DNA of 64,000 bases from Tsukamurella spumae (GTDB taxonomy: Bacteria; Actinomycetota; Actinomycetes; Mycobacteriales; Mycobacteriaceae): contig NZ_JAAXOQ010000007.1 of assembly GCF_012396015.1 (NCBI RefSeq), positions 62,001-126,000 on the forward strand, written 5' to 3'. This document shows, piece by piece, positions 1 to 64,000 of the stretch; the first letter of the stretch is position 1; each line of letters begins with the position of its first letter. The notes beneath the pieces were generated by a model that was not told the origin of the DNA, did not search any database, and worked only from the letters and a program-made list of their open reading frames with translations. The translations under genes and the position numbers were made by a program.

Positions 1-1
1 C

Positions 2-541
2 CAGACCGACGACCTGGCCGTCATCGCCCTGTACGAGGAGCAGGTGGTCGCCGTCGTTCCACAGGAGCACCACGCCACCGCGGCCGACGAACTGACGACC
101 GCCGACCTCGACGGTGAGCCCACCATCGCGCCGCGCGACGACGCGCTGCACTGGGACGATGCCCCCGGCGCACCGATCGAGCACCGGCCCGAGACCACCG
201 CGGACGCCGTCGAACTCGTCGCGGCCGGGCTGGGCGTACTGATCGCGCCGCAGTCACTGGCGCGCCTGCATCACCGCAAGGACCTGACCTACCGGCCCAT
301 CACGGACGCCCCGCCCTCCCCCGTCGTGCTGGCCTTCCCCTCCGGGGAACAGTCCGACGCGGTCGCGGAGTTCATCGGGGTCGTCCGCGGCAGGAAGGCC
401 GGTTCCTCACGGGGACAGGCGGAACCGGCCCCCAAACGCACCGCGCGGGAGAAGACTCTGGCCAAGCAGGCGGCGCGCGCAGCCGCCGGGAAGAAGTCGA
501 CGGGGTCGAAGGGCAAGCCCGGCAAACGAACCCGCCGCTGA
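2..541 (+). CDS. LysR-family regulator, C-terminal part (5' end outside window)
   Basis: The frame is open from base 2, so the protein starts upstream of the window and only about 179 C-terminal residues are visible. The visible part reads as the LysR effector-binding domain: a segment ending in VVAVVPQEHH, then an AVELVAAGLGVLIAPQSLAR stretch typical of the second lobe. A basic tail of about 50 residues rich in Lys, Arg and Ala follows (KKSTGSKGKPGKRTRR), which is unusual for LysR proteins and may add nonspecific DNA affinity. The DNA-binding helix-turn-helix is not in the window, so the family call rests on the effector domain only. It converges on the isochorismatase-like gene with one base between the two stops. 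Confidence 0.72.
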   Translation, partial: QTDDLAVIALYEEQVVAVVPQEHHATAADELTTADLDGEPTIAPRDDALHWDDAPGAPIEHRPETTADAVELVAAGLGVLIAPQSLARLHHRKDLTYRPITDAPPSPVVLAFPSGEQSDAVAEFIGVVRGRKAGSSRGQAEPAPKRTAREKTLAKQAARAAAGKKSTGSKGKPGKRTRR

Positions 542-542
542 C

Positions 543-1112
543 TCAGCCCAGGGCCTCGACCCACTCGTCGACGGTGATCACCTCGGCCTGCCGCGGGAAC
601 ACCTTGCGCATGAGCACCCGGTGCACCTCCGGGTCATGGTCGGCGCAGGCGTCGAACAACACCGTCAGTCCGTAGTCCAGATCCCCGGCGTAGCGGACCG
701 TCGAGAGCACGACGCCGCTGGTCGAGATCCCCGCCAGCACCAGGTGATCGGCCTGCAGGCCGCGCAGCACCACGTCGAGGTCGCTACCGCTGAAGGCGCC
801 GAACCGTCGCTTGATCACCACCGGCTCCCCCGGCAGCGGCGCCACCTCGGGGACGATCGCCGTGAGCGGCGACACCTCCGTCATGGAGTCGCCGCCCTCG
901 CGGATCATCGCGAACGCCCGGTTGGTCGGCGGGATCTCGGGATAGTCGGGCCGGAAGGCGACCCGCACGTGGACCACCGGGACTCCCCGGTCCCGCGCGG
1001 CGGACAGGGCCTGCGCGGCGGCCGCGAGCGCCCTCCGCCCGGCACGCTCGGCACCGTCGACGATGCCCTTCTGGAAGTCCATGAGCACGAGGACGGAGCG
1101 CCGGTTCACCAT
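543..1112 (-). CDS. Isochorismatase-family hydrolase lacking the catalytic Cys
   Basis: The 189-residue protein has the isochorismatase/nicotinamidase fold signature. VLVLMDFQKG at the N-terminus carries the catalytic Asp and VIKRRFGAF carries the catalytic Lys. The third member of the triad, Cys in the usual TDVCV motif, is missing: the equivalent segment reads TSGVVLST, with Val at the Cys position. Family members without this Cys exist (isochorismatase proper, which hydrolyses a vinyl ether), while amidases of the family need it. A nicotinamidase-like amidase role is therefore unlikely. The ATG lies 16 bases from the stop of the upstream Uma2 gene, so the two are probably co-transcribed. 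The substrate is unknown. Confidence 0.8.
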   Translation of the reverse strand: MVNRRSVLVLMDFQKGIVDGAERAGRRALAAAAQALSAARDRGVPVVHVRVAFRPDYPEIPPTNRAFAMIREGGDSMTEVSPLTAIVPEVAPLPGEPVVIKRRFGAFSGSDLDVVLRGLQADHLVLAGISTSGVVLSTVRYAGDLDYGLTVLFDACADHDPEVHRVLMRKVFPRQAEVITVDEWVEALG

Positions 1113-1128
1113 GCCCCAAGGCTAGCGC

Positions 1129-1668
1129 TCAGCGCAGCGCGCCGAGGTCGACGGTGACCGGGAACGGCACTGCCGCGCCGAACACACCGGTGCACGAGGC
1201 GGATTCGTAGGCCCCATCGACCAGGGCGAGGGCCTCGAGCCGGACCTCGTCACCGTCGAGATCGACGATCCAGTAGTGCGCGATACCCGCCTCGGCGTAT
1301 TCGTGCCGCTTCATCACCAGGTCGGTGCGCCGCGTGCCCGGCGAGAGCACCTCGACGGCGAGCACCACGTCCGTGGCGAAGATCCTGGTCGAGGTCCCGG
1401 CGCGGACGACGACCACGTCGGGGGCGCGCACCGTGGCCGGCGTGCGTGCATCGAGCACCACATCCACCTCCGGGTAGACGTCGAACTCCTCCGTAGCGGC
1501 GGCGTCCAGAGCCGCCGCGATCCGCAGCCCAGCACGTTGATGGGCGGGTACCGGCTTCGGCGACACGATCAGGACCCCCTCCTGAAGCTCCGCGTGCGAC
1601 GTCGAGTCCTCCCCCAAGGCGTCCCACTCCTCCAACGAGAGGAGGTGCGGGCGGGTCGCAGCGGTCAT
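1129..1668 (-). CDS. Uma2-family (DUF820) putative restriction-like endonuclease
   Basis: This 179-residue protein matches the Uma2/DUF820 family, a PD-(D/E)XK-fold group common in actinobacteria and cyanobacteria. Visible core elements are an N-terminal HAELQEGVLIVSPKP segment, a RAPDVVVV strand with the conserved Asp, then LAVEVLSPGTRRTDLVMKRH, where the Glu and a following Lys form the nuclease-like active site, and a YAEAGIAHYWIVD segment. The biological role of the family is poorly defined. The gene starts with ATG, 29 bases after the oxyR stop, and could be read from the oxyR transcript. Family assignment is secure; function is not. Confidence 0.85.
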   Translation of the reverse strand: MTAATRPHLLSLEEWDALGEDSTSHAELQEGVLIVSPKPVPAHQRAGLRIAAALDAAATEEFDVYPEVDVVLDARTPATVRAPDVVVVRAGTSTRIFATDVVLAVEVLSPGTRRTDLVMKRHEYAEAGIAHYWIVDLDGDEVRLEALALVDGAYESASCTGVFGAAVPFPVTVDLGALR

Positions 1669-1697
1669 GGTCCGATCCTACGCCCAGACGTATGAGG

Positions 1698-2618
1698 TCA
1701 CAGGTCGGATTCCGCGGCCGAGCGGGCGATCTCGGCGAGCCGCGTGAAGCCCTCGGTCTTGGCGCTGGAGGCCCGGTAGGCGAGGCCGATGCGCCGCCCC
1801 GGCGCCGGCGCGGCGAACCGTGCGACGGCCAGATCCGTTCCCCGCAGCTCGACGGTGACCGCGGGCTCCGGCAGCAGGGTGACGCCCAGGCCGCCGGACA
1901 CGCACTGCACGATCGTCGCCAGCGACGCGGCCCGGGTATCGCCCATGACGCCGACGCCGGACTCGGCCTGCCGGCACAGGTCGAGCGCCTGATCGCGCAG
2001 GCAGTGCCCCTCGTCGAGCAGTAGCAGCGGGAGGCCGGAGAGGTCGTCGGCCGTGAGATCGTCGCGGCCCGCGAGCGGATGCCCGGGCGGCACGACGAGG
2101 ACGAACTCCTCGTCGTAGAGGGGGATCTCGGCGATCGACGCACTGTGCACGGGGAGCGCCACCACGGCCACATCGATGCGCCCGGACCGCAGCGCGTCCA
2201 GCAGCCGGGCCGTCTGATCCTCGACGACGGTGACCGCCAACTCGTCGGTCTCCGCGCGCAACCGGGGCAGCAGGCGCGGCAGACGGTAGGGCGCCACCGT
2301 CGGGATCATGCCGATGCGCAGCGTGCCGCGCAGTTCCCCGGTGAGCCCCGCCGCCGAGCTCACCAACTCCGCGGCGGAGGAGACGATCCCGGAGGCCTGC
2401 TCCAGCAGTGCCATGCCGGCCTCGGTGATGAGCACCTTGCGGGTACTGCGCTCGACCAGCTGCACCCCGAGACCCGCCTCCAGCGAGGCCAGCGCCTGCG
2501 ACAGCGAGGGCTGGCTCACGCCCAGCGAGGTGGCAGCCGTACCGAAATGGCGCGAGCGCGCCACCGCGACGAAGGCGCGCAGCTGCGCGAGGGTCGGCTG
2601 ATACGGATGATCGGACAT
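1698..2618 (-). CDS. oxyR: OxyR, peroxide-sensing LysR-type regulator
   Basis: The 306-residue protein has an N-terminal LysR helix-turn-helix (TLAQLRAFVAVARSRHFGTA) followed by an effector domain. The redox pair typical of OxyR is present: Cys206 and Cys215 in DEGHCLRDQALDLC, the spacing used for disulfide sensing of hydrogen peroxide. I chose the ATG at 2618 rather than an upstream in-frame start because the LysR domain begins directly after it and a -10 hexamer TAGACT (2626-2631) lies 7 bases upstream, which predicts a leaderless mRNA. The gene lies 63 bases downstream of an AhpD-like gene on the same strand, consistent with a peroxide-defence neighbourhood. No ahpC or katG is visible. Confidence 0.9.
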   Translation of the reverse strand: MSDHPYQPTLAQLRAFVAVARSRHFGTAATSLGVSQPSLSQALASLEAGLGVQLVERSTRKVLITEAGMALLEQASGIVSSAAELVSSAAGLTGELRGTLRIGMIPTVAPYRLPRLLPRLRAETDELAVTVVEDQTARLLDALRSGRIDVAVVALPVHSASIAEIPLYDEEFVLVVPPGHPLAGRDDLTADDLSGLPLLLLDEGHCLRDQALDLCRQAESGVGVMGDTRAASLATIVQCVSGGLGVTLLPEPAVTVELRGTDLAVARFAAPAPGRRIGLAYRASSAKTEGFTRLAEIARSAAESDL

Positions 2619-2625
2619 ACCTATC

Positions 2626-2631
2626 AGTCTA
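2626..2631 (-). promoter_or_regulatory. Putative oxyR -10 element
   Basis: On the minus strand this reads TAGACT, matching the actinobacterial TANNNT consensus. Seven bases separate it from the oxyR ATG, so transcription would begin at or next to the start codon. I see no convincing -35 hexamer. Confidence 0.4.
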
Positions 2632-2681
2632 CGTCTATCCATCGCCTTTGCCTTCACGCCCGGCGCAGCGGCGCCCTGACG

Positions 2682-3140
2682 TCACGGCCGCCAGGCGCCC
2701 GCCTGCTGGCGGGTCGCGTGGTTGAGCCGGTTCCAGAGGTTGATCTGTCCGATCGCGAGCACGAGACCCGCGAGCTGGGCGGCGTCGAACTCGTCGGCCG
2801 CGGCCTCCCAGAGCGCGTCCGAGACCGCCTCGGGCGCCCCCGCGAGCGCCGTGAGCTCCTCGGTCATCGCCAGCGCGATCCGCTCGGCGTCCGAGAAGTA
2901 CGGCGTGTGCCGCCACGCGCCGACGGCGAACAGCTTGTCGTCCGAGGCGCCGTGCTTGCGCGCCGTGCGCCAGTGCCCGTCGAGGCAGGTGCTGCAGCCG
3001 TTGAGCTGGCTGGCCCGCATGTTGACCAGCTCCAGCAGCTCGGGAGACAGCCCCGTGTCGGCCACCACGGCGCCCAGCTTCATCAGCGCGTCCATCGCTC
3101 CGGGCAGTGCCATCGCGGGGTTCGTCATCCGTGCGGTCAT
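2682..3140 (-). CDS. Carboxymuconolactone decarboxylase / AhpD-like peroxidase-related protein
   Basis: This 152-residue protein belongs to the AhpD/CMD family. The redox motif is NGCSTCLDGH, with Cys49 and Cys52 and the conserved His56; in AhpD these residues reduce a partner peroxiredoxin or hydroperoxide. It is divergent from an ECF sigma factor gene, an arrangement well known for ECF41-type sigma factors, whose usual target is an adjacent gene of this kind. A perfect ECF41-type promoter (3193-3219) lies upstream, followed by a 16-bp palindrome in the leader. The ribosome site AAGGAG is 7-8 bases before the ATG. The physiological substrate is unknown. Confidence 0.88.
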   Translation of the reverse strand: MTARMTNPAMALPGAMDALMKLGAVVADTGLSPELLELVNMRASQLNGCSTCLDGHWRTARKHGASDDKLFAVGAWRHTPYFSDAERIALAMTEELTALAGAPEAVSDALWEAAADEFDAAQLAGLVLAIGQINLWNRLNHATRQQAGAWRP

Positions 3141-3166
3141 GATGTTCTCCTTCGGTCCGTCACAAT

Positions 3167-3182
3167 CGGGGCGATCGCCCCG
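3167..3182. repeat. Perfect 16-bp palindrome in the AhpD-like gene leader
   Basis: The sequence CGGGGCGATCGCCCCG is fully self-complementary. It lies between the predicted ECF promoter and the start codon of the AhpD-like gene, within the predicted 5' leader. It may be an operator for a dimeric regulator or form an mRNA hairpin; nothing in the sequence distinguishes these. Confidence 0.6.
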
Positions 3183-3192
3183 TCATCCCTCT

Positions 3193-3219
3193 GACGAATC
3201 GACCACGAAGGATGTGACA
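3193..3219 (-). promoter_or_regulatory. ECF41-type promoter (TGTCACA-N16-CGTC) for the AhpD-like gene
   Basis: On the minus strand TGTCACA (3213-3219) is followed by exactly 16 bases and then CGTC (3193-3196). This matches the promoter described for ECF41 sigma factors, whose genes sit next to their target. The -35 element overlaps the start region of the sigma gene. Transcription would start near 3185, giving a leader of about 45 bases that carries the palindrome at 3167-3182. Confidence 0.75.
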
Positions 3220-3220
3220 G

Positions 3221-4039
3221 ATGGACGCCGACGACTTCGAAACCGCACGGCCGAGGCTCCTGGCGGTGGCCACCCGGATGCTCGGCTCGGCAGCCGACGC
3301 CGAGGACGCCGTGCAGGAGGCGTGGCTCCGGACCGACCGCGCCGAGGGCACCGTCGACAATCCGACCGCATGGCTGACCACCGTGGTCTCCCGGATCTGC
3401 CTCGACCGCCTGCGGGCCCGGCGCGACACGGCGCCGCTCGACGACGTGGAGCCGGCGGATCCCGCGCCGGGCCCCGACACACAGGCGGAGCTCGCGGAGT
3501 CCGTCGGCGCCGCCCTGGGCGCCGTCCTCGACGACCTCGCTCCCGCCGAGCGGGTCGCCTTCGTCCTGCACGACGTGTTCGCCGTGCCCTTCGACGATGT
3601 CGCGGCGATTCTCCGCAAGAGCCCGGCGGGAACCCGTCAGCTGGCCAGCCGAGCGCGCCGCCGGGTGGCCGGCGCACCCCGGCCCGACGCCGCCCGCGCC
3701 GACGCCATCCGCGCCTTCCTCGCGGCCTCGCGCGACGGGGACTTCACCGCGCTCGTCGACCTGTTGGACCCGGACGCCGTGTTCCGGACGCACGCCGACG
3801 ACGCTCCCTCGACGGTGCTGTCGGGCGCGCCCGCGATCGCCGAGGCCTTCCTGTTCAAGGCGAAGACGGCGCTGGTCGCGCTGGTGGACGGCCTGCTCGG
3901 GTACACCGTGCGGCTGCCCGGCGCGCCCGGCTACCTCCTGCTCGGCGACGTGACCTTCAGCCCTGACGGCCGCATCGCCGCCCTCGACGTCACGCTGCGC
4001 GCCGACGAGGTGGCGGGCAGCGAGGTCGTCCCACTCTGA
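3221..4039 (+). CDS. ECF RNA polymerase sigma factor with SnoaL-like C-terminal domain (SigJ/ECF41 type)
   Basis: The 272-residue protein has sigma region 2 at the N-terminus (LGSAADAEDAVQEAWLR), region 4 around residues 110-150 (LAPAERVAFVLHDVFAVPFD, then a helix-turn-helix ending in RARRR) and an extra C-terminal domain of about 110 residues of the SnoaL/NTF2 type. This layout is that of SigJ and the ECF41-like group, where the extra domain replaces a separate anti-sigma factor. The group's WLPEP linker and DGGG motifs are not recognisable here, so the subgroup is inferred from architecture, from the divergent AhpD-like neighbour and from the ECF41-type promoter between them. The start ATG is 2 bases after the promoter's -35 element. 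Confidence 0.85.
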   Translation: MDADDFETARPRLLAVATRMLGSAADAEDAVQEAWLRTDRAEGTVDNPTAWLTTVVSRICLDRLRARRDTAPLDDVEPADPAPGPDTQAELAESVGAALGAVLDDLAPAERVAFVLHDVFAVPFDDVAAILRKSPAGTRQLASRARRRVAGAPRPDAARADAIRAFLAASRDGDFTALVDLLDPDAVFRTHADDAPSTVLSGAPAIAEAFLFKAKTALVALVDGLLGYTVRLPGAPGYLLLGDVTFSPDGRIAALDVTLRADEVAGSEVVPL

Positions 4040-4047
4040 CCCGCAGA

Positions 4048-4088
4048 CGACGGTGCCCGCCCCCGAAGGCCGGGGACGGGCACCGTCG
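4048..4088. terminator. Bidirectional terminator hairpin built from GACGGTGC / GCACCGTC
   Basis: Two 18-base arms (4048-4065 and 4071-4088) pair with a single mismatch around the loop AAGGC. The hairpin lies between the convergent sigma factor gene and the symporter gene and can serve both. Its arms begin with the octamer GACGGTGC and its complement, which recur across the window. Confidence 0.75.
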
Positions 4089-4100
4089 AACGCGTGGGAT

Positions 4101-5771
4101 CTAGTGGTCGATCGCCTTCTCGACGCCGACACCGGTGAGCGAGCGCACCTCCATCTCGACCGCCTTTTCCGCCAGATCGGCGTCGGGCTTGCCGATCAGC
4201 GTGCCGATGATCGCGAGGCCGAAGCCGATCGGAATGGAGATCAGGCCCGGGTTCTCCAGCGGGAACCAATGGAAGTCCAGCGACTTGAACATCGACGTGG
4301 ACTTACCCGAGACGGCCGGGGAGAAGATGATCAGGACGATGGCCGAGATCAGGCCGCCGTACATCGAGAGCACCGCCCCAGTCGTGTTGAACCTCCGCCA
4401 GAACAGCGAGAAGATGATGGTCGGCAGGTTGGCCGATGCCGCAACGGCGAACGCGAGCGCCACGAGGAAGGCGATGTTCTGCCCCATCGCGCCGATGCCC
4501 AGGATGATCGACGCGATACCGATGACGACCACCGTGATGCGCGAGACGCGCACCTGCGCCTCCTCGGATGCCTTGCCGCGCTTGATGACACCGTTGTAGA
4601 TGTCGTGCGCAAGGCTCGCGGACGCCGTGATCGCGAGGCCGGCGACGACCGCGAGGATGGTCGCGAACGCGACCGCCGAGATGACCGCCATCAAGATGGT
4701 GCCGCCGAGCGAGAACGCCAGCAGCGGAGCGGCCGAGTTCACCCCGCCCGGAGCCTTGGCGATGACATCGGCGCCGACGTAGGCCGCAGCGCCGAAGCCC
4801 AGCACCAGCGTGAAGATGTAGAACGCGCCGATCAGGCCGATCGCCCAGGTGACCGAGCGGCGCGCCTCCTTCGCGGTGGGGACGGTGTAGAAGCGCATGA
4901 GCACGTGCGGCAGGCCGGCGGTACCCAGGACGAGCGCGAGCGCCAGCGAGAGGAAGTCCAACTTGGTGGTCTCGTTCTTGCCGTACTTGAGGCCCGGCTC
5001 GATGATCTTCTCGCCCACGACCTCCTTCGCACCGGTCTTGGCATTGGTGACCGTGCCGTCCATCGCCTTCTGCAGCAGATCGGAGAAGTTGCCCTTCACC
5101 GCCGCCAGCACCATGAGTGTCATCAGCAGTGCGCCACCGACGAGCAGGACGGCCTTGACCATCTGCACATAGGTGGTGCCCTTCATGCCGCCCACCAGGA
5201 CGTAGACGATCATCAACACGCCGACCACCGCGACCACGATCGCCTGGCCGGTGTGCCCCTTGATGTTGAGCAGCAGCGCGACGAGGCCACCCGCGCCCGC
5301 CATCTGGGCGATCAGGTAGAACAGCGACACCGTCAGCGTCGCGAGGGCGGCGGCCATCCGGACCGGGCGCTGCTTGAGCCGGAAGCTCAGGACATCGGCC
5401 ATGGTGAACTTGCCGACATTGCGCAGCCGCTCGGCGACCAGCAGCAGGGCCACGAGCCACGCCACGAGGAAGCCGATCGAGTAGAGGAAGCCGTCGTAGC
5501 CCTGTACGGCGATGGCGCCGCAGATGCCGAGGAAGCTGGCGGCCGAGAGGTAGTCGCCCGCGATGGCGAAGCCGTTCTGCGGGCCGGTGAACGTGGCGCC
5601 GCCGGTGTAGAAGTCGGTGGCCTTCTGGGTGGTCCGGCTGGCACGGATCACCAGGCCCATGGTGAGGCCGATGAACAGGAGGAAGATGACGATGTTGAGC
5701 GTGGTCGAGCCGACCTGCTCGCCCACCTGGATCGTCCGGGGATCGAACGAGAACGCGCGGATGTCGGTCAC
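4101..5771 (-). CDS. Sodium:solute symporter, acetate/monocarboxylate (ActP/MctC) type
   Basis: The 556-residue polytopic membrane protein belongs to the solute:sodium symporter family. Recognisable segments are FYTGGATFTGPQNGFAIAGD and YLSAASFLGICG near the N-terminus, typical of ActP and MctC carriers of acetate, propionate and pyruvate, followed by about a dozen hydrophobic helices. It overlaps the upstream DUF485 gene by 4 bases (ATGA), which indicates translational coupling; a small DUF485 membrane protein is the usual partner of these carriers. The transported acid cannot be told from sequence alone. Confidence 0.85.
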   Translation of the reverse strand: MTDIRAFSFDPRTIQVGEQVGSTTLNIVIFLLFIGLTMGLVIRASRTTQKATDFYTGGATFTGPQNGFAIAGDYLSAASFLGICGAIAVQGYDGFLYSIGFLVAWLVALLLVAERLRNVGKFTMADVLSFRLKQRPVRMAAALATLTVSLFYLIAQMAGAGGLVALLLNIKGHTGQAIVVAVVGVLMIVYVLVGGMKGTTYVQMVKAVLLVGGALLMTLMVLAAVKGNFSDLLQKAMDGTVTNAKTGAKEVVGEKIIEPGLKYGKNETTKLDFLSLALALVLGTAGLPHVLMRFYTVPTAKEARRSVTWAIGLIGAFYIFTLVLGFGAAAYVGADVIAKAPGGVNSAAPLLAFSLGGTILMAVISAVAFATILAVVAGLAITASASLAHDIYNGVIKRGKASEEAQVRVSRITVVVIGIASIILGIGAMGQNIAFLVALAFAVAASANLPTIIFSLFWRRFNTTGAVLSMYGGLISAIVLIIFSPAVSGKSTSMFKSLDFHWFPLENPGLISIPIGFGLAIIGTLIGKPDADLAEKAVEMEVRSLTGVGVEKAIDH

Positions 5772-6160
5772 TTCGGCTCCCCCTTGCCCAGCGCGACGTC
5801 GCCGCCGTCACCCTTGAGTTCCGCTTCGATACTCTCGCGGAGATCCGTCGCCATCGGATCGATCGTGTTGTTCGCGAACCGCACGTACGCCCAGGTGATG
5901 GCGAACGTGCTGACGAACTGGCCGAGGCCCAGCACGAGCGCGACATTGATGTTGCCGAACAGACGCTGGCTCATGAAGTCATGCGCGTAGGTGGCGAGCA
6001 GCACGTACAGGAGGTACCAGAGCAGGAAGGCAACGGAGATCGGGATCACGAACGACGCCAGCCTACGGCGGAGTTCGTGGAATTCCTTACTGTCGTAGGC
6101 GCGCTGATAGACCGCGGCCGTTTCCTCTTCGTTCACGAGCGGAAGTGTGTCACGGACCAC
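5768..6160 (-). CDS. DUF485 small membrane protein, symporter partner
   Basis: This is a protein of up to 130 residues with two transmembrane helices (around FVIPISVAFLLWYLLYVLLA and VALVLGLGQFVSTFAITWAY) and a cytosolic N-terminal segment YDSKEFHELRRRLASF, the hallmark of DUF485. Genes of this family precede ActP-type symporters, as here. The first possible start is GTG at 6160; a second in-frame GTG at 6136 would remove 8 residues. Neither has a clear ribosome site, so the start is uncertain. Confidence 0.85.
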   Translation of the reverse strand: MVRDTLPLVNEEETAAVYQRAYDSKEFHELRRRLASFVIPISVAFLLWYLLYVLLATYAHDFMSQRLFGNINVALVLGLGQFVSTFAITWAYVRFANNTIDPMATDLRESIEAELKGDGGDVALGKGEPK

Positions 6161-6236
6161 ACGCGCGAGGGGTTTGAATCGTCAACAAACCGCAATGCAA
6201 CCCCCTGCAACCCGCCATCGGCGGACCACCGCTTCG

Positions 6237-7496
6237 TCAGGCGTCGAGCGCCCTGCGCGTCGCGGCGGCGATCTCGGCGACCTGCTCGTCGGTGGTGACG
6301 AACGGGGGCGAGTACTGGAGCGTGCCGAGCCCGGCCGCGCGTCCCGACACACCTTGGGCACGAAGCTTCTTCACCATCGCCATCGCCTCGGCGGGCTCGT
6401 GCAACTGCACCCCCGCTACCGCGCCGACGCCGCCGCGGACCTGCTTGACCTTCGGATGATCGGCCAGCGCCGAGAGCTCCCGGAGCAACGTGTCCTGCAG
6501 CCGCAGCGCCTCGGCCACGAGGTTCTCCCGCTCCATGATGTCGAGGACCGCCATCGAAGCGGCCGCGGCGGCCGCGTGCCCGCCGTAGGTGTACCCGTGG
6601 CGCCACCACACCCCACCGGCGTAGAAGGGCTCCGCGACGTGCGGAGCGACGAACAGCGCACCCATCGGAATGTAACCGCTGGTGAGTCCCTTCGCGGTGG
6701 TCATCAGGTCCGGCTGCAGGTCGAACCGGCTCGATGCGAACCACGCGCCGCCGATGCGACCGAAGCCCGTGATCACCTCGTCGGCGATGAACAGCACGTC
6801 GTGCTCGCGGCAGATGTCACGGACCTCCCGCAGGTAGCCCTCCGGCGGCGGGAGCAGGCCACCCGCGCCGATCACCGGCTCTGCGACGAAGGCCGCGATC
6901 GTGTCCGCACCCACTCGCTCGATGAGCCCGAGCAGTGCCTTCGCGTCGTCCCACGCGATCGTGGCGGTGTCGTCGAACAGCACGCCGCCGTAGCCCTCGG
7001 CGTTCACCGGGATGCCGCCGAGTGAGGTGCCTCCGACGTGCATGCCGTGATAGGCGTTCGACCGTCCTACGATGAGCTTCTTCTCGGGCCTGCCCTCCTC
7101 CTGCCAGTAGCGTCGGGCGAGCTTGATCGCCGAGTCCACCGAGTCGGAGCCGCCGGAGGTGAAGAAGACCTTGCTGTCCGGCACGGGCGCGATGCCCTGC
7201 AGGCGGTCGGCCAGCGCCACCGTCGTGTCCGTGGCGGCGTCGCCGAAGCCGGTCACGTGCGCGACCTTGAGCAACTGATCACGCACCGCGTCGGCCACCT
7301 CGGCGCGGCCGTGACCGATGTTGGCGAACCACAGCCCCGCCGTCGCGTCGAGGTAGCGATTGCCGTCGGCGTCGAAGACGTACGGGCCGTCGCCGCGGGC
7401 GAAGACGAAGGCGCCGTCGCGCTGTACGGCGCCCATGTCGGCGAAGCCGTGCCAGAGTGCCGATGAGGTCGTGGGTCGCTGTCCGCTCATAGGCAT
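6237..7496 (-). CDS. Class III (omega) aminotransferase, PLP-dependent
   Basis: The 419-residue enzyme has the class III aminotransferase signature. These are GLWFANIGHGR near the N-terminus, SGGSDSVDSAIKLAR for phosphate binding, LFIADEVITGFGR with the PLP-contacting Asp, and TTAKGLTSGYIPMGA with the Schiff-base Lys. Family members transfer amino groups from omega-amino acids or polyamines to pyruvate or 2-oxoglutarate; the substrate here is not evident. Two ATG codons (7496 and 7490) are possible starts. The gene is divergent from hrpA with only 12 bases between the start codons, so the promoters overlap. Confidence 0.85.
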   Translation of the reverse strand: MPMSGQRPTTSSALWHGFADMGAVQRDGAFVFARGDGPYVFDADGNRYLDATAGLWFANIGHGRAEVADAVRDQLLKVAHVTGFGDAATDTTVALADRLQGIAPVPDSKVFFTSGGSDSVDSAIKLARRYWQEEGRPEKKLIVGRSNAYHGMHVGGTSLGGIPVNAEGYGGVLFDDTATIAWDDAKALLGLIERVGADTIAAFVAEPVIGAGGLLPPPEGYLREVRDICREHDVLFIADEVITGFGRIGGAWFASSRFDLQPDLMTTAKGLTSGYIPMGALFVAPHVAEPFYAGGVWWRHGYTYGGHAAAAAASMAVLDIMERENLVAEALRLQDTLLRELSALADHPKVKQVRGGVGAVAGVQLHEPAEAMAMVKKLRAQGVSGRAAGLGTLQYSPPFVTTDEQVAEIAAATRRALDA

Positions 7497-7501
7497 AAAC
7501 T
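7496..7501 (+). promoter_or_regulatory. Putative hrpA -10 element (leaderless start)
   Basis: TAAACT matches TANNNT and lies 7 bases before the hrpA ATG, predicting a leaderless transcript. It overlaps the first codon of the divergent aminotransferase gene. Confidence 0.45.
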
Positions 7502-7508
7502 AGAGCAA

Positions 7509-10500
7509 ATGAGTGAACAGGAGACGCGCACCGTCGCAACGGCGCAGAACGGAGCCGCCCCGACGCGCACGGCCAAGCGCGACCTGTACGCCGCCCTCGG
7601 TACCGACACCGCACCCGCCGTCACCCTCCGGGACGAGACGCGGCTGCGGGGCAGGCTCAAGCGCGCCAAGGATTCCGACCTCCCACGACTGGCCCGCGAT
7701 GTCGACGCCGCGCGGGAACGGTTCGCGGTGCGCGCCGCCGCCGTGCCCGCGATCGTGTACCCGGAGAACCTGCCGGTCAGCGCTCGCCGCGACGAGATCG
7801 CGAGGGCCATCGCCGAGAACCAGGTCATCATCCTCGCCGGCGAGACCGGCTCGGGGAAGACCACTCAGCTGCCGAAGATCTGCCTCGAACTCGGTCGGGG
7901 CGTGCGCGGCATGATCGGCCACACCCAGCCGCGGCGCCTCGCCGCCCGCTCCGTCGCCGAGCGCATCGCGGAGGAGACCGGTACCGAGCTGGGCGACACC
8001 GTCGGGTACGCCGTTCGGTTCACCGACAAGGTCTCACCGAAGACCTCCGTCAAACTCATGACCGACGGCATCCTGCTGCGTGAGCTCACTCGCGACCGGC
8101 TGCTGCGCGACTACGACACGATCATCATCGACGAGGCGCACGAGCGCAGCCTCAACATCGACTTCCTGCTCGGCTACCTGCGGCAGATCCTCTCCCGGCG
8201 ACCCGATCTCAAGGTGATCGTCACCTCCGCGACCATCGAGCCGGAACGGTTCGCGGCGCACTTCGCGCGGCCCGACGGTACGCCGGCCCCGGTCATCGAG
8301 GTCAGCGGTCGCACCTATCCCGTGGAGGTCCGGTACCGCCCGCTCGACGAGATGACCGATGACACCGAACCGCTCGACCAGGTCACGGGCATCGTGCACG
8401 CCGTGAACGAGCTGTCCCGCGAGGCTCCGGGCGACGTGCTGGTCTTCCTCTCCGGCGAGCGCGAGATCCGCGACGCCGCCGAGGCGCTGGCCGCGCACGT
8501 CAAGCCCGGCACGGAGATCCTCCCGCTCTACGCGCGCCTGTCCTCCGCCGAGCAGCACCGGGTGTTCGCCCCGCACACCGGGCGCCGGATCGTGCTGTCC
8601 ACCAATGTCGCCGAGACCTCGCTCACGGTGCCGGGGATCAAGTACGTGGTGGACACGGGCACCGCACGCATCTCGCGCTACTCGACGCGCACCAAGGTCC
8701 AGCGGCTGCCGATCGAGCCGATCTCGCAGGCGTCGGCGCAGCAGCGCTCGGGCCGATGCGGTCGCACCTCCGACGGCATCGCGATCCGCCTCTACTCCGA
8801 GGACGACTTCGACGCGCGCCCCGTCTACACCGATCCCGAGATCCTGCGCACCAACCTCGCCTCGGTCATCCTCTCGATGACGGCGCTCGACCTCGGGGAG
8901 GTCTCCGCCTTCCCGTTCGTGCAGCCGCCCGACGAGCGCGCGGTCCGCGACGGGACGGCCCTGCTCGAGGAGCTGGGCGCCCTCGAGGACGCCGCCCCGG
9001 GACACAAGAAGCTGACCCCGGTCGGCCGGCAGCTCGCCGACCTCCCCGTCGATCCGCGGATGGCCAGGATGCTGGTGGCGGCCCGCGAGTTCGGTGTACT
9101 GCCGGAGGTCCTCGTCATCGTCGCGGGCCTGTCCATCCAGGACGTGCGGGAACGGCCCGCCGAGCACCGTCAGGCCGCGGACGCCCAGCACGCCCGCTTC
9201 GCCGATCCCACCTCCGATTTCCTGTCCTACCTGAACCTGTGGCGCCATCTCGGCGAGCGCCGCGCCGAGCTGAGCTCGAGCGCCTTCCGCCGCGAGTGCC
9301 AGCGCGAGTTCCTGCACTACGTGCGGATCCGCGAATGGCAGGACCTGCAGGGCCAGCTCCGACAGATCTGCCGGGACCTCGGGTGGAAGCTCGAATCGCT
9401 CGGCCGGGAACCGGCACCGTCCGCCGATCTCATCCACCAGGCCATGCTGGCCGGGCTGCTGTCCCAGATCGGCCTGCGCGAGCCCGACGGGCGGGAGTTC
9501 CTCGGCGCGCGGGGCGCGAAGTTCATGGTCTTCCCCGGCTCGGCCCTGTACAAGAAGCCGCCGCGACTGGTCATGGCCGGGGAGCTGGTGGAGACCTCGC
9601 GGCTGTTCGCGCGGACCGTCGCGAAGATCGAGCCGGAGTGGGCGGAGAAGCTTGCGGGCCCGCTCGCCAAGCACCACTACTCGGAACCGCACTGGTCCAC
9701 CAAGCGCGAGGCCGTCCTCGCCAAGGAGCGGGTCACGCTGTTCGGGGTGCCCCTCGTGGCGGAACGCACCGTGAACTACGGCCGGATCGACCCGGTGGTC
9801 GCCCGCGATCTGTTCCTGCGCCACGCGCTGGTGCAGGGCGAATGGCGCACCCGGCACGCGTTCTTCGCGCGCAACCGCGCCCTGCTCGACGACGCCGAGT
9901 ACCTCGAGGACAAGGCCCGCCGGCGCGATCTCGTCGTCGACGAGGACGGGCTGTTCGCCTTCTACGACCGCAGGGTCCCCGAGGGCATCGTCTCCGCTCG
10001 GCACTTCGACGCCTGGTGGAAGAAGGCCTCCCGCGGGGAGCCGACGCTGCTGGACTTCACCGCGGAGGACCTGCTCGCCGACGGTGCCGCCGAGGTCACC
10101 GCGGACGCGTACCCCACCACGTGGCTGCAGGGCCGCGTCGAGGTGCCACTGAAGTACCGGTTCGAGCCGGGCGCCACCGACGACGGGGTGACCGCGCGGA
10201 TCCCCGTCAAAGACCTGGCGACGGTGCGCGCGGACGGCTTCGAGTGGCTGGTGCCGGCGATGCGCGAAGAACTCGCGACGGCGCTGATCAAGTCGCTGCC
10301 GAAGCAGCTTCGCCGTGAGGTCGTGCCCGCGCCCGACTTCGCCGCGGCCGCACTCGCACGGCTCACTCCGCGCGCGGAGCCGCTGGCCGACGGGCTCGCG
10401 CGGGAGCTGACCCAGTTGTCCGGCACGGTGATCCGTGCCGAGGACTTCTCCCCCGCCGCATTGCCGGATCACCTGCGGGTGACCTTCGTGGTGATCGGCG

Positions 10501-11465
10501 ACGACGGCCGCGAGCTCGGTTCCGGCAAGGACCTCGACGCGCTCAAGCGGCGGCTCGGCGCGGCGGTGCAGGAGGACCTGTCGAGCCGCGCGGGCGCCTA
10601 CGAGCGCGCCCCCGCCCGGGAGTGGACCGCGGCCACCCTCGGCGACGTGCCGCGCACCATCGACACGGAGGTGCGTGGCAGCCGGGTGACCGGGTTCGGG
10701 ACCCTCTATCCCGACGGTGACCGAGCCGGCGTCCGGGTGGTCGCGAACGAGCCCGATCAGCTGGCGCTGATGGGGGCGGGCCTCGACGTGCTGCTGTCGA
10801 ACGTGCTTCCCGCGGCGCACAGGTCGGTGCTGCAGTCGGTCGGGCAGCGGGACCGGCTGGCACTGTCGCAGAGCCCGTACCCGACGCCGATGGACCTGGT
10901 CGCCGACTGCCGCCGGCGCGCCATCACCGATCTCCGGGGGCGTGCGGGCCTCGCCTGGACGCCTGAGGAGTTCACGGCCTTGACCGCGTCCGTGCGTGCG
11001 GGCCTGGGCGCCACGGTGCAGCAGTACTTCGCCGATGTCGCGGCGGCCGTCGCGACCGCGACGGAGGTGCGCGGCGCGATCGCCTCCGCACCGCCCGCGC
11101 TCCGGGACGCCGCGGACGACATCGCCGAGCAGTTGGACGGGCTCTTGTTCCCCGGGTTCGTGGCCGCCACGCCGGGCGTGCACCTGCGGCACCTGCCGCG
11201 GTACACGGCCGGCGCCGCCGCGCGATGGGCGGCGCTGCCTGCGGCGATCGACCGGGACGACCGCGGAACGGCGACGCTCGACCGCGTGTACGGCGCGCTG
11301 ACGGCCAAGCTCGACACGCTGCCCCAGCACCGGCGTGATGCGGCGCTGGACCAGGCGAACTGGTTGATCGAGGAGCTCCGCGTGAGCCTGTTCGCACAGT
11401 CGCTCGGCACCGCGGGATCGATCTCCGAGAAGAAGGTACTGGCCGCGATCGCGGCCCTGACCTGA
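7509..11465 (+). CDS. hrpA: HrpA, ATP-dependent RNA helicase (DEAH box)
   Basis: The 1318-residue protein is the size of the bacterial HrpA family. Walker A GETGSGKTT lies near residue 115 and the DEAH motif (IIIDEAHERS) near 210. SATIEPERFA follows as motif III, and the QRSGRCGR motif VI lies near residue 415. After the helicase core come the ratchet domain and the long C-terminal DUF3418 region typical of HrpA. The enzyme unwinds or remodels RNA-protein complexes; in E. coli it acts on stalled ribosomes and in mRNA processing. The start follows a TANNNT hexamer by 7 bases with no ribosome site. Confidence 0.93.
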   Translation: MSEQETRTVATAQNGAAPTRTAKRDLYAALGTDTAPAVTLRDETRLRGRLKRAKDSDLPRLARDVDAARERFAVRAAAVPAIVYPENLPVSARRDEIARAIAENQVIILAGETGSGKTTQLPKICLELGRGVRGMIGHTQPRRLAARSVAERIAEETGTELGDTVGYAVRFTDKVSPKTSVKLMTDGILLRELTRDRLLRDYDTIIIDEAHERSLNIDFLLGYLRQILSRRPDLKVIVTSATIEPERFAAHFARPDGTPAPVIEVSGRTYPVEVRYRPLDEMTDDTEPLDQVTGIVHAVNELSREAPGDVLVFLSGEREIRDAAEALAAHVKPGTEILPLYARLSSAEQHRVFAPHTGRRIVLSTNVAETSLTVPGIKYVVDTGTARISRYSTRTKVQRLPIEPISQASAQQRSGRCGRTSDGIAIRLYSEDDFDARPVYTDPEILRTNLASVILSMTALDLGEVSAFPFVQPPDERAVRDGTALLEELGALEDAAPGHKKLTPVGRQLADLPVDPRMARMLVAAREFGVLPEVLVIVAGLSIQDVRERPAEHRQAADAQHARFADPTSDFLSYLNLWRHLGERRAELSSSAFRRECQREFLHYVRIREWQDLQGQLRQICRDLGWKLESLGREPAPSADLIHQAMLAGLLSQIGLREPDGREFLGARGAKFMVFPGSALYKKPPRLVMAGELVETSRLFARTVAKIEPEWAEKLAGPLAKHHYSEPHWSTKREAVLAKERVTLFGVPLVAERTVNYGRIDPVVARDLFLRHALVQGEWRTRHAFFARNRALLDDAEYLEDKARRRDLVVDEDGLFAFYDRRVPEGIVSARHFDAWWKKASRGEPTLLDFTAEDLLADGAAEVTADAYPTTWLQGRVEVPLKYRFEPGATDDGVTARIPVKDLATVRADGFEWLVPAMREELATALIKSLPKQLRREVVPAPDFAAAALARLTPRAEPLADGLARELTQLSGTVIRAEDFSPAALPDHLRVTFVVIGDDGRELGSGKDLDALKRRLGAAVQEDLSSRAGAYERAPAREWTAATLGDVPRTIDTEVRGSRVTGFGTLYPDGDRAGVRVVANEPDQLALMGAGLDVLLSNVLPAAHRSVLQSVGQRDRLALSQSPYPTPMDLVADCRRRAITDLRGRAGLAWTPEEFTALTASVRAGLGATVQQYFADVAAAVATATEVRGAIASAPPALRDAADDIAEQLDGLLFPGFVAATPGVHLRHLPRYTAGAAARWAALPAAIDRDDRGTATLDRVYGALTAKLDTLPQHRRDAALDQANWLIEELRVSLFAQSLGTAGSISEKKVLAAIAALT

Positions 11466-11471
11466 CCTGCG

Positions 11472-11942
11472 CTACGCGGCGTCGGTCGGGTCCGCGGCGG
11501 CGCGGGTGCGGAGGTCGCGGATCGCGGCCTCGAAATCCTCGATGGACGAGAAGCCCTGGTAGACGGAGGCGAACCGCAGGTAGGCGACCTCATCGAGATC
11601 GCGCAGCGGCCCGAGAATGGCCAAGCCCACCTCGTTGGCGGGGACCTCGGCGACGCCGGTGGCGCGGATGGCCTCCTCGACCTGCTGGGCGAGCTTGTGC
11701 AGATCGTCCTCGGCGACGTCCCGCCCCTGGCAGGCCCGGCGCACCCCCTTCATCACCTTCTCGCGACTGAAGGGCTCCGTGACGCCGTTGCGCTTGACCA
11801 CGGCCATGACCGCGCTCTCGACCGTGGTGAACCGGCGCCCGCACTCGTTGCACGAGCGGCGCCGGCGGATGCCCTGCCCGTCGTCGAACACCCGCGAGTC
11901 GACCACTCGGGTGTCCTCGTTCTTACAGAACGGGCAATGCAT
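11472..11942 (-). CDS. nrdR: NrdR, repressor of ribonucleotide reductase genes
   Basis: The 156-residue protein is the usual NrdR length. It opens with a zinc ribbon, MHCPFC (Cys3, Cys6) and SCNECGRRF (Cys31, Cys34), followed by an ATP-cone domain ([20 protein letters not shown]). NrdR binds ATP/dATP and represses nrd operons. I chose the ATG at 11942 over a much longer in-frame extension because AGGAGGTG lies 6-7 bases upstream and the family always begins at the zinc ribbon. It follows chiZ on the same strand with a gap of 214 bases, the order seen beside lexA in mycobacteria. Confidence 0.95.
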
Positions 11943-12156
11943 GGGTTCACCTCCTGCGCGTGCGCGCTCGGATGCACGGAGGGGCAACTGCAGCACCGTG
12001 GCCCCTGCCACGGCCGTGCCCCGCGATCTCGACACCGAGAATACTCGGCGCGGCAACGGCACCACGTTATCGAGGTCCCTCACGCGCCCACCCTGCCGGG
12101 AATCCACTATGGCCATTCGAGTGCTCATCCGCTTCTCCTTCGCTCGTTGCGTGCCG

Positions 12157-12792
12157 TCAGTACCGCGGGGTGACCAGCGTCTGTCCTGCGTGGACCCGGC
12201 CGTCGCGGAGTCCGTTGATCTCCTCGATCTCCGCGATCACCGACGCCGGCGCACGATCGGGCGCGATCTCGCGGGCGATCTGCTCGAGGCTCTGACCCGT
12301 CCGCACCGTGACGATCGACGTGAGCGCGGGCTGCGCGGCGCCGACCGGGGCGGGATCCGGCTGCTGCGCGCCGCCGAACAGGACCAGCAGGCCCACGAAC
12401 GCACCGACCGCGAACAGCAGGCACACGGCCAGGGACGGGCCCGCGGTGCGCCGCGCGCAGCCGTCCACCCGCGAGACGCCGCGGGGTGCCCGGCGGCCGA
12501 CCGAACGCACGCGCGGACGTTCGACGGTGCGCCGCGCCGCGCCCCGCGCGCCGGTCACCCGGACCGCCCCGGGAACCGTTCGAACAGCGCCCTCGGAAAC
12601 CTCGTTCGACGGGGTGATCGACTCGGCCGAGACCTCCTGCGAACGACTCCGAGCGAGCCGTGGCGACACGCCGCGCGCCCGGGTGGCGCCGCGTCGATCA
12701 GCGGCGGCGGAGCCGTGCCGCGCCAGTGCCTGCGCCTCGGAGGCGGGCTCCTGCGCTGCGGTGATGACATCCCGATCGATGATCGCGGTCAT
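12157..12792 (-). CDS. chiZ: ChiZ-like LysM membrane protein, DNA-damage division inhibitor
   Basis: This 211-residue protein has a long basic, disordered N-terminus (about 118 residues), one transmembrane helix ([20 protein letters not shown]) and a C-terminal LysM domain ([17 protein letters not shown] ... GQTLVTPRY) for peptidoglycan binding. Size, topology and position, divergent from lexA and followed by nrdR, match M. tuberculosis Rv2719c/ChiZ, which blocks septation after DNA damage. A near match to the RecA-independent damage promoter lies upstream (12837-12859), as reported for Rv2719c. The ribosome site GGGAGAG is close to the ATG. Confidence 0.85.
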
Positions 12793-12836
12793 GATCTCTC
12801 CCTACGTCGGTAGCGGGTCCTTCTCGCTCACCTACA

Positions 12837-12859
12837 GGTCTATCGGAGGGGACTGACAA
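12837..12859 (-). promoter_or_regulatory. RecA-NDp/PafBC-like promoter of chiZ (imperfect)
   Basis: The minus strand reads TTGTCAGTC (12851-12859), 8 bases, then TAGACC (12837-12842). The consensus is TTGTC[A/G]GTG-N8-TANNNT, so the ninth base of the -35 and the last base of the -10 deviate. The expected leader is about 38 bases and contains the ribosome site. Confidence 0.6.
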
Positions 12860-12910
12860 GTTTTTCCATCCAGCCCCACCCGTCACACCGGAGTGCGTGC
12901 ACGTGTTCGA

Positions 12911-12926
12911 AAGAACTTCTGTTCGA
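12911..12926. promoter_or_regulatory. LexA (SOS) box 1 upstream of lexA
   Basis: AAGAACTTCTGTTCGA contains GAAC-N4-GTTCGA. It matches the mycobacterial SOS box (TCGAAC-N4-GTTCGA) except for the first two bases. It lies in the intergenic region shared by chiZ and lexA, about 120-140 bases before each start codon. Confidence 0.7.
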
Positions 12927-12973
12927 TTTCTACCACACCGCCGAGTGGAGCGGAAGACACGCGGGCAAATTTC

Positions 12974-12989
12974 TCGAACAGATGTTTGT
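12974..12989. promoter_or_regulatory. LexA (SOS) box 2 overlapping the lexA promoter
   Basis: TCGAACAGATGTTTGT has a perfect left half-site and two mismatches in the right half. It overlaps the lexA -35 hexamer, so bound LexA would block RNA polymerase directly: autorepression. Confidence 0.7.
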
Positions 12990-13014
12990 CATGACCTACC
13001 GGCTCGACTACAGT
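12986..13014 (+). promoter_or_regulatory. lexA promoter (TTGTCA-N17-TACAGT)
   Basis: A -35 hexamer TTGTCA (12986-12991) and a -10 hexamer TACAGT (13009-13014) are separated by 17 bases. Transcription would start near 13021, leaving a leader of about 30 bases with GAGGAG before the lexA ATG. Confidence 0.7.
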
Positions 13015-13049
13015 GGGGTGCAGAACCGAACGGGCGTGAGGAGCGGCAC

Positions 13050-13760
13050 ATGACAGAGGAACGACAGGTCCAACATCGGGACAAGCGCTTCCGCGATGCG
13101 CAGGGCAATGTCTCGGAGGATCACCTCACGCGCCGGCAGAAGCAGGTGCTCGAGGTCATTCGGCGGTCGGTGCGCGATCGCGGGTATCCGCCCAGCATCC
13201 GCGAGATCGGGGACGAGGTGGGTCTGACCTCCACCTCGTCGGTCGCGCATCAGTTGCGCACCCTCGAGCGGCTGGGCTTCCTGCATCGTGACCCGAACCG
13301 CCCGCGCGCGGTCAACGTGCAGGGCGCCGAGGAGCGTACGGCGCAGGTCATCCAGAAGGTCATGGAGGACGAGGACAGGATGCCGGAGCCGGCGTTCGTG
13401 CCGGTGCTGGGCCGCATCGCCGCGGGCGGCCCCATCCTCGCGGAGGAGGCGGTGGAGGAGATCTTCCCGCTGCCGCGCGAGCTGGTGGGTGAGGGCTCGC
13501 TGTTCCTGCTCAAGGTGGTCGGCGAGTCAATGACCGACGCGGCGATCTGCGATGGGGACTGGGTGGTCGTCCGGCAGCAGTCCGTGGCCGAGAACGGTGA
13601 CATCGTGGCCGCGATGCTCGACGGCGAGGCCACGGTGAAGACCTTCCGCCGCACGGGTCGCGACGTATGGCTGATGCCGCACAACCCGGCGTTCGACCCG
13701 ATCCACGGCAACGACGCGGTGATCCTCGGCAAGGTCGTCACGGTCATGCGGCGGATCTGA
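13050..13760 (+). CDS. lexA: LexA, SOS repressor
   Basis: The 236-residue repressor has an N-terminal winged helix ([20 protein letters not shown], then [19 protein letters not shown]). Its self-cleavage site is at Ala125-Gly126 (RIAAGGP) and its catalytic pair is Ser160 (VVGESM) and Lys197 (ATVKTF). RecA filaments trigger cleavage and derepress the SOS genes. The ATG at 13050 was chosen over a longer in-frame GTG because it has GTGAGGAG upstream and leaves the promoter and SOS boxes outside the coding region. Two LexA boxes precede it. Confidence 0.95.
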
Positions 13761-13829
13761 ACCCCGCCGTTCCCGAGGGCGCCGGCTCGTCGACCACAGG
13801 GTCGGGGGCCGGCGTTCGCCGTCCTCCGA

Positions 13830-14978
13830 CTAGCTGCGGGTCGCCTCCGCGTACCGGCGTAGATGGTCGGTGGCGGAACCGAACTCGGTCTCGATCGCGG
13901 TGAGCCGCTTGAAGCAGTGCCCGATCGCGAGCTCCTCGGTGAGCCCCATGCCGCCGTGCAACTGCACCGCGTTCTGGCCGACGAACCGCGCCGCCCGCGC
14001 GATCGTGATCTTCGCCGCGGACACGGCGCGCCGGCGCAGCCGCGGCTCGGCATCGAGGTTGAGCACGGCCAGGTAGGTCGCGGCCACGGACTGCTCCACC
14101 TCCAGCGCCATATCGACCATGCGGTGCTGCAACACCTGGAAGGAGCCGATCGGTACGCCGAACTGGCGGCGGTTGCGGGTATATTCGACGGTGTCCTCGA
14201 GCACCCGGCGCATGATCCCGACCGCCTCGCTGCAGACGGCCGCGGCACCGTCGTCCAGGGAGCGTTCGACGAGCTCCCAGGCCCGCCCCTCGGTCCCGAG
14301 CAGCGCCGCGGCGGGCACGCGGACGTCGGTGAGCACCAGGTCACCCGTGTGGTGATCGTCGATCGTGCGGAAGTACCGGGCGTCGATCCCGGCGGGTGGC
14401 GCCTGCGGGTCGAACTCGAGCAGGAACAGCGAGAGCCCGTCCCGGTCGAGCCGGTCCCCCGCGGTCCGGGCGACCACGAGCAGGTGCGTGGCGAGCGGGA
14501 GGTCGGCGACCACGATCTTGGCGCCGGTCAGCACGTAGTCGCCGCCGTCGCGGATCGCGGTGGCCTGCACGTCCCAGGGCTCGCGCCCCGACTCGGGTTC
14601 GGTGAGGGCGAGCGCGATCCGGGCGTCACCCGCGACGATCGCCGCGCACACCTGCTCGGCCCGCGGTCCGCCGGCCCGGCCCAGCAGGCCGGCCCCGACG
14701 ACGACGGTGCCGGTGTACGGCTCCACCACGAGGGCGCGGCCGAGTTCCTCGGTGATCACCATCATCTCCTCGGGCCCGCCGCCGAGGCCGCCCACGGACT
14801 CGGGCACTGTCGCGGCGAGAATCCCCAGGTCGGAAGCGAAGGCCTCCCAGACCGCGGGTTGCCATCCGGCCTCGGAGCGCGCGGCACTGCGCGATTCGAC
14901 CAGCGGGTACCGGCCCGCGAGATAGGACCGCACGGCGTCGCGCAGCATGCTCTGTTCGTCGGTGAGTGTGAAGTCCAT
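13830..14978 (-). CDS. Acyl-CoA dehydrogenase family protein (FadE), shorter subunit type
   Basis: The 382-residue flavoprotein has the acyl-CoA dehydrogenase layout: an N-terminal helical domain starting MDFTLTDEQSMLRDAVR, a middle beta domain with ALTEPESGREP, and a C-terminal helical domain with NRRQFGVPIGSFQVLQHR and LHGGMGLTEE for FAD contacts. Its ATG directly abuts the stop of a second acyl-CoA dehydrogenase gene. Such adjacent divergent pairs form alpha2beta2 heterotetramers in mycobacterial steroid side-chain degradation. That role is inference here, because no other steroid genes are visible. The substrate is unknown. Confidence 0.85.
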   Translation of the reverse strand: MDFTLTDEQSMLRDAVRSYLAGRYPLVESRSAARSEAGWQPAVWEAFASDLGILAATVPESVGGLGGGPEEMMVITEELGRALVVEPYTGTVVVGAGLLGRAGGPRAEQVCAAIVAGDARIALALTEPESGREPWDVQATAIRDGGDYVLTGAKIVVADLPLATHLLVVARTAGDRLDRDGLSLFLLEFDPQAPPAGIDARYFRTIDDHHTGDLVLTDVRVPAAALLGTEGRAWELVERSLDDGAAAVCSEAVGIMRRVLEDTVEYTRNRRQFGVPIGSFQVLQHRMVDMALEVEQSVAATYLAVLNLDAEPRLRRRAVSAAKITIARAARFVGQNAVQLHGGMGLTEELAIGHCFKRLTAIETEFGSATDHLRRYAEATRS

Positions 14979-16211
14979 CTACAGCCCCAATGCCGCCTTC
15001 GCCAGGATGTTGCGTTGAATCTCGTTGGAGCCCGCGTAGATCGAGCCCGCACGATCGTTGAAGTAGCGCAGCGGCGCCACGGCCTGCCAGAGTTCGCCGC
15101 TGTGCGCCCCACCCGCGGGTGGCAGGTACTCGACCACCGGACCGCCCGGCCGGGTGACGTGCGGCTGGTAGACGCGGCCGCGGGGCCCCGCACACTTGTG
15201 CACGAACTCGGTGACCGCCTGACTGAGCTCGGTCCCCAGGATCTTGAGCATCGACGATGCCGGGCCCGGGTTGCCGCCCTCGGACAGCACGGCGAGCGAG
15301 CGGTGCTCGAGGATCTCGAGCACGTCGACGCGGGCGCGCAACTCGGCGAGGCCGAGCCGGAAGTCGTCGTCCTCCGCGAGCGGGCGGCCGCCCCGGCCGG
15401 GCACCGTCGTCGCGCGCTGCGCCAATCGGTCCAGCGAGACCTGCAGCCACGGTGCGGACGCGCCACCCCCGCGTTCGAACTCGAGGAGGTACTTGGCGAC
15501 GGTCCAGCCGTCGTCGATCGTCCCGAGCACGTTCGCCTTCGGCACGCGCACCTTGTCGAAGAAGACCACGTTCTGCACCTCCTCGCCGGAGGCCATGACG
15601 AGGGGCTGGATCTCGATGCCGGGCACCGTCATGTCCAGCAGTAGGAAGGTGATGCCCTGCTGCTTGCGCTCCCGCTTGGAGGTACGCACCAGCGCGAACA
15701 TCCAATTGGCCTCCCGGGCGTGGGTGGTCCAGATCTTGGAGCCGGTGAGAACGAGATCGTCGCCGTCCGACTCCGCACGCATCGAGAGCGAGGCCAGGTC
15801 GGAACCCGATTCCGGCTCGGAGTAGCCCTGGCAGAAGAACACCGAGGCGTCGAGGATCCCCGGCAGGAAGAAGCGCTTCTGCTCCTCGGTGCCGAACTTC
15901 ACGATCGCGTGCGCCACCATCCGGATCCCCATCGGCGAGAGGAAGGGCGCACCGGCGAGCACGGACTCACGGGCGAAGATGTAGTGCTGCGCCACCGTCC
16001 AGTCGCAGCCTCCCCATTCCACCGGCCACGCCGGCGCGGCCCATCCCCGCTCGTGCAGGATCGCCTGCCACCGAAGGCTCGCCTCGTGGTCGGAGTACAC
16101 GCTGGTGGCGAGATCGCCCGCAGCGCGCAGATCATCGGTCAGGTGCGCGTCCAGGAACTCCCGCACCTCGTCGCGGAACGCCTCCTCGGCCGCCGTGAAC
16201 GTCACATCCAT
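14979..16211 (-). CDS. Acyl-CoA dehydrogenase family protein (FadE), longer subunit type
   Basis: The 410-residue protein begins MDVTFTAAEEAFRDEVREFL and carries QGYSEPESGSDLASL for substrate and FAD binding, TGSKIWTTHA in the beta domain and YAGSNEIQRNILAKAALGL at the C-terminus, all typical of the family. I chose the ATG at 16211, preceded by GAGGGG, over an in-frame start 24 bases upstream. It is the first gene of the two-gene fadE operon and is divergent from a TetR-type regulator 51 bases away, which probably controls it. Confidence 0.87.
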   Translation of the reverse strand: MDVTFTAAEEAFRDEVREFLDAHLTDDLRAAGDLATSVYSDHEASLRWQAILHERGWAAPAWPVEWGGCDWTVAQHYIFARESVLAGAPFLSPMGIRMVAHAIVKFGTEEQKRFFLPGILDASVFFCQGYSEPESGSDLASLSMRAESDGDDLVLTGSKIWTTHAREANWMFALVRTSKRERKQQGITFLLLDMTVPGIEIQPLVMASGEEVQNVVFFDKVRVPKANVLGTIDDGWTVAKYLLEFERGGGASAPWLQVSLDRLAQRATTVPGRGGRPLAEDDDFRLGLAELRARVDVLEILEHRSLAVLSEGGNPGPASSMLKILGTELSQAVTEFVHKCAGPRGRVYQPHVTRPGGPVVEYLPPAGGAHSGELWQAVAPLRYFNDRAGSIYAGSNEIQRNILAKAALGL

Positions 16212-16235
16212 CCGGGATTCCCCTCGTTGACACAC

Positions 16236-16249
16236 CTCGCCCTAGCGAG
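16236..16249. promoter_or_regulatory. Inverted repeat, candidate TetR operator
   Basis: CTCGC-CCTA-GCGAG lies in the 51-base gap between the divergent fadE and tetR start codons, within the spacer after a TTGACA hexamer (16227-16232) facing the regulator gene. The position fits an operator that controls both directions. The repeat is short, so this is tentative. Confidence 0.45.
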
Positions 16250-16262
16250 ACAAAATAGGAGT

Positions 16263-16931
16263 ATGTCTCACCCAGCGCGTCCTGACAACCAGTCGGCCGT
16301 GATCCGTCGCGCTGCCGAGTGGTTCCGCGACGGCCGCCGAGTGGACCTGGGCCGGCTGGCGCAGGCCAGCGGCATCGGCCGGGCCACGCTGTACCGCTGG
16401 TTCGGAGGGCGGGAACAGGTGGTCGGCGAGGCGGTCTGGCTCGGCATCGCCCAGGCGATCGAGCGCGTCGAAGCCACCGAGCCCGAGCGCGACCGCGCAG
16501 CCTTCCTCCGTGCCTTCGGGCGCCTGGCGCACGAGGTACGCACCTATCCCCCACTCACCGGATTCGCCACGGAGGAACCGGAATTCGCGATGCGGGTACT
16601 GCAGGCGCCGGGCAGCGTGGTCCAGGAGCGGCTCATCGCGTGGGTGGCGGCCTGGCTGACGGACCTCGGGGTCCCGCGGCCCGACGGTGCGCGCAATGTC
16701 ACCCGCGCCGACCTGGCCTACGCGATCGTGCGACTCGCCGAGTCCTTCCTGTGGTCGGACATGATCATCGGCACCCCGCCGCAGCCCGACACCGCGACGG
16801 CCCTCGTCGCCCTCCTGCTCGACGGTGCCGCCGGACACGGCCCGGCCGGCATCGACGCGGCGGATCAGCCGGAGACGATGCCCACGACCAGGTTGATCGC
16901 GGTGGCCAGGATCAGCGTGCCGAACACGTAG
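16263..16931 (+). CDS. TetR-family regulator, QsdR-like
   Basis: The 222-residue protein has an N-terminal helix-turn-helix ([20 protein letters not shown]) and a C-terminal ligand domain resembling the QsdR group ([20 protein letters not shown], then [19 protein letters not shown]). I start it at the ATG 51 bases from the divergent acyl-CoA dehydrogenase gene; the frame is open far upstream but only antisense to that gene. It probably represses the fadE pair and itself. Its last 67 bases overlap the 3' end of the convergent DUF1345 gene. Confidence 0.8.
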
Positions 16932-17518
16932 GACAGCAGGCACTGGCGCAGCACCAGGCTGCGGATCGTCTGCGACGAGACGGACGTGTCGGAGACCTGA
17001 TAGGTCATGCCGAGGTTGTAGCTGAAATAGAAGAAGTCGCGGTACGTGGGGGCGATGTCGGCGTTCCAGTCGATCCCACCGGGCCGATCACCGGGGTCGC
17101 CGTAGTACTCCGCGGCGTACTGCGTCGCGTAGGTCAGGTGCAGCGCGGCCCACACCGCGAACGCCGCGAGCAATGCGGCGGCCGCACCCGCGTCCTTGTT
17201 GGCGGACTTGCCCGCGACGAGGAGCGCCACGATGGCGGCGAGGCCGCTCAGGGCGATCACCGCGACGGCGATCTCGGCGATCCGCGGCCGGAAGTTCTCC
17301 CGCTGCACCGTCGCCCGGGTCGCCTCCGCGTCGAGGGGCCAGAGCACCGCCCACCCCGTGACCACGAACACCGCGGCGGCCGCGCCGATCCCGACCAGGA
17401 CGCCCAACGTGCCGTCGAGCAGCGCACCCGCGATCACCGCGGCGATCGCGCCGACGACCAGCGCGATCACCGCACGCGCGGAGACGGACAGCAGTGGCCC
17501 CGGGGCCCGACGAGTCAT
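16865..17518 (-). CDS. DUF1345 membrane protein
   Basis: The 217-residue protein has five hydrophobic helices and the DUF1345 signature near the C-terminus ([20 protein letters not shown]). The function of the family is unknown. It overlaps the convergent TetR-type gene by 67 bases at the 3' end and follows hflX-side genes on the same strand with a gap of 18 bases, so it could be read through from hflX. Confidence 0.82.
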
Positions 17519-17536
17519 GGTTTCGATTGTGCGCGA

Positions 17537-18955
17537 CTACTGCGCGAAGCGCGCCAGCAGCCCCGCGAGCGCGCCCGGCACCCGCGCGACGATCCGCGTA
17601 CCGTCGGCCTCGTGGTCCGCACTGACCACCGTGCCCTCGGCGTGGATCCGGGCGACCAGGTCTCCCCGCTCGTACGGCAGCAGCGCGGCCACCTCGACAT
17701 CACCCGCGGTGATCAGCCCGGTCAGCTCGTCGAGCAGCTCGTCGATGCCCTCGCGGGTGTGCGCGGAGACGAACACCGCATCGGGCAGCGCGACGCGCAG
17801 CTGCGCGAGCACCACCGGGTCGGCGGCGTCGATCTTGTTGACCACGAGCAACTCCCGCGGCAGCGTCGCCTCCCGCTCGCCCGCGACCTCGCGCAGCACG
17901 TGCCGCACCGCGTCGATCTGGCGCTGCGGCATCGGGTCGCTGCCGTCCACCACGTGCAGGAGCAGATCGGCGTCGACCACCTCCTCCAGCGTGGACCGGA
18001 AGGCCTCGACGAGCTGCGTGGGAAGGTGCCGCACGAACCCGACGGTGTCGGTGAAGACCACGTCGCGGCCGTCGGCCAGCGTGCTCTGCCGGGTGGTCGG
18101 GTCGAGAGTCGCGAACAGCGCGTTCTGCACCAGCACACCGGCATCGGTGAGCGCGTTGAGCAGGCTCGACTTGCCCGCGTTGGTGTACCCGGCGATGGCC
18201 ACCGACGGCACGCCGGAGCGGCGGCGCTGCCCGCGCTTGGTGTCGCGGGCCTGCTTCATGCCCTTGATCTCCCGGCGCAGCTTGGCCATCCGCTCGCGGA
18301 TCCGGCGACGATCGGTCTCGATCTTCGTCTCACCGGGGCCGCGCAGTCCCACGCCGCCGTTGCTGCCGGCGCGGCCGCCGGCCTGCCGGGACAGCGCCTC
18401 GCCCCAGCCACGCAGCCGCGGCAGCATGTACTCCATCTGCGCGAGGCTGACCTGCGCCTTGCCCTCGCGGGAGGTGGCGTGCTGGGCGAAGATGTCGAGG
18501 ATCAGGGCCGTGCGGTCGATGACCTTGACCTTGACCACCTTCTCCAACGCGTTGAGCTGCGCGGGCGTGAGCTCGCCGTCGCAGATCACCGTGTCGGCGC
18601 CCGTGGCGAGAACGACCTCGCGCAGCTCGTGCGCCTTGCCGGAGCCGATGTAGGTCGCCGGATCGGGACGGTCGCGGCGCTGGATCACACCGTCGAGGAC
18701 GACGGAGCCCGCCGTCTCCGCGAGGGCCTTCAGCTCGGCCAGGGACGAGTCCGCCTCCGCCGCGGACCCCTCGGTCCACACGCCCACGAGCACGACCTGC
18801 TCGAGGCGCAGCTGCCGGTACTCGACCTCGGTGACGTCATCGAGCTCGGTGGACAGGCCGACGACGCGGCGGAGCGAGGACCGCTCCTGGAGTTGGAGTT
18901 CACCGACGGTCGGCTGATGCGCGTCGGTCGGTTCCCAGGTATCTGTCTGTGTCAT
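17537..18955 (-). CDS. hflX: HflX, ribosome-associated GTPase
   Basis: The 472-residue protein has an N-terminal HflX domain (TYIGSGKAHEL, then DGELTPAQLNALE), a coiled-coil linker (RIRERMAKLRREIKG) and the G domain. The G-domain motifs are GYTNAGKSSLLN (G1), DTVGFVRHLP (G3) and NKID (G4). It binds 50S subunits and rescues stalled or heat-stressed ribosomes. I chose the ATG at 18955 because the conserved core follows it; the long upstream extension only runs through dapF out of frame. It lies 64 bases downstream of dapF in the hflX-dapF-miaA order of mycobacteria. Confidence 0.93.
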   Translation of the reverse strand: MTQTDTWEPTDAHQPTVGELQLQERSSLRRVVGLSTELDDVTEVEYRQLRLEQVVLVGVWTEGSAAEADSSLAELKALAETAGSVVLDGVIQRRDRPDPATYIGSGKAHELREVVLATGADTVICDGELTPAQLNALEKVVKVKVIDRTALILDIFAQHATSREGKAQVSLAQMEYMLPRLRGWGEALSRQAGGRAGSNGGVGLRGPGETKIETDRRRIRERMAKLRREIKGMKQARDTKRGQRRRSGVPSVAIAGYTNAGKSSLLNALTDAGVLVQNALFATLDPTTRQSTLADGRDVVFTDTVGFVRHLPTQLVEAFRSTLEEVVDADLLLHVVDGSDPMPQRQIDAVRHVLREVAGEREATLPRELLVVNKIDAADPVVLAQLRVALPDAVFVSAHTREGIDELLDELTGLITAGDVEVAALLPYERGDLVARIHAEGTVVSADHEADGTRIVARVPGALAGLLARFAQ

Positions 18956-19019
18956 ATGAGACCCATTCTCGCACGTCGGGGCGATGCGGGTCACGCGAGT
19001 TTTCGCAGGGCGAAACCGC

Positions 19020-19898
19020 TCACAGTGCGGACAGGCGCGCCGTACCGGAGGCGACGATGCGGCTGGGGCCGCGCAGCACGGCACCGTCGGCCTCGACGGT
19101 GACGGTGACGACCCCGCCCGGCACGTGCACGTCCACCTCGCCGGTCTCGGCACCGTCGGCGCGCAACGCCGCGACCGCCGCGGCGACGGTGCCCGTCCCG
19201 CAGGACCGGGTCTCCCCGGAGCCGCGCTCGTGCACCCGCATGTGGATCGCGCCGTCGGCGGGCGGGGTGATGATCTCGACATTGGTGCCGTGCGGGAACA
19301 GTCCGTGATCGAAGGTGGGCCGGCTCGCCACGTCGAGGGCCGCGAGGCCCTCGACGGTGAGTCCGGGCACGACGCACGCGATGTGCGGGTTGCCCACGTC
19401 GACGGCGATCCCCGCCAGGTCCCGCCCGTCGACCCCCGCCGAGGACGTTCCGAAGACGCGCGCCACACCCATCGAGACGGACACCTCCGCCACCTCCGGA
19501 TCCGCGTGGTGCACGTGTACGGGCTTGGCGCCCGACCGCGAGCCGACGACGAACTCGTCACCGGCGACCAGCGCGGACGCCGCGAGGAAGTGCGCGAACA
19601 CCCGAACGCCGTTGCCGCACATCTCGGCGATGGAGCCGTCGGCGTTGCGGTAGTCCATGAACCAGTCGTCGCGGGCGACGTCGTCGGGCAGCGCATCGAG
19701 GACACCCGCGTCGAGCAGATCACCGGCGCGGGCGACGCGCAGCACGCCGTCGGCCCCGATCCCCGCCCGGCGGTCGCACAGGGCCGCGACCAGCTCCGGC
19801 GTGAGGTCGATGTCGACGCCCGGATCCGGCAGGATCACGAAGTCGTTCTCCGTGCCGTGCCCCTTGAGGAAGTCCACAGCCGTCATCGCGCCCGTCAT
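19020..19898 (-). CDS. dapF: DapF, diaminopimelate epimerase
   Basis: The enzyme converts LL- to meso-diaminopimelate for peptidoglycan and lysine. It starts in the pattern [16 protein letters not shown]. The two catalytic cysteines are in [11 protein letters not shown] and [10 protein letters not shown]. Two starts are possible, ATG at 19898 (292 residues) or at 19886, four codons later; neither has a strong ribosome site and family alignment slightly favours the later one. It is followed by hflX and preceded by miaA with a gap of 10 bases, so the three are probably co-transcribed. Confidence 0.93.
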
Positions 19899-19908
19899 GA
19901 CGCCCAGT

Positions 19909-20832
19909 CTACGGGCGGCGGACGGCTGCGGCGTGCGCGGCCAGCGCCGCGTCGAGCAGGTCGGGTGCGGCACCGTCGAGCCAGGTCACCCGCGGGTCGC
20001 GCCGGAACCAGGACCGCTGCCGCCGGACGTAGCGCCGCGTGCCGATGAAGGTCAGCTCGCGGGCGTGGTCCAGGTCGTACTCGCCGTCGAGGGCGGCGAG
20101 CACCTGCGCGTACCCGATCGCCCGGGACGCGGTCACGCCGTCGCGCAGTCCCCGCGCCTCGAGGACGCGGACCTCGTCGACGAGGCCGCCCTCGAACATG
20201 CGACGGGTGCGCAGGTCGATGCGGGCGTCGAGCAGCTCGGTGTCGCGGTCCAGCGCGACGATCGCCGTGTCCCAGCGGGCGGGACCGATCTGCGGCGCCG
20301 AGGCGGCGAAGGGCGCGCCGGTGATCGTCACGACCTCGAGCGCCCGGACGATCCGGCGGCCGTCGGTGGGGAGGATCTTGGCGCCCGCCGCGGGGTCGAG
20401 CGCGGCCAGCTCACGGTGGAGGGCGAGCGCGCCGACCTCGGCCAACCGATCCTCGAACCGGGCGCGCACGGCGGGGTCGGTGGCCGGGAAACTCCACTCG
20501 TCGAGGAGGGCCTGGAAGTACATCATCGAGCCGCCGACGATCACGGGGGTCCGGCCGGCGGCGAGCAGTGCCTCGACGTCCGCCCGCGCCCGCTCCTGGT
20601 AGGCGGCGACGGTGGCGGTCTCGGTCACCTCCAGCACGTCGAGCTGGTGGTGTTCGATGCCGCGACGCTCGGCGACCGGCAACTTCGCCGTGCCGATGTC
20701 CATGCCGCGGTACATCTGCATCGCATCGATGTTGATGATCTCGCCGTCGAGCCGCTCCGCGAGGTCGAGCGCGAGATCGGACTTGCCGGTCGCCGTGGGG
20801 CCGACGACGGCGACCGGTCTCGCGGTGCTCAC
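19909..20832 (-). CDS. miaA: MiaA, tRNA dimethylallyltransferase
   Basis: The 307-residue enzyme adds dimethylallyl to A37 of tRNAs reading codons that begin with U. The P-loop is [11 protein letters not shown]. Also visible are [18 protein letters not shown], with the substrate-binding Asp, and [17 protein letters not shown] near the C-terminus for tRNA contact. The start is GTG at 20832, which overlaps the stop of the upstream gene (GTGA), indicating translational coupling. MiaB, acting next on the same base, is encoded 4 kb away at 24520-26031. Confidence 0.94.
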
Positions 20833-21458
20833 TCGGCTCCGCCGGTCGCGACCAGGTAGCCGACGCCGAAGGGCGCACCCCGGTAGAGCACGTCGGCGCG
20901 GCCGCCCACGGCCTCCGCGAGGGCGCGCCACGCGCCGCCGAGCCCGTCCGACGGTGCGCCGTCCGTCACGGCCGCGACCTGCGCGTCGAAGAGCGCCGCG
21001 TCCTCGGGACGGTGGCCGCCGGGCGCGCGGGCGGTGAGCGTGTTCGGGCCGTCGAGCACGAACAGCAGGCCCTCGGCCTGGTCGTCCGCGGCGACGATCC
21101 GCGCCGACGGCGCGGCGCTCCCCCGCAGCCACGCGGCGATGAGCAGCGGGAGCGGCAGGTCCGGGCTCGGCGGCAGGTCGTTCGACGGTGCGCCGGGCCC
21201 GGTCGTCACGAGCACGTCGGCACCGAACCCGACGAAGGTCCCGGAGGCGGGCAGGTCGGCACCGTCGGCGCTGGTCAGCGGCTCGGCACTGACGACACGC
21301 CAGGTGCGTGCGCGCTCGCCGAGCCAATGCCCGGCCGCGAGGACGCGCTCCCGGAGGCGGTCCGCATCCCCGTCACCGGGCAGCCCGACCAGCTCGGGAA
21401 CGAGCAGCGGGGCGCCGGGGATCACGGCAACGGGCCGGTGACGCTGAGACGAGTGCAC
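20829..21458 (-). CDS. Conserved actinobacterial protein, class III extradiol dioxygenase-like (Rv2728c type)
   Basis: A protein of about 209 residues with the start [16 protein letters not shown] and a C-terminal [20 protein letters not shown]. Position directly before miaA and general pattern match the Rv2728c family, annotated as resembling the LigB-type dioxygenase fold. No metal ligand set is evident, so catalytic activity is doubtful. The start is probably GTG at 21458; the frame stays open much further upstream but only antisense to the DUF349 gene. The stop overlaps the miaA GTG. Confidence 0.7.
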
Positions 21459-21584
21459 GAGAAGAACGCTAATCGATCGCGCCGACGGGCCCGCGGAGTG
21501 CTTCAATGGATCGGAGGGTCCGCGTACGGCGCGGGTCCATGACGACGGCAGCCGTGACGCGCGGCGCAGACGAAGGGGAACCCC

Positions 21585-22970
21585 GTGGCCGAGAACGACC
21601 CGATCGCCGAGACCACTCCGATCGAGAGCGCCGCTCCGAAGCCCGTTCCGGGCGCCCGGCCCGGCCCCAAGCCGCACCCGGGACCCCGCCCCGGCGGTGC
21701 GCGCCCGCACGCTCCCGCGGCGACGCAGGCCGCGCCGCGGACCCGCCCGGCCTCCGACCCGACCAAGCACGGCCGGGTCGACGAGGACGGCACCGTCTAC
21801 GTGATCACCTCCGGGGGCGAACGCGCCGTCGGGTCGTGGCAGGCCGGCGAGGGCGCCGAGGGCCTCGCCCACTACGGCCGCAAGTACGACGAGCTCGCCA
21901 CCGAGGTCGAGGTGCTCGAAGAGCGCCTCGCCAGCGGCACGAGCGACCCGAAGAAGATCCGCGCCGCCGCGCAGCAGGTGGCGGACACGCTGCCGACCGC
22001 GGCCGTGGTCGGCGATCTCGACGGCCTGGCGGCCCGGGTGGGCGCACTGTTGACCGGCGCCGACACCGCGATCGTCACGGCGCAGGCCGATCGCGAGAAG
22101 AACCGCGCCGAGGGCATCGCCCGCAAGGAGGCGCTCGCCGCCGAGGCCGAGACGATCGCCGCCGAGGCCACCCAGTGGAAGACCGCCGGCGACCGGATGC
22201 GGGCGCTGCTCGACGAGTGGAAGACGATCAAGGGCGTCGACCGCAAGACCGACGATGCGCTGTGGAAGCGCTACTCGAAGGCGCGCGACGCCTTCAACAA
22301 GCGGCGCGGCGCGCACTTCGCCGAGCTCGACCGGGATCGCGCCGGCGCGAAGGCGCGCAAGGAGGAGCTGATCGCCGAAGCCGAGAAGCTCAAGAACGAC
22401 ACCTCGTGGGGCGAGACCTCCGCGAAGTTCCGCGACCTGCTCGCCAAGTGGAAGGCCGCCGGCCGCGCACCACGCGACACCGACGATGCCCTGTGGGCAC
22501 GGTTCAAGGGCATTCAGGACGAGTTCTTCGCGGCGCGCAACGCCGCCGCCGACGAGCGGGACGCGGAGTTCACCGAGAACGGCAAGGCGAAGAAGGCGCT
22601 GCTCGACGAGTACACCCCGCGGATCGAGTCCGCGGCGAATCTCGCCGCGCAGAAGTCCGCCCTGCGCGAGCTGCAGGACAAGTGGGAGGCCATCGGCAAG
22701 GTCCCGCGCGACCAGATGGGCTCGCTCGAGGCCGGTATCCGCGCGCTGGAGAAGAAGATCAAGGCCGCCGACGACACCCAGTGGCGGCGCACCGACCCCG
22801 AGGCCACGGCCCGCGCGGCACAGTTCCGTGACCGCGTCGCCCAGTTCGAGGACCAGGCGGACAAGGCCGAGAAGGCCGGCAAGACCAAGGACGCCGTGCG
22901 GCTGCGCGAGCAGGCCGACCAGTGGCGCGAGTGGGCGGATGCCGCGGAGGGTGCGGTCGAGAGCCGGTAG
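21585..22970 (+). CDS. DUF349 coiled-coil protein (Rv2731 type)
   Basis: The 461-residue protein has a Pro- and Ala-rich N-terminus of about 65 residues, then repeated DUF349 units (ATQWKTAGDRMRALLDEWKT, ALWKRYSKARDAFNKRRGAHF, ALWARFKGIQDEFFAARN). Each unit is rich in Trp, Lys and Glu and forms long helices. The family resembles mycobacterial Rv2731, found at the same place between miaA and miaB. Its role is unsettled. The start is GTG with AAGGGGAA upstream. An ATPase gene follows 13 bases later, probably in the same transcript. Confidence 0.85.
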   Translation: MAENDPIAETTPIESAAPKPVPGARPGPKPHPGPRPGGARPHAPAATQAAPRTRPASDPTKHGRVDEDGTVYVITSGGERAVGSWQAGEGAEGLAHYGRKYDELATEVEVLEERLASGTSDPKKIRAAAQQVADTLPTAAVVGDLDGLAARVGALLTGADTAIVTAQADREKNRAEGIARKEALAAEAETIAAEATQWKTAGDRMRALLDEWKTIKGVDRKTDDALWKRYSKARDAFNKRRGAHFAELDRDRAGAKARKEELIAEAEKLKNDTSWGETSAKFRDLLAKWKAAGRAPRDTDDALWARFKGIQDEFFAARNAAADERDAEFTENGKAKKALLDEYTPRIESAANLAAQKSALRELQDKWEAIGKVPRDQMGSLEAGIRALEKKIKAADDTQWRRTDPEATARAAQFRDRVAQFEDQADKAEKAGKTKDAVRLREQADQWREWADAAEGAVESR

Positions 22971-22983
22971 CCGCGAGGCGACG

Positions 22984-23817
22984 ATGTTCGTCGATGGCAT
23001 CTCCGTCGGCTCGTCGGGCGCCGGGCTCCCCCGCTGGGTCCGGGGGGTACCCGCGCTCAAGCCCCTGATCGACGGTGCGCGGCTGGCGTTGACGGCGCCG
23101 GTGACCTTCCTCGTCGGGGAGAACGGTTCGGGCAAGTCGACGCTCGTCGAGGCGGTCGCGGAACAGTTCGGGCTCGATGCGCGTGGTGGCCGGGCCGCAG
23201 TCCTGGGCGGCAACCTCGACACCGAGAAGACGCCTCTCGGTGAATCGTTGCGCCTCGACCTGACGCATCGCGGACTGGCGATGCGCCGAGGCCCGCGGAC
23301 CGGCCGGCACGGGTTCTTCCTCCGCGCCGAAACGGTCCTCGAGATGAACGAGCGGTTCGGCGGGAGGTACGGCTACTGGAGCGATGTCGACGTCCAGAGC
23401 CACGGCGAGGGCTTCTTCACCATCTTCGACACGATGCTGACCGAGCCCGGATTCTACGTCTTCGACGAGCCCGAGTCGGCTCTGTCGTTCCACTCGTGCC
23501 TGCGGCTCGTGGCACTGTTCGAGCAGCTGCGCGACAGCGGCTCGCAGATCCTCTGCGCCACGCACTCCCCGATCCTGACCGCACTGCCCGGCGCGCAGAT
23601 CGTCGAGATGACGCCGACCGGGCCGATACCGACCTCATGGCGCGACCTCGAGCTGGTCCGACACTGGCAGCGCTTCCTCGACCATCCCGAGACCTATCTC
23701 GACGAGCTGGTCACGCGCACCGTCGAACCGGACACCGAACCGGAGCGCGCCGCGTCCGCCGAGGACGAGCTCGAACTGATCCGGCGCGTACGTGCCCGGA
23801 TCTACGGGGACGACTGA
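22984..23817 (+). CDS. Stand-alone ABC/OLD-like ATPase
   Basis: The 277-residue protein has Walker A FLVGENGSGKSTLVEAVAEQ near residue 45 and Walker B with catalytic Glu in GFYVFDEPESALSF. An H-loop-like CATHSPILTALPGA follows. No membrane or nuclease domain is visible. This is the compact AAA_21/OLD-like ATPase type often annotated as a predicted ATPase; related proteins act alone or with nucleases. It sits 13 bases after the DUF349 gene with GAGG before the ATG, at a place where the comparable mycobacterial locus has no such gene as I recall it. Function is unknown. Confidence 0.8.
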   Translation: MFVDGISVGSSGAGLPRWVRGVPALKPLIDGARLALTAPVTFLVGENGSGKSTLVEAVAEQFGLDARGGRAAVLGGNLDTEKTPLGESLRLDLTHRGLAMRRGPRTGRHGFFLRAETVLEMNERFGGRYGYWSDVDVQSHGEGFFTIFDTMLTEPGFYVFDEPESALSFHSCLRLVALFEQLRDSGSQILCATHSPILTALPGAQIVEMTPTGPIPTSWRDLELVRHWQRFLDHPETYLDELVTRTVEPDTEPERAASAEDELELIRRVRARIYGDD

Positions 23818-23821
23818 GCGA

Positions 23822-24457
23822 TCAGGACTCGTCGGTGGGTCGCTGCGCGCGCGGCACACCGTTGCCGATGCGGTTGGACCGTGCGAAGTCCTCCCACTCC
23901 TGCGCGGCGTCCCGTCGCTCCTGCTCCGCGGCGAGCTGGAACGGCGACCGGGCCCAGATGGTCTTGATCCACACGACGGCGAGCACGATCATCGCCAGCC
24001 AGCCCAGGTAGAGGCCGATGCCCGCACCGCTCGGCGGCTCGCCGTGCAGGCCGTTGGTCTGCCGGGACCAGACCGACAGCAGGCCGAAGACCACGGCGAC
24101 GCCGCTGCCCGCGCCCGCGATCACCGAGAGCACCCACCGGCGGGTGAGCAGCGCGGCGCCGGAGGCGAAGACGCCGAACACCACCTCGAGCCACACGAAC
24201 ACCTTCGACACGATCACCAGCGAACTGCCCGCGACGCGCGGGTCGCCCGTGATGATCTCGATACCCGTGACGGACCCGGTGTGCGGGAGCGCGAGGGAAC
24301 CGATCACCGCGACCACCGCGATCGCGGCGACCAGGATGCGCGGGCCGACCTGGAACTCGCCGGCCAGCTTGCGCTCGACCGACTCGACCTGCGTGCGCAG
24401 ACCCTCCAGCTCGTCGGCGCTCCGGGGGTTCTCGCTGTCGGCGTTCATGAACCCCAT
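23822..24457 (-). CDS. Conserved membrane protein (Rv2732c type)
   Basis: A protein of about 211 residues with a short N-terminal coiled coil (DELEGLRTQVESVERKLAGE), four hydrophobic helices and a C-terminal soluble segment (ARSPFQLAAEQERRDAAQEW). Size and position, after miaB on the same strand, match M. tuberculosis Rv2732c, of unknown function. ATG at 24457 and ATG at 24448 are both plausible; the former has GGGGTGG upstream. The gap to the miaB stop is 62 bases. Confidence 0.75.
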   Translation of the reverse strand: MGFMNADSENPRSADELEGLRTQVESVERKLAGEFQVGPRILVAAIAVVAVIGSLALPHTGSVTGIEIITGDPRVAGSSLVIVSKVFVWLEVVFGVFASGAALLTRRWVLSVIAGAGSGVAVVFGLLSVWSRQTNGLHGEPPSGAGIGLYLGWLAMIVLAVVWIKTIWARSPFQLAAEQERRDAAQEWEDFARSNRIGNGVPRAQRPTDES

Positions 24458-24519
24458 TGTCCACCCCGCGCCCGGACTTGTCTCCTACAGGTCGTCGTAG
24501 CGCACCGTCGGACCGCCGG

Positions 24520-26031
24520 TCAGCAGGTCGAACAGCCCGACGGGGCCGGGGCGGAGGCCACCTCCGGGCGACCCACGGGCGGCAATCCGAGCCCGACCCC
24601 GACGGGCGCCGTCACGGGCGTGATCTCCGCCTCGACGTTGTCGCCCGCGCGGGTGCGCCGATGGGTCAGCACGCCGGCGTCGGCGATCAGGTGGTGCGGC
24701 GCGGCACCGGTGATCTCGACCTCGACGACATCGCCGGGGCGCACACCCTCCCGCCCGACGAAGTGCACGAGCCGGCCGTCGCGGGCGCGCCCGGACATGC
24801 GCTTGGTCTCCGCGTCCTTGCGACCCTCACCGAGCGCGACGAGCAGTTCGACGGTGCGCCCCACCTGCTTGGCGTTCTCCTCGAGCGTGATCCGCTCCTG
24901 CAGCTCGATCAGCCGCATGTACCGCTCCTGCACGACGGCCTTCGGCAGCTGATCGGGCAGGTCCGCGGCGGGGGTGCCGGGCCGGATCGAGTACTGGAAG
25001 GTGAAGGCGCTGGAGAACCGGGCCTTCTCGACCACGTCGAGGGTGGCCTGGAAGTCCTCCTCCGTCTCCCCCGGGAAGCCGACGATGATGTCGGTGGTGA
25101 TGGCGGCGTGCGGGATCTTCTCGCGCACGCGGTCGAGGATGCCGAGGAACTTGGCGCTGCGGTAGCTGCGACGCATCTCCTTGAGCACGCGGTCCGAGCC
25201 GGATTGCAGCGGCATGTGCAGCTGGGGGCAGATGGTGGGGGTCTCGGCCATCGCGTCGATGACATCGTCGGTGAACTCGGCGGGGTGCGGGCTGGTGAAC
25301 CGCACGCGCTCCAGGCCCTCGATGCGGCCGCAGGCGCGCAGGAGGTCGGCGAAGGCGCCGCGGTCGCGCGGGAGCTCGGGGTCGGCGAAGTTCACGCCGT
25401 AGGCGTTGACGTTCTGGCCGAGCAGCGTGACCTCGGAGACGCCCTGGTCGACGAGGGCCTGCACCTCGGCGAGGATGTCGCCCGGACGGCGGTCGACCTC
25501 CTTGCCGCGCAGGCTCGGCACGATGCAGAAGGTGCAGGTGTTGTTGCAGCCGACCGAGATGGAGACCCATCCGGCGTACGCGCTCTCGCGGCGGGCGGGC
25601 AGCGTCGACGGGAAGGCGTCCAGCGCCTCCTTGATCTCGACCTCGGCCTTCTCGTTGTGCCGGGCGCGCTCGAGCAGGGTCGGGAGCGAGCCGATGTTGT
25701 GCGTACCGAAGACCACGTCGACCCACGGGGCCTTCTTGACGACGGTGCCGCGGTCCTTCTGGGCGAGGCAGCCGCCGACGGCGATCTGCATCCCCGGGCG
25801 CTCCTTCTTGATCGGCGCCAGGTGACTGAGGTTGCCGTACAGCTTGTTGTCGGCGTTCTCGCGGACCGCGCAGGTGTTGAACACCACCAGATCGGCCTGC
25901 TCGTCGCCGTCCGCGCGCACGTACCCGGCGTCCTCGAGCAGGCCCGAGAGGCGCTCGGAGTCGTGCACGTTCATCTGACACCCGTAGGTGCGGACCTCGT
26001 ACGTTCGGCTGGCGGGAGCTGCTTCGATCAC
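24520..26031 (-). CDS. miaB: MiaB, tRNA-2-methylthio-N6-dimethylallyladenosine synthase
   Basis: The 503-residue radical-SAM methylthiotransferase has the N-terminal UPF0004 domain with cluster cysteines ([27 protein letters not shown]). The radical-SAM motif [18 protein letters not shown] and a C-terminal TRAM domain ([11 protein letters not shown], then [16 protein letters not shown]) follow. It adds the methylthio group at C2 of i6A37 after MiaA. The start is GTG at 26031 with GGAGAG just before it; the larger upstream open frame runs antisense to the glutamate transporter. A Pro-rich tail follows the TRAM domain. Confidence 0.94.
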
Positions 26032-26124
26032 CTCTCCAGGATATCGGCGACCGCAAATCCGGCCCGAAGGTAGATTTCCGGTACCAATACTGCGGACTTT
26101 ACTCGGACGAAACCTGATCAAACA

Positions 26125-26130
26125 TAGGGT
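26125..26130 (+). promoter_or_regulatory. Putative gluA -10 element (leaderless start)
   Basis: TAGGGT matches TANNNT and ends 7 bases before the gluA ATG. No ribosome site precedes the ATG, so the first gene of the transporter operon is probably translated from a leaderless mRNA. Confidence 0.45.
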
Positions 26131-26137
26131 CTTACCC

Positions 26138-26908
26138 ATGACTACTCCCGCAGCGACCGGGCCCACCGGCGCGGTCCCGATGATCGATATCGAGTCCGTC
26201 GACAAACACTTCGGCGCCCTGCACGTACTGAAGGACATCAACCTCACGGTCCCGAAGGGGCAGGTCGTGGTCATGCTGGGCCCGTCCGGCTCCGGCAAGT
26301 CCACGCTGTGCCGCACCATCAACCGGCTCGAGCCCATCGACTCCGGCACCATCAAGATCGACGGTGCGCTGCTGCCCTCCGAGGGACGGGGCCTGGCGAA
26401 CCTCCGTGCCGAGGTCGGCATGGTGTTCCAGTCGTTCAACCTGTTCGCGCACAAGACGATCCTCGACAACGTGACGCTGGGCCCGCTCAAGGTCCGCAAG
26501 ATGAACAAGGCCGACGCGGAGAAGCGGGCACTCGAGCTGCTCGACCGGGTGGGCATCGTCGCGCAGAAGGACAAGTACCCGGCCCAACTGTCCGGCGGGC
26601 AGCAGCAGCGCGTCGCGATCGCGCGCGCTCTCGCCATGGGGCCGAAGGTCATGTTGTTCGACGAGCCGACCTCGGCGCTCGACCCCGAGATGGTCAACGA
26701 GGTCCTCGACGTCATGGTCGGCCTCGCCAAGGACGGCATGACGATGGTCTGCGTGACCCACGAGATGGGCTTCGCCCGCAAGGCCGCGGACCGGATCCTG
26801 TTCCTCGCGGACGGCCAGATCGTCGAGGACACCGACCCCGAGTCCTTCTTCACCGCGCCGAAGTCCGACCGGGCGAAGGACTTCCTCGGCAAGATCCTGG
26901 GGCACTGA
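26138..26908 (+). CDS. gluA: GluA-type ABC transporter ATPase (glutamate/polar amino acid)
   Basis: The 256-residue ATPase carries Walker [10 protein letters not shown] (about residue 50), Q-loop VFQSFNLF, signature LSGGQQQR, Walker [14 protein letters not shown] and the H-loop [13 protein letters not shown]. It closely resembles GluA/GlnQ ATPases of polar amino acid uptake systems. It is the first gene of a four-gene unit with two permeases and a binding lipoprotein, and its stop overlaps the next ATG by one base (TGATG). The substrate is probably glutamate, by analogy with gluABCD of corynebacteria. Confidence 0.9.
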
Positions 26909-28107
26909 TGACACAGAAGCAGAACACTCGATCCCGGCGGTGGCGGGGAGTGATCGCCGCCGCAGCCGCAGTCGCCGTCACACTCCCCCTCGTCGCGGCC
27001 TGCGGCACGACTACTCCGCGCAGCCTGCTGACCTCCATCAAGAGCGGTCAAGTGGTACTCGGCACCAAGTACGACCAGCCCGGCCTCGCCAACCGCAACC
27101 CGGACAAGTCGCACTCCGGCTCAGACGTGGCCGTCTCCGAGTTCGTCGTCAATCAGATCGCGAAGAACAACGGCTGGGCCGCCCCCAAGATCATCTGGAA
27201 GGAGACCCCGTCTCCACTACGGGAACGGATGATCGAGAACGGCGAGGTCGACATGATCGCCGCGACCTACTCGATCAGCGCGGCCCGCGCCAAGAAGGTC
27301 GACTTCGCCGGGCCCTACCTGACGACCTACCAGGCACTGCTGGTCAGTAGGAAGACGTCCAACCCGATCCGCAGCCTCGAGGACTTGAACTCGGGCCGCA
27401 AGCTGTGCTCGGTGTCGGGTTCCACCTCGGCCATCAACGTCAAGGCAGCCCTACCCAACGTCCAGTTGCAGCAGTACGACGGCTACGCCTCGTGCGTCGA
27501 GGGCGTGCGTCGCGGCGTGCTGGACGCGCTGACCACCGATGCGACGATCCTCGCCGGCTTCCAGGCCAAGTACCCCGGGGAGTTCGACATCGTCCCGATG
27601 ACCTACCCGACGGACGTGACCCTGACCAGCAGCACGGGAGCGAAGACGGCGAAGAAGAAGGGCGACCAGTTCTCCACCGAGCGGTACGGCATCGGCTTAC
27701 GCAAGGGCGACTCCGACGCGCTCCGCGAGGCGAACAAGGCGCTGCGCCAGATGATGCTCGGCGACCAGGCGGCCGCAACCTACGACGCGGAGGCGGCCCC
27801 GGCTCTGCCCACATGCATTGTCCCTGCGGCGATGGTCAGCAAGTACACGGAGCTCGCCTACGCGAACCCTGGCAACGAGCTGTTCACCGCGCTGCGAAAG
27901 AACCTCGGCGAGTACGCGGACACCATGATCGATCAGGGGCGGCCCGTCGACGGCGGCAAGCCGAAGTCGGTCCTCATCGCGATCCCCGGCGACCAGTCGT
28001 GGCTGCTGCCCGACACGAACGGAAACGTCAAGATCACCGTGGACGGTAAGAGCGTGACGGTGCCCAAGACCGATCCGCAGGCGCAGTGCGCGAAGGTAGG
28101 TGCGTAG
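26908..28107 (+). CDS. gluB: GluB-type substrate-binding lipoprotein with C-terminal extension
   Basis: The 399-residue lipoprotein has a signal peptide ending in the lipobox LVAAC. A periplasmic-binding-protein domain follows with the GluB pattern ([48 protein letters not shown]). It is about 100 residues longer than usual: after [10 protein letters not shown] comes a segment with two Cys (PTCIVP and AQCAKVGA at the very end), absent from the second binding protein of this locus. The extension has no recognised domain. It captures substrate at the membrane for the GluCD permeases. Confidence 0.85.
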
Positions 28108-28110
28108 AAC

Positions 28111-28785
28111 ATGTGGGAAGATCTCGGGCCACAGTTGTGGCCGGCATTCTGGGTGACGATCAAATTGACATTCTGGTCCGCAATCGGCGCGACCATCTGG
28201 GGCACAATCCTGGCGGGCATGCGGGTATCCCCTGTGCCGGCCATGCGGATCTTCGGCACCTGGTACGTCAACATCGTCCGTAACACGCCGCTGACGCTCA
28301 TCGTCTTGTTCCTGTCGCTCGGCCTCTACCAGAACATGGGCCTCGCGCTAGCGCCTGACAACGCGAACTTCACGGACAACAACAACTTCTGGCTCGCGGT
28401 GGTCGGCTTCGTGGCATACACGGCGACCTTCGTCTGCGAGACCCTGCGGTCGGGTTTCAACACCGTTCCGCTCGGCCAGGCGGAGGCGGCGCGCTCGCTG
28501 GGACTGAACTTCATGCAGGTCTTCGGACTGATCGTGCTGCCGCAGGCCGGCCGCGCCGTGATCGCCCCGATGGGTAGCGTCCTCATCGCCCTTACGAAGA
28601 ACACCACGATCGCCTCAATCATCGGCGTCGGCGAGGCCGCGCTGCTGATGAAAGAGCAGCAGGAACTGCACAGTGACCAGCTGATCCCGATCTTCCTGAT
28701 CTTCGCGGTGGGCTTCATGATCATCACTCTGTTGGAGGGTGCCGTGTTCGGCTACTTCGCCAAGCGACTGGCGGTGAAGCGATGA
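28111..28785 (+). CDS. gluC: GluC-type ABC transporter permease
   Basis: The 224-residue membrane protein of the HisM/GlnP type has the coupling-loop motif EAARSLGLNFMQVFGLIVLP. It begins ATG 3 bases after gluB and ends in an ATGA overlap with the next permease gene, so the two permeases are translationally coupled and form the heterodimeric channel. Confidence 0.88.
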   Translation: MWEDLGPQLWPAFWVTIKLTFWSAIGATIWGTILAGMRVSPVPAMRIFGTWYVNIVRNTPLTLIVLFLSLGLYQNMGLALAPDNANFTDNNNFWLAVVGFVAYTATFVCETLRSGFNTVPLGQAEAARSLGLNFMQVFGLIVLPQAGRAVIAPMGSVLIALTKNTTIASIIGVGEAALLMKEQQELHSDQLIPIFLIFAVGFMIITLLEGAVFGYFAKRLAVKR

Positions 28786-29729
28786 GTGCCAAGTCGACCT
28801 CGACGGTCCTCTACGACGCGCCGGGCCCCAAGGCCCGGATGCGCAACAACATCATCGCGCTGGTCTTCGTTGTCGTGATCGTCGCCATCCTCGCGTGGGT
28901 CGTCACCGTGCTCGCCGGCAACGGGCAGTTCGAGCGGGAGAAGCTTGAGCCCTTCGTCGACAAGAACTACTGGGGCACGTACATCCTCCCTGGCCTGTGG
29001 GGCACGTTCAAGGCGGCGCTCGCCTCGATCATCCTGGCCATGATCATGGGCGCATTCCTCGGCATCGGTCGCCTCTCGGACCACCGCTCCGTGAGGTGGG
29101 TGACCGGAGCGCTCGTCGAGTTCTTCCGCGCGATCCCGGTGCTGATCCTGATCACCTTCCTGTACATCGTGTTCGGCACGTACCATGTCTTCAACTCCGA
29201 CTACATGGCGTTCTTCGCCGTGGTCTTCGGTCTGACGCTGTACAACGGCTCGGTGATCGCGGAGATCCTCCGGTCGGGGATCAACTCGCTCCCAACAGGT
29301 CAGTTCGAGGCCGCGAAGGCATTGGGACTGCGCAAGTCGCAGACCATGCGGCTGATCCTGCTCCCGCAGGCCGTCGCGGCGATGCTGCCCGCACTGATCT
29401 CACAAATGGTGATCGCGCTCAAGGACAGCGCGCTCGGTTACACGATCGGCTATGTCGAGGTCGTGAAGTCCGGCATTCAGGCCGGCAACGAGTGGGGCAA
29501 TGTGATCCCCTCGCTGATCATGGTCGCGATCATCATGATCGCCATCAACTTCGCCCTCTCCACGCTGGCGTCGAACATCGAGCGGAACCTACGTGAGGGC
29601 CGCAAGAAGAAGCTGATCGTGGACGCGCCGCTCCCGATGCCCGAGCCGGGGCTGATGTCCAAGGAGGTCATCGAGACCACGCACCCCGATCCGAAGCACA
29701 AGGATCTGCGGCAGGACTACGGCGACTGA
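28782..29729 (+). CDS. gluD: GluD-type ABC transporter permease
   Basis: The 315-residue membrane protein has a cytosolic N-terminus, several helices and the coupling-loop motif EAAKALGLRKSQTMRLILLP that docks the ATPase. It pairs with the shorter GluC-type permease, with which it overlaps by 4 bases. A charged C-terminal tail of about 50 residues follows the last helix, as in corynebacterial GluD. The second binding lipoprotein gene starts 5 bases later. Confidence 0.88.
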   Translation: MSAKSTSTVLYDAPGPKARMRNNIIALVFVVVIVAILAWVVTVLAGNGQFEREKLEPFVDKNYWGTYILPGLWGTFKAALASIILAMIMGAFLGIGRLSDHRSVRWVTGALVEFFRAIPVLILITFLYIVFGTYHVFNSDYMAFFAVVFGLTLYNGSVIAEILRSGINSLPTGQFEAAKALGLRKSQTMRLILLPQAVAAMLPALISQMVIALKDSALGYTIGYVEVVKSGIQAGNEWGNVIPSLIMVAIIMIAINFALSTLASNIERNLREGRKKKLIVDAPLPMPEPGLMSKEVIETTHPDPKHKDLRQDYGD

Positions 29730-29734
29730 TCGCC

Positions 29735-30703
29735 GTGCTCCCGAGATCCGGCGCCCGCAGGAGCGCGGCCGCGGCACTGGTAACGGTGCTCGTAGCCGCG
29801 CTCTGCGCGTGTTCGGGCCCCTCGCCGCGGAACCTGCTGTCCTCGATCGACGACGGTGCCGTCGTCATCGGAGTGAAGGCCGACCAGCCCGGGCTCGGGC
29901 TCCGCGGTCCCGACGGTGAGCTGTCCGGCTTCGACATCGACGTCGCGCGGTACGTGATCCGGACCGTGGCCGCGTCGCGGGGGAAGCCCGAGCCGAGGAT
30001 CACCTGGCGTGAGACGCCGTCGTCGCAGCGCGAGCAGCTCATCGAGCACGGCGAGGTGGACGCCGTCGTCGCCGCGTACTCGATCGACGGTGCCCGGGCC
30101 GGCGAGGTCGGCTTCGCCGGCCCGTACCTCGTGACGCGGCAGGGACTGCTGGTTCGGCGCGATGAGTCGGCGATCAGCACGGTCTCGGACCTGGGCCGCG
30201 ACCGGTCCCTGTGTTCGGTCACCGGGACGACGTCGGCGCGGGCGGTGAAGACGCTGCTCCCCGGAGTGCGGCTCGTCGAGTTCGACACCGATTCGGCGTG
30301 CGTGGACGCATTGGCCCGCAAGACCGTCGACGCGATGACGACCGACGAGGTGATCCTGGCCGGCTTCGCCGCGCAGCGGCCCACCGCCTTCCGGCTCGTC
30401 GACATGAGCGTACCCAAGGACGGCTGCATCGACGGGCGGCTGCGGACCGCCGGCGCTCCGTTCGCGGTCGAGCGCTACGGCATCGGGCTCGGCCGCGATG
30501 ACACGCAGGCCCGCGACGCCGTCAACGCTGCCCTGCGGATGATGATCGAGAGCGGCGAGTGGGAGCGGTCGTTACGGCGCGCGGTCGGCGATGAGGAGGC
30601 CGTGCGCACCCTCGAGCGAGACGGTGGCGCCGACGAGTCCCTCGCCCGGATCGGCGATCTGTCCTTCCTCTCCGCGACCAACTCCCCCTGCGCGGCCCGC
30701 TGA
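29735..30703 (+). CDS. Second glutamate-type binding lipoprotein (GluB paralogue)
   Basis: The 322-residue lipoprotein starts with GTG, 5 bases after gluD. It has a signal peptide with lipobox-type LCAC and the same family pattern as GluB (GVKADQPGLGLRG, WRETPSSQREQLIEHGEVDA, LCSVTGTTSARAVKT, FAVERYGIGLG). It lacks the Cys-containing C-terminal extension of GluB. Having two binding proteins for one permease suggests a broadened substrate range or different affinities. Which amino acid each binds is not known. Confidence 0.82.
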   Translation: MLPRSGARRSAAAALVTVLVAALCACSGPSPRNLLSSIDDGAVVIGVKADQPGLGLRGPDGELSGFDIDVARYVIRTVAASRGKPEPRITWRETPSSQREQLIEHGEVDAVVAAYSIDGARAGEVGFAGPYLVTRQGLLVRRDESAISTVSDLGRDRSLCSVTGTTSARAVKTLLPGVRLVEFDTDSACVDALARKTVDAMTTDEVILAGFAAQRPTAFRLVDMSVPKDGCIDGRLRTAGAPFAVERYGIGLGRDDTQARDAVNAALRMMIESGEWERSLRRAVGDEEAVRTLERDGGADESLARIGDLSFLSATNSPCAAR

Positions 30704-30725
30704 GCTCGCTGAACTCGAACCGCCG

Positions 30726-31313
30726 TCACGGCGCCTTGCTGATCGCCAGCGAAGCGAACGCGACGGCTCGCTCGCATTCCACCGTTAGGTCCGGGGAGGG
30801 TTTGGTCCAGGCAGCAATCGTCACGACGATCGCTTGCTCCGAGGAGAAGGCAGCCACACAGTTGTCGAACTCCGCTGCGACAGCGATACGGCGACCGTGC
30901 GCGACACGATCAGCTCGCCAGCGAAGAGTGCTCATATAGCGCTTGTACTCGTCGAGGGTCATCTTGTGGCCGACGATCTGCGAGTACTGCCCCCCACCAC
31001 GGGCGGAAGTGTAGTCGTTCGCTCGCCAGTGGCAGCCGCGGTAGTTCGCAGAATCCACCTTCGCGGCGTCAGCGAGTGTGGCTGGATTGATTTCGAGTGC
31101 GCGGAGTTCCGCATCGGAATACGCACTACATGGCTCGAAGCTCGTGCCATTAGTCCGGTCGTTCGTTCGGTCCTTAATGGTGGGCGTGAATGGCAGCGGC
31201 ACCGGCGAAGTACGAGGGTTCCTGGCCGCGACGGGCTCGCCGGGCACCGCGACAGTGCATCCGCACCCGACGAAGGCTGTCACCAGCATCAAGGCGACCG
31301 CGCCTGATCTCAT
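30726..31313 (-). CDS. DUF3558-type secreted lipoprotein
   Basis: The 195-residue protein has a hydrophobic signal peptide ending in FVGCGC, a possible lipobox with an atypical Phe at -3. A Pro-rich linker and a globular domain follow with Cys in EPCSAYSD, RGCHWR and DNCVAA, the pattern of the actinobacterial DUF3558 family of surface lipoproteins. Its ATG overlaps the stop of the upstream small gene (ATGA), so the two are translationally coupled. Function is unknown; such pairs are common in mycolic-acid actinobacteria. Confidence 0.72.
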   Translation of the reverse strand: MRSGAVALMLVTAFVGCGCTVAVPGEPVAARNPRTSPVPLPFTPTIKDRTNDRTNGTSFEPCSAYSDAELRALEINPATLADAAKVDSANYRGCHWRANDYTSARGGGQYSQIVGHKMTLDEYKRYMSTLRWRADRVAHGRRIAVAAEFDNCVAAFSSEQAIVVTIAAWTKPSPDLTVECERAVAFASLAISKAP

Positions 31314-31693
31314 GACGGTCCGATGACCCGATTGATTTGCTCCTCGCTCGCCCCCTCAGTGCGCATGATCCAGCGGCCGATCTCGCGGTAGGTCTCGGCC
31401 AACGAGCGGGCTTCGGTTGACTGGGCGAGGAATGTATTGCGCAGCGATCTGTCGTGTTCCACCGCTCCGAGGCGAATGTTGTATGTGGCCGCCTCCCCCT
31501 CCACGGTTGGGCCGAGGTTGTTCAGCGCACCCACATCCCGAAGGCCGAACGCCGCCATCTCCAGCCGATCAGCATGCCGCTCAAGGGCGCGGGCCAATTC
31601 TTCCTGCGGGTTGCCGTCGGACACCATCGAGGGACGATCAGCGATCCCCTCTCGTGCCGCCGCGATGATCTCGGTCAGTTCCCCGTCGGCCAT
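31310..31693 (-). CDS. Small helical protein coupled to the DUF3558 lipoprotein
   Basis: A protein of 127 residues, mostly predicted helical (EELARALERHADRLEMAAFG, then RNTFLAQSTEARSLAETYRE), without a signal peptide or Cys. Length and helicity recall WXG100-like secreted proteins, but no WXG motif is present (LNNLG at the turn position), so secretion is only a possibility. It is translationally coupled to the lipoprotein gene downstream (ATGA overlap). I do not recognise the family. Confidence 0.6.
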   Translation of the reverse strand: MADGELTEIIAAAREGIADRPSMVSDGNPQEELARALERHADRLEMAAFGLRDVGALNNLGPTVEGEAATYNIRLGAVEHDRSLRNTFLAQSTEARSLAETYREIGRWIMRTEGASEEQINRVIGPS

Positions 31694-31782
31694 GGCATCC
31701 CCTCACCGTCGCGCCGCTCTGACAGACGTCCCTATGAATTGGACGCACCAGCCCCGAGATCGGTTCCCACAGATCGGACAGC

Positions 31783-31812
31783 GAAGCCCCCGGAGTGTTC
31801 TCCGAGGGCTTC
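31783..31812. terminator. Hairpin between recX and the small helical protein gene
   Basis: GAAGCCCCCGGAG and CTCCGAGGGCTTC (31783-31795 and 31800-31812) pair with one mismatch around the loop TGTT. The hairpin lies 42 bases after the recX stop on the minus strand, so it probably ends the recA-recX transcript. No clear T run follows. Confidence 0.6.
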
Positions 31813-31853
31813 ACTTCGCTGGGGATCACTCCCCTGGTCTGTTCGACGCGGCC

Positions 31854-32459
31854 TCAGCCGCGGCCCGCGTCGGCCTTCTCACGGACGGCGTCCAGCACCA
31901 CCGACATGGCGAGCGACGGGTGGTAGCCGCGGCGGCCGAGCATCCCCACCAGCCGCTGCGTGAGCTTGTCCCGCTCCGCCCGGTCTTCCGGGATCTCCAC
32001 CCGGGCGAGCTTGCGCTCCACCAGCTCCGCGGCCCGCTCCCGCTCGTCCTCGCGACTGACGGTGTCGAGGGCCGCCGACGCCTCCTCCGCTCCGACGCCC
32101 TTGCTGCGCAGCTCCTGCGCCAACGCGCGCCGCCCGCGGCCGGAGAACTGGTGCCGAGACTGCACCCAGCGCTCCGCGAAGGCCGCGTCGTCGATGAGAC
32201 CGGCGGCGACGAACTTGTCGAGCATGCGCTCGGTCAGTTCCTCGTCGAATCCCTTCTTGGCGAGCTTCGCACGCAGCTCAGCCCGGGAATGGTCCCGCAT
32301 GCCGAGCGCCCGGTAGATCAGGTCGCGGGCGAGCGCCTCACGCTTCGCCGGATCCTGCTCGACCTCCTGCCGCCGCTGATCTCCGTCACCGTCGTCCCGG
32401 GGGCGGCGACCTCGCCGACGGCCCCGGGACACGACCTCGTCGTCCGAGTAGTCGGACAT
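31854..32459 (-). CDS. recX: RecX, regulator of RecA
   Basis: The 201-residue protein has an acidic and basic disordered N-terminus of about 40 residues. Three-helix RecX repeats follow (LIYRALGMRDHSRAELRAKL, FVAAGLIDDAAFAERWVQSR, LVGMLGRRGYHPSLAMSVVL). RecX caps and destabilises RecA filaments. It starts 6 bases after the recA stop and is certainly co-transcribed, so it is induced by DNA damage together with recA. Confidence 0.93.
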   Translation of the reverse strand: MSDYSDDEVVSRGRRRGRRPRDDGDGDQRRQEVEQDPAKREALARDLIYRALGMRDHSRAELRAKLAKKGFDEELTERMLDKFVAAGLIDDAAFAERWVQSRHQFSGRGRRALAQELRSKGVGAEEASAALDTVSREDERERAAELVERKLARVEIPEDRAERDKLTQRLVGMLGRRGYHPSLAMSVVLDAVREKADAGRG

Positions 32460-32465
32460 GGCGGC

Positions 32466-33515
<1,050 letters not shown>

Positions 33516-33584
33516 GGGACTCTCCGTCCTTGAAGGCCGGAGCGGGGAAGACGCTGCCGGCGCTGGGTTCTTCAGTTGCCACGG

Positions 33585-33607
33585 ACGTTAGAGGGACCCA
33601 CTGACAA
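33585..33607 (-). promoter_or_regulatory. RecA-NDp/PafBC-type promoter of recA
   Basis: The minus strand reads TTGTCAGTG (33599-33607), 8 bases, then TAACGT (33585-33590), a perfect match to TTGTC[A/G]GTG-N8-TANNNT, the LexA-independent damage promoter of mycobacteria. Transcription would begin near 33578, 63 bases before the recA ATG. Confidence 0.85.
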
Positions 33608-33667
33608 GTTTTCGCACCCGCATCGGATGCGCGCCCTGCCGGCTCGCTCTCGCGTCGAACACCACCG

Positions 33668-33696
33668 ACTATAGGCGAACGACCGTTCGAAGCAAG
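33668..33696 (-). promoter_or_regulatory. LexA-controlled recA promoter with SOS box (33675-33690)
   Basis: The minus strand carries TCGAACGGTCGTTCGC at 33675-33690, matching TCGAAC-N4-GTTCGA except for the last base. A TATAGT -10 element (33668-33673) follows, with a weak -35 at 33691-33696. The box fills the spacer between the two hexamers, so LexA binding would exclude polymerase. Confidence 0.8.
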
Positions 33697-33884
33697 CATC
33701 TCGCGTGCGACACGCCGCGGATCACGTCCGAGCGCACGCCACCGCGCCCCTACTCGACCCCGACCAGCACATATGCCTCTCCCGTTCGCGCCCCGAAGAG
33801 CAACCCTCCACATAAGGGTTCGGTCGTATCCACCACCGACGCCCCGGGCGCCTCCAGCAGCGAACGCCTGCTCGCAGCCCGGAA

Positions 33885-33926
33885 CGACGGTGACCGCCCC
33901 TCGAAAACGAGGGACGGTCACCGTCG
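33885..33926. terminator. Terminator of the indolepyruvate oxidoreductase gene
   Basis: Two 19-base arms with one mismatch (33885-33903, 33908-33926) surround the loop AAAA. The hairpin begins 19 bases after the stop of the minus-strand oxidoreductase gene. Its arms start with CGACGGTGACC, a relative of the repeated octamer, and the stem design resembles that at 4048-4088. The 430 bases between recA and this gene hold this hairpin, the two recA promoters and no further gene that I can see. Confidence 0.75.
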
Positions 33927-33944
33927 AACCAGTAGAACCGGGGC

Positions 33945-36900
33945 TTACCAGCCCAGCGTCTCCAACTGCGCCTGGACCGCGGCGCGGTACTTCTCGACGT
34001 TGCCGGTCTTGACCGACTCGTAGCCGCGGACCATGTCCGGCAGCTCGGCGAGCGCGACGACCTGCTCACGCTGATCCTCGGCGACCCGGCCGCCCTCGGC
34101 GGCGGCGATCATCAGGCCCACCAGCGCGCGGTACTCGGCGACGAGCGTGCGCTCCAGCTTCCGGATCTCGGTCATGCCGAAGAGGTCGAGCTTGGTACCG
34201 CGCAGGCGCTTCATCTTCGCCAGCGTCTTCATGCCCGGATTCACCCACTCACCCAGCGCGAGCTTGTTCTTCATGCCCATCTCGCGCAGCGTCGGCGGAT
34301 GCAGGCGGATGGCCTTCTTCGCATCGGCGCCGAACTCGTCCGCCACCGTCGCCGCGAAGCCGGCGTCCTGCGACAGACGGGCGACCTCGTACTCGTCCTT
34401 GTAGGCCATCAGCTTGTGCAGGTTGTGCGCGACCGCTGCAGTGAGATCCTCCGAGCCCCAGGACTTCTCGGCGCGGAACACGCGGGCGACATCGTCCACG
34501 TAGCGCTCGGCGTAGGCCTTGTCCTGGTACGCGACCAGCTCGTCGACGCGCAGCGCCACCTGGCGCAGCACCTCGGGCGAGGCACCGTCGAGCTTGGCGG
34601 CCTGCGCCGACGCGTACGCGCTCGCCGCGACCGGAGCGGGCAGCGGATGCAGCGCATCGATCGCGGCCCGGACGCCGGCCGGATCCGAGACCGACTGGCG
34701 GCCACGGCGGAAGGCCTGCAGGTTCTTCTCCACGGCCACGCCGTTGAGCTCGATGGCCCGCTCGAGAGACGAGGAGCTGATCGGCAGCGCACCCGTCTGG
34801 AAGGCGGCACCCACCATGAACAGGTTGGCGTACTGCTCGTCACCGAACAGCTGCAGCGTCAGATCGCCCGGGTCGAGGTAGACGGTACGCAGCGACGCCC
34901 GGTCGATCGCCTCGTGGATGCTCCGCGAATCCGGGTACCCGACCGACGTGTCGATCACCATCTGGCCCGTGGGCACCTCGGTGGTCGAGACGATCGAGGT
35001 GGTGCGCTCCGGTGAGGCCACCTTGAGGTTCGCCGGGTCGACACCGACGAGGCTGTCGCAGGACAGGTACACGTCGCAGTCACCCGAGGCGACCTTCGCC
35101 GCCTGGTCGACGTACGTGGCGGAGACCTTGATGTCCGACACCACGGCTCCGCCCTTCTGCGCCATGCCGGTCATGTCGACGGTGCGCGCCGAGTGACCGT
35201 CGAGCACCGCGGCGGTGGCCATGATCTGCGAGACCGTGACCACGCCCGTGCCGCCGATGCCGGTCACGCGGATGGCCATGCCGTCCGCCTCCCGCCGGGC
35301 CTTCTTCGGCTGCGGGATCGACTCGGCCGCGATGTCGGGCACCGACTTGCGGACCTTGCCCGCCGTACCCGGGGTGACCGTCACGAACGACGGGCAGTCG
35401 CCCTTGAGGCACGAGAAGTCGAGGTTGCAGGAGCTCTGGTCGATCCGCGTCTTGCGGCCGAACTCCGTCTCGACCGGGTGCACCGACAGGCAGTTGCTCT
35501 TCTGACCGCAGTCGCCGCAGCCCTCGCAGATGCGCTCGTTGATCACGACGCGCTGGTTGGGCGTGGGGTACTTGTCGCGCTTGCGCTTGCGCCGCTTCTC
35601 GGCGGCGCAGTACTGGTCGTGCACGAGGACCGTGACGCCCGGCACCTCGGCCAGCTCGCGCTGCACGTCGAGCATGTCGGCGCGATCGCGCACCTCGATG
35701 CCCTTCGGCAGACCCACCGCGGTCTGCTTGGGATTGTCGGAGGTGACGATGATCTTGGTGACCCGCTCGGCCTGCAGCAACGCGCAGATCTGCGGCAGCG
35801 ACATCTGGCCGACCGGGTCCTGACCGCCGGTCATGGCGACGGTGCCGTTGAACAGCAGCTTGTAGGTGATCCGCTCGCCCGAGGCCACGGACTGGCGCAA
35901 CGCCAGCGAGCCCGAGTGCATGAACGTGCCGTCGCCGATGTTCTGCACGAAGTGCTTCTCGTCGACGAAGGGCGCCATGCCGACCCACTGCGCGCCCTCG
36001 CCGCCCATCTGGCTGACGCCGGTCACCTCGCCCACCTGCTGCGGGTCCATCAGCAGCACCATCGCGTGGCAGCCGATGCCGGCGCCGACGAGCGTGTCGT
36101 CGGTGACCTTGGTGGAGGTGTTGTGCGGGCAGCCGGAGCAGAAGTACGGGCTGCGCGCGGCCAGCGGCAGCTCGATCCGGGTGCGCACCTGCGCCTTCCG
36201 ATCGAGCCAGTCCGTCGCGGCGGCCACGCCGTGCACCCGCGAGAGCCGCGCGGCGAGACCGCGGGAGACCGAGTCCACGTCCAGCTCGCCGAAGCGGGAG
36301 AACAGGGTGGAACCGTCCTCGTGGGTCTTACCCACGATGTTCGGGGCGCCCGGGTGCCGGAAGAGGATGTCGCGCATCATCGTCTCGAGGAAGTCGCGCT
36401 TCTCCTCGACCACGATGACCTCGTCGAGACCGTCGATGAACTCGTGCATGATCTGCCGCTCGAACGGATAGACCATGCCCATCTTGAGGATGCGGATGCC
36501 GAGGCCGTTCAGATCGTCGTCCTCGATGCCGATGAGCCGCAGCGACTCCCGCACGTCCAGGTAGGTCTTGCCGGCGCAGACGATGCCGATCCGGTCGTCG
36601 CTCGAGCGCACCGTGATCCGGTTGAGCCGGTTGATCCGGGCGTACTCCGTGGCCCGCGGCATGCGGACCGTGAGCTGGTTCTGCTCGAGCTCCATGAGCT
36701 TCGCCCCGAGCAGCTGACCGGACGGGACGTGCGGGCTGGTGCCCAGGTCGCCGTAGACGGGCAGGATGCGGTCGGGGTGCACGTCGGCGGTCGAGGAGCC
36801 GTCCGCGACGTGCGCGGAGATCTTCAGCGAGGTCCACAGCCCGGAGACGCGGGACATGATCGCGGCGTGCACGCCCAGATCCAGGATGTCCTGCGAGTCG

Positions 36901-37538
36901 GCGGGGTACAGGATCGGCATGTAGAGATCGGCCAGGGCCATCTCGGAGGCGCAGGGCACCGTCGAGCTCTTGGCGCCCGGGTCGTCACCGACGAGGGCCA
37001 CGGCGCCACCGGTGGGGTGGGTGCCGATCATGTTGGCGTGCCGCAGCGCGTCGGTCGCGCGGTCGAGGCCCGGCGCCTTGCCATACCAGTAGCCGGTGAC
37101 ACCGTCGAGGCCGCGAGCGAGGTGCCCGACCTGCGCGGCGATCTGGGAGCCCATCACGGAGGTGGCGGCGAGCTCCTCGTTGAGCCCGGGCCGGTGCACG
37201 GTGTCGAAGTCCTTGAGGTACTTCCCGCGCTTCGCGATCTCCAGGTCGTAGCCGGCCAGCGGCGAGCCCTCGTAACCCGAGATGAAGGAGCCCGTCTTCA
37301 GATTCTGCCGGCGGTCCAGGCGGGCCCGGTCGCGCACCATGCGGACGAGCGCCTGAATGCCCGTGAGGTAGATCGTGCCCTCTTCGCGTGTGTACCGATC
37401 ATCCAGCGAGAAGGACTGCACGGCGGCCGATTGCCCGCCCCGGGGGTCCGCGTCGTGCAGACCTTCGGCTGCCTCACCGGCCGAGCCGGGAAGCTTGTCG
37501 ATCGGCGAATTGGCGTCAAGGGTCACTGAAACCACCAT
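33945..37538 (-). CDS. Indolepyruvate:ferredoxin oxidoreductase family protein (fused alpha-beta subunits)
   Basis: The protein of about 1197 residues fuses the subunits of the 2-oxoacid:ferredoxin oxidoreductase family. The N-terminal half has the pyrimidine- and pyrophosphate-binding TPP regions (YEGSPLAGYDLEI, then GIGCHAMVLLMDPQ). Near residue 670 a ferredoxin-like segment with CEGCGDCGQKSNC and NLDFSCLKGDCPSF binds [4Fe-4S] clusters. The gamma-type domain follows (VTGIGGTGVVTVSQI). It oxidises indolepyruvate or related 2-oxoacids to acyl-CoA, reducing ferredoxin. I chose the ATG at 37538, preceded by GAGAGAAAG; an in-frame ATG lies 12 bases upstream. It is divergent from emb. Confidence 0.88.
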   Translation of the reverse strand: MVVSVTLDANSPIDKLPGSAGEAAEGLHDADPRGGQSAAVQSFSLDDRYTREEGTIYLTGIQALVRMVRDRARLDRRQNLKTGSFISGYEGSPLAGYDLEIAKRGKYLKDFDTVHRPGLNEELAATSVMGSQIAAQVGHLARGLDGVTGYWYGKAPGLDRATDALRHANMIGTHPTGGAVALVGDDPGAKSSTVPCASEMALADLYMPILYPADSQDILDLGVHAAIMSRVSGLWTSLKISAHVADGSSTADVHPDRILPVYGDLGTSPHVPSGQLLGAKLMELEQNQLTVRMPRATEYARINRLNRITVRSSDDRIGIVCAGKTYLDVRESLRLIGIEDDDLNGLGIRILKMGMVYPFERQIMHEFIDGLDEVIVVEEKRDFLETMMRDILFRHPGAPNIVGKTHEDGSTLFSRFGELDVDSVSRGLAARLSRVHGVAAATDWLDRKAQVRTRIELPLAARSPYFCSGCPHNTSTKVTDDTLVGAGIGCHAMVLLMDPQQVGEVTGVSQMGGEGAQWVGMAPFVDEKHFVQNIGDGTFMHSGSLALRQSVASGERITYKLLFNGTVAMTGGQDPVGQMSLPQICALLQAERVTKIIVTSDNPKQTAVGLPKGIEVRDRADMLDVQRELAEVPGVTVLVHDQYCAAEKRRKRKRDKYPTPNQRVVINERICEGCGDCGQKSNCLSVHPVETEFGRKTRIDQSSCNLDFSCLKGDCPSFVTVTPGTAGKVRKSVPDIAAESIPQPKKARREADGMAIRVTGIGGTGVVTVSQIMATAAVLDGHSARTVDMTGMAQKGGAVVSDIKVSATYVDQAAKVASGDCDVYLSCDSLVGVDPANLKVASPERTTSIVSTTEVPTGQMVIDTSVGYPDSRSIHEAIDRASLRTVYLDPGDLTLQLFGDEQYANLFMVGAAFQTGALPISSSSLERAIELNGVAVEKNLQAFRRGRQSVSDPAGVRAAIDALHPLPAPVAASAYASAQAAKLDGASPEVLRQVALRVDELVAYQDKAYAERYVDDVARVFRAEKSWGSEDLTAAVAHNLHKLMAYKDEYEVARLSQDAGFAATVADEFGADAKKAIRLHPPTLREMGMKNKLALGEWVNPGMKTLAKMKRLRGTKLDLFGMTEIRKLERTLVAEYRALVGLMIAAAEGGRVAEDQREQVVALAELPDMVRGYESVKTGNVEKYRAAVQAQLETLGW

Positions 37539-37698
37539 GCTTTCTCTCAATGCGCTCGTTCCAGGGGTGGCGGAACGCAGCGCAGGCTGTGTCGGTAGTC
37601 ACAGCCTAACGTCTGACGCGGCAGATTTCACAGCCGTCTCCGCAGACTCGCCGTGGGCGGACCGGATCGCGGGGCACGGGCCGATACGCTCAGTGATC

Positions 37699-40600
37699 GT
37701 GAACCTCCGAACCGCCCGGATCGCCGCCGTAGTGACCGGCCTGCTCGGCCTCGTGCTGGCGATCGCCACGCCGCTCCTGCCGATCAAGCAGACCGCCGTG
37801 ACGATCGACTGGCCGCAGTCCGGCTCGCTCGCGCCGGTCACCGCGCCGCTCACGATGTACAAGCCGCTCGAGATCGACCTGAGCGTGCCCTGCGCGGTCG
37901 CGGCGGCGGCACCGTCGGACAAGGAGACCGTGCTCGCGGCCACGACGCCCCCGCCCGCCGGGGACCGCGCGCGCACCGTCGGCCTGTTCGTGACGGTCGA
38001 CGGCCAGGCGCTGACGGTCCGCTCTCGGGGCGCGCTCGTGGGCACCGTCCCCCGGGCCGACCTCGCGCACTGCCAGAAGGCCTCGGTCTCGATCGACGCT
38101 GATCGCGCGGTCACCCTCATCGACGAGAAGCGGACCGAGGTGCCCGGTGACCTGCGCCCGCAGGTGGTCGGTGTCTTCTCCGACCTCCCCGCGGACCTGC
38201 AGGGCGCCAGGCCCTCGATCCACATCGCCGTGGACTCGCGCTACACCTCGTCACCGTCGATGCTCAAGGGCATCGCGATCCTGGTCGGCGTGCTGTGCGT
38301 GCTGATCTCGCTGTTCGCGCTGGCGGTGCTCGACCGCGCCGACGGGCGCCGCGGCACGCACCTGATCCCCCGACGGTGGCTGCACGTGCGGCTCGCGGAC
38401 GCGGCGGTGGTCGGCAGTCTGCTGGTCTGGCACATCATCGGGGCGCCCACCTCCGACGACGGCTACATCCTGGGGATGATCAAGGCCGCGCCGCACTCCG
38501 GCTACATGCCCGAGGTGTTCCGGTACTACGACGCCCCCTACGCCCCGTTCGGCATGCCCTTCTACGTGGTCTCGTGGATGGCGGAGCTGAGCGTGTCCAG
38601 CCCGTGGCTGCGCCTGCCCGCGCTGCTGTCCGGCATCCTGGCCTGGTTCCTGCTCTCGCGGGAGGTCCTGCCCCGACTGGGGCTGAGCAAGCGCCGCGCG
38701 CCGCAGGACTACTCCCGTGCGCTGTGGGCGGCCGCCGCGGTGTTCACGCTGTTCTGGCTGACCTACAACCCGGGCCTGCGCCCGGAGCCGATCGTCGCCC
38801 TCGGCACCGTCGTCACCTGGTGCCTGGTGGAGCGCACCGTCGCCACCCGCCGTCTGGCGCCCGCGGGCGCGGGGCTGATCGTCGCGGGCCTGACGCTCTC
38901 CGCCGCTCCCACCGGCAGCTTCGCGTTCGTGGTCTTCCTGGTCGCCGCCGCGCCGCTGTGGCGAGCGGTCCGGTCGCGCGTGGAGGTCGACGGCTGGGCT
39001 GGCGCGCTGCTGCCGCTGGCCGCCGCCGGCGCGTCCGTGCTGTACCTGATCTTCGCCGACCACGGCCTGATCGAGATGCTGCAGTCCACGACACTGCTCG
39101 GCGATGTCGGCCCAAGCGAGCAGTGGCACCGCGAGATCATCCGGTACGAGGCCCTCTTCCAGCAGAACCCCAACGGTTCCGTGGCCCGACGGTTCGCCAT
39201 GCTCGCCATGCTCCTCTCCGCCGCGCTCACGGCGACGCTGCTGCTGTGGCGCCGCCGGATCCCCGGCATCGCGTCCGGTCCCGCGCGGCGGGTGGTCGCC
39301 GCGATCGGGGTCTCACTGCTGGTCATGGCGTTCAACCCGACCAAGTGGACGCATCACTTCGGGGCGTTCGCGACGCTCGGCGCCATGGCCGCCGCGATCG
39401 CGGTGGTCGCCGTGCGACCGCGGGCCATCCGGCGCCCCCAATTCAGTCTGCTCGTCCTCGCCGCGACGGCCGGCTGCGCGACGCTGGCCTTCGAGTCGAC
39501 CAACGGGTGGTTCTACCCCGGCAACTTCGGCATCCCGTGGGGCGGTACCGAACCCGTGGTGGCCGGCATCAAGCTGGCCACCGTGTTCGGCGCGATCACG
39601 GTGGTCCTGCTGCTCGCCGCTCTCGTGGTGCACGTGACGGGATGGACGCCGCGCCTGCCCGACCTCGGCGGGCGCCTGCCCGGGTTCGCCACGCCGATCA
39701 CGCTGGTCGCGGTTCTCGTCCTGGCGATGATCGGCGCCACCAATGCCGCGTCGATCATGATCCAGCGGCCCGCGTACTCGTACGGGCAGCAGAACCTGCG
39801 CTCGCTCGCCGGAAACCCGTGCGGCATGGCCGACGAGGTGCTCGTGGAACGCGACGCCACCGCCGGCGTCCTCACCCCCCTCGGGGACGCCCGCGAACCG
39901 CTGGTCGGCGAGCAGAACGCGAACTTCACGCCGAACGGCATCGCGAGCAGCTTCTCGTCGAGCTCGCGCGGCGCGGCCGACCTGGTGCGCACCGGCGACG
40001 CCGACAACACCCCGTCGAACACCGGCGGCACCGGCGGCGGAACGCTCGAGCGGCCCGGCATCAACGGCTCGACGGCGGCCCTGCCCTTCGGCCTGGACCC
40101 GGCGCGGGTCCCGATGGTCGGCAGCCGGCAGACCGGCGTCCAGCGCTCCGCGAAGGCCACCTCGAGCTGGTACGCCCTGCCCGCGGGCGGGATCGACCGG
40201 CTGCTCACGATCAGTGTCGCCGGCCGGTTCGGCCCCACGGATCTGCAACTCGAATTCGGCACGGGCAGTGGCACGATCACGCCCGCCGGGATGGTGATCC
40301 CGATCGACATCGGCCCCGCGCCCGCGTGGCGCAACCTGCGCGTACCGTCGGCGATGATCCCGCGGGGCGCCACCGCGGTCCGCGTGGTCGCGAACATCAC
40401 CGCGCCGTCGGAGAACACCTGGGTGGCCTACACGCCGCCGCGCGCCCCGAAGCTCGAGACGATGCAGCAGTTGCTCGGCGACGACCCGACCCTCGTCGAC
40501 TGGGGCGCCGGCATCGGCTTCCCCTGCCAGCGGCAGTGGCGGGAGAACGGCGGCGTGGCGGAGCTGCCGAAGTGGCGGATCCTGCCCGAGCGCGACCTCG

Positions 40601-40836
40601 CCGCCGCGGCGACGACGACGTGGGAGGGCGGCGACGCCGGTGGCCCGTTGGGCTGGGCACTCCTGCTCGCCACCGCGCAGACGGTGCCGACCTACCTGAA
40701 CGACGACTGGGGCCGGGAGTGGGGCGCGCTGGAGCGGTACGTGCCGTACGTCGACGCTCCTGCCGCGCAGCTGGGCCGCACGGACGTCATCCGGTCCGGC
40801 CTGTGGTCGCCGGGGAAGACGCCGCAGCAGAAGTAG
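37699..40836 (+). CDS. Emb arabinosyltransferase (EmbC-like)
   Basis: The 1045-residue GT-C enzyme matches the mycobacterial EmbA/B/C family in length and layout. An N-terminal helix and an extracytoplasmic beta domain are followed by the catalytic DDGY loop after the second helix (APTSDDGYILGMI, near residue 252), many transmembrane helices and a C-terminal carbohydrate-binding domain with SSTSR-like Ser-rich stretches and GNPCGMADEV. It transfers arabinose from decaprenyl-phospho-arabinose to arabinogalactan or lipoarabinomannan and is the ethambutol target family. The start is GTG at 37699 or 37693; TACGCT at 37685-37690 could be the -10. Which of EmbA, B or C it equals is unclear. Confidence 0.9.
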   Translation: MNLRTARIAAVVTGLLGLVLAIATPLLPIKQTAVTIDWPQSGSLAPVTAPLTMYKPLEIDLSVPCAVAAAAPSDKETVLAATTPPPAGDRARTVGLFVTVDGQALTVRSRGALVGTVPRADLAHCQKASVSIDADRAVTLIDEKRTEVPGDLRPQVVGVFSDLPADLQGARPSIHIAVDSRYTSSPSMLKGIAILVGVLCVLISLFALAVLDRADGRRGTHLIPRRWLHVRLADAAVVGSLLVWHIIGAPTSDDGYILGMIKAAPHSGYMPEVFRYYDAPYAPFGMPFYVVSWMAELSVSSPWLRLPALLSGILAWFLLSREVLPRLGLSKRRAPQDYSRALWAAAAVFTLFWLTYNPGLRPEPIVALGTVVTWCLVERTVATRRLAPAGAGLIVAGLTLSAAPTGSFAFVVFLVAAAPLWRAVRSRVEVDGWAGALLPLAAAGASVLYLIFADHGLIEMLQSTTLLGDVGPSEQWHREIIRYEALFQQNPNGSVARRFAMLAMLLSAALTATLLLWRRRIPGIASGPARRVVAAIGVSLLVMAFNPTKWTHHFGAFATLGAMAAAIAVVAVRPRAIRRPQFSLLVLAATAGCATLAFESTNGWFYPGNFGIPWGGTEPVVAGIKLATVFGAITVVLLLAALVVHVTGWTPRLPDLGGRLPGFATPITLVAVLVLAMIGATNAASIMIQRPAYSYGQQNLRSLAGNPCGMADEVLVERDATAGVLTPLGDAREPLVGEQNANFTPNGIASSFSSSSRGAADLVRTGDADNTPSNTGGTGGGTLERPGINGSTAALPFGLDPARVPMVGSRQTGVQRSAKATSSWYALPAGGIDRLLTISVAGRFGPTDLQLEFGTGSGTITPAGMVIPIDIGPAPAWRNLRVPSAMIPRGATAVRVVANITAPSENTWVAYTPPRAPKLETMQQLLGDDPTLVDWGAGIGFPCQRQWRENGGVAELPKWRILPERDLAAAATTTWEGGDAGGPLGWALLLATAQTVPTYLNDDWGREWGALERYVPYVDAPAAQLGRTDVIRSGLWSPGKTPQQK

Positions 40837-41028
40837 TTACCAGCGGGACTTCGGTACATCGAATTCGGAACAGAGCGCCCGCCACACGTCCTTCGGGTCG
40901 ACTCCCGATTCGATGGCCTGGTCGCCGGTGGCGCCGAAGGCGGCCAGCCGGTGGTCGCTCATGAGGGTGTCGCCGCGGAGGGTGCCGAACTCGGCGTAGA
41001 GCAATTCGCGGAAGTCGGTGAGACGCAC
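40837..41028 (-). CDS. DUF3046 small protein (Rv2738c type)
   Basis: The 63-residue protein starts MRLTDFRELLYAEFG and ends DVWRALCSEFDVPKSRW, the full DUF3046 pattern. It is conserved next to recA in mycobacteria; here emb and the indolepyruvate oxidoreductase gene separate it from recA. It converges on emb, the stops being directly adjacent (40836/40837). Function is unknown. Confidence 0.9.
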   Translation of the reverse strand: MRLTDFRELLYAEFGTLRGDTLMSDHRLAAFGATGDQAIESGVDPKDVWRALCSEFDVPKSRW

Positions 41029-41037
41029 CGGACCAGG

Positions 41038-42195
41038 CTACCGATGCGCGATCGTCTCGCACACCACCACTGGGTCGGCCACGCGGTGCGCGCTACTCGC
41101 GGCCGCGCGGGCGGCGCGCGCGAACGACGGATCGTCCAGGACGCGGCGCACCCCGTCGCGGATCTTCTCCGGGGTCGCGGGCCGGACCAGCACGCCGCTC
41201 CCCTGCCGCACGACACGGTTCGCGAGCTCCCACTGGTCGCCGCCGCCGGGGACCACCACGACGGGCCGCCCGGCGGTGAGCGCCTTGGTCAGCATGCCGT
41301 GCCCGCCGCCGCAGATGACGGCATCGGCCTGCGCGACGAGCCGGTCCTGCCGGCCGAATCCACTGGCGACCCAGGGCTCACCGTCGAAGACGGGCGGGTG
41401 CAGGCCGCTGACCGCGACCCGCACGCCGGCCCCCCGGAGCCCGTCGACGGCCACCTGCGCCAGGTTCTGCTCCCCCGTCGCCGCGGTCGACGGTGCCACC
41501 ATCACCACGGGACCGGATCCCTCGGGGACGGGGCACAGCGCGTCGGTCGGCTCCAGCGTGAGCGGTCCGACGAGGTGCGTGTGCGCGGGCCAGTCCGGGC
41601 GGGGCAGTTCGAGGGCGGGGATGGTGGCGACGAGACGACCGTCCGGGCCGGGGTCGAGCGGAGCCAGGCCGATCCCGGCGCGGGCGGCCTCCCGCTGGCG
41701 CCGGCCGTTGCGCAGGTCGCGGGCGGTGAACGCGCGGAGCACGGCGTCGCGCAGGTGTTCGCGGGGCGTCTGCGCGGGGGCGAGACCCGATCCGATCGGC
41801 GGCAGGCCCTTCGAGGACAGGTACAGCGGGTGCGGGCTGAGTTCGAGCCACGGCAGGCCCAGCAGCTCGGCGGCCATGCCGCCGCCCGGGGTGAGGATGT
41901 CCGCCACCACGAGGTCGGCGTCGAACTCCTCGATCTCCGGCAGCACGCGCGTCCCGATGTACGCGGCGCGGGCGTGGATCTTCGCACCCGCGTCCTCGTC
42001 GTCGTCGCCGGGGCGTGCCGCCAGGCCCGGCAGCTCGCGCGTGTCGACGCCGTACCGGACCCCGACCTCCGACCACTGCCGGCCGGTGAACACGACGGGT
42101 ACGTGTCCGGCGTCGATCAGGCGAAGAGCGAGCGCGAGGCCGGGCAGCGCATGCCCGGCCTCCGATCCCGCGACGATCGCTACGCGCACCCGCAC
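41038..42195 (-). CDS. GT1-family glycosyltransferase (Rv2739c type)
   Basis: The 385-residue protein has the GT-B fold of MGT-type UDP- or NDP-sugar glycosyltransferases. Its N-terminus is VRVAIVAGSEAGHALPGLAL, and the C-terminal donor-binding segment reads ADAVICGGGHGMLTKALTAG then VVVPGGGDQWELANRV. Position next to DUF3046 matches Rv2739c. Donor and acceptor are unknown. It starts with GTG at 42195 or 42189 and ends 9 bases before the DUF3046 start, so the two are co-transcribed. Confidence 0.85.
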   Translation of the reverse strand: MRVRVAIVAGSEAGHALPGLALALRLIDAGHVPVVFTGRQWSEVGVRYGVDTRELPGLAARPGDDDEDAGAKIHARAAYIGTRVLPEIEEFDADLVVADILTPGGGMAAELLGLPWLELSPHPLYLSSKGLPPIGSGLAPAQTPREHLRDAVLRAFTARDLRNGRRQREAARAGIGLAPLDPGPDGRLVATIPALELPRPDWPAHTHLVGPLTLEPTDALCPVPEGSGPVVMVAPSTAATGEQNLAQVAVDGLRGAGVRVAVSGLHPPVFDGEPWVASGFGRQDRLVAQADAVICGGGHGMLTKALTAGRPVVVVPGGGDQWELANRVVRQGSGVLVRPATPEKIRDGVRRVLDDPSFARAARAAASSAHRVADPVVVCETIAHR

Positions 42196-42231
42196 TCCTC
42201 CCGCGACGGCGGGCGCCGGGCGCGCCGCACG

Positions 42232-42402
42232 TCAGAACGTGCTGGTGGTCTTCTTCCCGGATCCCAGCCACTTGACCACAGTGACGATACCGATGACGAC
42301 GAGCGCGATGATCGCCAGCGGGAACAGGGACTTGATGATCGCCGAGGCCACCATCAGGGCGAGCCAGATGACGACGATGGCGCCGAGGATCTTCCAGAAC
42401 AT
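42232..42402 (-). CDS. Small two-helix membrane protein
   Basis: A 56-residue protein with two hydrophobic helices (ILGAIVVIWLALMVASAI and PLAIIALVVIGIVTVVKW) and a short basic tail. I chose the ATG at 42402, which has AAAGGTG upstream, over a longer frame beginning at 42465. It follows the Psp cluster on the same strand, and small membrane proteins are common in such envelope-stress loci, but I do not recognise this one. Confidence 0.6.
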   Translation of the reverse strand: MFWKILGAIVVIWLALMVASAIIKSLFPLAIIALVVIGIVTVVKWLGSGKKTTSTF

Positions 42403-42491
42403 TGCGAGCACCTTTCGAGGATTTCCGTGGAGTTCTTCCTTCTTCCACCATGCTCCCGACGGCATCGAAAGTCACCCTCTGAACAGGGGTT

Positions 42492-43370
42492 TCAGGGAGA
42501 TTTGGGGGAATACCCTGACGGCACGGCGGGCAGTGCCGCGATGCCGTAGGCCCACGCCCGCAGCCGCTCCGCGGTCTCCTGCAAGCGCGGCGTGGCCATG
42601 CTGAGCTCGTCGAACCGGGCGGGCGAGCCGAGCGATCGGCGCGCGGCGGCCACCGTCGTCGCGGCGGACCGGACCATCTCCCGATACGCGTCGACGCCCT
42701 CGTCGAGGCTGGCACGCCCCTCGTCGAAGGTCTCGCGCAGGTACGCGGCGGACGCGCCGCCACCGGCGACGACCCGCTCGAGATCGGCCAGCTGCTCCGC
42801 GTAGGAGGCGATGGCGTCGGCCGAGGCCTCCGCGTCGTCGTCGAGCTCGCTGAGCGCGTCGGGCGGCAGGGCGCCGGACCGCGACAGCACGGCCATCAAC
42901 GCGAGGAACTCCTGCTCGGACTCGGCGAGGGCGCGCACGGGCTGGTGCAGCGCCGAGGAACGGGCGGGAAGCGCGCGCCGCGCGTAGGTGCGCGGCGGGG
43001 CCGGGGTGCGGCGCAGGCGTCGCAGCTTCCGGACCGCGTAGGCCGCGGGGACGGCGATGGCCGCCGTGACCGCGGTAGCGGTACCGCCGACGACGGGGGC
43101 CGCGGTGGCGAAGCCGCCCACGGCGACCACCGCCGACGTGGAGGTGGTGGCGGCCCATCCGTTCACGGTGTGCCGAGCCCGCGTGATCGATCGTTGGTGG
43201 GCGGCCTTGGGGTCCTTCCGGCGGGCCGCCCTGTCGCGCGCCTCGTCGGCGGCGCGGGCGGCGTTGTCCATCGCCGCGGACGCCGCCGTGATCGCGGAGG
43301 CCGCCATCCGACCAGCGGAGGCCGCCACCGCCGAGAAGTCGGTGCGGTAGCGGCCTCGCTGGTCAGTCAT
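42492..43370 (-). CDS. pspM: PspM-like envelope-stress membrane protein
   Basis: The 292-residue protein has two central hydrophobic helices (TTSTSAVVAVGGFATAAPVV and AVTAAIAVPAAYAVRKL) and a C-terminal helical domain (EFLALMAVLSRSGALPPDAL, then SADAIASYAEQLADLERVV). Size, topology and position directly after pspA match mycobacterial PspM (Rv2743c), which tethers PspA to the membrane and helps maintain envelope integrity. GAGGAA precedes the ATG. The identification relies on synteny more than on motifs. Confidence 0.75.
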   Translation of the reverse strand: MTDQRGRYRTDFSAVAASAGRMAASAITAASAAMDNAARAADEARDRAARRKDPKAAHQRSITRARHTVNGWAATTSTSAVVAVGGFATAAPVVGGTATAVTAAIAVPAAYAVRKLRRLRRTPAPPRTYARRALPARSSALHQPVRALAESEQEFLALMAVLSRSGALPPDALSELDDDAEASADAIASYAEQLADLERVVAGGGASAAYLRETFDEGRASLDEGVDAYREMVRSAATTVAAARRSLGSPARFDELSMATPRLQETAERLRAWAYGIAALPAVPSGYSPKSP

Positions 43371-43384
43371 GGTTCCTCGCTGGT

Positions 43385-44200
43385 TCAGGGATTCTGCAGG
43401 TCCGGGTTCGGCACCTGCTGCGGGGCCTGCGGCGCGGGCGCTGCCTGCGGGGCCGCGGGAGCGCCGGCGATCTGACCGCTGGCCTGCATGGACGCGCGGA
43501 TCTGCTCGAGGCGCGAGTGGCCGGCCATCTGCACGGTGGCCTGCTGGACCTCGGCCATGCGGCCCTGGACCGAGTTCTGCGCGAGCTCGGTAGAGCCGAG
43601 GGCGTTGGCGTAGCGCCGCTCGATCTTCTCGCGGACCTCGTCCAGGTTGGGGGTATTGCCGGGCGCGGCGAGCTGGCCCATCTGGTTCAGCGATGCCGAG
43701 ACCTGCTCCTGCATCTTGGCCTGCTCGAGCTGGCTGAGCAGCTTGGTGCGCTCGGCGAGCTTCTGCTGCAGCTGCATCGCGTTCTGCTCGACGGCGCGCT
43801 TGGCCTGGCCGGCGGCCTGCAGAGACTGGTCGTGCAAGCCCTTGAGGTCCTCGACGCTCTGCTCCGCCGTGACCAGCTGTGCGGCGAAGGCCTCCGCAGC
43901 GTTGGTGTACTCGGTGGCCTTGGCGGCGTCACCGGCAGCGGTCGCCTGGTCGGCCAGCTGCACCGCCTGGCGCGTGTTGGCGGAGAGCTTCTCCACCTCC
44001 GCCAGCTGCCGGTTCAGCTTCATCTCCAGCTGGCGCTGATTGCCGATGACCGCCGCGGCCTGCTGCGAGAGAGCCTGGTGCTGCCGCTGTGCGTCCTCGA
44101 TCGCCTGCTGGATCTGAACCTTGGGATCGGCGTTCTCGTCGATCTTCGCGTTGAACAGCGCCATCAGGTAGCGCCACCCCTTGACGAACGGGTTAGCCAT
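43385..44200 (-). CDS. pspA: PspA/IM30 phage-shock protein
   Basis: The 271-residue protein is a long coiled coil of the PspA/IM30 family ([20 protein letters not shown], then [20 protein letters not shown]). Its C-terminal tail of about 30 residues is rich in Ala, Pro and Gln. It binds stressed membranes and restrains ClgR in mycobacteria. A strong ribosome site GGAGGAG precedes the ATG. It lies between clgR and pspM, the order of the M. tuberculosis clgR-pspA-pspM operon. Confidence 0.93.
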
Positions 44201-44314
44201 CGTCAGTTCTCCTCCGCCTCGATGCGTTCATCGCCGAATCAACGTCCGGCCGCCCGGCGACGCCGGACTCGTGTTCACCAATCTATCGGGTATTGGGTCG
44301 GGCGCGCCGCCCTG

Positions 44315-44350
44315 ATCCGCGGGTCCGGGGATTTCCCCGAATCCGCGGAT
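44315..44350. terminator. Hairpin between clgR and pspA
   Basis: Two 17-base arms (44315-44331 and 44334-44350) pair with two mismatches. On the minus strand the hairpin follows the clgR stop by 14 bases and precedes pspA by 115 bases. It may partly terminate the clgR transcript so that pspA is set by its own promoter; a TAGATT hexamer facing pspA lies about 85 bases before its ATG. Confidence 0.5.
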
Positions 44351-44364
44351 ACCCCATCTCAAGG

Positions 44365-44640
44365 TCAGGCCGCGGCGAGTGCGGGCGCCGGGATCACCAT
44401 CGTGGGGATCGGACGCATCGACACACTCGCCTGTGCCACCACGTCGGCCACCTCGACGGCCAGCGCGCCGCAGATGGCGGCCAGCAGCTCGCTGGACGCC
44501 TCCTTCTGGCCGCGCTCGACCTCCGACAGGTAGCCGAGACTGACCTGTGCCGACGACGAAACGTCGCGCAGCGTGCGACTCTGGCGGACCCGCGTCTTAC
44601 GCAGGTTCTCCCCGATCGCCTCGCGAAGCAGTAGAGCCAT
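44365..44640 (-). CDS. clgR: ClgR, Clp-protease and Psp regulator
   Basis: The 91-residue protein is an XRE-type helix-turn-helix regulator: [20 protein letters not shown], then [20 protein letters not shown] and [10 protein letters not shown], the ClgR pattern. ClgR activates clp protease, psp and other stress genes. I start it at the ATG at 44640, preceded by GGAGGTGAGC, not at the in-frame GTG two codons earlier. The final hydrophobic residues (PAPALAAA) resemble the C-terminal degron of ClgR in related genera. Confidence 0.92.
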
Positions 44641-44667
44641 GCTCACCTCCGTCTTGATCTTGTTCAG

Positions 44668-45198
44668 TCAACGCCGGAGCGGTCCGGATGGTTCCCGGAT
44701 CGCCGAAACACGCTCGGTCAGCTCCCGCACGGCCGCGTCGACCGCCCCGCGCCGGACCGCGGCGCGGTCACCGTCGAGGGCGAGTGGAGTGACGGTCGTG
44801 CCGGTCGGCCCGGATATCCCCAGGTAGACGGTGCCGACGGGCACGCCGTCCTGCTCGGCCGGTCCGGCCACGCCGGTCAGCCCGACGCCCCAATCCGCAC
44901 CGCAGCGCGAGCGCGCACCGTCGGCCAGGGCACGCGCGGTGTCGGGATGGACGGGCCCGTTGCGTTCCAGGTCGCCCGACGGTACGCCCGCGAGGCTCGC
45001 CTTGAGGTCGGTCGCGTAGACGATGAGTCCGCCGCGGAGCACCGCGCTGGCGCCGGGCACGTCGGCGATCGTGGCGGCGAAGAGCCCGGCGGTGAGGGAC
45101 TCGGCGGACGCGACGGTCTCGCCGCGCTCGGCGAGCGCCGCGACGAGGCCTGCGGCATCAGCGCCGGGCACGCCACCAGCCCACGAGGTAGTCGACAC
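44668..45198 (-). CDS. CinA C-terminal-domain protein (nicotinamide-nucleotide amidase type)
   Basis: A protein of up to 176 residues containing only the CinA C-terminal amidase domain. Visible motifs are VASAESLTAGLFAATIADVP, GGLIVYATDLKASLAGV and VGLTGVAGPAEQDGVPVGTV. Such stand-alone PncC-type enzymes deamidate nicotinamide mononucleotide for NAD recycling. GTG at 45198 would overlap pgsA by 41 bases; an in-frame GTG at 45171 cuts the overlap to 14, so the start is open. It lies between pgsA and clgR on the same strand. Confidence 0.88.
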   Translation of the reverse strand: MSTTSWAGGVPGADAAGLVAALAERGETVASAESLTAGLFAATIADVPGASAVLRGGLIVYATDLKASLAGVPSGDLERNGPVHPDTARALADGARSRCGADWGVGLTGVAGPAEQDGVPVGTVYLGISGPTGTTVTPLALDGDRAAVRRGAVDAAVRELTERVSAIREPSGPLRR

Positions 45199-45748
45199 CC
45201 GTCCCGACGGTCACCAGCAGCGCCGCGCCCATCGCGATCTGGCTCGGGAGGTCCATCCAGTCCGGCAGGGGCATGAGGTAGAGGCCGATCGCGATGGTCT
45301 GCAGGAGGGTCTTGAGCTTCCCGCCGCGGCTCGCCGGGATCACGCCGTCGCGGATGACGGCGAACCGGAAGGCGGTGATGCCGAACTCCCGGGCCAGGAT
45401 CACCAGCGTGATCCACCAGGGAAGCTCACCGAGCACGGACAATCCGACGAAGGCCGCACCGGTGAGCGCCTTGTCGGCGATCGGGTCCATGAGCTTGCCG
45501 AAGTCGGTGATCAGGCCGTAGCGGCGCGCGATCTGGCCGTCGACGCGGTCGGTGATCATCGCGACCGCGAACACTGCGAAGGCGACCCAGCGCCACGGTG
45601 TCGAATGGCCGCCGTCGACGAACAGGGCCGCCAGGAACACCGGCACGAGTACGATCCGGAGCACCGTCAACCCGTTCGCGATGTTGACGTTCGAAACGGG
45701 TGTGCTCGCGGGATGCTGCACGCCGTCCGTTGCACTCACAACGATCAC
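45158..45748 (-). CDS. pgsA: PgsA-type CDP-alcohol phosphatidyltransferase
   Basis: The 196-residue membrane enzyme carries the CDP-alcohol phosphotransferase motif DRVDGQIARRYGLITDFGKL continuing into MDPIADK, with the metal-binding Asp residues. NGLTVLRIVLVPVF marks the first helix. The family makes phosphatidylglycerolphosphate from CDP-diacylglycerol and glycerol-3-phosphate; synteny before clgR matches M. tuberculosis pgsA3. The start is GTG at 45748 or GTG at 45739. It overlaps the cinA-like gene and is divergent from argA by 47 bases. Confidence 0.88.
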   Translation of the reverse strand: MIVVSATDGVQHPASTPVSNVNIANGLTVLRIVLVPVFLAALFVDGGHSTPWRWVAFAVFAVAMITDRVDGQIARRYGLITDFGKLMDPIADKALTGAAFVGLSVLGELPWWITLVILAREFGITAFRFAVIRDGVIPASRGGKLKTLLQTIAIGLYLMPLPDWMDLPSQIAMGAALLVTVGTGVDYLVGWWRARR

Positions 45749-45782
45749 CCTATCGGTACGCGGAATCCGCGGCCGTGCGCGC

Positions 45783-45788
45783 TACAGT
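45783..45788 (+). promoter_or_regulatory. Putative argA -10 element (leaderless start)
   Basis: TACAGT matches TANNNT and lies 7 bases before the argA GTG, predicting transcription from the start codon itself. Confidence 0.45.
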
Positions 45789-45795
45789 TTCGTCC

Positions 45796-46302
45796 GTGAC
45801 CACCGACCACGACGACGTGCTACGCCGCGCCCGGACCTCCGACGTCCCCGGGATCAAGCGCCTCATCGACGTGTACGCCGGCAAGATCCTGCTCGAGAAG
45901 AACCTGGTCACCCTGTACGAGTCCGTGCAGGAGTTCTGGGTGTACGAGGTGGACGGCGAGATCGTCGGCTGCGGCGCGCTGCACGTGCTGTGGTCGGACC
46001 TGGGCGAGATCCGCACCCTCGCGGTGAACCCGACCGTGAAGGGGCACGGGATCGGCCACAAGATGGTCGCGCGGTTGCTCGACGAGGCCCGGTCGCTGGA
46101 ACTGCACCGGGTGTTCGTCCTGACCTTCGAGACCGAGTTCTTCGGCCGGCACGGCTTCCAGGAGATCGACGGGACGCCCGTGAGCGCCGAGGTCTACAAC
46201 GAGCTGTGCCGCAGCTACGACGAGGGCGTCGCCGAGTTCCTCGACCTGTCGTACGTCAAGCCCAACACCCTCGGCAACACCCGCATGCTCGTGACTCTCT
46301 AG
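45796..46302 (+). CDS. argA: ArgA-type N-acetylglutamate synthase (GNAT family)
   Basis: The 168-residue GNAT protein has the acetyl-CoA binding stretch EIRTLAVNPTVKGHGIGHKM and the core strand-helix VYEVDGEIVGCGALHVLW. It ends FFGRHGFQEIDGTPVSAE, as in the stand-alone amino-acid N-acetyltransferase Rv2747 of mycobacteria, which makes N-acetylglutamate for arginine synthesis. It has the same neighbours here, with pgsA divergent. It starts with GTG and has no ribosome site. Its last 4 bases overlap the convergent membrane-protein gene. Confidence 0.9.
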   Translation: MTTDHDDVLRRARTSDVPGIKRLIDVYAGKILLEKNLVTLYESVQEFWVYEVDGEIVGCGALHVLWSDLGEIRTLAVNPTVKGHGIGHKMVARLLDEARSLELHRVFVLTFETEFFGRHGFQEIDGTPVSAEVYNELCRSYDEGVAEFLDLSYVKPNTLGNTRMLVTL

Positions 46303-47099
46303 TCGCGCCGAGGCGGGTAACTCGGCGGCTGCTGTGGTGCCTGCGGTGGTCCCGGGTGCCACTGCCAGTGGCCCTGCTGGGGCTGCGGGGGTGCCGGTGT
46401 GACGGGGCGAGGCGTCCGGGGTGCTCCCGGTCCCGGCGGGGCGGCCGACGGGGCGGTCCGGGTCAGCAGTTCGAGGCCCCAGCCGATGAGAATCGGGATC
46501 GCCCACACGATCAGGACGCGGAGCGGCGACCACACGTAGAGCCGCGCGAACGAGTCGTCCCCCGCGCTGAACTCGAACATCGGGAGCTTGATGATCCCGA
46601 AGGTCCACACGGCCCACATGATCGCACTGATGGGGATGGAGATCGTCCACAGCACGCCGATGCGCCGTGCGCATCCCCATGCCGCCACCACCAACACCGT
46701 GGTGAGGACGCCGCTCGCGTATCCCAGGTAGTCGAACCAGCTCGGCCAGCCCGACGTCGCGGTGAAAACGACCTCCACGACGAGATCGATGAGCATCGCA
46801 AGAACAGCTAGACCACCGCCGAGCAACTTGCCGGTGGTGCCGCGGCCTGCGACGAACAGATAGCCGACGAGAAGCAAGTCCAATGCCACATACGACAACG
46901 TCGCGACCCATTGACCCGGGTACCACTGCTTCCACAGGAAGCGGATCAGCCAGATCCCGAGAACGAACACCACCGGGACCGCCGCGGACGCGATGGCGAC
47001 CCCTGTCCCCGTCGGACCGGGCTTCGGAGGTCTCGGCCCGACCGGAGAACCCACGGGAACATAGGGCGGCATGCTCGGCCCCTGTGGCTGTCCGTACAT
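46299..47099 (-). CDS. Polytopic membrane protein with Pro-rich termini
   Basis: The 266-residue protein has a Pro/Gly-rich N-terminus (30 residues), about six hydrophobic helices (VAIASAAVPVVFVLGIWLI; LSYVALDLLLVGYLFVAG; YASGVLTTVLVVAAWGCA) and a C-terminal tail of about 50 residues rich in Pro, Gln and Trp (QQGHWQWHPGPPQAPQQPPS). I do not recognise a family. Low-complexity Pro/Gln tails of this kind can mediate protein contacts in actinobacterial membranes. It overlaps argA by 4 bases at the 3' end. Confidence 0.65.
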   Translation of the reverse strand: MYGQPQGPSMPPYVPVGSPVGPRPPKPGPTGTGVAIASAAVPVVFVLGIWLIRFLWKQWYPGQWVATLSYVALDLLLVGYLFVAGRGTTGKLLGGGLAVLAMLIDLVVEVVFTATSGWPSWFDYLGYASGVLTTVLVVAAWGCARRIGVLWTISIPISAIMWAVWTFGIIKLPMFEFSAGDDSFARLYVWSPLRVLIVWAIPILIGWGLELLTRTAPSAAPPGPGAPRTPRPVTPAPPQPQQGHWQWHPGPPQAPQQPPSYPPRRD

Positions 47100-47271
47100 C
47101 GGCGAATCCCCGTCCCGCCGGTCGTCACCGGCGCCGACGGCAGGATAGCCCCGGACCGCGGTGTACGCCTCGCGGCGGATGTGGATTCATCTGTTCGGAC
47201 GACGGATATCACTGGCGTGAACCAGCCCGTACCCGGGTCGGCGGAGTGTGGTGAATCGCGCACAGCCGTGA

Positions 47272-48009
47272 TTGACTTCCCCGGTGGATATCATCGGCGA
47301 ACTGCGTGCGGCGGGGTGCGTGTTCGCCGAACGCGAAGCGGCGCTGCTGACCGACGCCGCGTCCGGCGACGAGCTGGAGGCCCTCGTCCGCCGACGGTGC
47401 GCCGGCGAGCCGCTCGAGCACCTCCTCGGCTGGGTCGAGTTCCGCGGGCGGCGGCTCCGGATCGGTCCGGGCGTGTTCGTCCCCCGGCGACGCACGGAAC
47501 TACTCTCCGAACTGGCGGACGGCACCGGAATGCTCGTCGACCTGTGCTGCGGTGTGGGCCCCGTCGTGTCGACCGCGGCCTCGGCCAAGGCGTACGGCGT
47601 GGACATCGACCGCACCGCCGCCGAGTACGCGGCGCGCAACGCACCGACGGCGACGATCCTCGTCGGTGATCTGTACGCGCCCCTGCCGGGCGCACTGCGC
47701 GGCACCGTCGACGTGATCGCGGCGAACGCGCCGTACGTGCCGACCGCCGCGATCGCGACGATGCCGGCGGAAGCCCGCGACAGAGAGCCCCATCGCGCGC
47801 TGGACGGCGGCCCGGACGGTCTCGCGCTGCACCGTCGGATCGTGCGGGACGCACCGAGATGGCTCCGCTCCGGCGGGCGCGTCGTCATCGAGACCGGTCG
47901 ACAGCAGGCCACGTACACGATCGCGGCGATGCGGGCCGTGGGCCTGCAGACGCACATCGAGATCGACGACGAGCGGCAGGCGACGGTGGCCGTCGGCGTC
48001 ATGCCCTGA
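47272..48009 (+). CDS. HemK/PrmC-like SAM-dependent methyltransferase with an NAPY motif
   Basis: The 245-residue protein resembles the HemK/PrmC glutamine methyltransferases: an N-terminal helical domain with RRRCAGEPLEHLLGWVEFRG, then FVPRRRTELL, the SAM motif LVDLCCGVGPVVS, and an active-site loop reading ANAPYVPT. True PrmC and HemK proteins have NPPY; here the first Pro is Ala. It is shorter than PrmC and belongs to a divergent group often labelled putative N5-glutamine methyltransferase. The start is TTG at 47272 or GTG at 47284. The 172 bases upstream hold no gene that I can see. Confidence 0.78.
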   Translation: MTSPVDIIGELRAAGCVFAEREAALLTDAASGDELEALVRRRCAGEPLEHLLGWVEFRGRRLRIGPGVFVPRRRTELLSELADGTGMLVDLCCGVGPVVSTAASAKAYGVDIDRTAAEYAARNAPTATILVGDLYAPLPGALRGTVDVIAANAPYVPTAAIATMPAEARDREPHRALDGGPDGLALHRRIVRDAPRWLRSGGRVVIETGRQQATYTIAAMRAVGLQTHIEIDDERQATVAVGVMP

Positions 48010-48018
48010 TCCGCACCG

Positions 48019-48924
48019 TCAGGACGCCGCGCCCCGGCGCTCGCGGAGCACTGCGACCACGGCCTCGACGGTCCCGACGGGATCGTTGACGACGTCGTGC
48101 CAGGTGAAGGCGAGGACGGTGAGGCCGCGGCGGGCGAAGTCGTTGCGCTTGTCGTGATCGCGTTGGAACCGGACGGCGTCCTTGTGGAAGGCCCACCCGT
48201 CCACCTCCACCACCAGCTGCTCCTCCGGCCAGGTGAAATCGGCGCGGTACCGGCCGATCGGCAACTGGGTCTCCCAACCGCTGATCCCCTCGGCGAGCAT
48301 CAGGTCGGCGAACTCGCGTTCCGCCTCCGACTCCGTGTCGGACTCGACGACCTCCACGACGCGCCGGGCCTCCGCCATGCCGTGTCGGCCGGCATTGCGC
48401 TCGAGCGCTGCGCGCAGACTCGGCACGGTGACGTCGCCGGTCTGCAGGGCCCTGTCGAGGAGTGCGGTGGCATCGCTCCGCACCCCCACGCAGTCGAGCA
48501 GTGTCAGCGGTCGGCGCGTGATCCGGAGGCCGCGAAGCTCCTCGACGTCGGCGTCGAGGAGGTCACGTCGGTGCAGTTCGAGCGGTGCGAGGAAGGTCGG
48601 CGTGCGATGCCTCGACCTCGGCACGGAGACCGTGGTCGGAAGCGGTGCCTCAGGGACCAGTCCGTGCCAGAACAGGGCGGTCGCCGCGTCGACCGTGCCT
48701 CCGGTCAGGGCGACGGCCGCACGGATCCGGGCCGCGTCGGTGAAATGGTGCTCCGCGGACAGGTACACGCCGCGCGCCAGGGGTGACCAGCGTTCGGACT
48801 TCACGCGGGCATGGACGGCCTGCGCCGTGAGACCGTGTTCGTGGCACTGCGCGATCGTGACGACGCCGTCCTGATCCGCGATCAGCCGTCGAAGCTCGGA
48901 TTCCCCCACATCAATTGGACGCAC
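48019..48924 (-). CDS. AbiEi-like antitoxin domain fused to DUF559 (Vsr-like) nuclease domain
   Basis: The protein of about 301 residues has an N-terminal winged-helix AbiEi_4-type region (GVVTIAQCHEHGLTAQAVHA, then LARGVYLSAEHH) and a central antitoxin-like domain. It ends in DUF559, a Vsr-like endonuclease fold (RYRADFTWPEEQLVVEVDGW, then HDKRNDFARRGLTVLAFTWH with the active-site Asp/Glu set). This architecture is frequent in actinobacteria and its function is unproven; there is no adjacent AbiEii toxin. GTG at 48924 is the likely start; the open frame continues upstream through the palindrome at 48956-48994. Confidence 0.78.
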   Translation of the reverse strand: MRPIDVGESELRRLIADQDGVVTIAQCHEHGLTAQAVHARVKSERWSPLARGVYLSAEHHFTDAARIRAAVALTGGTVDAATALFWHGLVPEAPLPTTVSVPRSRHRTPTFLAPLELHRRDLLDADVEELRGLRITRRPLTLLDCVGVRSDATALLDRALQTGDVTVPSLRAALERNAGRHGMAEARRVVEVVESDTESEAEREFADLMLAEGISGWETQLPIGRYRADFTWPEEQLVVEVDGWAFHKDAVRFQRDHDKRNDFARRGLTVLAFTWHDVVNDPVGTVEAVVAVLRERRGAAS

Positions 48925-48955
48925 CAGGGTCCTGCGGCGTTCCGGCTGCGCACGT

Positions 48956-48994
48956 GTGCACCGTTGATCAACTGAGAGTTGATCAACGGTGCAC
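48956..48994. terminator. 39-bp inverted repeat, probable terC terminator
   Basis: Two perfect 18-base arms (GTGCACCGTTGATCAACT and its complement) flank the spacer GAG. The repeat lies 33 bases after the terC stop on the minus strand and 32 bases before the GTG of the DUF559 gene. It is less GC-rich than the other hairpins here and lacks a T run. It could instead be an operator for the DUF559/AbiEi gene, because AbiEi-type antitoxins bind inverted repeats near their own promoter. Confidence 0.55.
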
Positions 48995-49026
48995 AGGAAT
49001 TCCGCGAGACGATGGTCCCGCCGCAC

Positions 49027-50052
49027 TCAGTTCGAATCGGTGCCCGAACCGCCGCCCGACAGCGCCTTCCGCTCGTCCCCCTTCGACTTCACCAACGACG
49101 CGACGGTCGTGATGACGAGAACGCCGAGGATCACGCACAGCGACAGCCCGGTGGAGATCTCCGGCACCGCGATGTGCTGTCCGCCGTTGATGAAGGGCAG
49201 CGTGTTCTCGTGCAGGGCGTGCAGCACCAGTTTGACGCCGATGAACCCGAGGACGATCGACAGACCGTACGAGAGGTAGACCAGCCGGTCGAGCAGGCCG
49301 CCGATGAGGAAGTACAGCTGGCGCAGACCCATCAACGCGAAGGCGTTCGCCATGAACACCAGGTAGGGCTCCTGAGTCAGGCCGTAGATCGCGGGAATCG
49401 AGTCGAGGGCGAAGAGGACGTCGGTGAAGCCGATGACGACCAGGGCCAGGAGCAGCGGCGTCGCGACCTTCTTGCCATCGATGCGGGTCACGAGGCGGTC
49501 GCCGTCGTACTGCTCGGTGGTGGGGACGATCTTCTTGAACAGCGCGGCGACGCGGCCCTCGCGCTCCTTCTCGTCCTCGATCGGCCCCTCGTCGGACGAC
49601 GCCTCGCGAACCAGCTTGATCGCCGTGTACAGCAGGAACGCGCCGAAGATGTAGAACACCCAGGAGTACGCGGAGATCGCGGCGGCGCCGACGGCGATGA
49701 AACCGGCGCGCATGACGAGAGCCAGCACGATGCCGATCAGCAGGACCTTCTGCTGGTAGATCCGAGGCACCGCGAACTTCGCCATGATGATGACGAAGAC
49801 GAACAGATTGTCCACCGAGAGCGCCTTCTCGGTGACGAACCCCGCGAAGAACTCCCCGCCGTACCTCGCGCCGGACACCGCCCACACACCGAGCCCGAAC
49901 AGTGCGGCCAGCCCGATGTACACCGCCGACCAGAAGCCGGATTCCTTGAGGGAGGGCTCGTGCGGCGTTCGGACGTGACTGTAGAAGTCGAAGACGAACA
50001 ATCCCAGGACGACCAGGATCGAGATGATCCAGACGAGCGCAGAAACGTGCAT
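49027..50052 (-). CDS. TerC-family membrane protein, probable Mn2+ exporter
   Basis: The 341-residue protein has about nine transmembrane helices and the TerC pattern with acidic residues in helices (VTEKALSVDNLFVFVIIMAK, then VVIGFTDVLFALDSIPAIYG). TerC/Alx proteins export manganese and protect metalated exoenzymes. The ATG at 50052 has GGAGGTG 6-7 bases upstream, and that ribosome site is part of a hairpin of the upstream Mn2+ riboswitch (50060-50173). Expression is therefore expected to rise with manganese. Confidence 0.9.
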   Translation of the reverse strand: MHVSALVWIISILVVLGLFVFDFYSHVRTPHEPSLKESGFWSAVYIGLAALFGLGVWAVSGARYGGEFFAGFVTEKALSVDNLFVFVIIMAKFAVPRIYQQKVLLIGIVLALVMRAGFIAVGAAAISAYSWVFYIFGAFLLYTAIKLVREASSDEGPIEDEKEREGRVAALFKKIVPTTEQYDGDRLVTRIDGKKVATPLLLALVVIGFTDVLFALDSIPAIYGLTQEPYLVFMANAFALMGLRQLYFLIGGLLDRLVYLSYGLSIVLGFIGVKLVLHALHENTLPFINGGQHIAVPEISTGLSLCVILGVLVITTVASLVKSKGDERKALSGGGSGTDSN

Positions 50053-50059
50053 TGCATAC

Positions 50060-50173
50060 ACCTCCGGTACAGATCCGGAGGTCTCTCCCCACCTGCCCGA
50101 GCAGGTTCGGCGTGCCCGGGTGGACATCGGTCCACCGTGTTGACGTTCACGCCGCGAGCGGGATACTCCCCTC
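50060..50173 (-). ncRNA. yybP-ykoY (Mn2+) riboswitch
   Basis: On the minus strand the leader begins GGGGAGTA (50164-50171) and later reads TGGGGAGAGACC (50080-50091), the two conserved boxes of the yybP-ykoY aptamer. Between them are helical segments with AACCTGC and GGGCAGG. A hairpin at 50060-50082 (ACCTCCGG / CCGGAGGT) follows and pairs the terC ribosome site GGAGGT, so control is probably translational. This riboswitch class senses Mn2+ and commonly precedes terC. Confidence 0.85.
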
Positions 50174-50194
50174 ACGCATGCGATGCCGAGACTA

Positions 50195-52888
50195 TCAGAA
50201 GTCCAGCTCGTCCTCGATCGGCTCGGAGGTATCGCCGCCGCCCCGCAGGACGAGCAGCAGCCCGGGGAGCTCGTCGGGCGTGACCAGTACGTCGCGCGCC
50301 TTCGACCCCTCGGACGGCCCGACGATGTCGCGGGTCTCCATGAGATCCATGAGTCGCCCGGCCTTCGCGAACCCGACGCGGAGCTTGCGCTGCAGCATCG
50401 AGGTCGAACCGAACTGCGAGGACACGACCAGCTCGACGGCCTGCAGGAAGACGTCCAGATCGTCGCCGATGTCCGGGTCGACGTCCTTCTTCTCGACCTT
50501 GGTCTCGGTGACGCCGTTCGCGTACTCGGGCTCCGCCTGCGTGCGCACGAAGTCGACGATCGACGCGATCTCCTCGTCGGTGATGAACGCGCCCTGCATG
50601 CGGGTGGTCTTGCCGCCCATGGGCAGGAACAGCGCGTCGCCCATACCGATGAGCTTCTCCGCGCCGGGCTGATCGAGGATGACCCGCGAGTCCGTGAGTG
50701 ACGAGGTCGCGAACGCCAGGCGCGAGGGCACGTTGGTCTTGATCAGGCCCGTCACGACGTCGACTGACGGGCGCTGCGTCGCGAGCACCAGGTGGATGCC
50801 AGCGGCGCGGGCCTTCTGCGTGATCCGGACGATCGCCTCCTCGACATCGCGCGGGGCGGTCATCATCAGGTCGGCGAGCTCGTCGACGATGGCGACGATG
50901 TACGGGTAGGGCCGGTAGACCCGCTCCGACCCCAGCGGCGTGGTGATCTCGCCGGACTTCACCTTCCGGTTGAAGTCGTCGATGTGCCGCACGCGCGAGG
51001 CCTGCATGTCCTTGTACCGCTGCTCCATCTCCTCGACCAGCCAGGACAGCGCCGCGGCGGCCTTCTTGGGGTCGGTGATGATGGGCGTGATCAGGTGCGG
51101 GATGCCCTCGTAGGGCGTCAGCTCGACCATCTTCGGGTCGATGAGGATCATCCGCACCTCGTCCGGCGTGGCGCGGGCGAGCAGCGAGACCAGCATGGAG
51201 TTGACGAAGCTCGACTTGCCGGAGCCCGTCGAGCCCGCCACGAGCAGGTGGGGCATCTTGGCGAGGTTGGCGTTGACCATCTCGCCCTCGATGTCCTTGC
51301 CGAGCCCGATGACCAGCGGGTGCGTGTCCTTGCGCGTGTTGTCCGCGGCGAGCACGTCCGCCAGCCGGACCATCTCGCGGTCGGTGTTCGGCACCTCGAT
51401 GCCCACGGCGGACTTGCCGGGGATCGGCGCGAGCAGCCGCACGTTGTCGGTCGCGACGGCGTAGGAGATGTTGCGGTGCAGCTGGGTGACCTTCTCCACC
51501 TTCACACCGGGACCGAGCTCGAGCTCGTACCGGGTCACCGTCGGGCCGCGGGTGTAGCCCGTGACGGCCGCGTCGATCTTGAACTGCTCCATGACGCCGG
51601 TGATCGCGTCGATCATCGCGTCGTTGGCGCTGGTCCCGGCCTTGGCGGGCTCGCCCTCGATGAGCAGGTCCGCCGGGGGCAGGACGTAGTCCTCGCTGTC
51701 GATCGTCCGCGCGACAGTGAACTCCTCCGTCTTCGGCACGGGCGGGGGCGTGTGGTCCTTGACCGCGGCCGCGGCGCGGCGCGGCTTCGGTGCCGGGGGC
51801 ACCTCCACCGTCGGCTCCTCCGACGGCGCGGGCTCGGGGGTGATCGGTGCGGTCACCTGGTCCGACGGTGCCTCCTCGCCCGACGGTGCCGCCTCCGACG
51901 CCTTCCGGCGACGGCCTCGGCCGGGCGTCGGCGGCTCGGGGTCGGCCGGGTAGTTGTCGTACGGATCGCCGTACGGCGACAGTGCTCGCGTCGCCGTGTC
52001 TCCGGCGCCGGAGTCGAACGCGAACGGCGAGTCCAGATCGTCGTCGGAGGTCGCCCTGCCCTCGTCCCACGGCTCCTCGTCGCCGTACTGCGCGTGCATG
52101 TCGACGCCGAAGTAGAACTTGAGCCGGTCGACGATTTCACGCACCGTCATCCCGCTGACCAGCAGCAGCCCGAACGCGGCGACCAGCACGAGCAGCGGGA
52201 CCGAGATCCACGCGGTGAAGCCGTCGGTGAGCGGGCCGCCCACGACGTACCCGAGGTATCCTCCGGCGGCGCACCGGCCGTCGAAGGTCGACGGTCCGCC
52301 CGCGCCGATGTGCAGCAGGCCGAGGAAGGACAGCACGATGAGCGCGCCGCCGACGCGGTGCCGCACGTGTGCGGACGGATTGTCGGGGCGCCGCATCATG
52401 ATCACGCCGAGCGCGATCGCGAGCGGCGGCACGAGCAGCGCGAACCAGCCGACGACGGCGCGCACGCCGGTGGAGAAGAAGGAGCCGACGGGCCCGCCGG
52501 CGTCGAAGTACACCGCCGCGCCGAGGATGATCGCGACGGCGAACAGCGCCAGCGCCAATCCGTCGCGCGAATGGGTCGGACGGGGCGTCTCCCCGGTCAC
52601 AGCGGGAGCGGCGGCATCGTCGGGTCCGCGTCCGGTGCGGACGGCCCCACCGACGCCCCTGGCCAGCAGTCTCCAGCCGGCACCGAGGCCGCGCCCCACT
52701 CCCCTACCGGCCGCCGACGCGACCCCGGAGCTCTTCGTCGCCCCCGCGCCGCCCTGCTTGGCACGGGTACGCGGAGCCGCCTGCCTGCTGCGCGTCGGGC
52801 TCGCCGCGCGGCTGCCGCCACGGGCGGAACCGCGGGAGGTGGCGGCGCGATTGCCCGACTGCGCGCGGCTGGTGGTCTTCGATGCCAT
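50195..52888 (-). CDS. ftsK: FtsK DNA translocase
   Basis: The 897-residue protein has a basic Ala/Ser-rich N-terminus and four membrane helices ([20 protein letters not shown] and following), then a Pro-rich linker. The motor domain has Walker [14 protein letters not shown] near residue 553 and Walker [15 protein letters not shown]. The C-terminal gamma winged helix ([20 protein letters not shown]) reads polar DNA motifs. FtsK pumps the terminus region at the septum and activates XerCD. TAGACT at 52895-52900 lies 6 bases before the ATG, a possible leaderless promoter. Confidence 0.96.
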
Positions 52889-52962
52889 GGGGGCAGTCTA
52901 TCGACAGTAACCCCATCTGTATCAAGTGCCACACATGTAACAGCAGCGAGTACGGCGGGTCG

Positions 52963-53580
52963 CTACATGGAACGGACGACGGAGCCGAGCAGATCGATGT
53001 CGGCATCGGCGCCCTCGAAGGTGACGAGCGCCTCGTCGCGCCCGAAGGCCCACATCGTCACCTCGCCGATCGCCCCGATGACGGCCACCTCGGGTCCGCG
53101 CCCGACGGTCGCGACCGTGCCGGTCTCCGTCGTGAGGCTGATCCGCAGCGGCGCGCCGCGCAGCGTCAACCGCGCGATCCGCGCGACCACGGAGGTCAGA
53201 CCGTGCTGGACGCGCACATCGAGGGGGCGCGGCGTCCAGCCGGGCGCGGCACGGCGGATGTCCTCGGCGTGCACGAAGTACTCGCCGAGGTTCGCCTGCT
53301 CGTCGACGAGCCGGAACGGCGAGAACCGGGGTGGCCCGCCTGCGACCGTGGCCAGGAGCTCATCGAAGGGTCGAGCGGCGATGCTCGCCTGGACCCGCTC
53401 GGTGTGGCCCGCGAGCGGCGGGATCATGATGCCCGCCGTGGCGTCGAGCCTCCCCTCGCGCAGGACGAGATGGGCGAGCAGCTCACGCACCGTCCACTCC
53501 CCACAGAGCGTGGGGGCGTCGGGACCGGCGGCACGGGCCGCGTCGACGAGTGCAGCGCGCTGCAAGCGAGCAGGTTTCAC
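52963..53580 (-). CDS. TIGR03085 / DinB-like (maleylpyruvate isomerase-type) protein
   Basis: The 205-residue protein matches the TIGR03085 actinobacterial family related to the mycothiol-dependent maleylpyruvate isomerase/DinB fold. It starts ALVDAARAAGPDAPTLCGEW and contains TVRELLAHLVLREGRLDATA, with the His of the putative metal site, and GEYFVHAEDIRRAAPGW. Members are thought to bind a divalent metal and possibly mycothiol; activity is unknown. It starts with GTG at 53580. It is divergent from the secreted-protein array and lies 74 bases upstream of ftsK on the same strand. Confidence 0.82.
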   Translation of the reverse strand: MKPARLQRAALVDAARAAGPDAPTLCGEWTVRELLAHLVLREGRLDATAGIMIPPLAGHTERVQASIAARPFDELLATVAGGPPRFSPFRLVDEQANLGEYFVHAEDIRRAAPGWTPRPLDVRVQHGLTSVVARIARLTLRGAPLRISLTTETGTVATVGRGPEVAVIGAIGEVTMWAFGRDEALVTFEGADADIDLLGSVVRSM

Positions 53581-53660
53581 GTCGCCACCCTATCGCCCCC
53601 GACCGGCCGGCACCGCGCCGCACACACACGCTTCTGTAGTGAAATGAAGATGCACTGTCG

Positions 53661-53666
53661 TATACT
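53661..53666 (+). promoter_or_regulatory. -10 element of the five-gene secreted-protein operon
   Basis: TATACT is the best -10 hexamer seen in the window. It lies 6 bases before the ATG of the first array gene, so the mRNA is probably leaderless. I see no other promoter within the array, which fits one transcript for all five genes. Confidence 0.6.
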
Positions 53667-53672
53667 TCGCGC

Positions 53673-54275
53673 ATGATTGCGAAGACCACGCAGACCTCAA
53701 TCCGTACGCGGGTCGCCTCGGCGACCGCGATCCTCGCCACCGTCGCTGCGGGCGCGACACTCGCCGCCCCCGCCGCCTCCGCGGCCCCGACGAACAACGA
53801 CCTGGTGCTGACGCAGGCGCAGTTCCCGGCCGGCTCCACCGACTACCGCGCCGGTCGACTCACCGGTAGCGCCATCAACATCAAGGCGGGCGCTCCGCAG
53901 CCGTGCGTCGACGCTGCGAACCGGCTCAACGCCGCGACCGCTTCCGCACAGAACGCCGGCGCCGCCGCCCGCAACGGCTACTCCTCCATGGTCAGTATCG
54001 TAATCTCCCCGATGCAGGGCGGCCTGTGGCGCTCGATGGCGCAGGCCTGCTCCGGCCGGGTCGCCGAGCTCGCCGTCCCCGGTGACCTCGCGCGCTACAA
54101 CCCCGCGGTCATCACGTACGGGGGCAAGACCAACTCCACCATCGAGGGCGCCGCCGACGTCAACGGCCGCACGGTCAACGTCCTCGTCCGCGGCATGTCC
54201 GACACCCCCGCCAACGCCGGCAAGTTCTGGCAGGTGTTCCGCGCGCAGATCCAGAAGGTGCAGGCGGCCCGCTGA
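53673..54275 (+). CDS. Secreted two-Cys protein, array member 1
   Basis: The 200-residue protein has a Sec signal peptide of about 38 residues (hydrophobic core AILATVAAGATLAAPAASA, cleavage before APTNND) and no lipobox. The mature part has two cysteines (PQPCVDAANRLNAAT and AQACSGRVAE) and ends GKFWQVFRAQIQKVQAAR. The C-terminal FWQ-FR-QI-KV pattern and the Cys pair recur in the next four genes, so this is a paralogous family. I do not recognise it. The stop overlaps the next ATG (TGATG). Confidence 0.8.
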   Translation: MIAKTTQTSIRTRVASATAILATVAAGATLAAPAASAAPTNNDLVLTQAQFPAGSTDYRAGRLTGSAINIKAGAPQPCVDAANRLNAATASAQNAGAAARNGYSSMVSIVISPMQGGLWRSMAQACSGRVAELAVPGDLARYNPAVITYGGKTNSTIEGAADVNGRTVNVLVRGMSDTPANAGKFWQVFRAQIQKVQAAR

Positions 54276-54856
54276 TGCGCGCCCGTCACGTTCTGGTCGG
54301 TTCGACGGTGACCTTCCTCGCCCTCGCCGGCCTGCCTGCGGTCGCGCAGGCGGCTCCGGTGGTTCCGGCCCGCGCCGTTCTGGCCGCCAACGAGTTCCCG
54401 GCGGGTTCGACCGGGTACTCCGTCCGGTCAGAGGTCGGCGAGCCGGCCGGAGAGCTGATCTCCGACACCGCGTGCGGGGCTGCGGAACACCGCGTCGACA
54501 AGGCCCTCGCAGGTGCCCACAGCACCGACGCCAAGGCCCGCCGCGGTGCACTCGACCTCGAGACGAGTGTCATCGAGCGTCCGATGGCCACCGTGATGCG
54601 TGGTGTGATCACGACGTGTTCGGCGAAGCTGCGCTATGGCACCCGCGCGATCGTGAAGCCACTTCCGGCCGACCTGAGCCGCCACCAGGGCTTCACGGTC
54701 AGCACCGGCGACAACCAGACTCTGATCGCCGTCGTCGAGGTCCGCGGCGCGTCCGTCGGCGTCCAGGTCAGCGGCACGTCCGCCACACCCGCCGACCCGG
54801 CCGCGTTCTGGCAGCTCGTCCGTGCACAGGTCGCCAAGGTGGAGCGGCAGCCGTGA
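54275..54856 (+). CDS. Secreted two-Cys protein, array member 2
   Basis: The 193-residue protein has a signal peptide ending PAVAQA before APVVPARAVLAANEFPAGST. The mature domain has Cys in SDTACGAAEHR and ITTCSAKLRYG and ends AFWQLVRAQVAKVERQP. The N-terminal pattern A-x2-(I/V)L-x-A-x-EFP-x-GS-x2-Y-x-V is shared with members 3 to 5. The ATG overlaps the stop of member 1, and the stop overlaps the GTG of member 3 (GTGA). A role as a secreted sensor or binding protein is only a guess. Confidence 0.8.
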   Translation: MRARHVLVGSTVTFLALAGLPAVAQAAPVVPARAVLAANEFPAGSTGYSVRSEVGEPAGELISDTACGAAEHRVDKALAGAHSTDAKARRGALDLETSVIERPMATVMRGVITTCSAKLRYGTRAIVKPLPADLSRHQGFTVSTGDNQTLIAVVEVRGASVGVQVSGTSATPADPAAFWQLVRAQVAKVERQP

Positions 54857-55431
54857 TCGCGCGACGTCTTTCCGTCATCGGCACGGTCGCCCTTGCGACT
54901 CTGGCCGTCGTTCCCGGCGTCGCCCAGGCGGCTCCGGTGAACACCGCCCGGACGATTCTTGCCGCCCACGAATTCCCGCTCGGTTCGACCGGCTACAAGG
55001 TCGAGACCGAGACGTTGAAGCCGTTCGACGAGCCCGACAACGCGAACACCCCATGCTCGCGATTCATCCGCACGATGTTCGAGCGACTCGGTGGCGCACA
55101 GGTGACCAACGCCCAAGTGACCCGCGGAACGACTGAGGTCGAGGTCGCCGTGGTGAACCGTCCCATGGCGGCGCTGATGGCCGAGGGCTTCCCCACGTGC
55201 GAGGCCCAGGTCGACCCGAGGGCTCGTTCGACGGTGCTCGCCGCCCCAGGTGATCTCACGCGCCTGCGTCCGTTCGTCTTCAGGGACGCCGACGAAATGC
55301 AGGCATGGGTCGACCTACGGGGCATCTCCGTCAACGTCACGGCGACCACCAAGAACCGCGGTCCCGCCGATGCCGAGACCTTCTGGCAGACCCTGCGTGC
55401 GCAGGTTGCCAAGGTCGAGCGGCAGCCGTGA
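54853..55431 (+). CDS. Secreted two-Cys protein, array member 3
   Basis: The 192-residue protein starts with GTG inside the stop of member 2. The signal peptide ends VPGVAQA before APVNTARTILAAHEFPLGST. Cys occur in NTPCSRFIRTMF and FPTCEAQVDPR, and the C-terminus is TFWQTLRAQVAKVERQP, nearly identical to member 2. It is coupled to member 4 by another GTGA overlap. A much longer frame extends upstream only because it is open across member 2. Confidence 0.8.
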   Translation: MIARRLSVIGTVALATLAVVPGVAQAAPVNTARTILAAHEFPLGSTGYKVETETLKPFDEPDNANTPCSRFIRTMFERLGGAQVTNAQVTRGTTEVEVAVVNRPMAALMAEGFPTCEAQVDPRARSTVLAAPGDLTRLRPFVFRDADEMQAWVDLRGISVNVTATTKNRGPADAETFWQTLRAQVAKVERQP

Positions 55432-56012
55432 TCGCCCGACGGTCCGCCGCCGCAGGCGCGCTCGCTCTCGTGATCGCCGGTGCCGTTCCCGCACTGAGTG
55501 CCGCGGCGCCGGTCGATCCGGCCCAAGCGATCCTGTCCGCGGCCGAGTTCCCCGTCGGCAACGACGCGTCGTACCGGGTCACGCACACCGTCAATCGCGC
55601 GCCGACCAGGGCATCGGGCCTCACCACCGACGGCTGCGAACTCGCCGGTGTGCGCATGATGAGCGCCGCCGCGGGATCGCGATCCACCGAGGCGATGGCG
55701 TTCCAGGGCAAGACCTATGCATCGGTGGAACTGACCGACCGTGCCCTGGTGGCGCCCATCCGCGCCACGATGGACGCCTGCCGCAACACCCCGAACGCCG
55801 ACATCCCGGTATTGATCGGCACACCCGCGGAGTTCACCCGATACCGGCTGATCGCCGGCGCGGCGTCGCACGGCAAAGAGCTGAACGGCTGGGCCGAGGT
55901 CCGTGGGGTCACCGTCCAGGTGGTGGTGGACGCGAGCCCGAATCCCCCTGACTACGACACGTTCTGGCGACTGTTCCGCACCCAGATCGCCAAGATCGAG
56001 AGGCAACGATGA
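55428..56012 (+). CDS. Secreted two-Cys protein, array member 4
   Basis: The 194-residue protein starts with GTG overlapping the stop of member 3. The signal peptide ends AVPALSA before AAPVDPAQAILSAAEFPVGN. Cys occur in TDGCELAGVRMM and MDACRNTPNAD, and the C-terminus is TFWRLFRTQIAKIERQR. The central region differs strongly from its neighbours, consistent with divergence after duplication. An ATGA overlap couples it to member 5. Confidence 0.8.
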   Translation: MIARRSAAAGALALVIAGAVPALSAAAPVDPAQAILSAAEFPVGNDASYRVTHTVNRAPTRASGLTTDGCELAGVRMMSAAAGSRSTEAMAFQGKTYASVELTDRALVAPIRATMDACRNTPNADIPVLIGTPAEFTRYRLIAGAASHGKELNGWAEVRGVTVQVVVDASPNPPDYDTFWRLFRTQIAKIERQR

Positions 56013-56584
56013 CCGCTCACCGGGCCCTCGCAACCGTCGTGGTCGGCGCGGTGATCGCGTCGACGTTCCCGGCGACCGCGTCCGCTGCGCCCGTCGTCCC
56101 GGCCCGCGCCGTGCTCACCGCGGCGGAGCTCCCTTCCGGGAGCAAGGATTACATGGTCTTCCCGATCGCGGCATTGCCCGCCCCGAACGGCCCCGGTCCC
56201 AATAGGTCCTCACCGTGCGAGACGGCGTCCTACGCGCTGCAGAGAGCGGTGGCGGGTGCGCAAGCGGTGGAGGCGGACGCGTGGCGCGGGGACACGCACT
56301 TCTACGCGAGCGTGTTCGGCCGCGCGGCGACAGCGGAGTTCACAGCTCAGGATTCCGCGTGCGGCGAGACCGCCAACGCCACGAGACTTCCGGTCCCGGC
56401 CGACCTGGTACGACTCGATCCGGTGCTCCTTCGGGTGAACGCCCACCGAGTCACCGGCATGGCCGATGTCCGCGGTGCGACGGTGGGGGTGATCGCCTCG
56501 TCGCCGGATGACAAGCCGTTGAACCTCGATACGTTCTGGCAGGTGTTCCGCGCGCAGATCGCCAAGGTCGAGAAACAGCCCTAG
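56009..56584 (+). CDS. Secreted two-Cys protein, array member 5
   Basis: The 191-residue protein starts with ATG overlapping the stop of member 4. The signal peptide ends FPATASA before APVVPARAVLTAAELPSGSK. Cys occur in SSPCETASYALQ and DSACGETANAT, and the C-terminus is TFWQVFRAQIAKVEKQP. It is the last gene of the array and converges on rnj with 26 bases between the stops; I see no clear terminator there. Confidence 0.8.
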   Translation: MTAHRALATVVVGAVIASTFPATASAAPVVPARAVLTAAELPSGSKDYMVFPIAALPAPNGPGPNRSSPCETASYALQRAVAGAQAVEADAWRGDTHFYASVFGRAATAEFTAQDSACGETANATRLPVPADLVRLDPVLLRVNAHRVTGMADVRGATVGVIASSPDDKPLNLDTFWQVFRAQIAKVEKQP

Positions 56585-56610
56585 CACCAAACGCTTGACG
56601 AAGATGTTCG

Positions 56611-58569
56611 CTACTCCCCCACGACCATCACGGTCGGCACGATCATCGGCCGGCGACGGTAGGCCTTGTCCACCCAGCGTCCCACGGCCCGTCGAACACC
56701 CTGGGCGATGCGGTGGGCCTCCTTGACACCCTCGGCGGCCAGATCGGCGAGCACGTCCTCGACGAGCTGCTCCGCCTCCTTGAGCGCGGTCGGATCGTCG
56801 GAGAAGCCGCGGCCCGACACCTCGGGCTTGCTGACGGCGTTGCCCTCCTTGTCGATGGCGACGCTGATCGAGATGAAGCCGCCCTCGCCCAGGACCAGCC
56901 GGTCGGACAGCGTGGACTCGCCCACGTCGCCCACCGAGTTGCCGTCCACGTACACGTGGCCGACGGGCACCTGCCCGACGATCTTCGCGACACCGTTGAC
57001 CAGGTCCACCACGACGCCGTCCTCGGCGAGCATGATGCGATCCTTCGGCACACCGGTGGCCTCGGCCAGCGCGGCGTTGGCGCGCAGATGCCGCCACTCG
57101 CCGTGCACCGGCATGGCGTTGCGCGGGCGCACCGCGTTGTACAGGTACAGCAGCTCACCGGCGCTGGCGTGGCCGGACACGTGGACCTTGGCGTTCTGCT
57201 GGGTGATCACCTTGGCGCCCAGCTTCGACAGCCCGTTGACCACGGCGAACACCGAGTTCTCGTTGCCCGGGATCAGGGAGCTGGCGAGCACGATCAGGTC
57301 GTTCGGCGAGATGGTGATGTTGCGGTGCTCGCTGCGGGCCATCCGGGACAGCGCCGCGAGCGGCTCGCCCTGCGAACCCGTGGAGATGAGCACGACCCGG
57401 TCGTCCGGCAGCGACGCGGCGGTGTCGAGGTCCACCTCGACGCCCTCCGGCAGGTGCATGTAGCCGAGCTCCTGCGCCAGCGCCATGTTCCGGACCATCG
57501 AGCGGCCGACGAACGCGATCCGCCGGTTGTGGGCGACGGCCACCTCGGCGATCTGCTGGATGCGGTGCACGTGCGAGGCGAAGGACGCCACGATCACGCG
57601 TCCCTTCGCGCGGCCGATCACGTTGTCGAGCACGGGGCCGATCTCCCGCTCGGGGGTCACGAAGCCGGGCACCTCGGCGTTGGTCGAGTCCACGAGGAAC
57701 AGGTCGACGCCGGCGTCACCGAGTCGGGAGAAACCCGCCAGGTCGGTGAGGCGGCCGTCGAGCGGCAGCTGGTCGAGCTTGATGTCGCCGGTGTGCAGCG
57801 CCACCTGGCCGCCGGCGTGGATCGCGACGGCGATCGCGTCGGGGATCGAGTGGTTGACCGCGAAGTACTCGCACTCGAAGGGGCCGTGGCTCGTGGACTC
57901 GCCCTCGCGGACCTCGACGAGCTTGGGCCGCAGACGGTGCTCGTCGCACTTGGCCTTGACCAGCGCCAACGTGAACTTCGCGCCGACCACGGGGATGTCG
58001 GGGCGGAGCCGCAACAGGAAGGGCACGGCGCCGATGTGGTCCTCGTGGCCGTGCGTGAGGACGATCGCCTGGACGTCCTTGATCCGGTCCTCGATGTACC
58101 GGAAGTCCGGCAGGATCAGGTCGACGCCGGGCTGCTGGTCCTCGGGGAAGAGCACGCCGCAGTCCACGATGAGGAGCTTGCCGTCGTATTCGAAGACGGT
58201 CATGTTGCGACCGATCTCCTTGATGCCGCCGAGCGCGACGATCCGCATGCCGCCCTTGGGCAGCTTGGGCGGGGCGCCCAACCGCTCCACGGGCGCCGAC
58301 GGTGCCTTCTGCCGGTCGTTGCCGCGCCGCCCGCCACCGCGCCGGCCGCCACCGCCCTTCGCCGCGGCCTTCTGCGGCTGCTGCGCGGGGGCCTTCGCCG
58401 CCGTCGCCTCGGACGCCTGGCCGGCCTGGGCCTTCGCCGCCGGGGCCTTGTCCTCGACGACGACGCGCGCCGCCGAGGTGGCGATCACCGGCTTGGGCTC
58501 GGCAGGCGGACCCGCCTGCCGGGTGGCCTTACGGCCCCGTCTGGCTCCACCTGCTGCACCGTCGGTCAT
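56611..58569 (-). CDS. rnj: Ribonuclease J
   Basis: The 652-residue metallo-beta-lactamase/beta-CASP ribonuclease has a low-complexity basic N-terminus of about 105 residues. The core begins RIVALGGIKEIGRNMTVFEY, with the metal site ALTHGHEDHIG-type motif (VLTHGHEDHIGAVPF) near residue 173, and VSGHASAGELLYLYNAVRPR lies in the beta-CASP region. It has 5' exo- and endonuclease activity on RNA and processes rRNA and mRNA in mycobacteria. It starts 3 bases after the dapA stop, matching the dapA-rnj order of mycobacteria. Confidence 0.95.
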   Translation of the reverse strand: MTDGAAGGARRGRKATRQAGPPAEPKPVIATSAARVVVEDKAPAAKAQAGQASEATAAKAPAQQPQKAAAKGGGGRRGGGRRGNDRQKAPSAPVERLGAPPKLPKGGMRIVALGGIKEIGRNMTVFEYDGKLLIVDCGVLFPEDQQPGVDLILPDFRYIEDRIKDVQAIVLTHGHEDHIGAVPFLLRLRPDIPVVGAKFTLALVKAKCDEHRLRPKLVEVREGESTSHGPFECEYFAVNHSIPDAIAVAIHAGGQVALHTGDIKLDQLPLDGRLTDLAGFSRLGDAGVDLFLVDSTNAEVPGFVTPEREIGPVLDNVIGRAKGRVIVASFASHVHRIQQIAEVAVAHNRRIAFVGRSMVRNMALAQELGYMHLPEGVEVDLDTAASLPDDRVVLISTGSQGEPLAALSRMARSEHRNITISPNDLIVLASSLIPGNENSVFAVVNGLSKLGAKVITQQNAKVHVSGHASAGELLYLYNAVRPRNAMPVHGEWRHLRANAALAEATGVPKDRIMLAEDGVVVDLVNGVAKIVGQVPVGHVYVDGNSVGDVGESTLSDRLVLGEGGFISISVAIDKEGNAVSKPEVSGRGFSDDPTALKEAEQLVEDVLADLAAEGVKEAHRIAQGVRRAVGRWVDKAYRRRPMIVPTVMVVGE

Positions 58570-58572
58570 TGT

Positions 58573-59514
<942 letters not shown>

Positions 59515-59521
59515 CTATTGG

Positions 59522-59992
59522 CTAGCGCTTGCGCCGGTAGGTCAGGTGCCGGTAACGCAGTCCCGACGATGACTCGCTCCACCCCGGCTCGTCGTCGAGC
59601 GCGAATCCCTCCGGGACCGACGGTGCCCTCGTGTCCCCTTCGATCGTCGCGTCGACCTCGGTGACGGCCAGAACATCGGCGAGAGGCAGTGCGGCGGTGT
59701 AGATCTCGCCACCGCCGATGACCCACAGGTCACCGTCCGGGAGCGTGAGATCGTGCTGGACCACCGCACCGTCGGCCCGCCATGACCGGTCCCGAGTGAC
59801 GACGATGTTCGTGCGGCCCGGGAGGGGCCGGAACCGCGGCGGGAGCGAGTCCCACGTGCGGCGCCCCATGAGGACCGTGGCGCCCGCGGTGGTCTCGCGG
59901 AAGAACCGCATGTCCTCCGGGATGTGCCACGGGATCCCCCCGCCCGCGCCGATCACTCCCCCGCGTGCCTGCGCCCAGATGAGGCCGATCAT
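59522..59992 (-). CDS. dfrA: DfrA (FolA), dihydrofolate reductase
   Basis: The 156-residue enzyme has the family pattern: IGLIWAQARGGVIGAGGGIP near the N-terminus, the substrate-binding Asp in WHIPEDMRFFRETT, VLMGRRTWDSLPPRFRPLPG and WVIGGGEIYTAALPLAD for NADPH. It regenerates tetrahydrofolate from the dihydrofolate made by ThyA. Its ATG directly abuts the thyA stop, so the two are translated from one mRNA. Confidence 0.96.
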   Translation of the reverse strand: MIGLIWAQARGGVIGAGGGIPWHIPEDMRFFRETTAGATVLMGRRTWDSLPPRFRPLPGRTNIVVTRDRSWRADGAVVQHDLTLPDGDLWVIGGGEIYTAALPLADVLAVTEVDATIEGDTRAPSVPEGFALDDEPGWSESSSGLRYRHLTYRRKR

Positions 59993-60790
59993 CTACACGG
60001 CCACCGGGGCCTTGATGGCGGGGTGGTGCACGTAGTCGTGAACCGTGATGTCGCCGTATTCGTAGTCGAAGATGCTGGGCCGCTCCGCGAGCTCGAGCCG
60101 CGGGTACGGGTACGGCTCGCGGCGCAGCTGCTCGGTGACCTGCTCGACGTGGTTGTCGTAGATGTGGCAGTCACCACCGGTCCAGACGAAGTCACCCGGC
60201 TCGAGACCCACCTGCGCGGCGACCATGTGGGTGAGCAGCGCGTAGCTGGCGATGTTGAAGGGCACGCCGAGGAACAGATCGGCGCTGCGCTGGTAGAGCT
60301 GGCAGCTGAGCTTGCCGTCCGCCGCGTAGAACTGGAAGAAGGCGTGGCAGGGCGGCAGCGCCATGTTCTCGATCTCCGCGACGTTCCACGCCGAGACGAT
60401 GTTGCGCCGGCTGGACGGGTTGGTGCGGAGCGTCTCGATCGCGGTGCTGATCTGGTCGATGTGGCGGCCGTCCGGGGTGGGCCAGCTGCGCCACTGCACG
60501 CCGTAGACGGGGCCGAGCTCACCATCCGCATCAGCCCACTCGTCCCAGATCGTGACGCCGTTGTCCTGGAGCCACCTGACGTTCGAATCCCCGCGCAGGA
60601 ACCACAACAGCTCGTACGCGATGGACTTCATGTGCACCCGCTTGGTGGTGATGAGCGGGAAGCCCTGGGACAGGTCGTACCGGAGCTGGCGACCGAACAC
60701 GCTGCGCGTCCCGGTGCCGGTGCGGTCCGGGCGGTGCGTGCCGTTCTCCATCACGTCGCGGAGCAGGTCTTCATAGGGCGTCGCGATCAC
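59993..60790 (-). CDS. thyA: ThyA, thymidylate synthase
   Basis: The 265-residue enzyme carries the catalytic Cys148 in [12 protein letters not shown], the folate/dUMP motifs [12 protein letters not shown] and [20 protein letters not shown], and [10 protein letters not shown]. It methylates dUMP to dTMP. It starts with GTG at 60790. A perfect RecA-NDp/PafBC-type promoter (60797-60819) lies immediately upstream, with its -10 ending 6 bases before the GTG, so the thyA-dfrA mRNA should be leaderless and damage-inducible. Confidence 0.96.
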
Positions 60791-60796
60791 AACCTC

Positions 60797-60819
60797 AGTC
60801 TAGAGGCGACCACCGACAA
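60797..60819 (-). promoter_or_regulatory. RecA-NDp/PafBC-type promoter of thyA-dfrA
   Basis: The minus strand reads TTGTCGGTG (60811-60819), exactly 8 bases, then TAGACT (60797-60802). This is a perfect match to the LexA-independent damage promoter. The predicted transcription start coincides with the thyA GTG. Confidence 0.8.
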
Positions 60820-60894
60820 GTCCGTTCACGGCCGAGATCTCACCGGCGCGTCGGCGGACTGGTCGCGACCTGCGCACAGCATCCGCGCCCGCGA

Positions 60895-62127
60895 CTACGC
60901 CGCTTGATTCGGTGCGGTGGATCGGTGGACATGCCCTGTGGGGGTTCGGGTTTCGACGGTGTGCCTCCCGGACGGGTCGTCAACGGTTGCGCTGCGCCAG
61001 CCGGGGGCTTCTTTGGCGTAGTTGCATGCTGCGCACAGGCCCTGCCCGTTGCTGTAGCTGGTGGGGCCGCCGGCGGCGTGTGGGGTGATGTGGTCGGTGT
61101 GCGCGATCGGCGCGTCGCAGTAGGGGGTGCGGCAGTACCTGTCCCGTATCCGGATGACCTCCGCCAGTCCGTCGGGGAAGAGGCGTTGGCGGGAGTCCAT
61201 CGCGACCACGGCCCCCGTCTCGGGCGTGACGAAGAGTCGTTTGACCCAGGCGACGCCGGTGGCGGTGGCTTTGCCGATGAGGTTGCGGGCGATCTCCGCG
61301 GGCAGGGGGCCGCCGCCGTCGAGGTGGGCGGTGCCGGGCCGGTCACCGAGGAGCACCGTGGCGGGGACGGTGAGGTGGACGGTGACGGGTTGCCCGTCGG
61401 CGGTGTCGCGGCCGGTCAGACGCGTGAACGCGGTGTCGGCCATGAGCTGCGGGCGGGTCCGCAGTTCCTGATCGTGCCCGACGTGGGTGTCGGCGTGGGT
61501 GCGCAGCACGGCGTAGGCGCCGACGGCCTGCGCCATCGGCAGCAGCAGCGACAGCCGGGCCATGCCCTCCGGCAGGGGCCGGAGGGTCACCGACCGGTCC
61601 TTCTCCGCCGCCGCATTCCGGTCCACGGTGGCCTGCGCATCGAGCCGGTAGGCGACCTGCTGCACCTTCCCCGCCAACTGCTTGAGCCCGAGCCCGGCCA
61701 ACACAGCGGGGTCGGCGCACAGCTCCGTGTCGGCCTGCTGGCGGCGGGCGAGGTCCAAATGCGATAGCCCGGCCAGGAGGGTGGGGATCGCCTCCGGGGA
61801 CAGGTCACCGTCGTAGAGGCGGGCGCGGGTGTGCGGCATGTACTTCTCCAACTGCACCGCGCGGGCGAGGAACCGGGCGGCGGTGTTCGGGGAGATGTGC
61901 AGGGCGAGCGCGACCTCGGCGGCGACGCCCTGCTGCCACCGGTCCTGCGGCACCCCCGCCGCGGCGCGTTCGCAGACCCGTTGCCGGAGCAGGTCCGCCG
62001 CGAGTGCGTACTGCTCGACCGCCAATCGGCAGCGTCGGAGTTCACTCGAACGTAACCGGTCCACCACATCCACACCCACCGCCCCATCAGGAGGCGGGTC
62101 ATCCTCTACCGCAAGCTTTTCGTCCAT
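60895..62127 (-). CDS. DUF222 / HNH endonuclease (13E12-repeat family)
   Basis: The 410-residue protein has the N-terminal DUF222 domain (EVALALHISPNTAARFLARA, then LSPEAIPTLLAGLSHLDLAR) and a C-terminal HNH nuclease (CRTPYCDAPIAHTDHI, then NGQGLCAACNYAKE) with four zinc-binding Cys. These proteins form the 13E12 repeat family of mycolic-acid actinobacteria, several of which are induced by DNA damage in M. tuberculosis. A perfect damage-type promoter (62134-62156) places its transcription start on the ATG. Its role is unknown; homing-like or repair functions are both possible. Confidence 0.88.
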   Translation of the reverse strand: MDEKLAVEDDPPPDGAVGVDVVDRLRSSELRRCRLAVEQYALAADLLRQRVCERAAAGVPQDRWQQGVAAEVALALHISPNTAARFLARAVQLEKYMPHTRARLYDGDLSPEAIPTLLAGLSHLDLARRQQADTELCADPAVLAGLGLKQLAGKVQQVAYRLDAQATVDRNAAAEKDRSVTLRPLPEGMARLSLLLPMAQAVGAYAVLRTHADTHVGHDQELRTRPQLMADTAFTRLTGRDTADGQPVTVHLTVPATVLLGDRPGTAHLDGGGPLPAEIARNLIGKATATGVAWVKRLFVTPETGAVVAMDSRQRLFPDGLAEVIRIRDRYCRTPYCDAPIAHTDHITPHAAGGPTSYSNGQGLCAACNYAKEAPGWRSATVDDPSGRHTVETRTPTGHVHRSTAPNQAA

Positions 62128-62133
62128 ACCAGG

Positions 62134-62156
62134 ACGCTACCCGGACCCACCGACAA
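62134..62156 (-). promoter_or_regulatory. RecA-NDp/PafBC-type promoter of the DUF222-HNH gene
   Basis: The minus strand reads TTGTCGGTG (62148-62156), 8 bases, then TAGCGT (62134-62139), a perfect match to TTGTC[A/G]GTG-N8-TANNNT. The predicted start of transcription is the A of the gene's ATG. Confidence 0.8.
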
Positions 62157-62201
62157 GTTTTCGATGTCGATTCCCACATCGAATGTACGAGCCAGCGGTT
62201 G

Positions 62202-62444
62202 TCACACCGGCATGAGCTGTGCAGCGACGGTGGCACCGAGATTCCAGCACGCCTCGAGATCGGTCTTCGCCGGCTTACCCGACACCACCACGTGCGGCGT
62301 CGCCTTCTCCCAACCGAGTCCGGCGGTGATGGAGTCGACGGCGCGCACGGCACCCTCGCCACCCTCGTTCGCATGCAGGTACAGCCCGAAGGGCCGGCCG
62401 CGGGTGGCATCGAGGCACGGGTAGTAGACCGTGTCGAAGGCGTG
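62202..62444 (-). pseudogene. C-terminal remnant of a flavodoxin/NADPH-dependent reductase gene, broken by the integrase element
   Basis: A coding frame of 80 codons plus TGA runs on the minus strand with no start. It reads FDTVYYPCLDATRGRPFGLY, then EGAVRAVDSITAGLG and DLEACWNLGATVAAQLMPV, which resembles the C-terminal third of actinobacterial flavodoxin-family proteins. The frame meets an in-frame TAA at 62445-62447, just where integrase-side sequence begins. The missing N-terminal part should lie beyond the other end of the element, outside this window. Family identity is from pattern memory only. Confidence 0.7.
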
Positions 62445-62455
62445 TTATTTCGGCG
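62436..62455. other. Probable attachment-site junction (att) of the integrated element
   Basis: Coding sense of the flavodoxin remnant ends between about 62436 and 62447, and the integrase promoter region begins directly after. Large serine integrases usually lie next to one att site of their element, so the junction is placed here. The exact crossover dinucleotide cannot be seen from one end. Confidence 0.5.
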
Positions 62456-62469
62456 TAAACTCCCCTACT

Positions 62470-63900
62470 ATGAGCACCTCAGCCTCCGCCCCTGGTCGGG
62501 CGGTCATCTACGCCCGCGTCTCGTCGGATCGCGCCGGTGGGCGCTCGGTCGAGGAGCAGGTCTCCGAGTGCCGGACCGAGTGCGAGCGGCACGCCTGGCC
62601 GGTCGCGGACGTGCTCGTGGACAACGACGTATCCGCCAGCCGGTACGCCACCAAGGACCGGCCCGAGTACGCCCGGCTCCAGGCGCTGCTCCAGCCCGGC
62701 GACGTGCTCGTGATGTGGGAGGCGAGCCGCGCGCAACGCGACCTCAAGCGGTACGTGGAACTGCGCGATCTGTGCGCCCGTCGCGGAGTGCGGTGGTCGT
62801 ACTCCGGACGCCTCTACGACCTCAGCGACGGCGACGACCGCTTCTCCACCGGTCTGGACGCCTTGCTGGCCGAGAAGGAGGCCGAACAGACCCGCACCCG
62901 CATCCTCCGCGCACACCGCGCCAACCTGGCTGACGGCAAGCCGCACGGTCGCGTGCCGTACGGGTACCGCATCATCCGTGACCCCGAGACCGGCAAGCCC
63001 GTACGACGCGAGCCGCACCCCGGCCAGGCCCCGCTCATCGCGGAGGCGGCCCGGCGCGTTCTCGCGGGCCAGTCGTTCGCCTCGGTCGTCCGATGGATCG
63101 CGGAGCAGGACAACTCGTTGCGCTGGGACGCGGCCAAGCTGCGCCGCCTGCTCATCAACCCCACGCTGGCGGGGTTCCGCGTGCACACCGAGGTCAAGGA
63201 CGGCGTGCGGGGGCCGCGCATGATCCACGGCCGGGGCACGTGGGAGCCGATCCTCACTGAGGACCAGCACAACGACCTGGTGGCGCTGTTCGCCGCCCGG
63301 CAGAGCGGCCCGCGCGGGGTGCCGGTCAAGTACCTGGTGTCCGGCATCGCTGAGTGCGGGGTCTGCGGCGAGAAGGTGTGGCGGGGCCGAGGCGGCACCA
63401 AGAAGGACGGCAGCCGCTACGAGGTCTACACGTGCAGGCCCGGCCGTCACGCCGCCCGGCGTCTGGACCTGGTGGACGAGGCCGTGCACGAGGTGGTCGA
63501 ACAGATTCTGACCTCCCCCGCCGTCCTGGCCGCACTGGCCGAGACGCCCGAGGCCGACACCACCGCCCCTGCCCGGCTGGCCGAGCTACGCGCGAGGCTC
63601 GACGCGGTGGAGACCGAGATCATCGAGGGGCGGATGCCCGCGTCCACCGGAGCGCGTGCGGCGACCCGGCTGGAGGCGTTGATCGCGGAGGCCGAGGCGG
63701 CGGCAGCTCCGGTGTTCACGGACCCGGCCGTGCGCAGCCTCGCCACCGCCGCCGACCCCGTTGCAGAGTGGCGCGGTATGCCGCTGGCGGACCAGCGCGA
63801 GTTCATCAAGGCGACCCTGCATATCCGCATCGAGCGGATCGGGCGCGGCCGGTGGCACGACAAGCGCGCCGGAATCACCATCGAGCCCCAGCGTCGGTGA
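62470..63900 (+). CDS. Large serine recombinase / phage-type integrase
   Basis: The 476-residue protein has an N-terminal resolvase domain with catalytic Ser18 (VIYARVSSD) and the arginine-rich active-site segment (VDNDVSASRYATKDRPEYAR; WEASRAQRDL). A recombinase domain follows (RVPYGYRIIRDPETGKPVRR, then AKLRRLLINPTLAGFRVHTE), with a zinc-ribbon (ECGVCGEKVW with CRPGRHAARR) and a C-terminal coiled coil. It integrates an element at an att site, here apparently within a flavodoxin-type gene. The ATG at 62470 was chosen because the resolvase domain follows it; TAAACT at 62456-62461 is a possible -10. Confidence 0.93.
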   Translation: MSTSASAPGRAVIYARVSSDRAGGRSVEEQVSECRTECERHAWPVADVLVDNDVSASRYATKDRPEYARLQALLQPGDVLVMWEASRAQRDLKRYVELRDLCARRGVRWSYSGRLYDLSDGDDRFSTGLDALLAEKEAEQTRTRILRAHRANLADGKPHGRVPYGYRIIRDPETGKPVRREPHPGQAPLIAEAARRVLAGQSFASVVRWIAEQDNSLRWDAAKLRRLLINPTLAGFRVHTEVKDGVRGPRMIHGRGTWEPILTEDQHNDLVALFAARQSGPRGVPVKYLVSGIAECGVCGEKVWRGRGGTKKDGSRYEVYTCRPGRHAARRLDLVDEAVHEVVEQILTSPAVLAALAETPEADTTAPARLAELRARLDAVETEIIEGRMPASTGARAATRLEALIAEAEAAAAPVFTDPAVRSLATAADPVAEWRGMPLADQREFIKATLHIRIERIGRGRWHDKRAGITIEPQRR

Positions 63901-63932
63901 GCGCGGCGGCCAGCTCGCACGCACCGCACCGA

Positions 63933-63968
63933 ACGGCCCCCTCTCCCAGTTCGTGGCGAGGGGGCCGT
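63933..63968. terminator. Terminator after the integrase gene
   Basis: ACGGCCCCCTC (63933-63943) pairs perfectly with GAGGGGGCCGT (63958-63968) around a 14-base loop. It lies 33 bases after the integrase stop. The last 32 bases of the window hold nothing that I recognise. Confidence 0.7.
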
Positions 63969-64000
63969 GTGTTGTCGGCGAAGCGGGCCACCCAGGCGCG

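Follow-up and report, generated by a model that had tools for sequence, protein, structure and literature searches.

Do five small paralogous genes, set head to tail and each apparently encoding an exported protein, supply the parts of one complex or a repertoire with varied partners? The question arises from a 64,000-nucleotide stretch of the Tsukamurella spumae genome (the window), in which a sequence-only reading had described five tandem forward-strand genes of 191–200 codons at 53673–56584 and had offered both answers. The five products indeed comprise 200, 193, 192, 194 and 191 residues.

Architecture, coupling and promoter of the array

All five genes lie on the plus strand. Gene 1 (slot 1; 53673..54275, ATG start) is joined by a TGATG overlap to gene 2 (slot 2; 54275..54856, ATG start), followed in the internal slots by gene 3 (54853..55431) and gene 4 (55428..56012), each with a GTG start within a GTGA overlap, and by the last gene, gene 5 (56009..56584, ATG start), in an ATGA overlap; all four overlaps are thus as first reported. 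The array had been placed between ftsK and rnj. The RNase J gene (rnj; 56611..58569, minus strand) does adjoin it in convergent orientation, but on the ftsK side a TIGR03085 family metal-binding protein gene, divergent from the array (52963..53580, minus strand), intervenes; both neighbours hold these places in 16 of 16 Tsukamurella genomes. Start codons across the relatives were chosen by leader length. In T. tyrosinosolvens NCTC13231, where the corresponding array was annotated independently as five CDS, each a ‘hypothetical protein’, with overlaps of 1, 4 and 4 nt plus one 71-nt gap, the annotated starts equal ours.

Translational coupling, which the overlaps had suggested, is supported by the sequence: 35 of 44 gene junctions across the arrays overlap. 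Within gene 2, the DNA of the conserved C-terminal block includes the ribosome-binding-like stretch AAGGTGGAG and the GTGA at which gene 3 starts, and we read the DNA of the conserved C-terminus as doubling as the next gene's putative ribosome-binding site and start. If a valine occurs in the segment that precedes the stop, it is encoded by GTG in 18 of the 23 genes that run into a 4-nt overlap vs 3 of the 17 others (Fisher p 0.0003, the rows being non-independent).

A promoter pattern, GTGAAA -16- TATACT (53639..53666, plus strand), was found once, against 0.2 sites expected in shuffles, and its –10 hexamer (53661–53666) sits 6 nt 5′ of the gene 1 ATG. The proposal of a single TATACT promoter is backed by conservation, with TANNNT ahead of the first ATG in all 14 arrays—at 6 nt in two genomes, the window's included, and at 7 nt in twelve—and with exactly TATACT in nine of the 14. 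Because the first start codon lies only 6 nt past TATACT, the array mRNA is probably leaderless. An inverted repeat around the –10 box, seen by eye in some relatives, is absent from the window and was dropped.

The five proteins are paralogues, as supposed: a search of its own genome with gene 1 retrieved the other four (E 9.5e-20 to 1.8e-9), and their alignment has 24 invariant columns. Each begins with a leader that by eye resembles a signal peptide, has exactly two cysteines in the mature part and shares the C-terminus common to all members; the two cysteines are kept in 58 of 58 array members of the genus. Gene 1 has a 37-residue leader of a type of its own, and its core type occurs in slot 1 only. 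The N-terminal conserved block of the mature part spans 54353..54418 in gene 2 (APVVPARAVLAANEFPAGSTGY) and 53784–53846, 54931–54996, 55506–55574 and 56087–56152 in genes 1, 3, 4 and 5. Its EFP-x-GS motif, ascribed at first to members 2–5, is exact in members 2 and 3 but reads EFPVGN in member 4 and ELPSGS in member 5, and member 1 also carries the block, as QFPAGS. The C-terminal block, with the pattern of an amphipathic helix, spans 54806..54856 in gene 2 (FWQLVRAQVAKVERQP to the stop) and 54225–54275, 55381–55431, 55962–56012 and 56534–56584 in genes 1, 3, 4 and 5. Three arrays of the genus (L043, L045 and L051) end in a lipoprotein-like member, the lipobox being judged by eye.

Copy number and mosaic structure in Tsukamurella

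Between the TIGR03085 gene and rnj, 14 of 16 Tsukamurella genomes carry full-length relatives of the array, 58 genes in all, with one to six copies per site and constant flanks. One of these arrays is reduced to the first gene alone. A fifteenth genome has a divergent single copy and the sixteenth an empty site, read from one short contig of a fragmented assembly, so that 0, 1, 2, 3, 4, 5 or 6 copies occur at one site among congeneric genomes. The array matches of the genus search contained no internal stop codons. Full-length relatives were confined to Tsukamurella in searches that scored 9–12 candidates per genome and a named-genome scan that used one peptide pattern, a design that may miss distant members in other genera. 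Weak matches in other genera, those in three genomes (G069, G080 and G181; partial, most with stops) and several further partial ones, were treated as chance, and a match in another genus (G421, E 1.2e-6) is a bridging lipoprotein, treated below. As to mobile elements, eight pattern matches in viral contigs were all unrelated, a phage search gave no match and the sole ‘plasmid’ match was a piece of chromosome.

Across these arrays, leaders track position, and middle domains move between positions. Position-2 leaders over different cores share a mean identity of 0.61 (60 pairs), whereas leaders over the same core in position 2 and in an internal position share 0.33 (6 pairs); counting against the rule, three pairs of position-2 leaders with intermediate core identity reach just 0.42. 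In triplet tests of six mosaics, chosen after the alignments and tree had been seen, 0 or 1 of 20000 permutations reached the observed value for four and 64 and 143 for the other two, against 5079–12153 for three non-mosaic controls. The breakpoints fell at codons 17–46, near the conserved N-terminal block, and most breakpoints of the relatives lie inside it. Two arrays illustrate the pattern: between L044 and T. tyrosinosolvens (L052), genes 1, 3, 4 and 5 are mostly 79–97% identical in 90-base windows, but core 2 drops to 41–58% from about codon 40 to codon 155. In L044 (genome G005), slot 2 is occupied by the core type of window gene 5, and in the core tree the starred branches require at least five changes for position 2. 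The middle of window gene 3 is wholly unlike that of T. pseudospumae slot 3, a difference that swapping need not have caused, since differential loss from a longer array in the ancestor can account for it.

Homogenisation of the gene ends within genomes was not seen at the protein level, where identity was 0.564 within vs 0.594 between genomes for the N block and 0.743 vs 0.759 for the C block. At synonymous sites the N block gave a marginal signal (28 of 1000 permutations), the C block showed none (179 of 1000), and for each block within exceeded between in 7 of 11 genomes. In 10 of 12 ortholog pairs dN/dS was 0.19–0.39 over the whole gene and 0.15–0.41 over the core. In the two widest pairs the cores, with dN/dS of 0.59 and 0.89, evolve faster than the ends, which stay near 0.2, and dN/dS comparison of close ortholog pairs found no excess of amino-acid change.

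A chain of profiles to DUF5642

None of the five window proteins matched Pfam or NCBIfam above cut-off. The statement that the family is not a recognised one holds: profile comparisons did not place all five in a well-characterised family, and the nearest, DUF5642 (PF18702), is itself uncharacterised and convincing only through intermediates. No window protein reached the Pfam cut-off for DUF5642, nor did any of 28 scanned members (of 58) match it at E 0.1; the only Pfam match of these 28 was a chance one (E 0.066), and no immunity family appeared.

Compared directly, the array profile (58 sequences) and DUF5642 (9 domains of one genus, g2, presumably Mycobacterium, plus 2 from Tsukamurella) gave a weak 41% that covered half the length, and the figure for three solitary proteins closely related to the array was 0.9%. 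Through a bridging set of 21 proteins—20 from Tsukamurella and the lipoprotein of the other genus noted above—both steps were full length, at 98.7% from array to bridge, a likeness partly selected since it was the array profile that retrieved the bridging proteins, and at 97.6% from bridge to DUF5642, a likeness that was not selected; reversed controls reached at most 0.6%. DUF5642 in turn matches structure 4TMD with E 9.6e-67. The array proteins thus appear linked to DUF5642 through profile chains, with a weak direct link.

Other features run in parallel. Two cysteines about 48–52 residues apart do not vary in A3, A4 and A5 and pair with one another in the profile alignments; the two invariant cysteines of DUF5642, as in the M. 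smegmatis Rv0999 orthologue (PDB 4TMD), stand in register with those of the array. Both groups have a C-terminal hydrophobic segment and, by eye, an export leader, signal-peptide-like in the array and lipobox-like in the DUF5642 pair of L098. They differ in size, the mature array parts having a median of 165 residues vs 185 for DUF5642 domains and 204 for bridging proteins, and in anchoring, since most array members lack the lipid anchor of DUF5642 lipoproteins. In all 4 of the genomes that gave a strong match, DUF5642 genes stand in tandem pairs; the array is longer and recombining.

The PknH_C sensor domain (PF14032) was considered for its size and cysteines; it is likewise exported and present in relatives of the same order, but showed no profile similarity to the array (0.2%), and the window's genome holds no PF14032 match at E 0.001. 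FrpD of Neisseria and Mog1p-like folds lie two steps from the array, and their similarity is, according to the source paper, insufficient for homology. Gene 2 had no PDB relatives, and PDB matches of the array profile, mostly G-protein gamma subunits at E 0.15 and above, were put down to chance, as were a few single or double matches in PADLOC and PHROGs (best E 0.015 and 0.0081).

Candidate roles and known counterparts

We think it on balance probable that the locus is a cassette array, expressed and recombining, whose small exported products bind varied external partners. A single promoter would yield one leaderless mRNA through the array, and the stop/start overlaps, with C-terminal codons serving as the next ribosome-binding stretch, would cause the members to be made together. 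The leader would export each product and one disulfide would close it, as the conserved cysteines suggest. The product would be related to the DUF5642 lipoproteins, though shortened and divergent, and, given that kinship, would probably form a beta-sheet domain with a C-terminal helix, the conserved FW..R.Q..KV segment, running across it. Homologous recombination through the conserved N- and C-terminal blocks could swap, delete or add a middle domain, as the mosaics suggest, and such an exchange would leave export, coupling and reading frame intact. The middle domain may be the specificity part, and the repertoire would most plausibly be directed at molecules from rival bacteria, from phages or from the environment. 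A bolder and distinctly tentative extension, which we regard as rather unlikely, would make the array a polymorphic recognition system exported by a mycomembrane bacterium and always expressed, its position-specific ends acting as sockets into which recombination plugs specificity cores, for toxin immunity or phage evasion; we know of no counterpart of such a modular array in Mycobacteriales.

Other readings have to be weighed against the cassette array. Because copy number varies from zero to six between constant flanks, one array consists of gene 1 alone and cores change place, the earlier suggestion of a single complex built from the products finds poor support: a complex of five fixed parts is unlikely, and a heteromeric surface or periplasmic assembly of fixed stoichiometry seems to us decidedly improbable, although the tight coupling of most junctions, the one promoter and the recurrence of tandem pairing in the wider family speak for it. 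The alternative suggestion, a set whose members have different ligands, agrees better with the data: dN/dS over whole genes stays at 0.19–0.39 in 10 of 12 ortholog pairs, yet cores swap positions. A neutral, lineage-specific expansion, in which redundant copies drift, grow and shrink with little functional consequence, would suit the absence of the array from one genome and the single gene in another, but it is very improbable in view of that same dN/dS range, the two cysteines in all 58 members and the lack of internal stops in the genus matches.

Tsukamurella is a largely environmental genus, which counts against surface antigens or decoys varied under phage or host immune pressure, as do the core dN/dS values of 0.15–0.41 in 10 of 12 pairs and the searches for a phage or viral relative, which found none. 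This reading, which we judge improbable, draws on an exported, copy-variable and mosaic array, on the fast cores of the two widest pairs and on the S. aureus csa1 lipoproteins, whose copy variation changes immune stimulation (PMC7360770). Somewhat less improbable, though still unlikely, is an exported immunity array, an orphan island without toxin in which each member would neutralise one secreted toxin variant of kin or rivals, by analogy with TilA/Csa or TipC. The architecture matches that of tipC and esaG (PMC9484751) and DUF576/TilA (PMC10730906), and the lipoprotein-like last member of three arrays agrees; against it stand the housekeeping genes, and no toxin gene, in the immediate flanks, the lack of a lipid anchor in most members, unlike TilA, and the absence of any Pfam immunity family among 28 scanned members.

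The kinship would set DUF5642, a group of lipoproteins that has a solved structure but no assigned function, in the context of a wider family, and the array offers an easily deleted locus in a minor genus for testing what a DUF5642-type fold binds. Firmicutes and antigen families already provide examples of exported paralogues in recombining arrays; if our reading is true, Tsukamurella would add a compact case in the order holding the mycobacteria, one in which the gene ends serve export, coupling and recombination together. The array shares no Pfam family with the firmicute arrays (28 members scanned) and, unlike them, has no toxin beside its genes and is a leaderless-type operon with overlapping stop and start codons. 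In published descriptions, tipC and esaG form strings of non-identical paralogues with variable copy number, homology blocks at both gene ends and recombination between paralogues (PMC9484751), and DUF576/TilA has the same array architecture (PMC10730906). With these TipC, EsaG and TilA/Csa1/Lpl (DUF576) arrays (PMC9484751, PMC10730906, PMC7360770), the Tsukamurella array has in common tandem paralogues, variable copies and conserved blocks through which recombination runs.

A tandem array of predicted exported paralogues in Tsukamurella

Five forward-strand genes between the TIGR03085 gene and rnj encode proteins of 200 (gene 1, 53673–54275), 193 (gene 2, 54275–54856), 192 (gene 3, 54853–55431), 194 (gene 4, 55428–56012) and 191 residues (gene 5, 56009–56584, the last of the array), joined successively by TGATG, GTGA, GTGA and ATGA overlaps. 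A search with gene 1 recovered the remaining four from the same genome (E 9.5e-20 to 1.8e-9) and 24 columns are invariant in the five-protein alignment; on sequence grounds, the five are paralogues. Each carries, as judged by eye, a signal-peptide-like leader that would direct export, and exactly two cysteines in its mature part. None of the five matched Pfam, the sole NCBIfam row (E 9) being chance, and of 28 of the 58 array members scanned singly, one gave a chance Pfam match (E 0.066) and 27 gave none.

The named relatives recovered by a peptide-pattern scan, in which five of ten pattern matches encode a relative, all belong to Tsukamurella (T. pseudospumae, T. sputi, T. conjunctivitidis, and two further species). 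A genus search found a match in 15 of 16 genomes, 14 of which possess an array (1, 2, 2, 3, 3, 4, 5, 5, 5, 5, 5, 6, 6, and 6 copies; 58 genes) and one of which, G011, has a single divergent copy at the same site. FtsK, TIGR03085, rnj, and dapA genes flank the array in 13 relatives as well as the G011 copy (14/14 loci). Genome G012 has just ~50 nt, and no gene, separating TIGR03085 from rnj; this empty site was read from one short contig (4,249 bases), its assembly being fragmented. An order-wide search (397 genomes, nine candidates scored per genome) returned full-length members in Tsukamurella only (three genomes). T. tyrosinosolvens NCTC13231, identical to genome G015 over 14,498 bases, has the corresponding five genes annotated as hypothetical proteins; its ‘plasmid 15’ (NZ_LR134457.1; L159) carries ftsK, rnj, dapA, and others in chromosomal order and is probably a chromosome fragment. 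The last array gene at three loci (L043, L045, and L051) has a lipobox-like leader, probably marking a lipid-anchored version; the window has no such member.

Constant ends and exchanged cores

From position 2 onwards, mean pairwise identity (bins of 8) was 0.48–0.67 over the first 24 mature residues, 0.14–0.59 in the middle, and 0.52–0.81 over the last 24. Position-2 leaders shared 0.61 identity over different cores (60 pairs) and 0.42 at intermediate core identity (three pairs), while position-2 and internal leaders shared 0.33 with the same core (six pairs) and 0.36 with different cores (235 pairs); in these comparisons, leader type tracks position in the array. The core tree (58 position labels, one of them wrong) required 12 label changes, the least possible being four, with at least five for position 2 on its starred branches; position-1 cores form a single clade. 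Triplet tests gave strong support to four mosaics (0 or 1 of 20000 permutations) and weaker support to another two (64 and 143 of 20000). The breakpoints fell at codons 17–46 (five of six at 32–46), and three controls gave no mosaic signal.

Between L044 (the G005 array) and T. tyrosinosolvens (L052), replacement within genes is confined to core 2; the spacer 3′ of gene 5 differs too. The window and T. pseudospumae diverge in the middle of gene 3 (39–56% alike in 90-base windows, against 78–100% in the other genes), and the sixth, lipoprotein-like gene of the latter is missing from the window. For this pair of arrays, loss of different genes from a longer ancestral array is a possible account. 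At L044 and L052, two core types occupy position 2, ahead of the position-3 core that they follow in the window, L050, and L046, an order that loss alone does not explain. At the protein level, array ends are no more alike within than between genomes, and this comparison therefore gives no support to gene conversion homogenizing whole arrays.

Whole-gene dN/dS was 0.19–0.39 in ten of twelve ortholog pairs (cores 0.15–0.41); the two widest pairs gave 0.41 and 0.56 (cores 0.59 and 0.89, ends ~0.2). The cores are therefore maintained rather than free-running.

Predicted transcription and translational coupling

A TANNNT hexamer (TATACT in 9/14 arrays) lies 6 nt before the first ATG in two arrays, the window included, and 7 nt before it in twelve, a spacing consistent with a leaderless transcript. 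The 44 array junctions comprise 23 GTGA, three ATGA, and nine TGATG overlaps, and nine gaps of 28–121 nt. The DNA encoding the conserved KVE segment supplies a AAGGTGGAG-like ribosome-binding stretch ahead of the next GTG. Among genes with valine at that residue, 18 of the 23 that run into a 4-nt overlap use GTG for it, against 3 of the remaining 17 (Fisher p 0.0003, optimistic as rows are related). This dual use accounts, at least in part, for third-position identity in the conserved C-terminal block of non-orthologous pairs (1.21–1.49 times codon-usage expectation; core 0.97–1.0). The array and rnj converge across 26 nt (56585–56610), where no terminator-like site was found, and their transcripts may therefore run together.

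Probable kinship with DUF5642 and known parallels

The array profile (58 rows) aligned full-length with 21 bridging proteins (98.7%), which in turn aligned with 11 DUF5642 domains (97.6%); reversed profiles reached at most 0.6% and the PknH_C domain (30 rows) at most 3.2%. Compared directly with DUF5642, the array reached 41% and three solitary array-type relatives 0.9%. The cysteine pair, a candidate disulfide, is in register across the profile alignments printed. Because the Pfam cut-off was missed, we call the array DUF5642-like rather than a member; true members, which do pass that cut-off, are present in 2 of the 16 genomes of the genus. The DUF5642 profile matches structure 4TMD (E 9.6e-67), described as a surface lipoprotein from M. 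smegmatis that is orthologous to Rv0999 and whose function is unknown; the same paper reports a weak resemblance to FrpD and to a Mog1p-like fold, their common motif being antiparallel beta strands with a flanking C-terminal helix (PMC5233953). The mean helical hydrophobic moment of the array's C-terminal segment (0.48; background 0.24, s.d. 0.13) is consistent with such a helix.

Away from the array, five Tsukamurella genomes encode an exported DUF5642-like tandem pair (L139 at G000:C28:18500-20800 in the window's own genome, L057, L058, L141, and L142), which at L058 adjoins a GCS2-family gene. Three closer relatives of the array are solitary (L053:2736-3317, L055:3202-3801, and L054:3224-3946); a BTAD-FHA regulator gene lies near two of these and an MspA-type porin gene adjoins one. 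Tandem DUF5642 pairs also occur in another genus, presumably Mycobacterium (L098 at 600-2080, L099/L104, L100/L105, and L101/L107), with lipobox-like leaders, by eye, on both L098 genes.

We propose that the array would supply a constitutively expressed set of exported binding domains, in which the middle domain may confer specificity for putative partners and the gene ends would be unchanging sockets that serve export, coupling, and recombination alike. Of this scheme, the gene overlaps, mosaic cores, copy-number variation, two conserved cysteines, and selective constraint are observed, and leaderless transcription, export, the disulfide, the fold, the binding role, and its partners are inferred. 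Literature titles on DUF5642, Rv0999, Tsukamurella secreted proteins, comparative genomics, and tandem lipoproteins included none on the array among the matches listed. By behaviour, the nearest systems are firmicute tandem immunity and lipoprotein families: esaG and tipC, with homology blocks at both gene ends in tipC (PMC9484751), and TilA/Csa lipoproteins, which vary in copy number and are shuffled by recombination (PMC10730906, PMC7360770).
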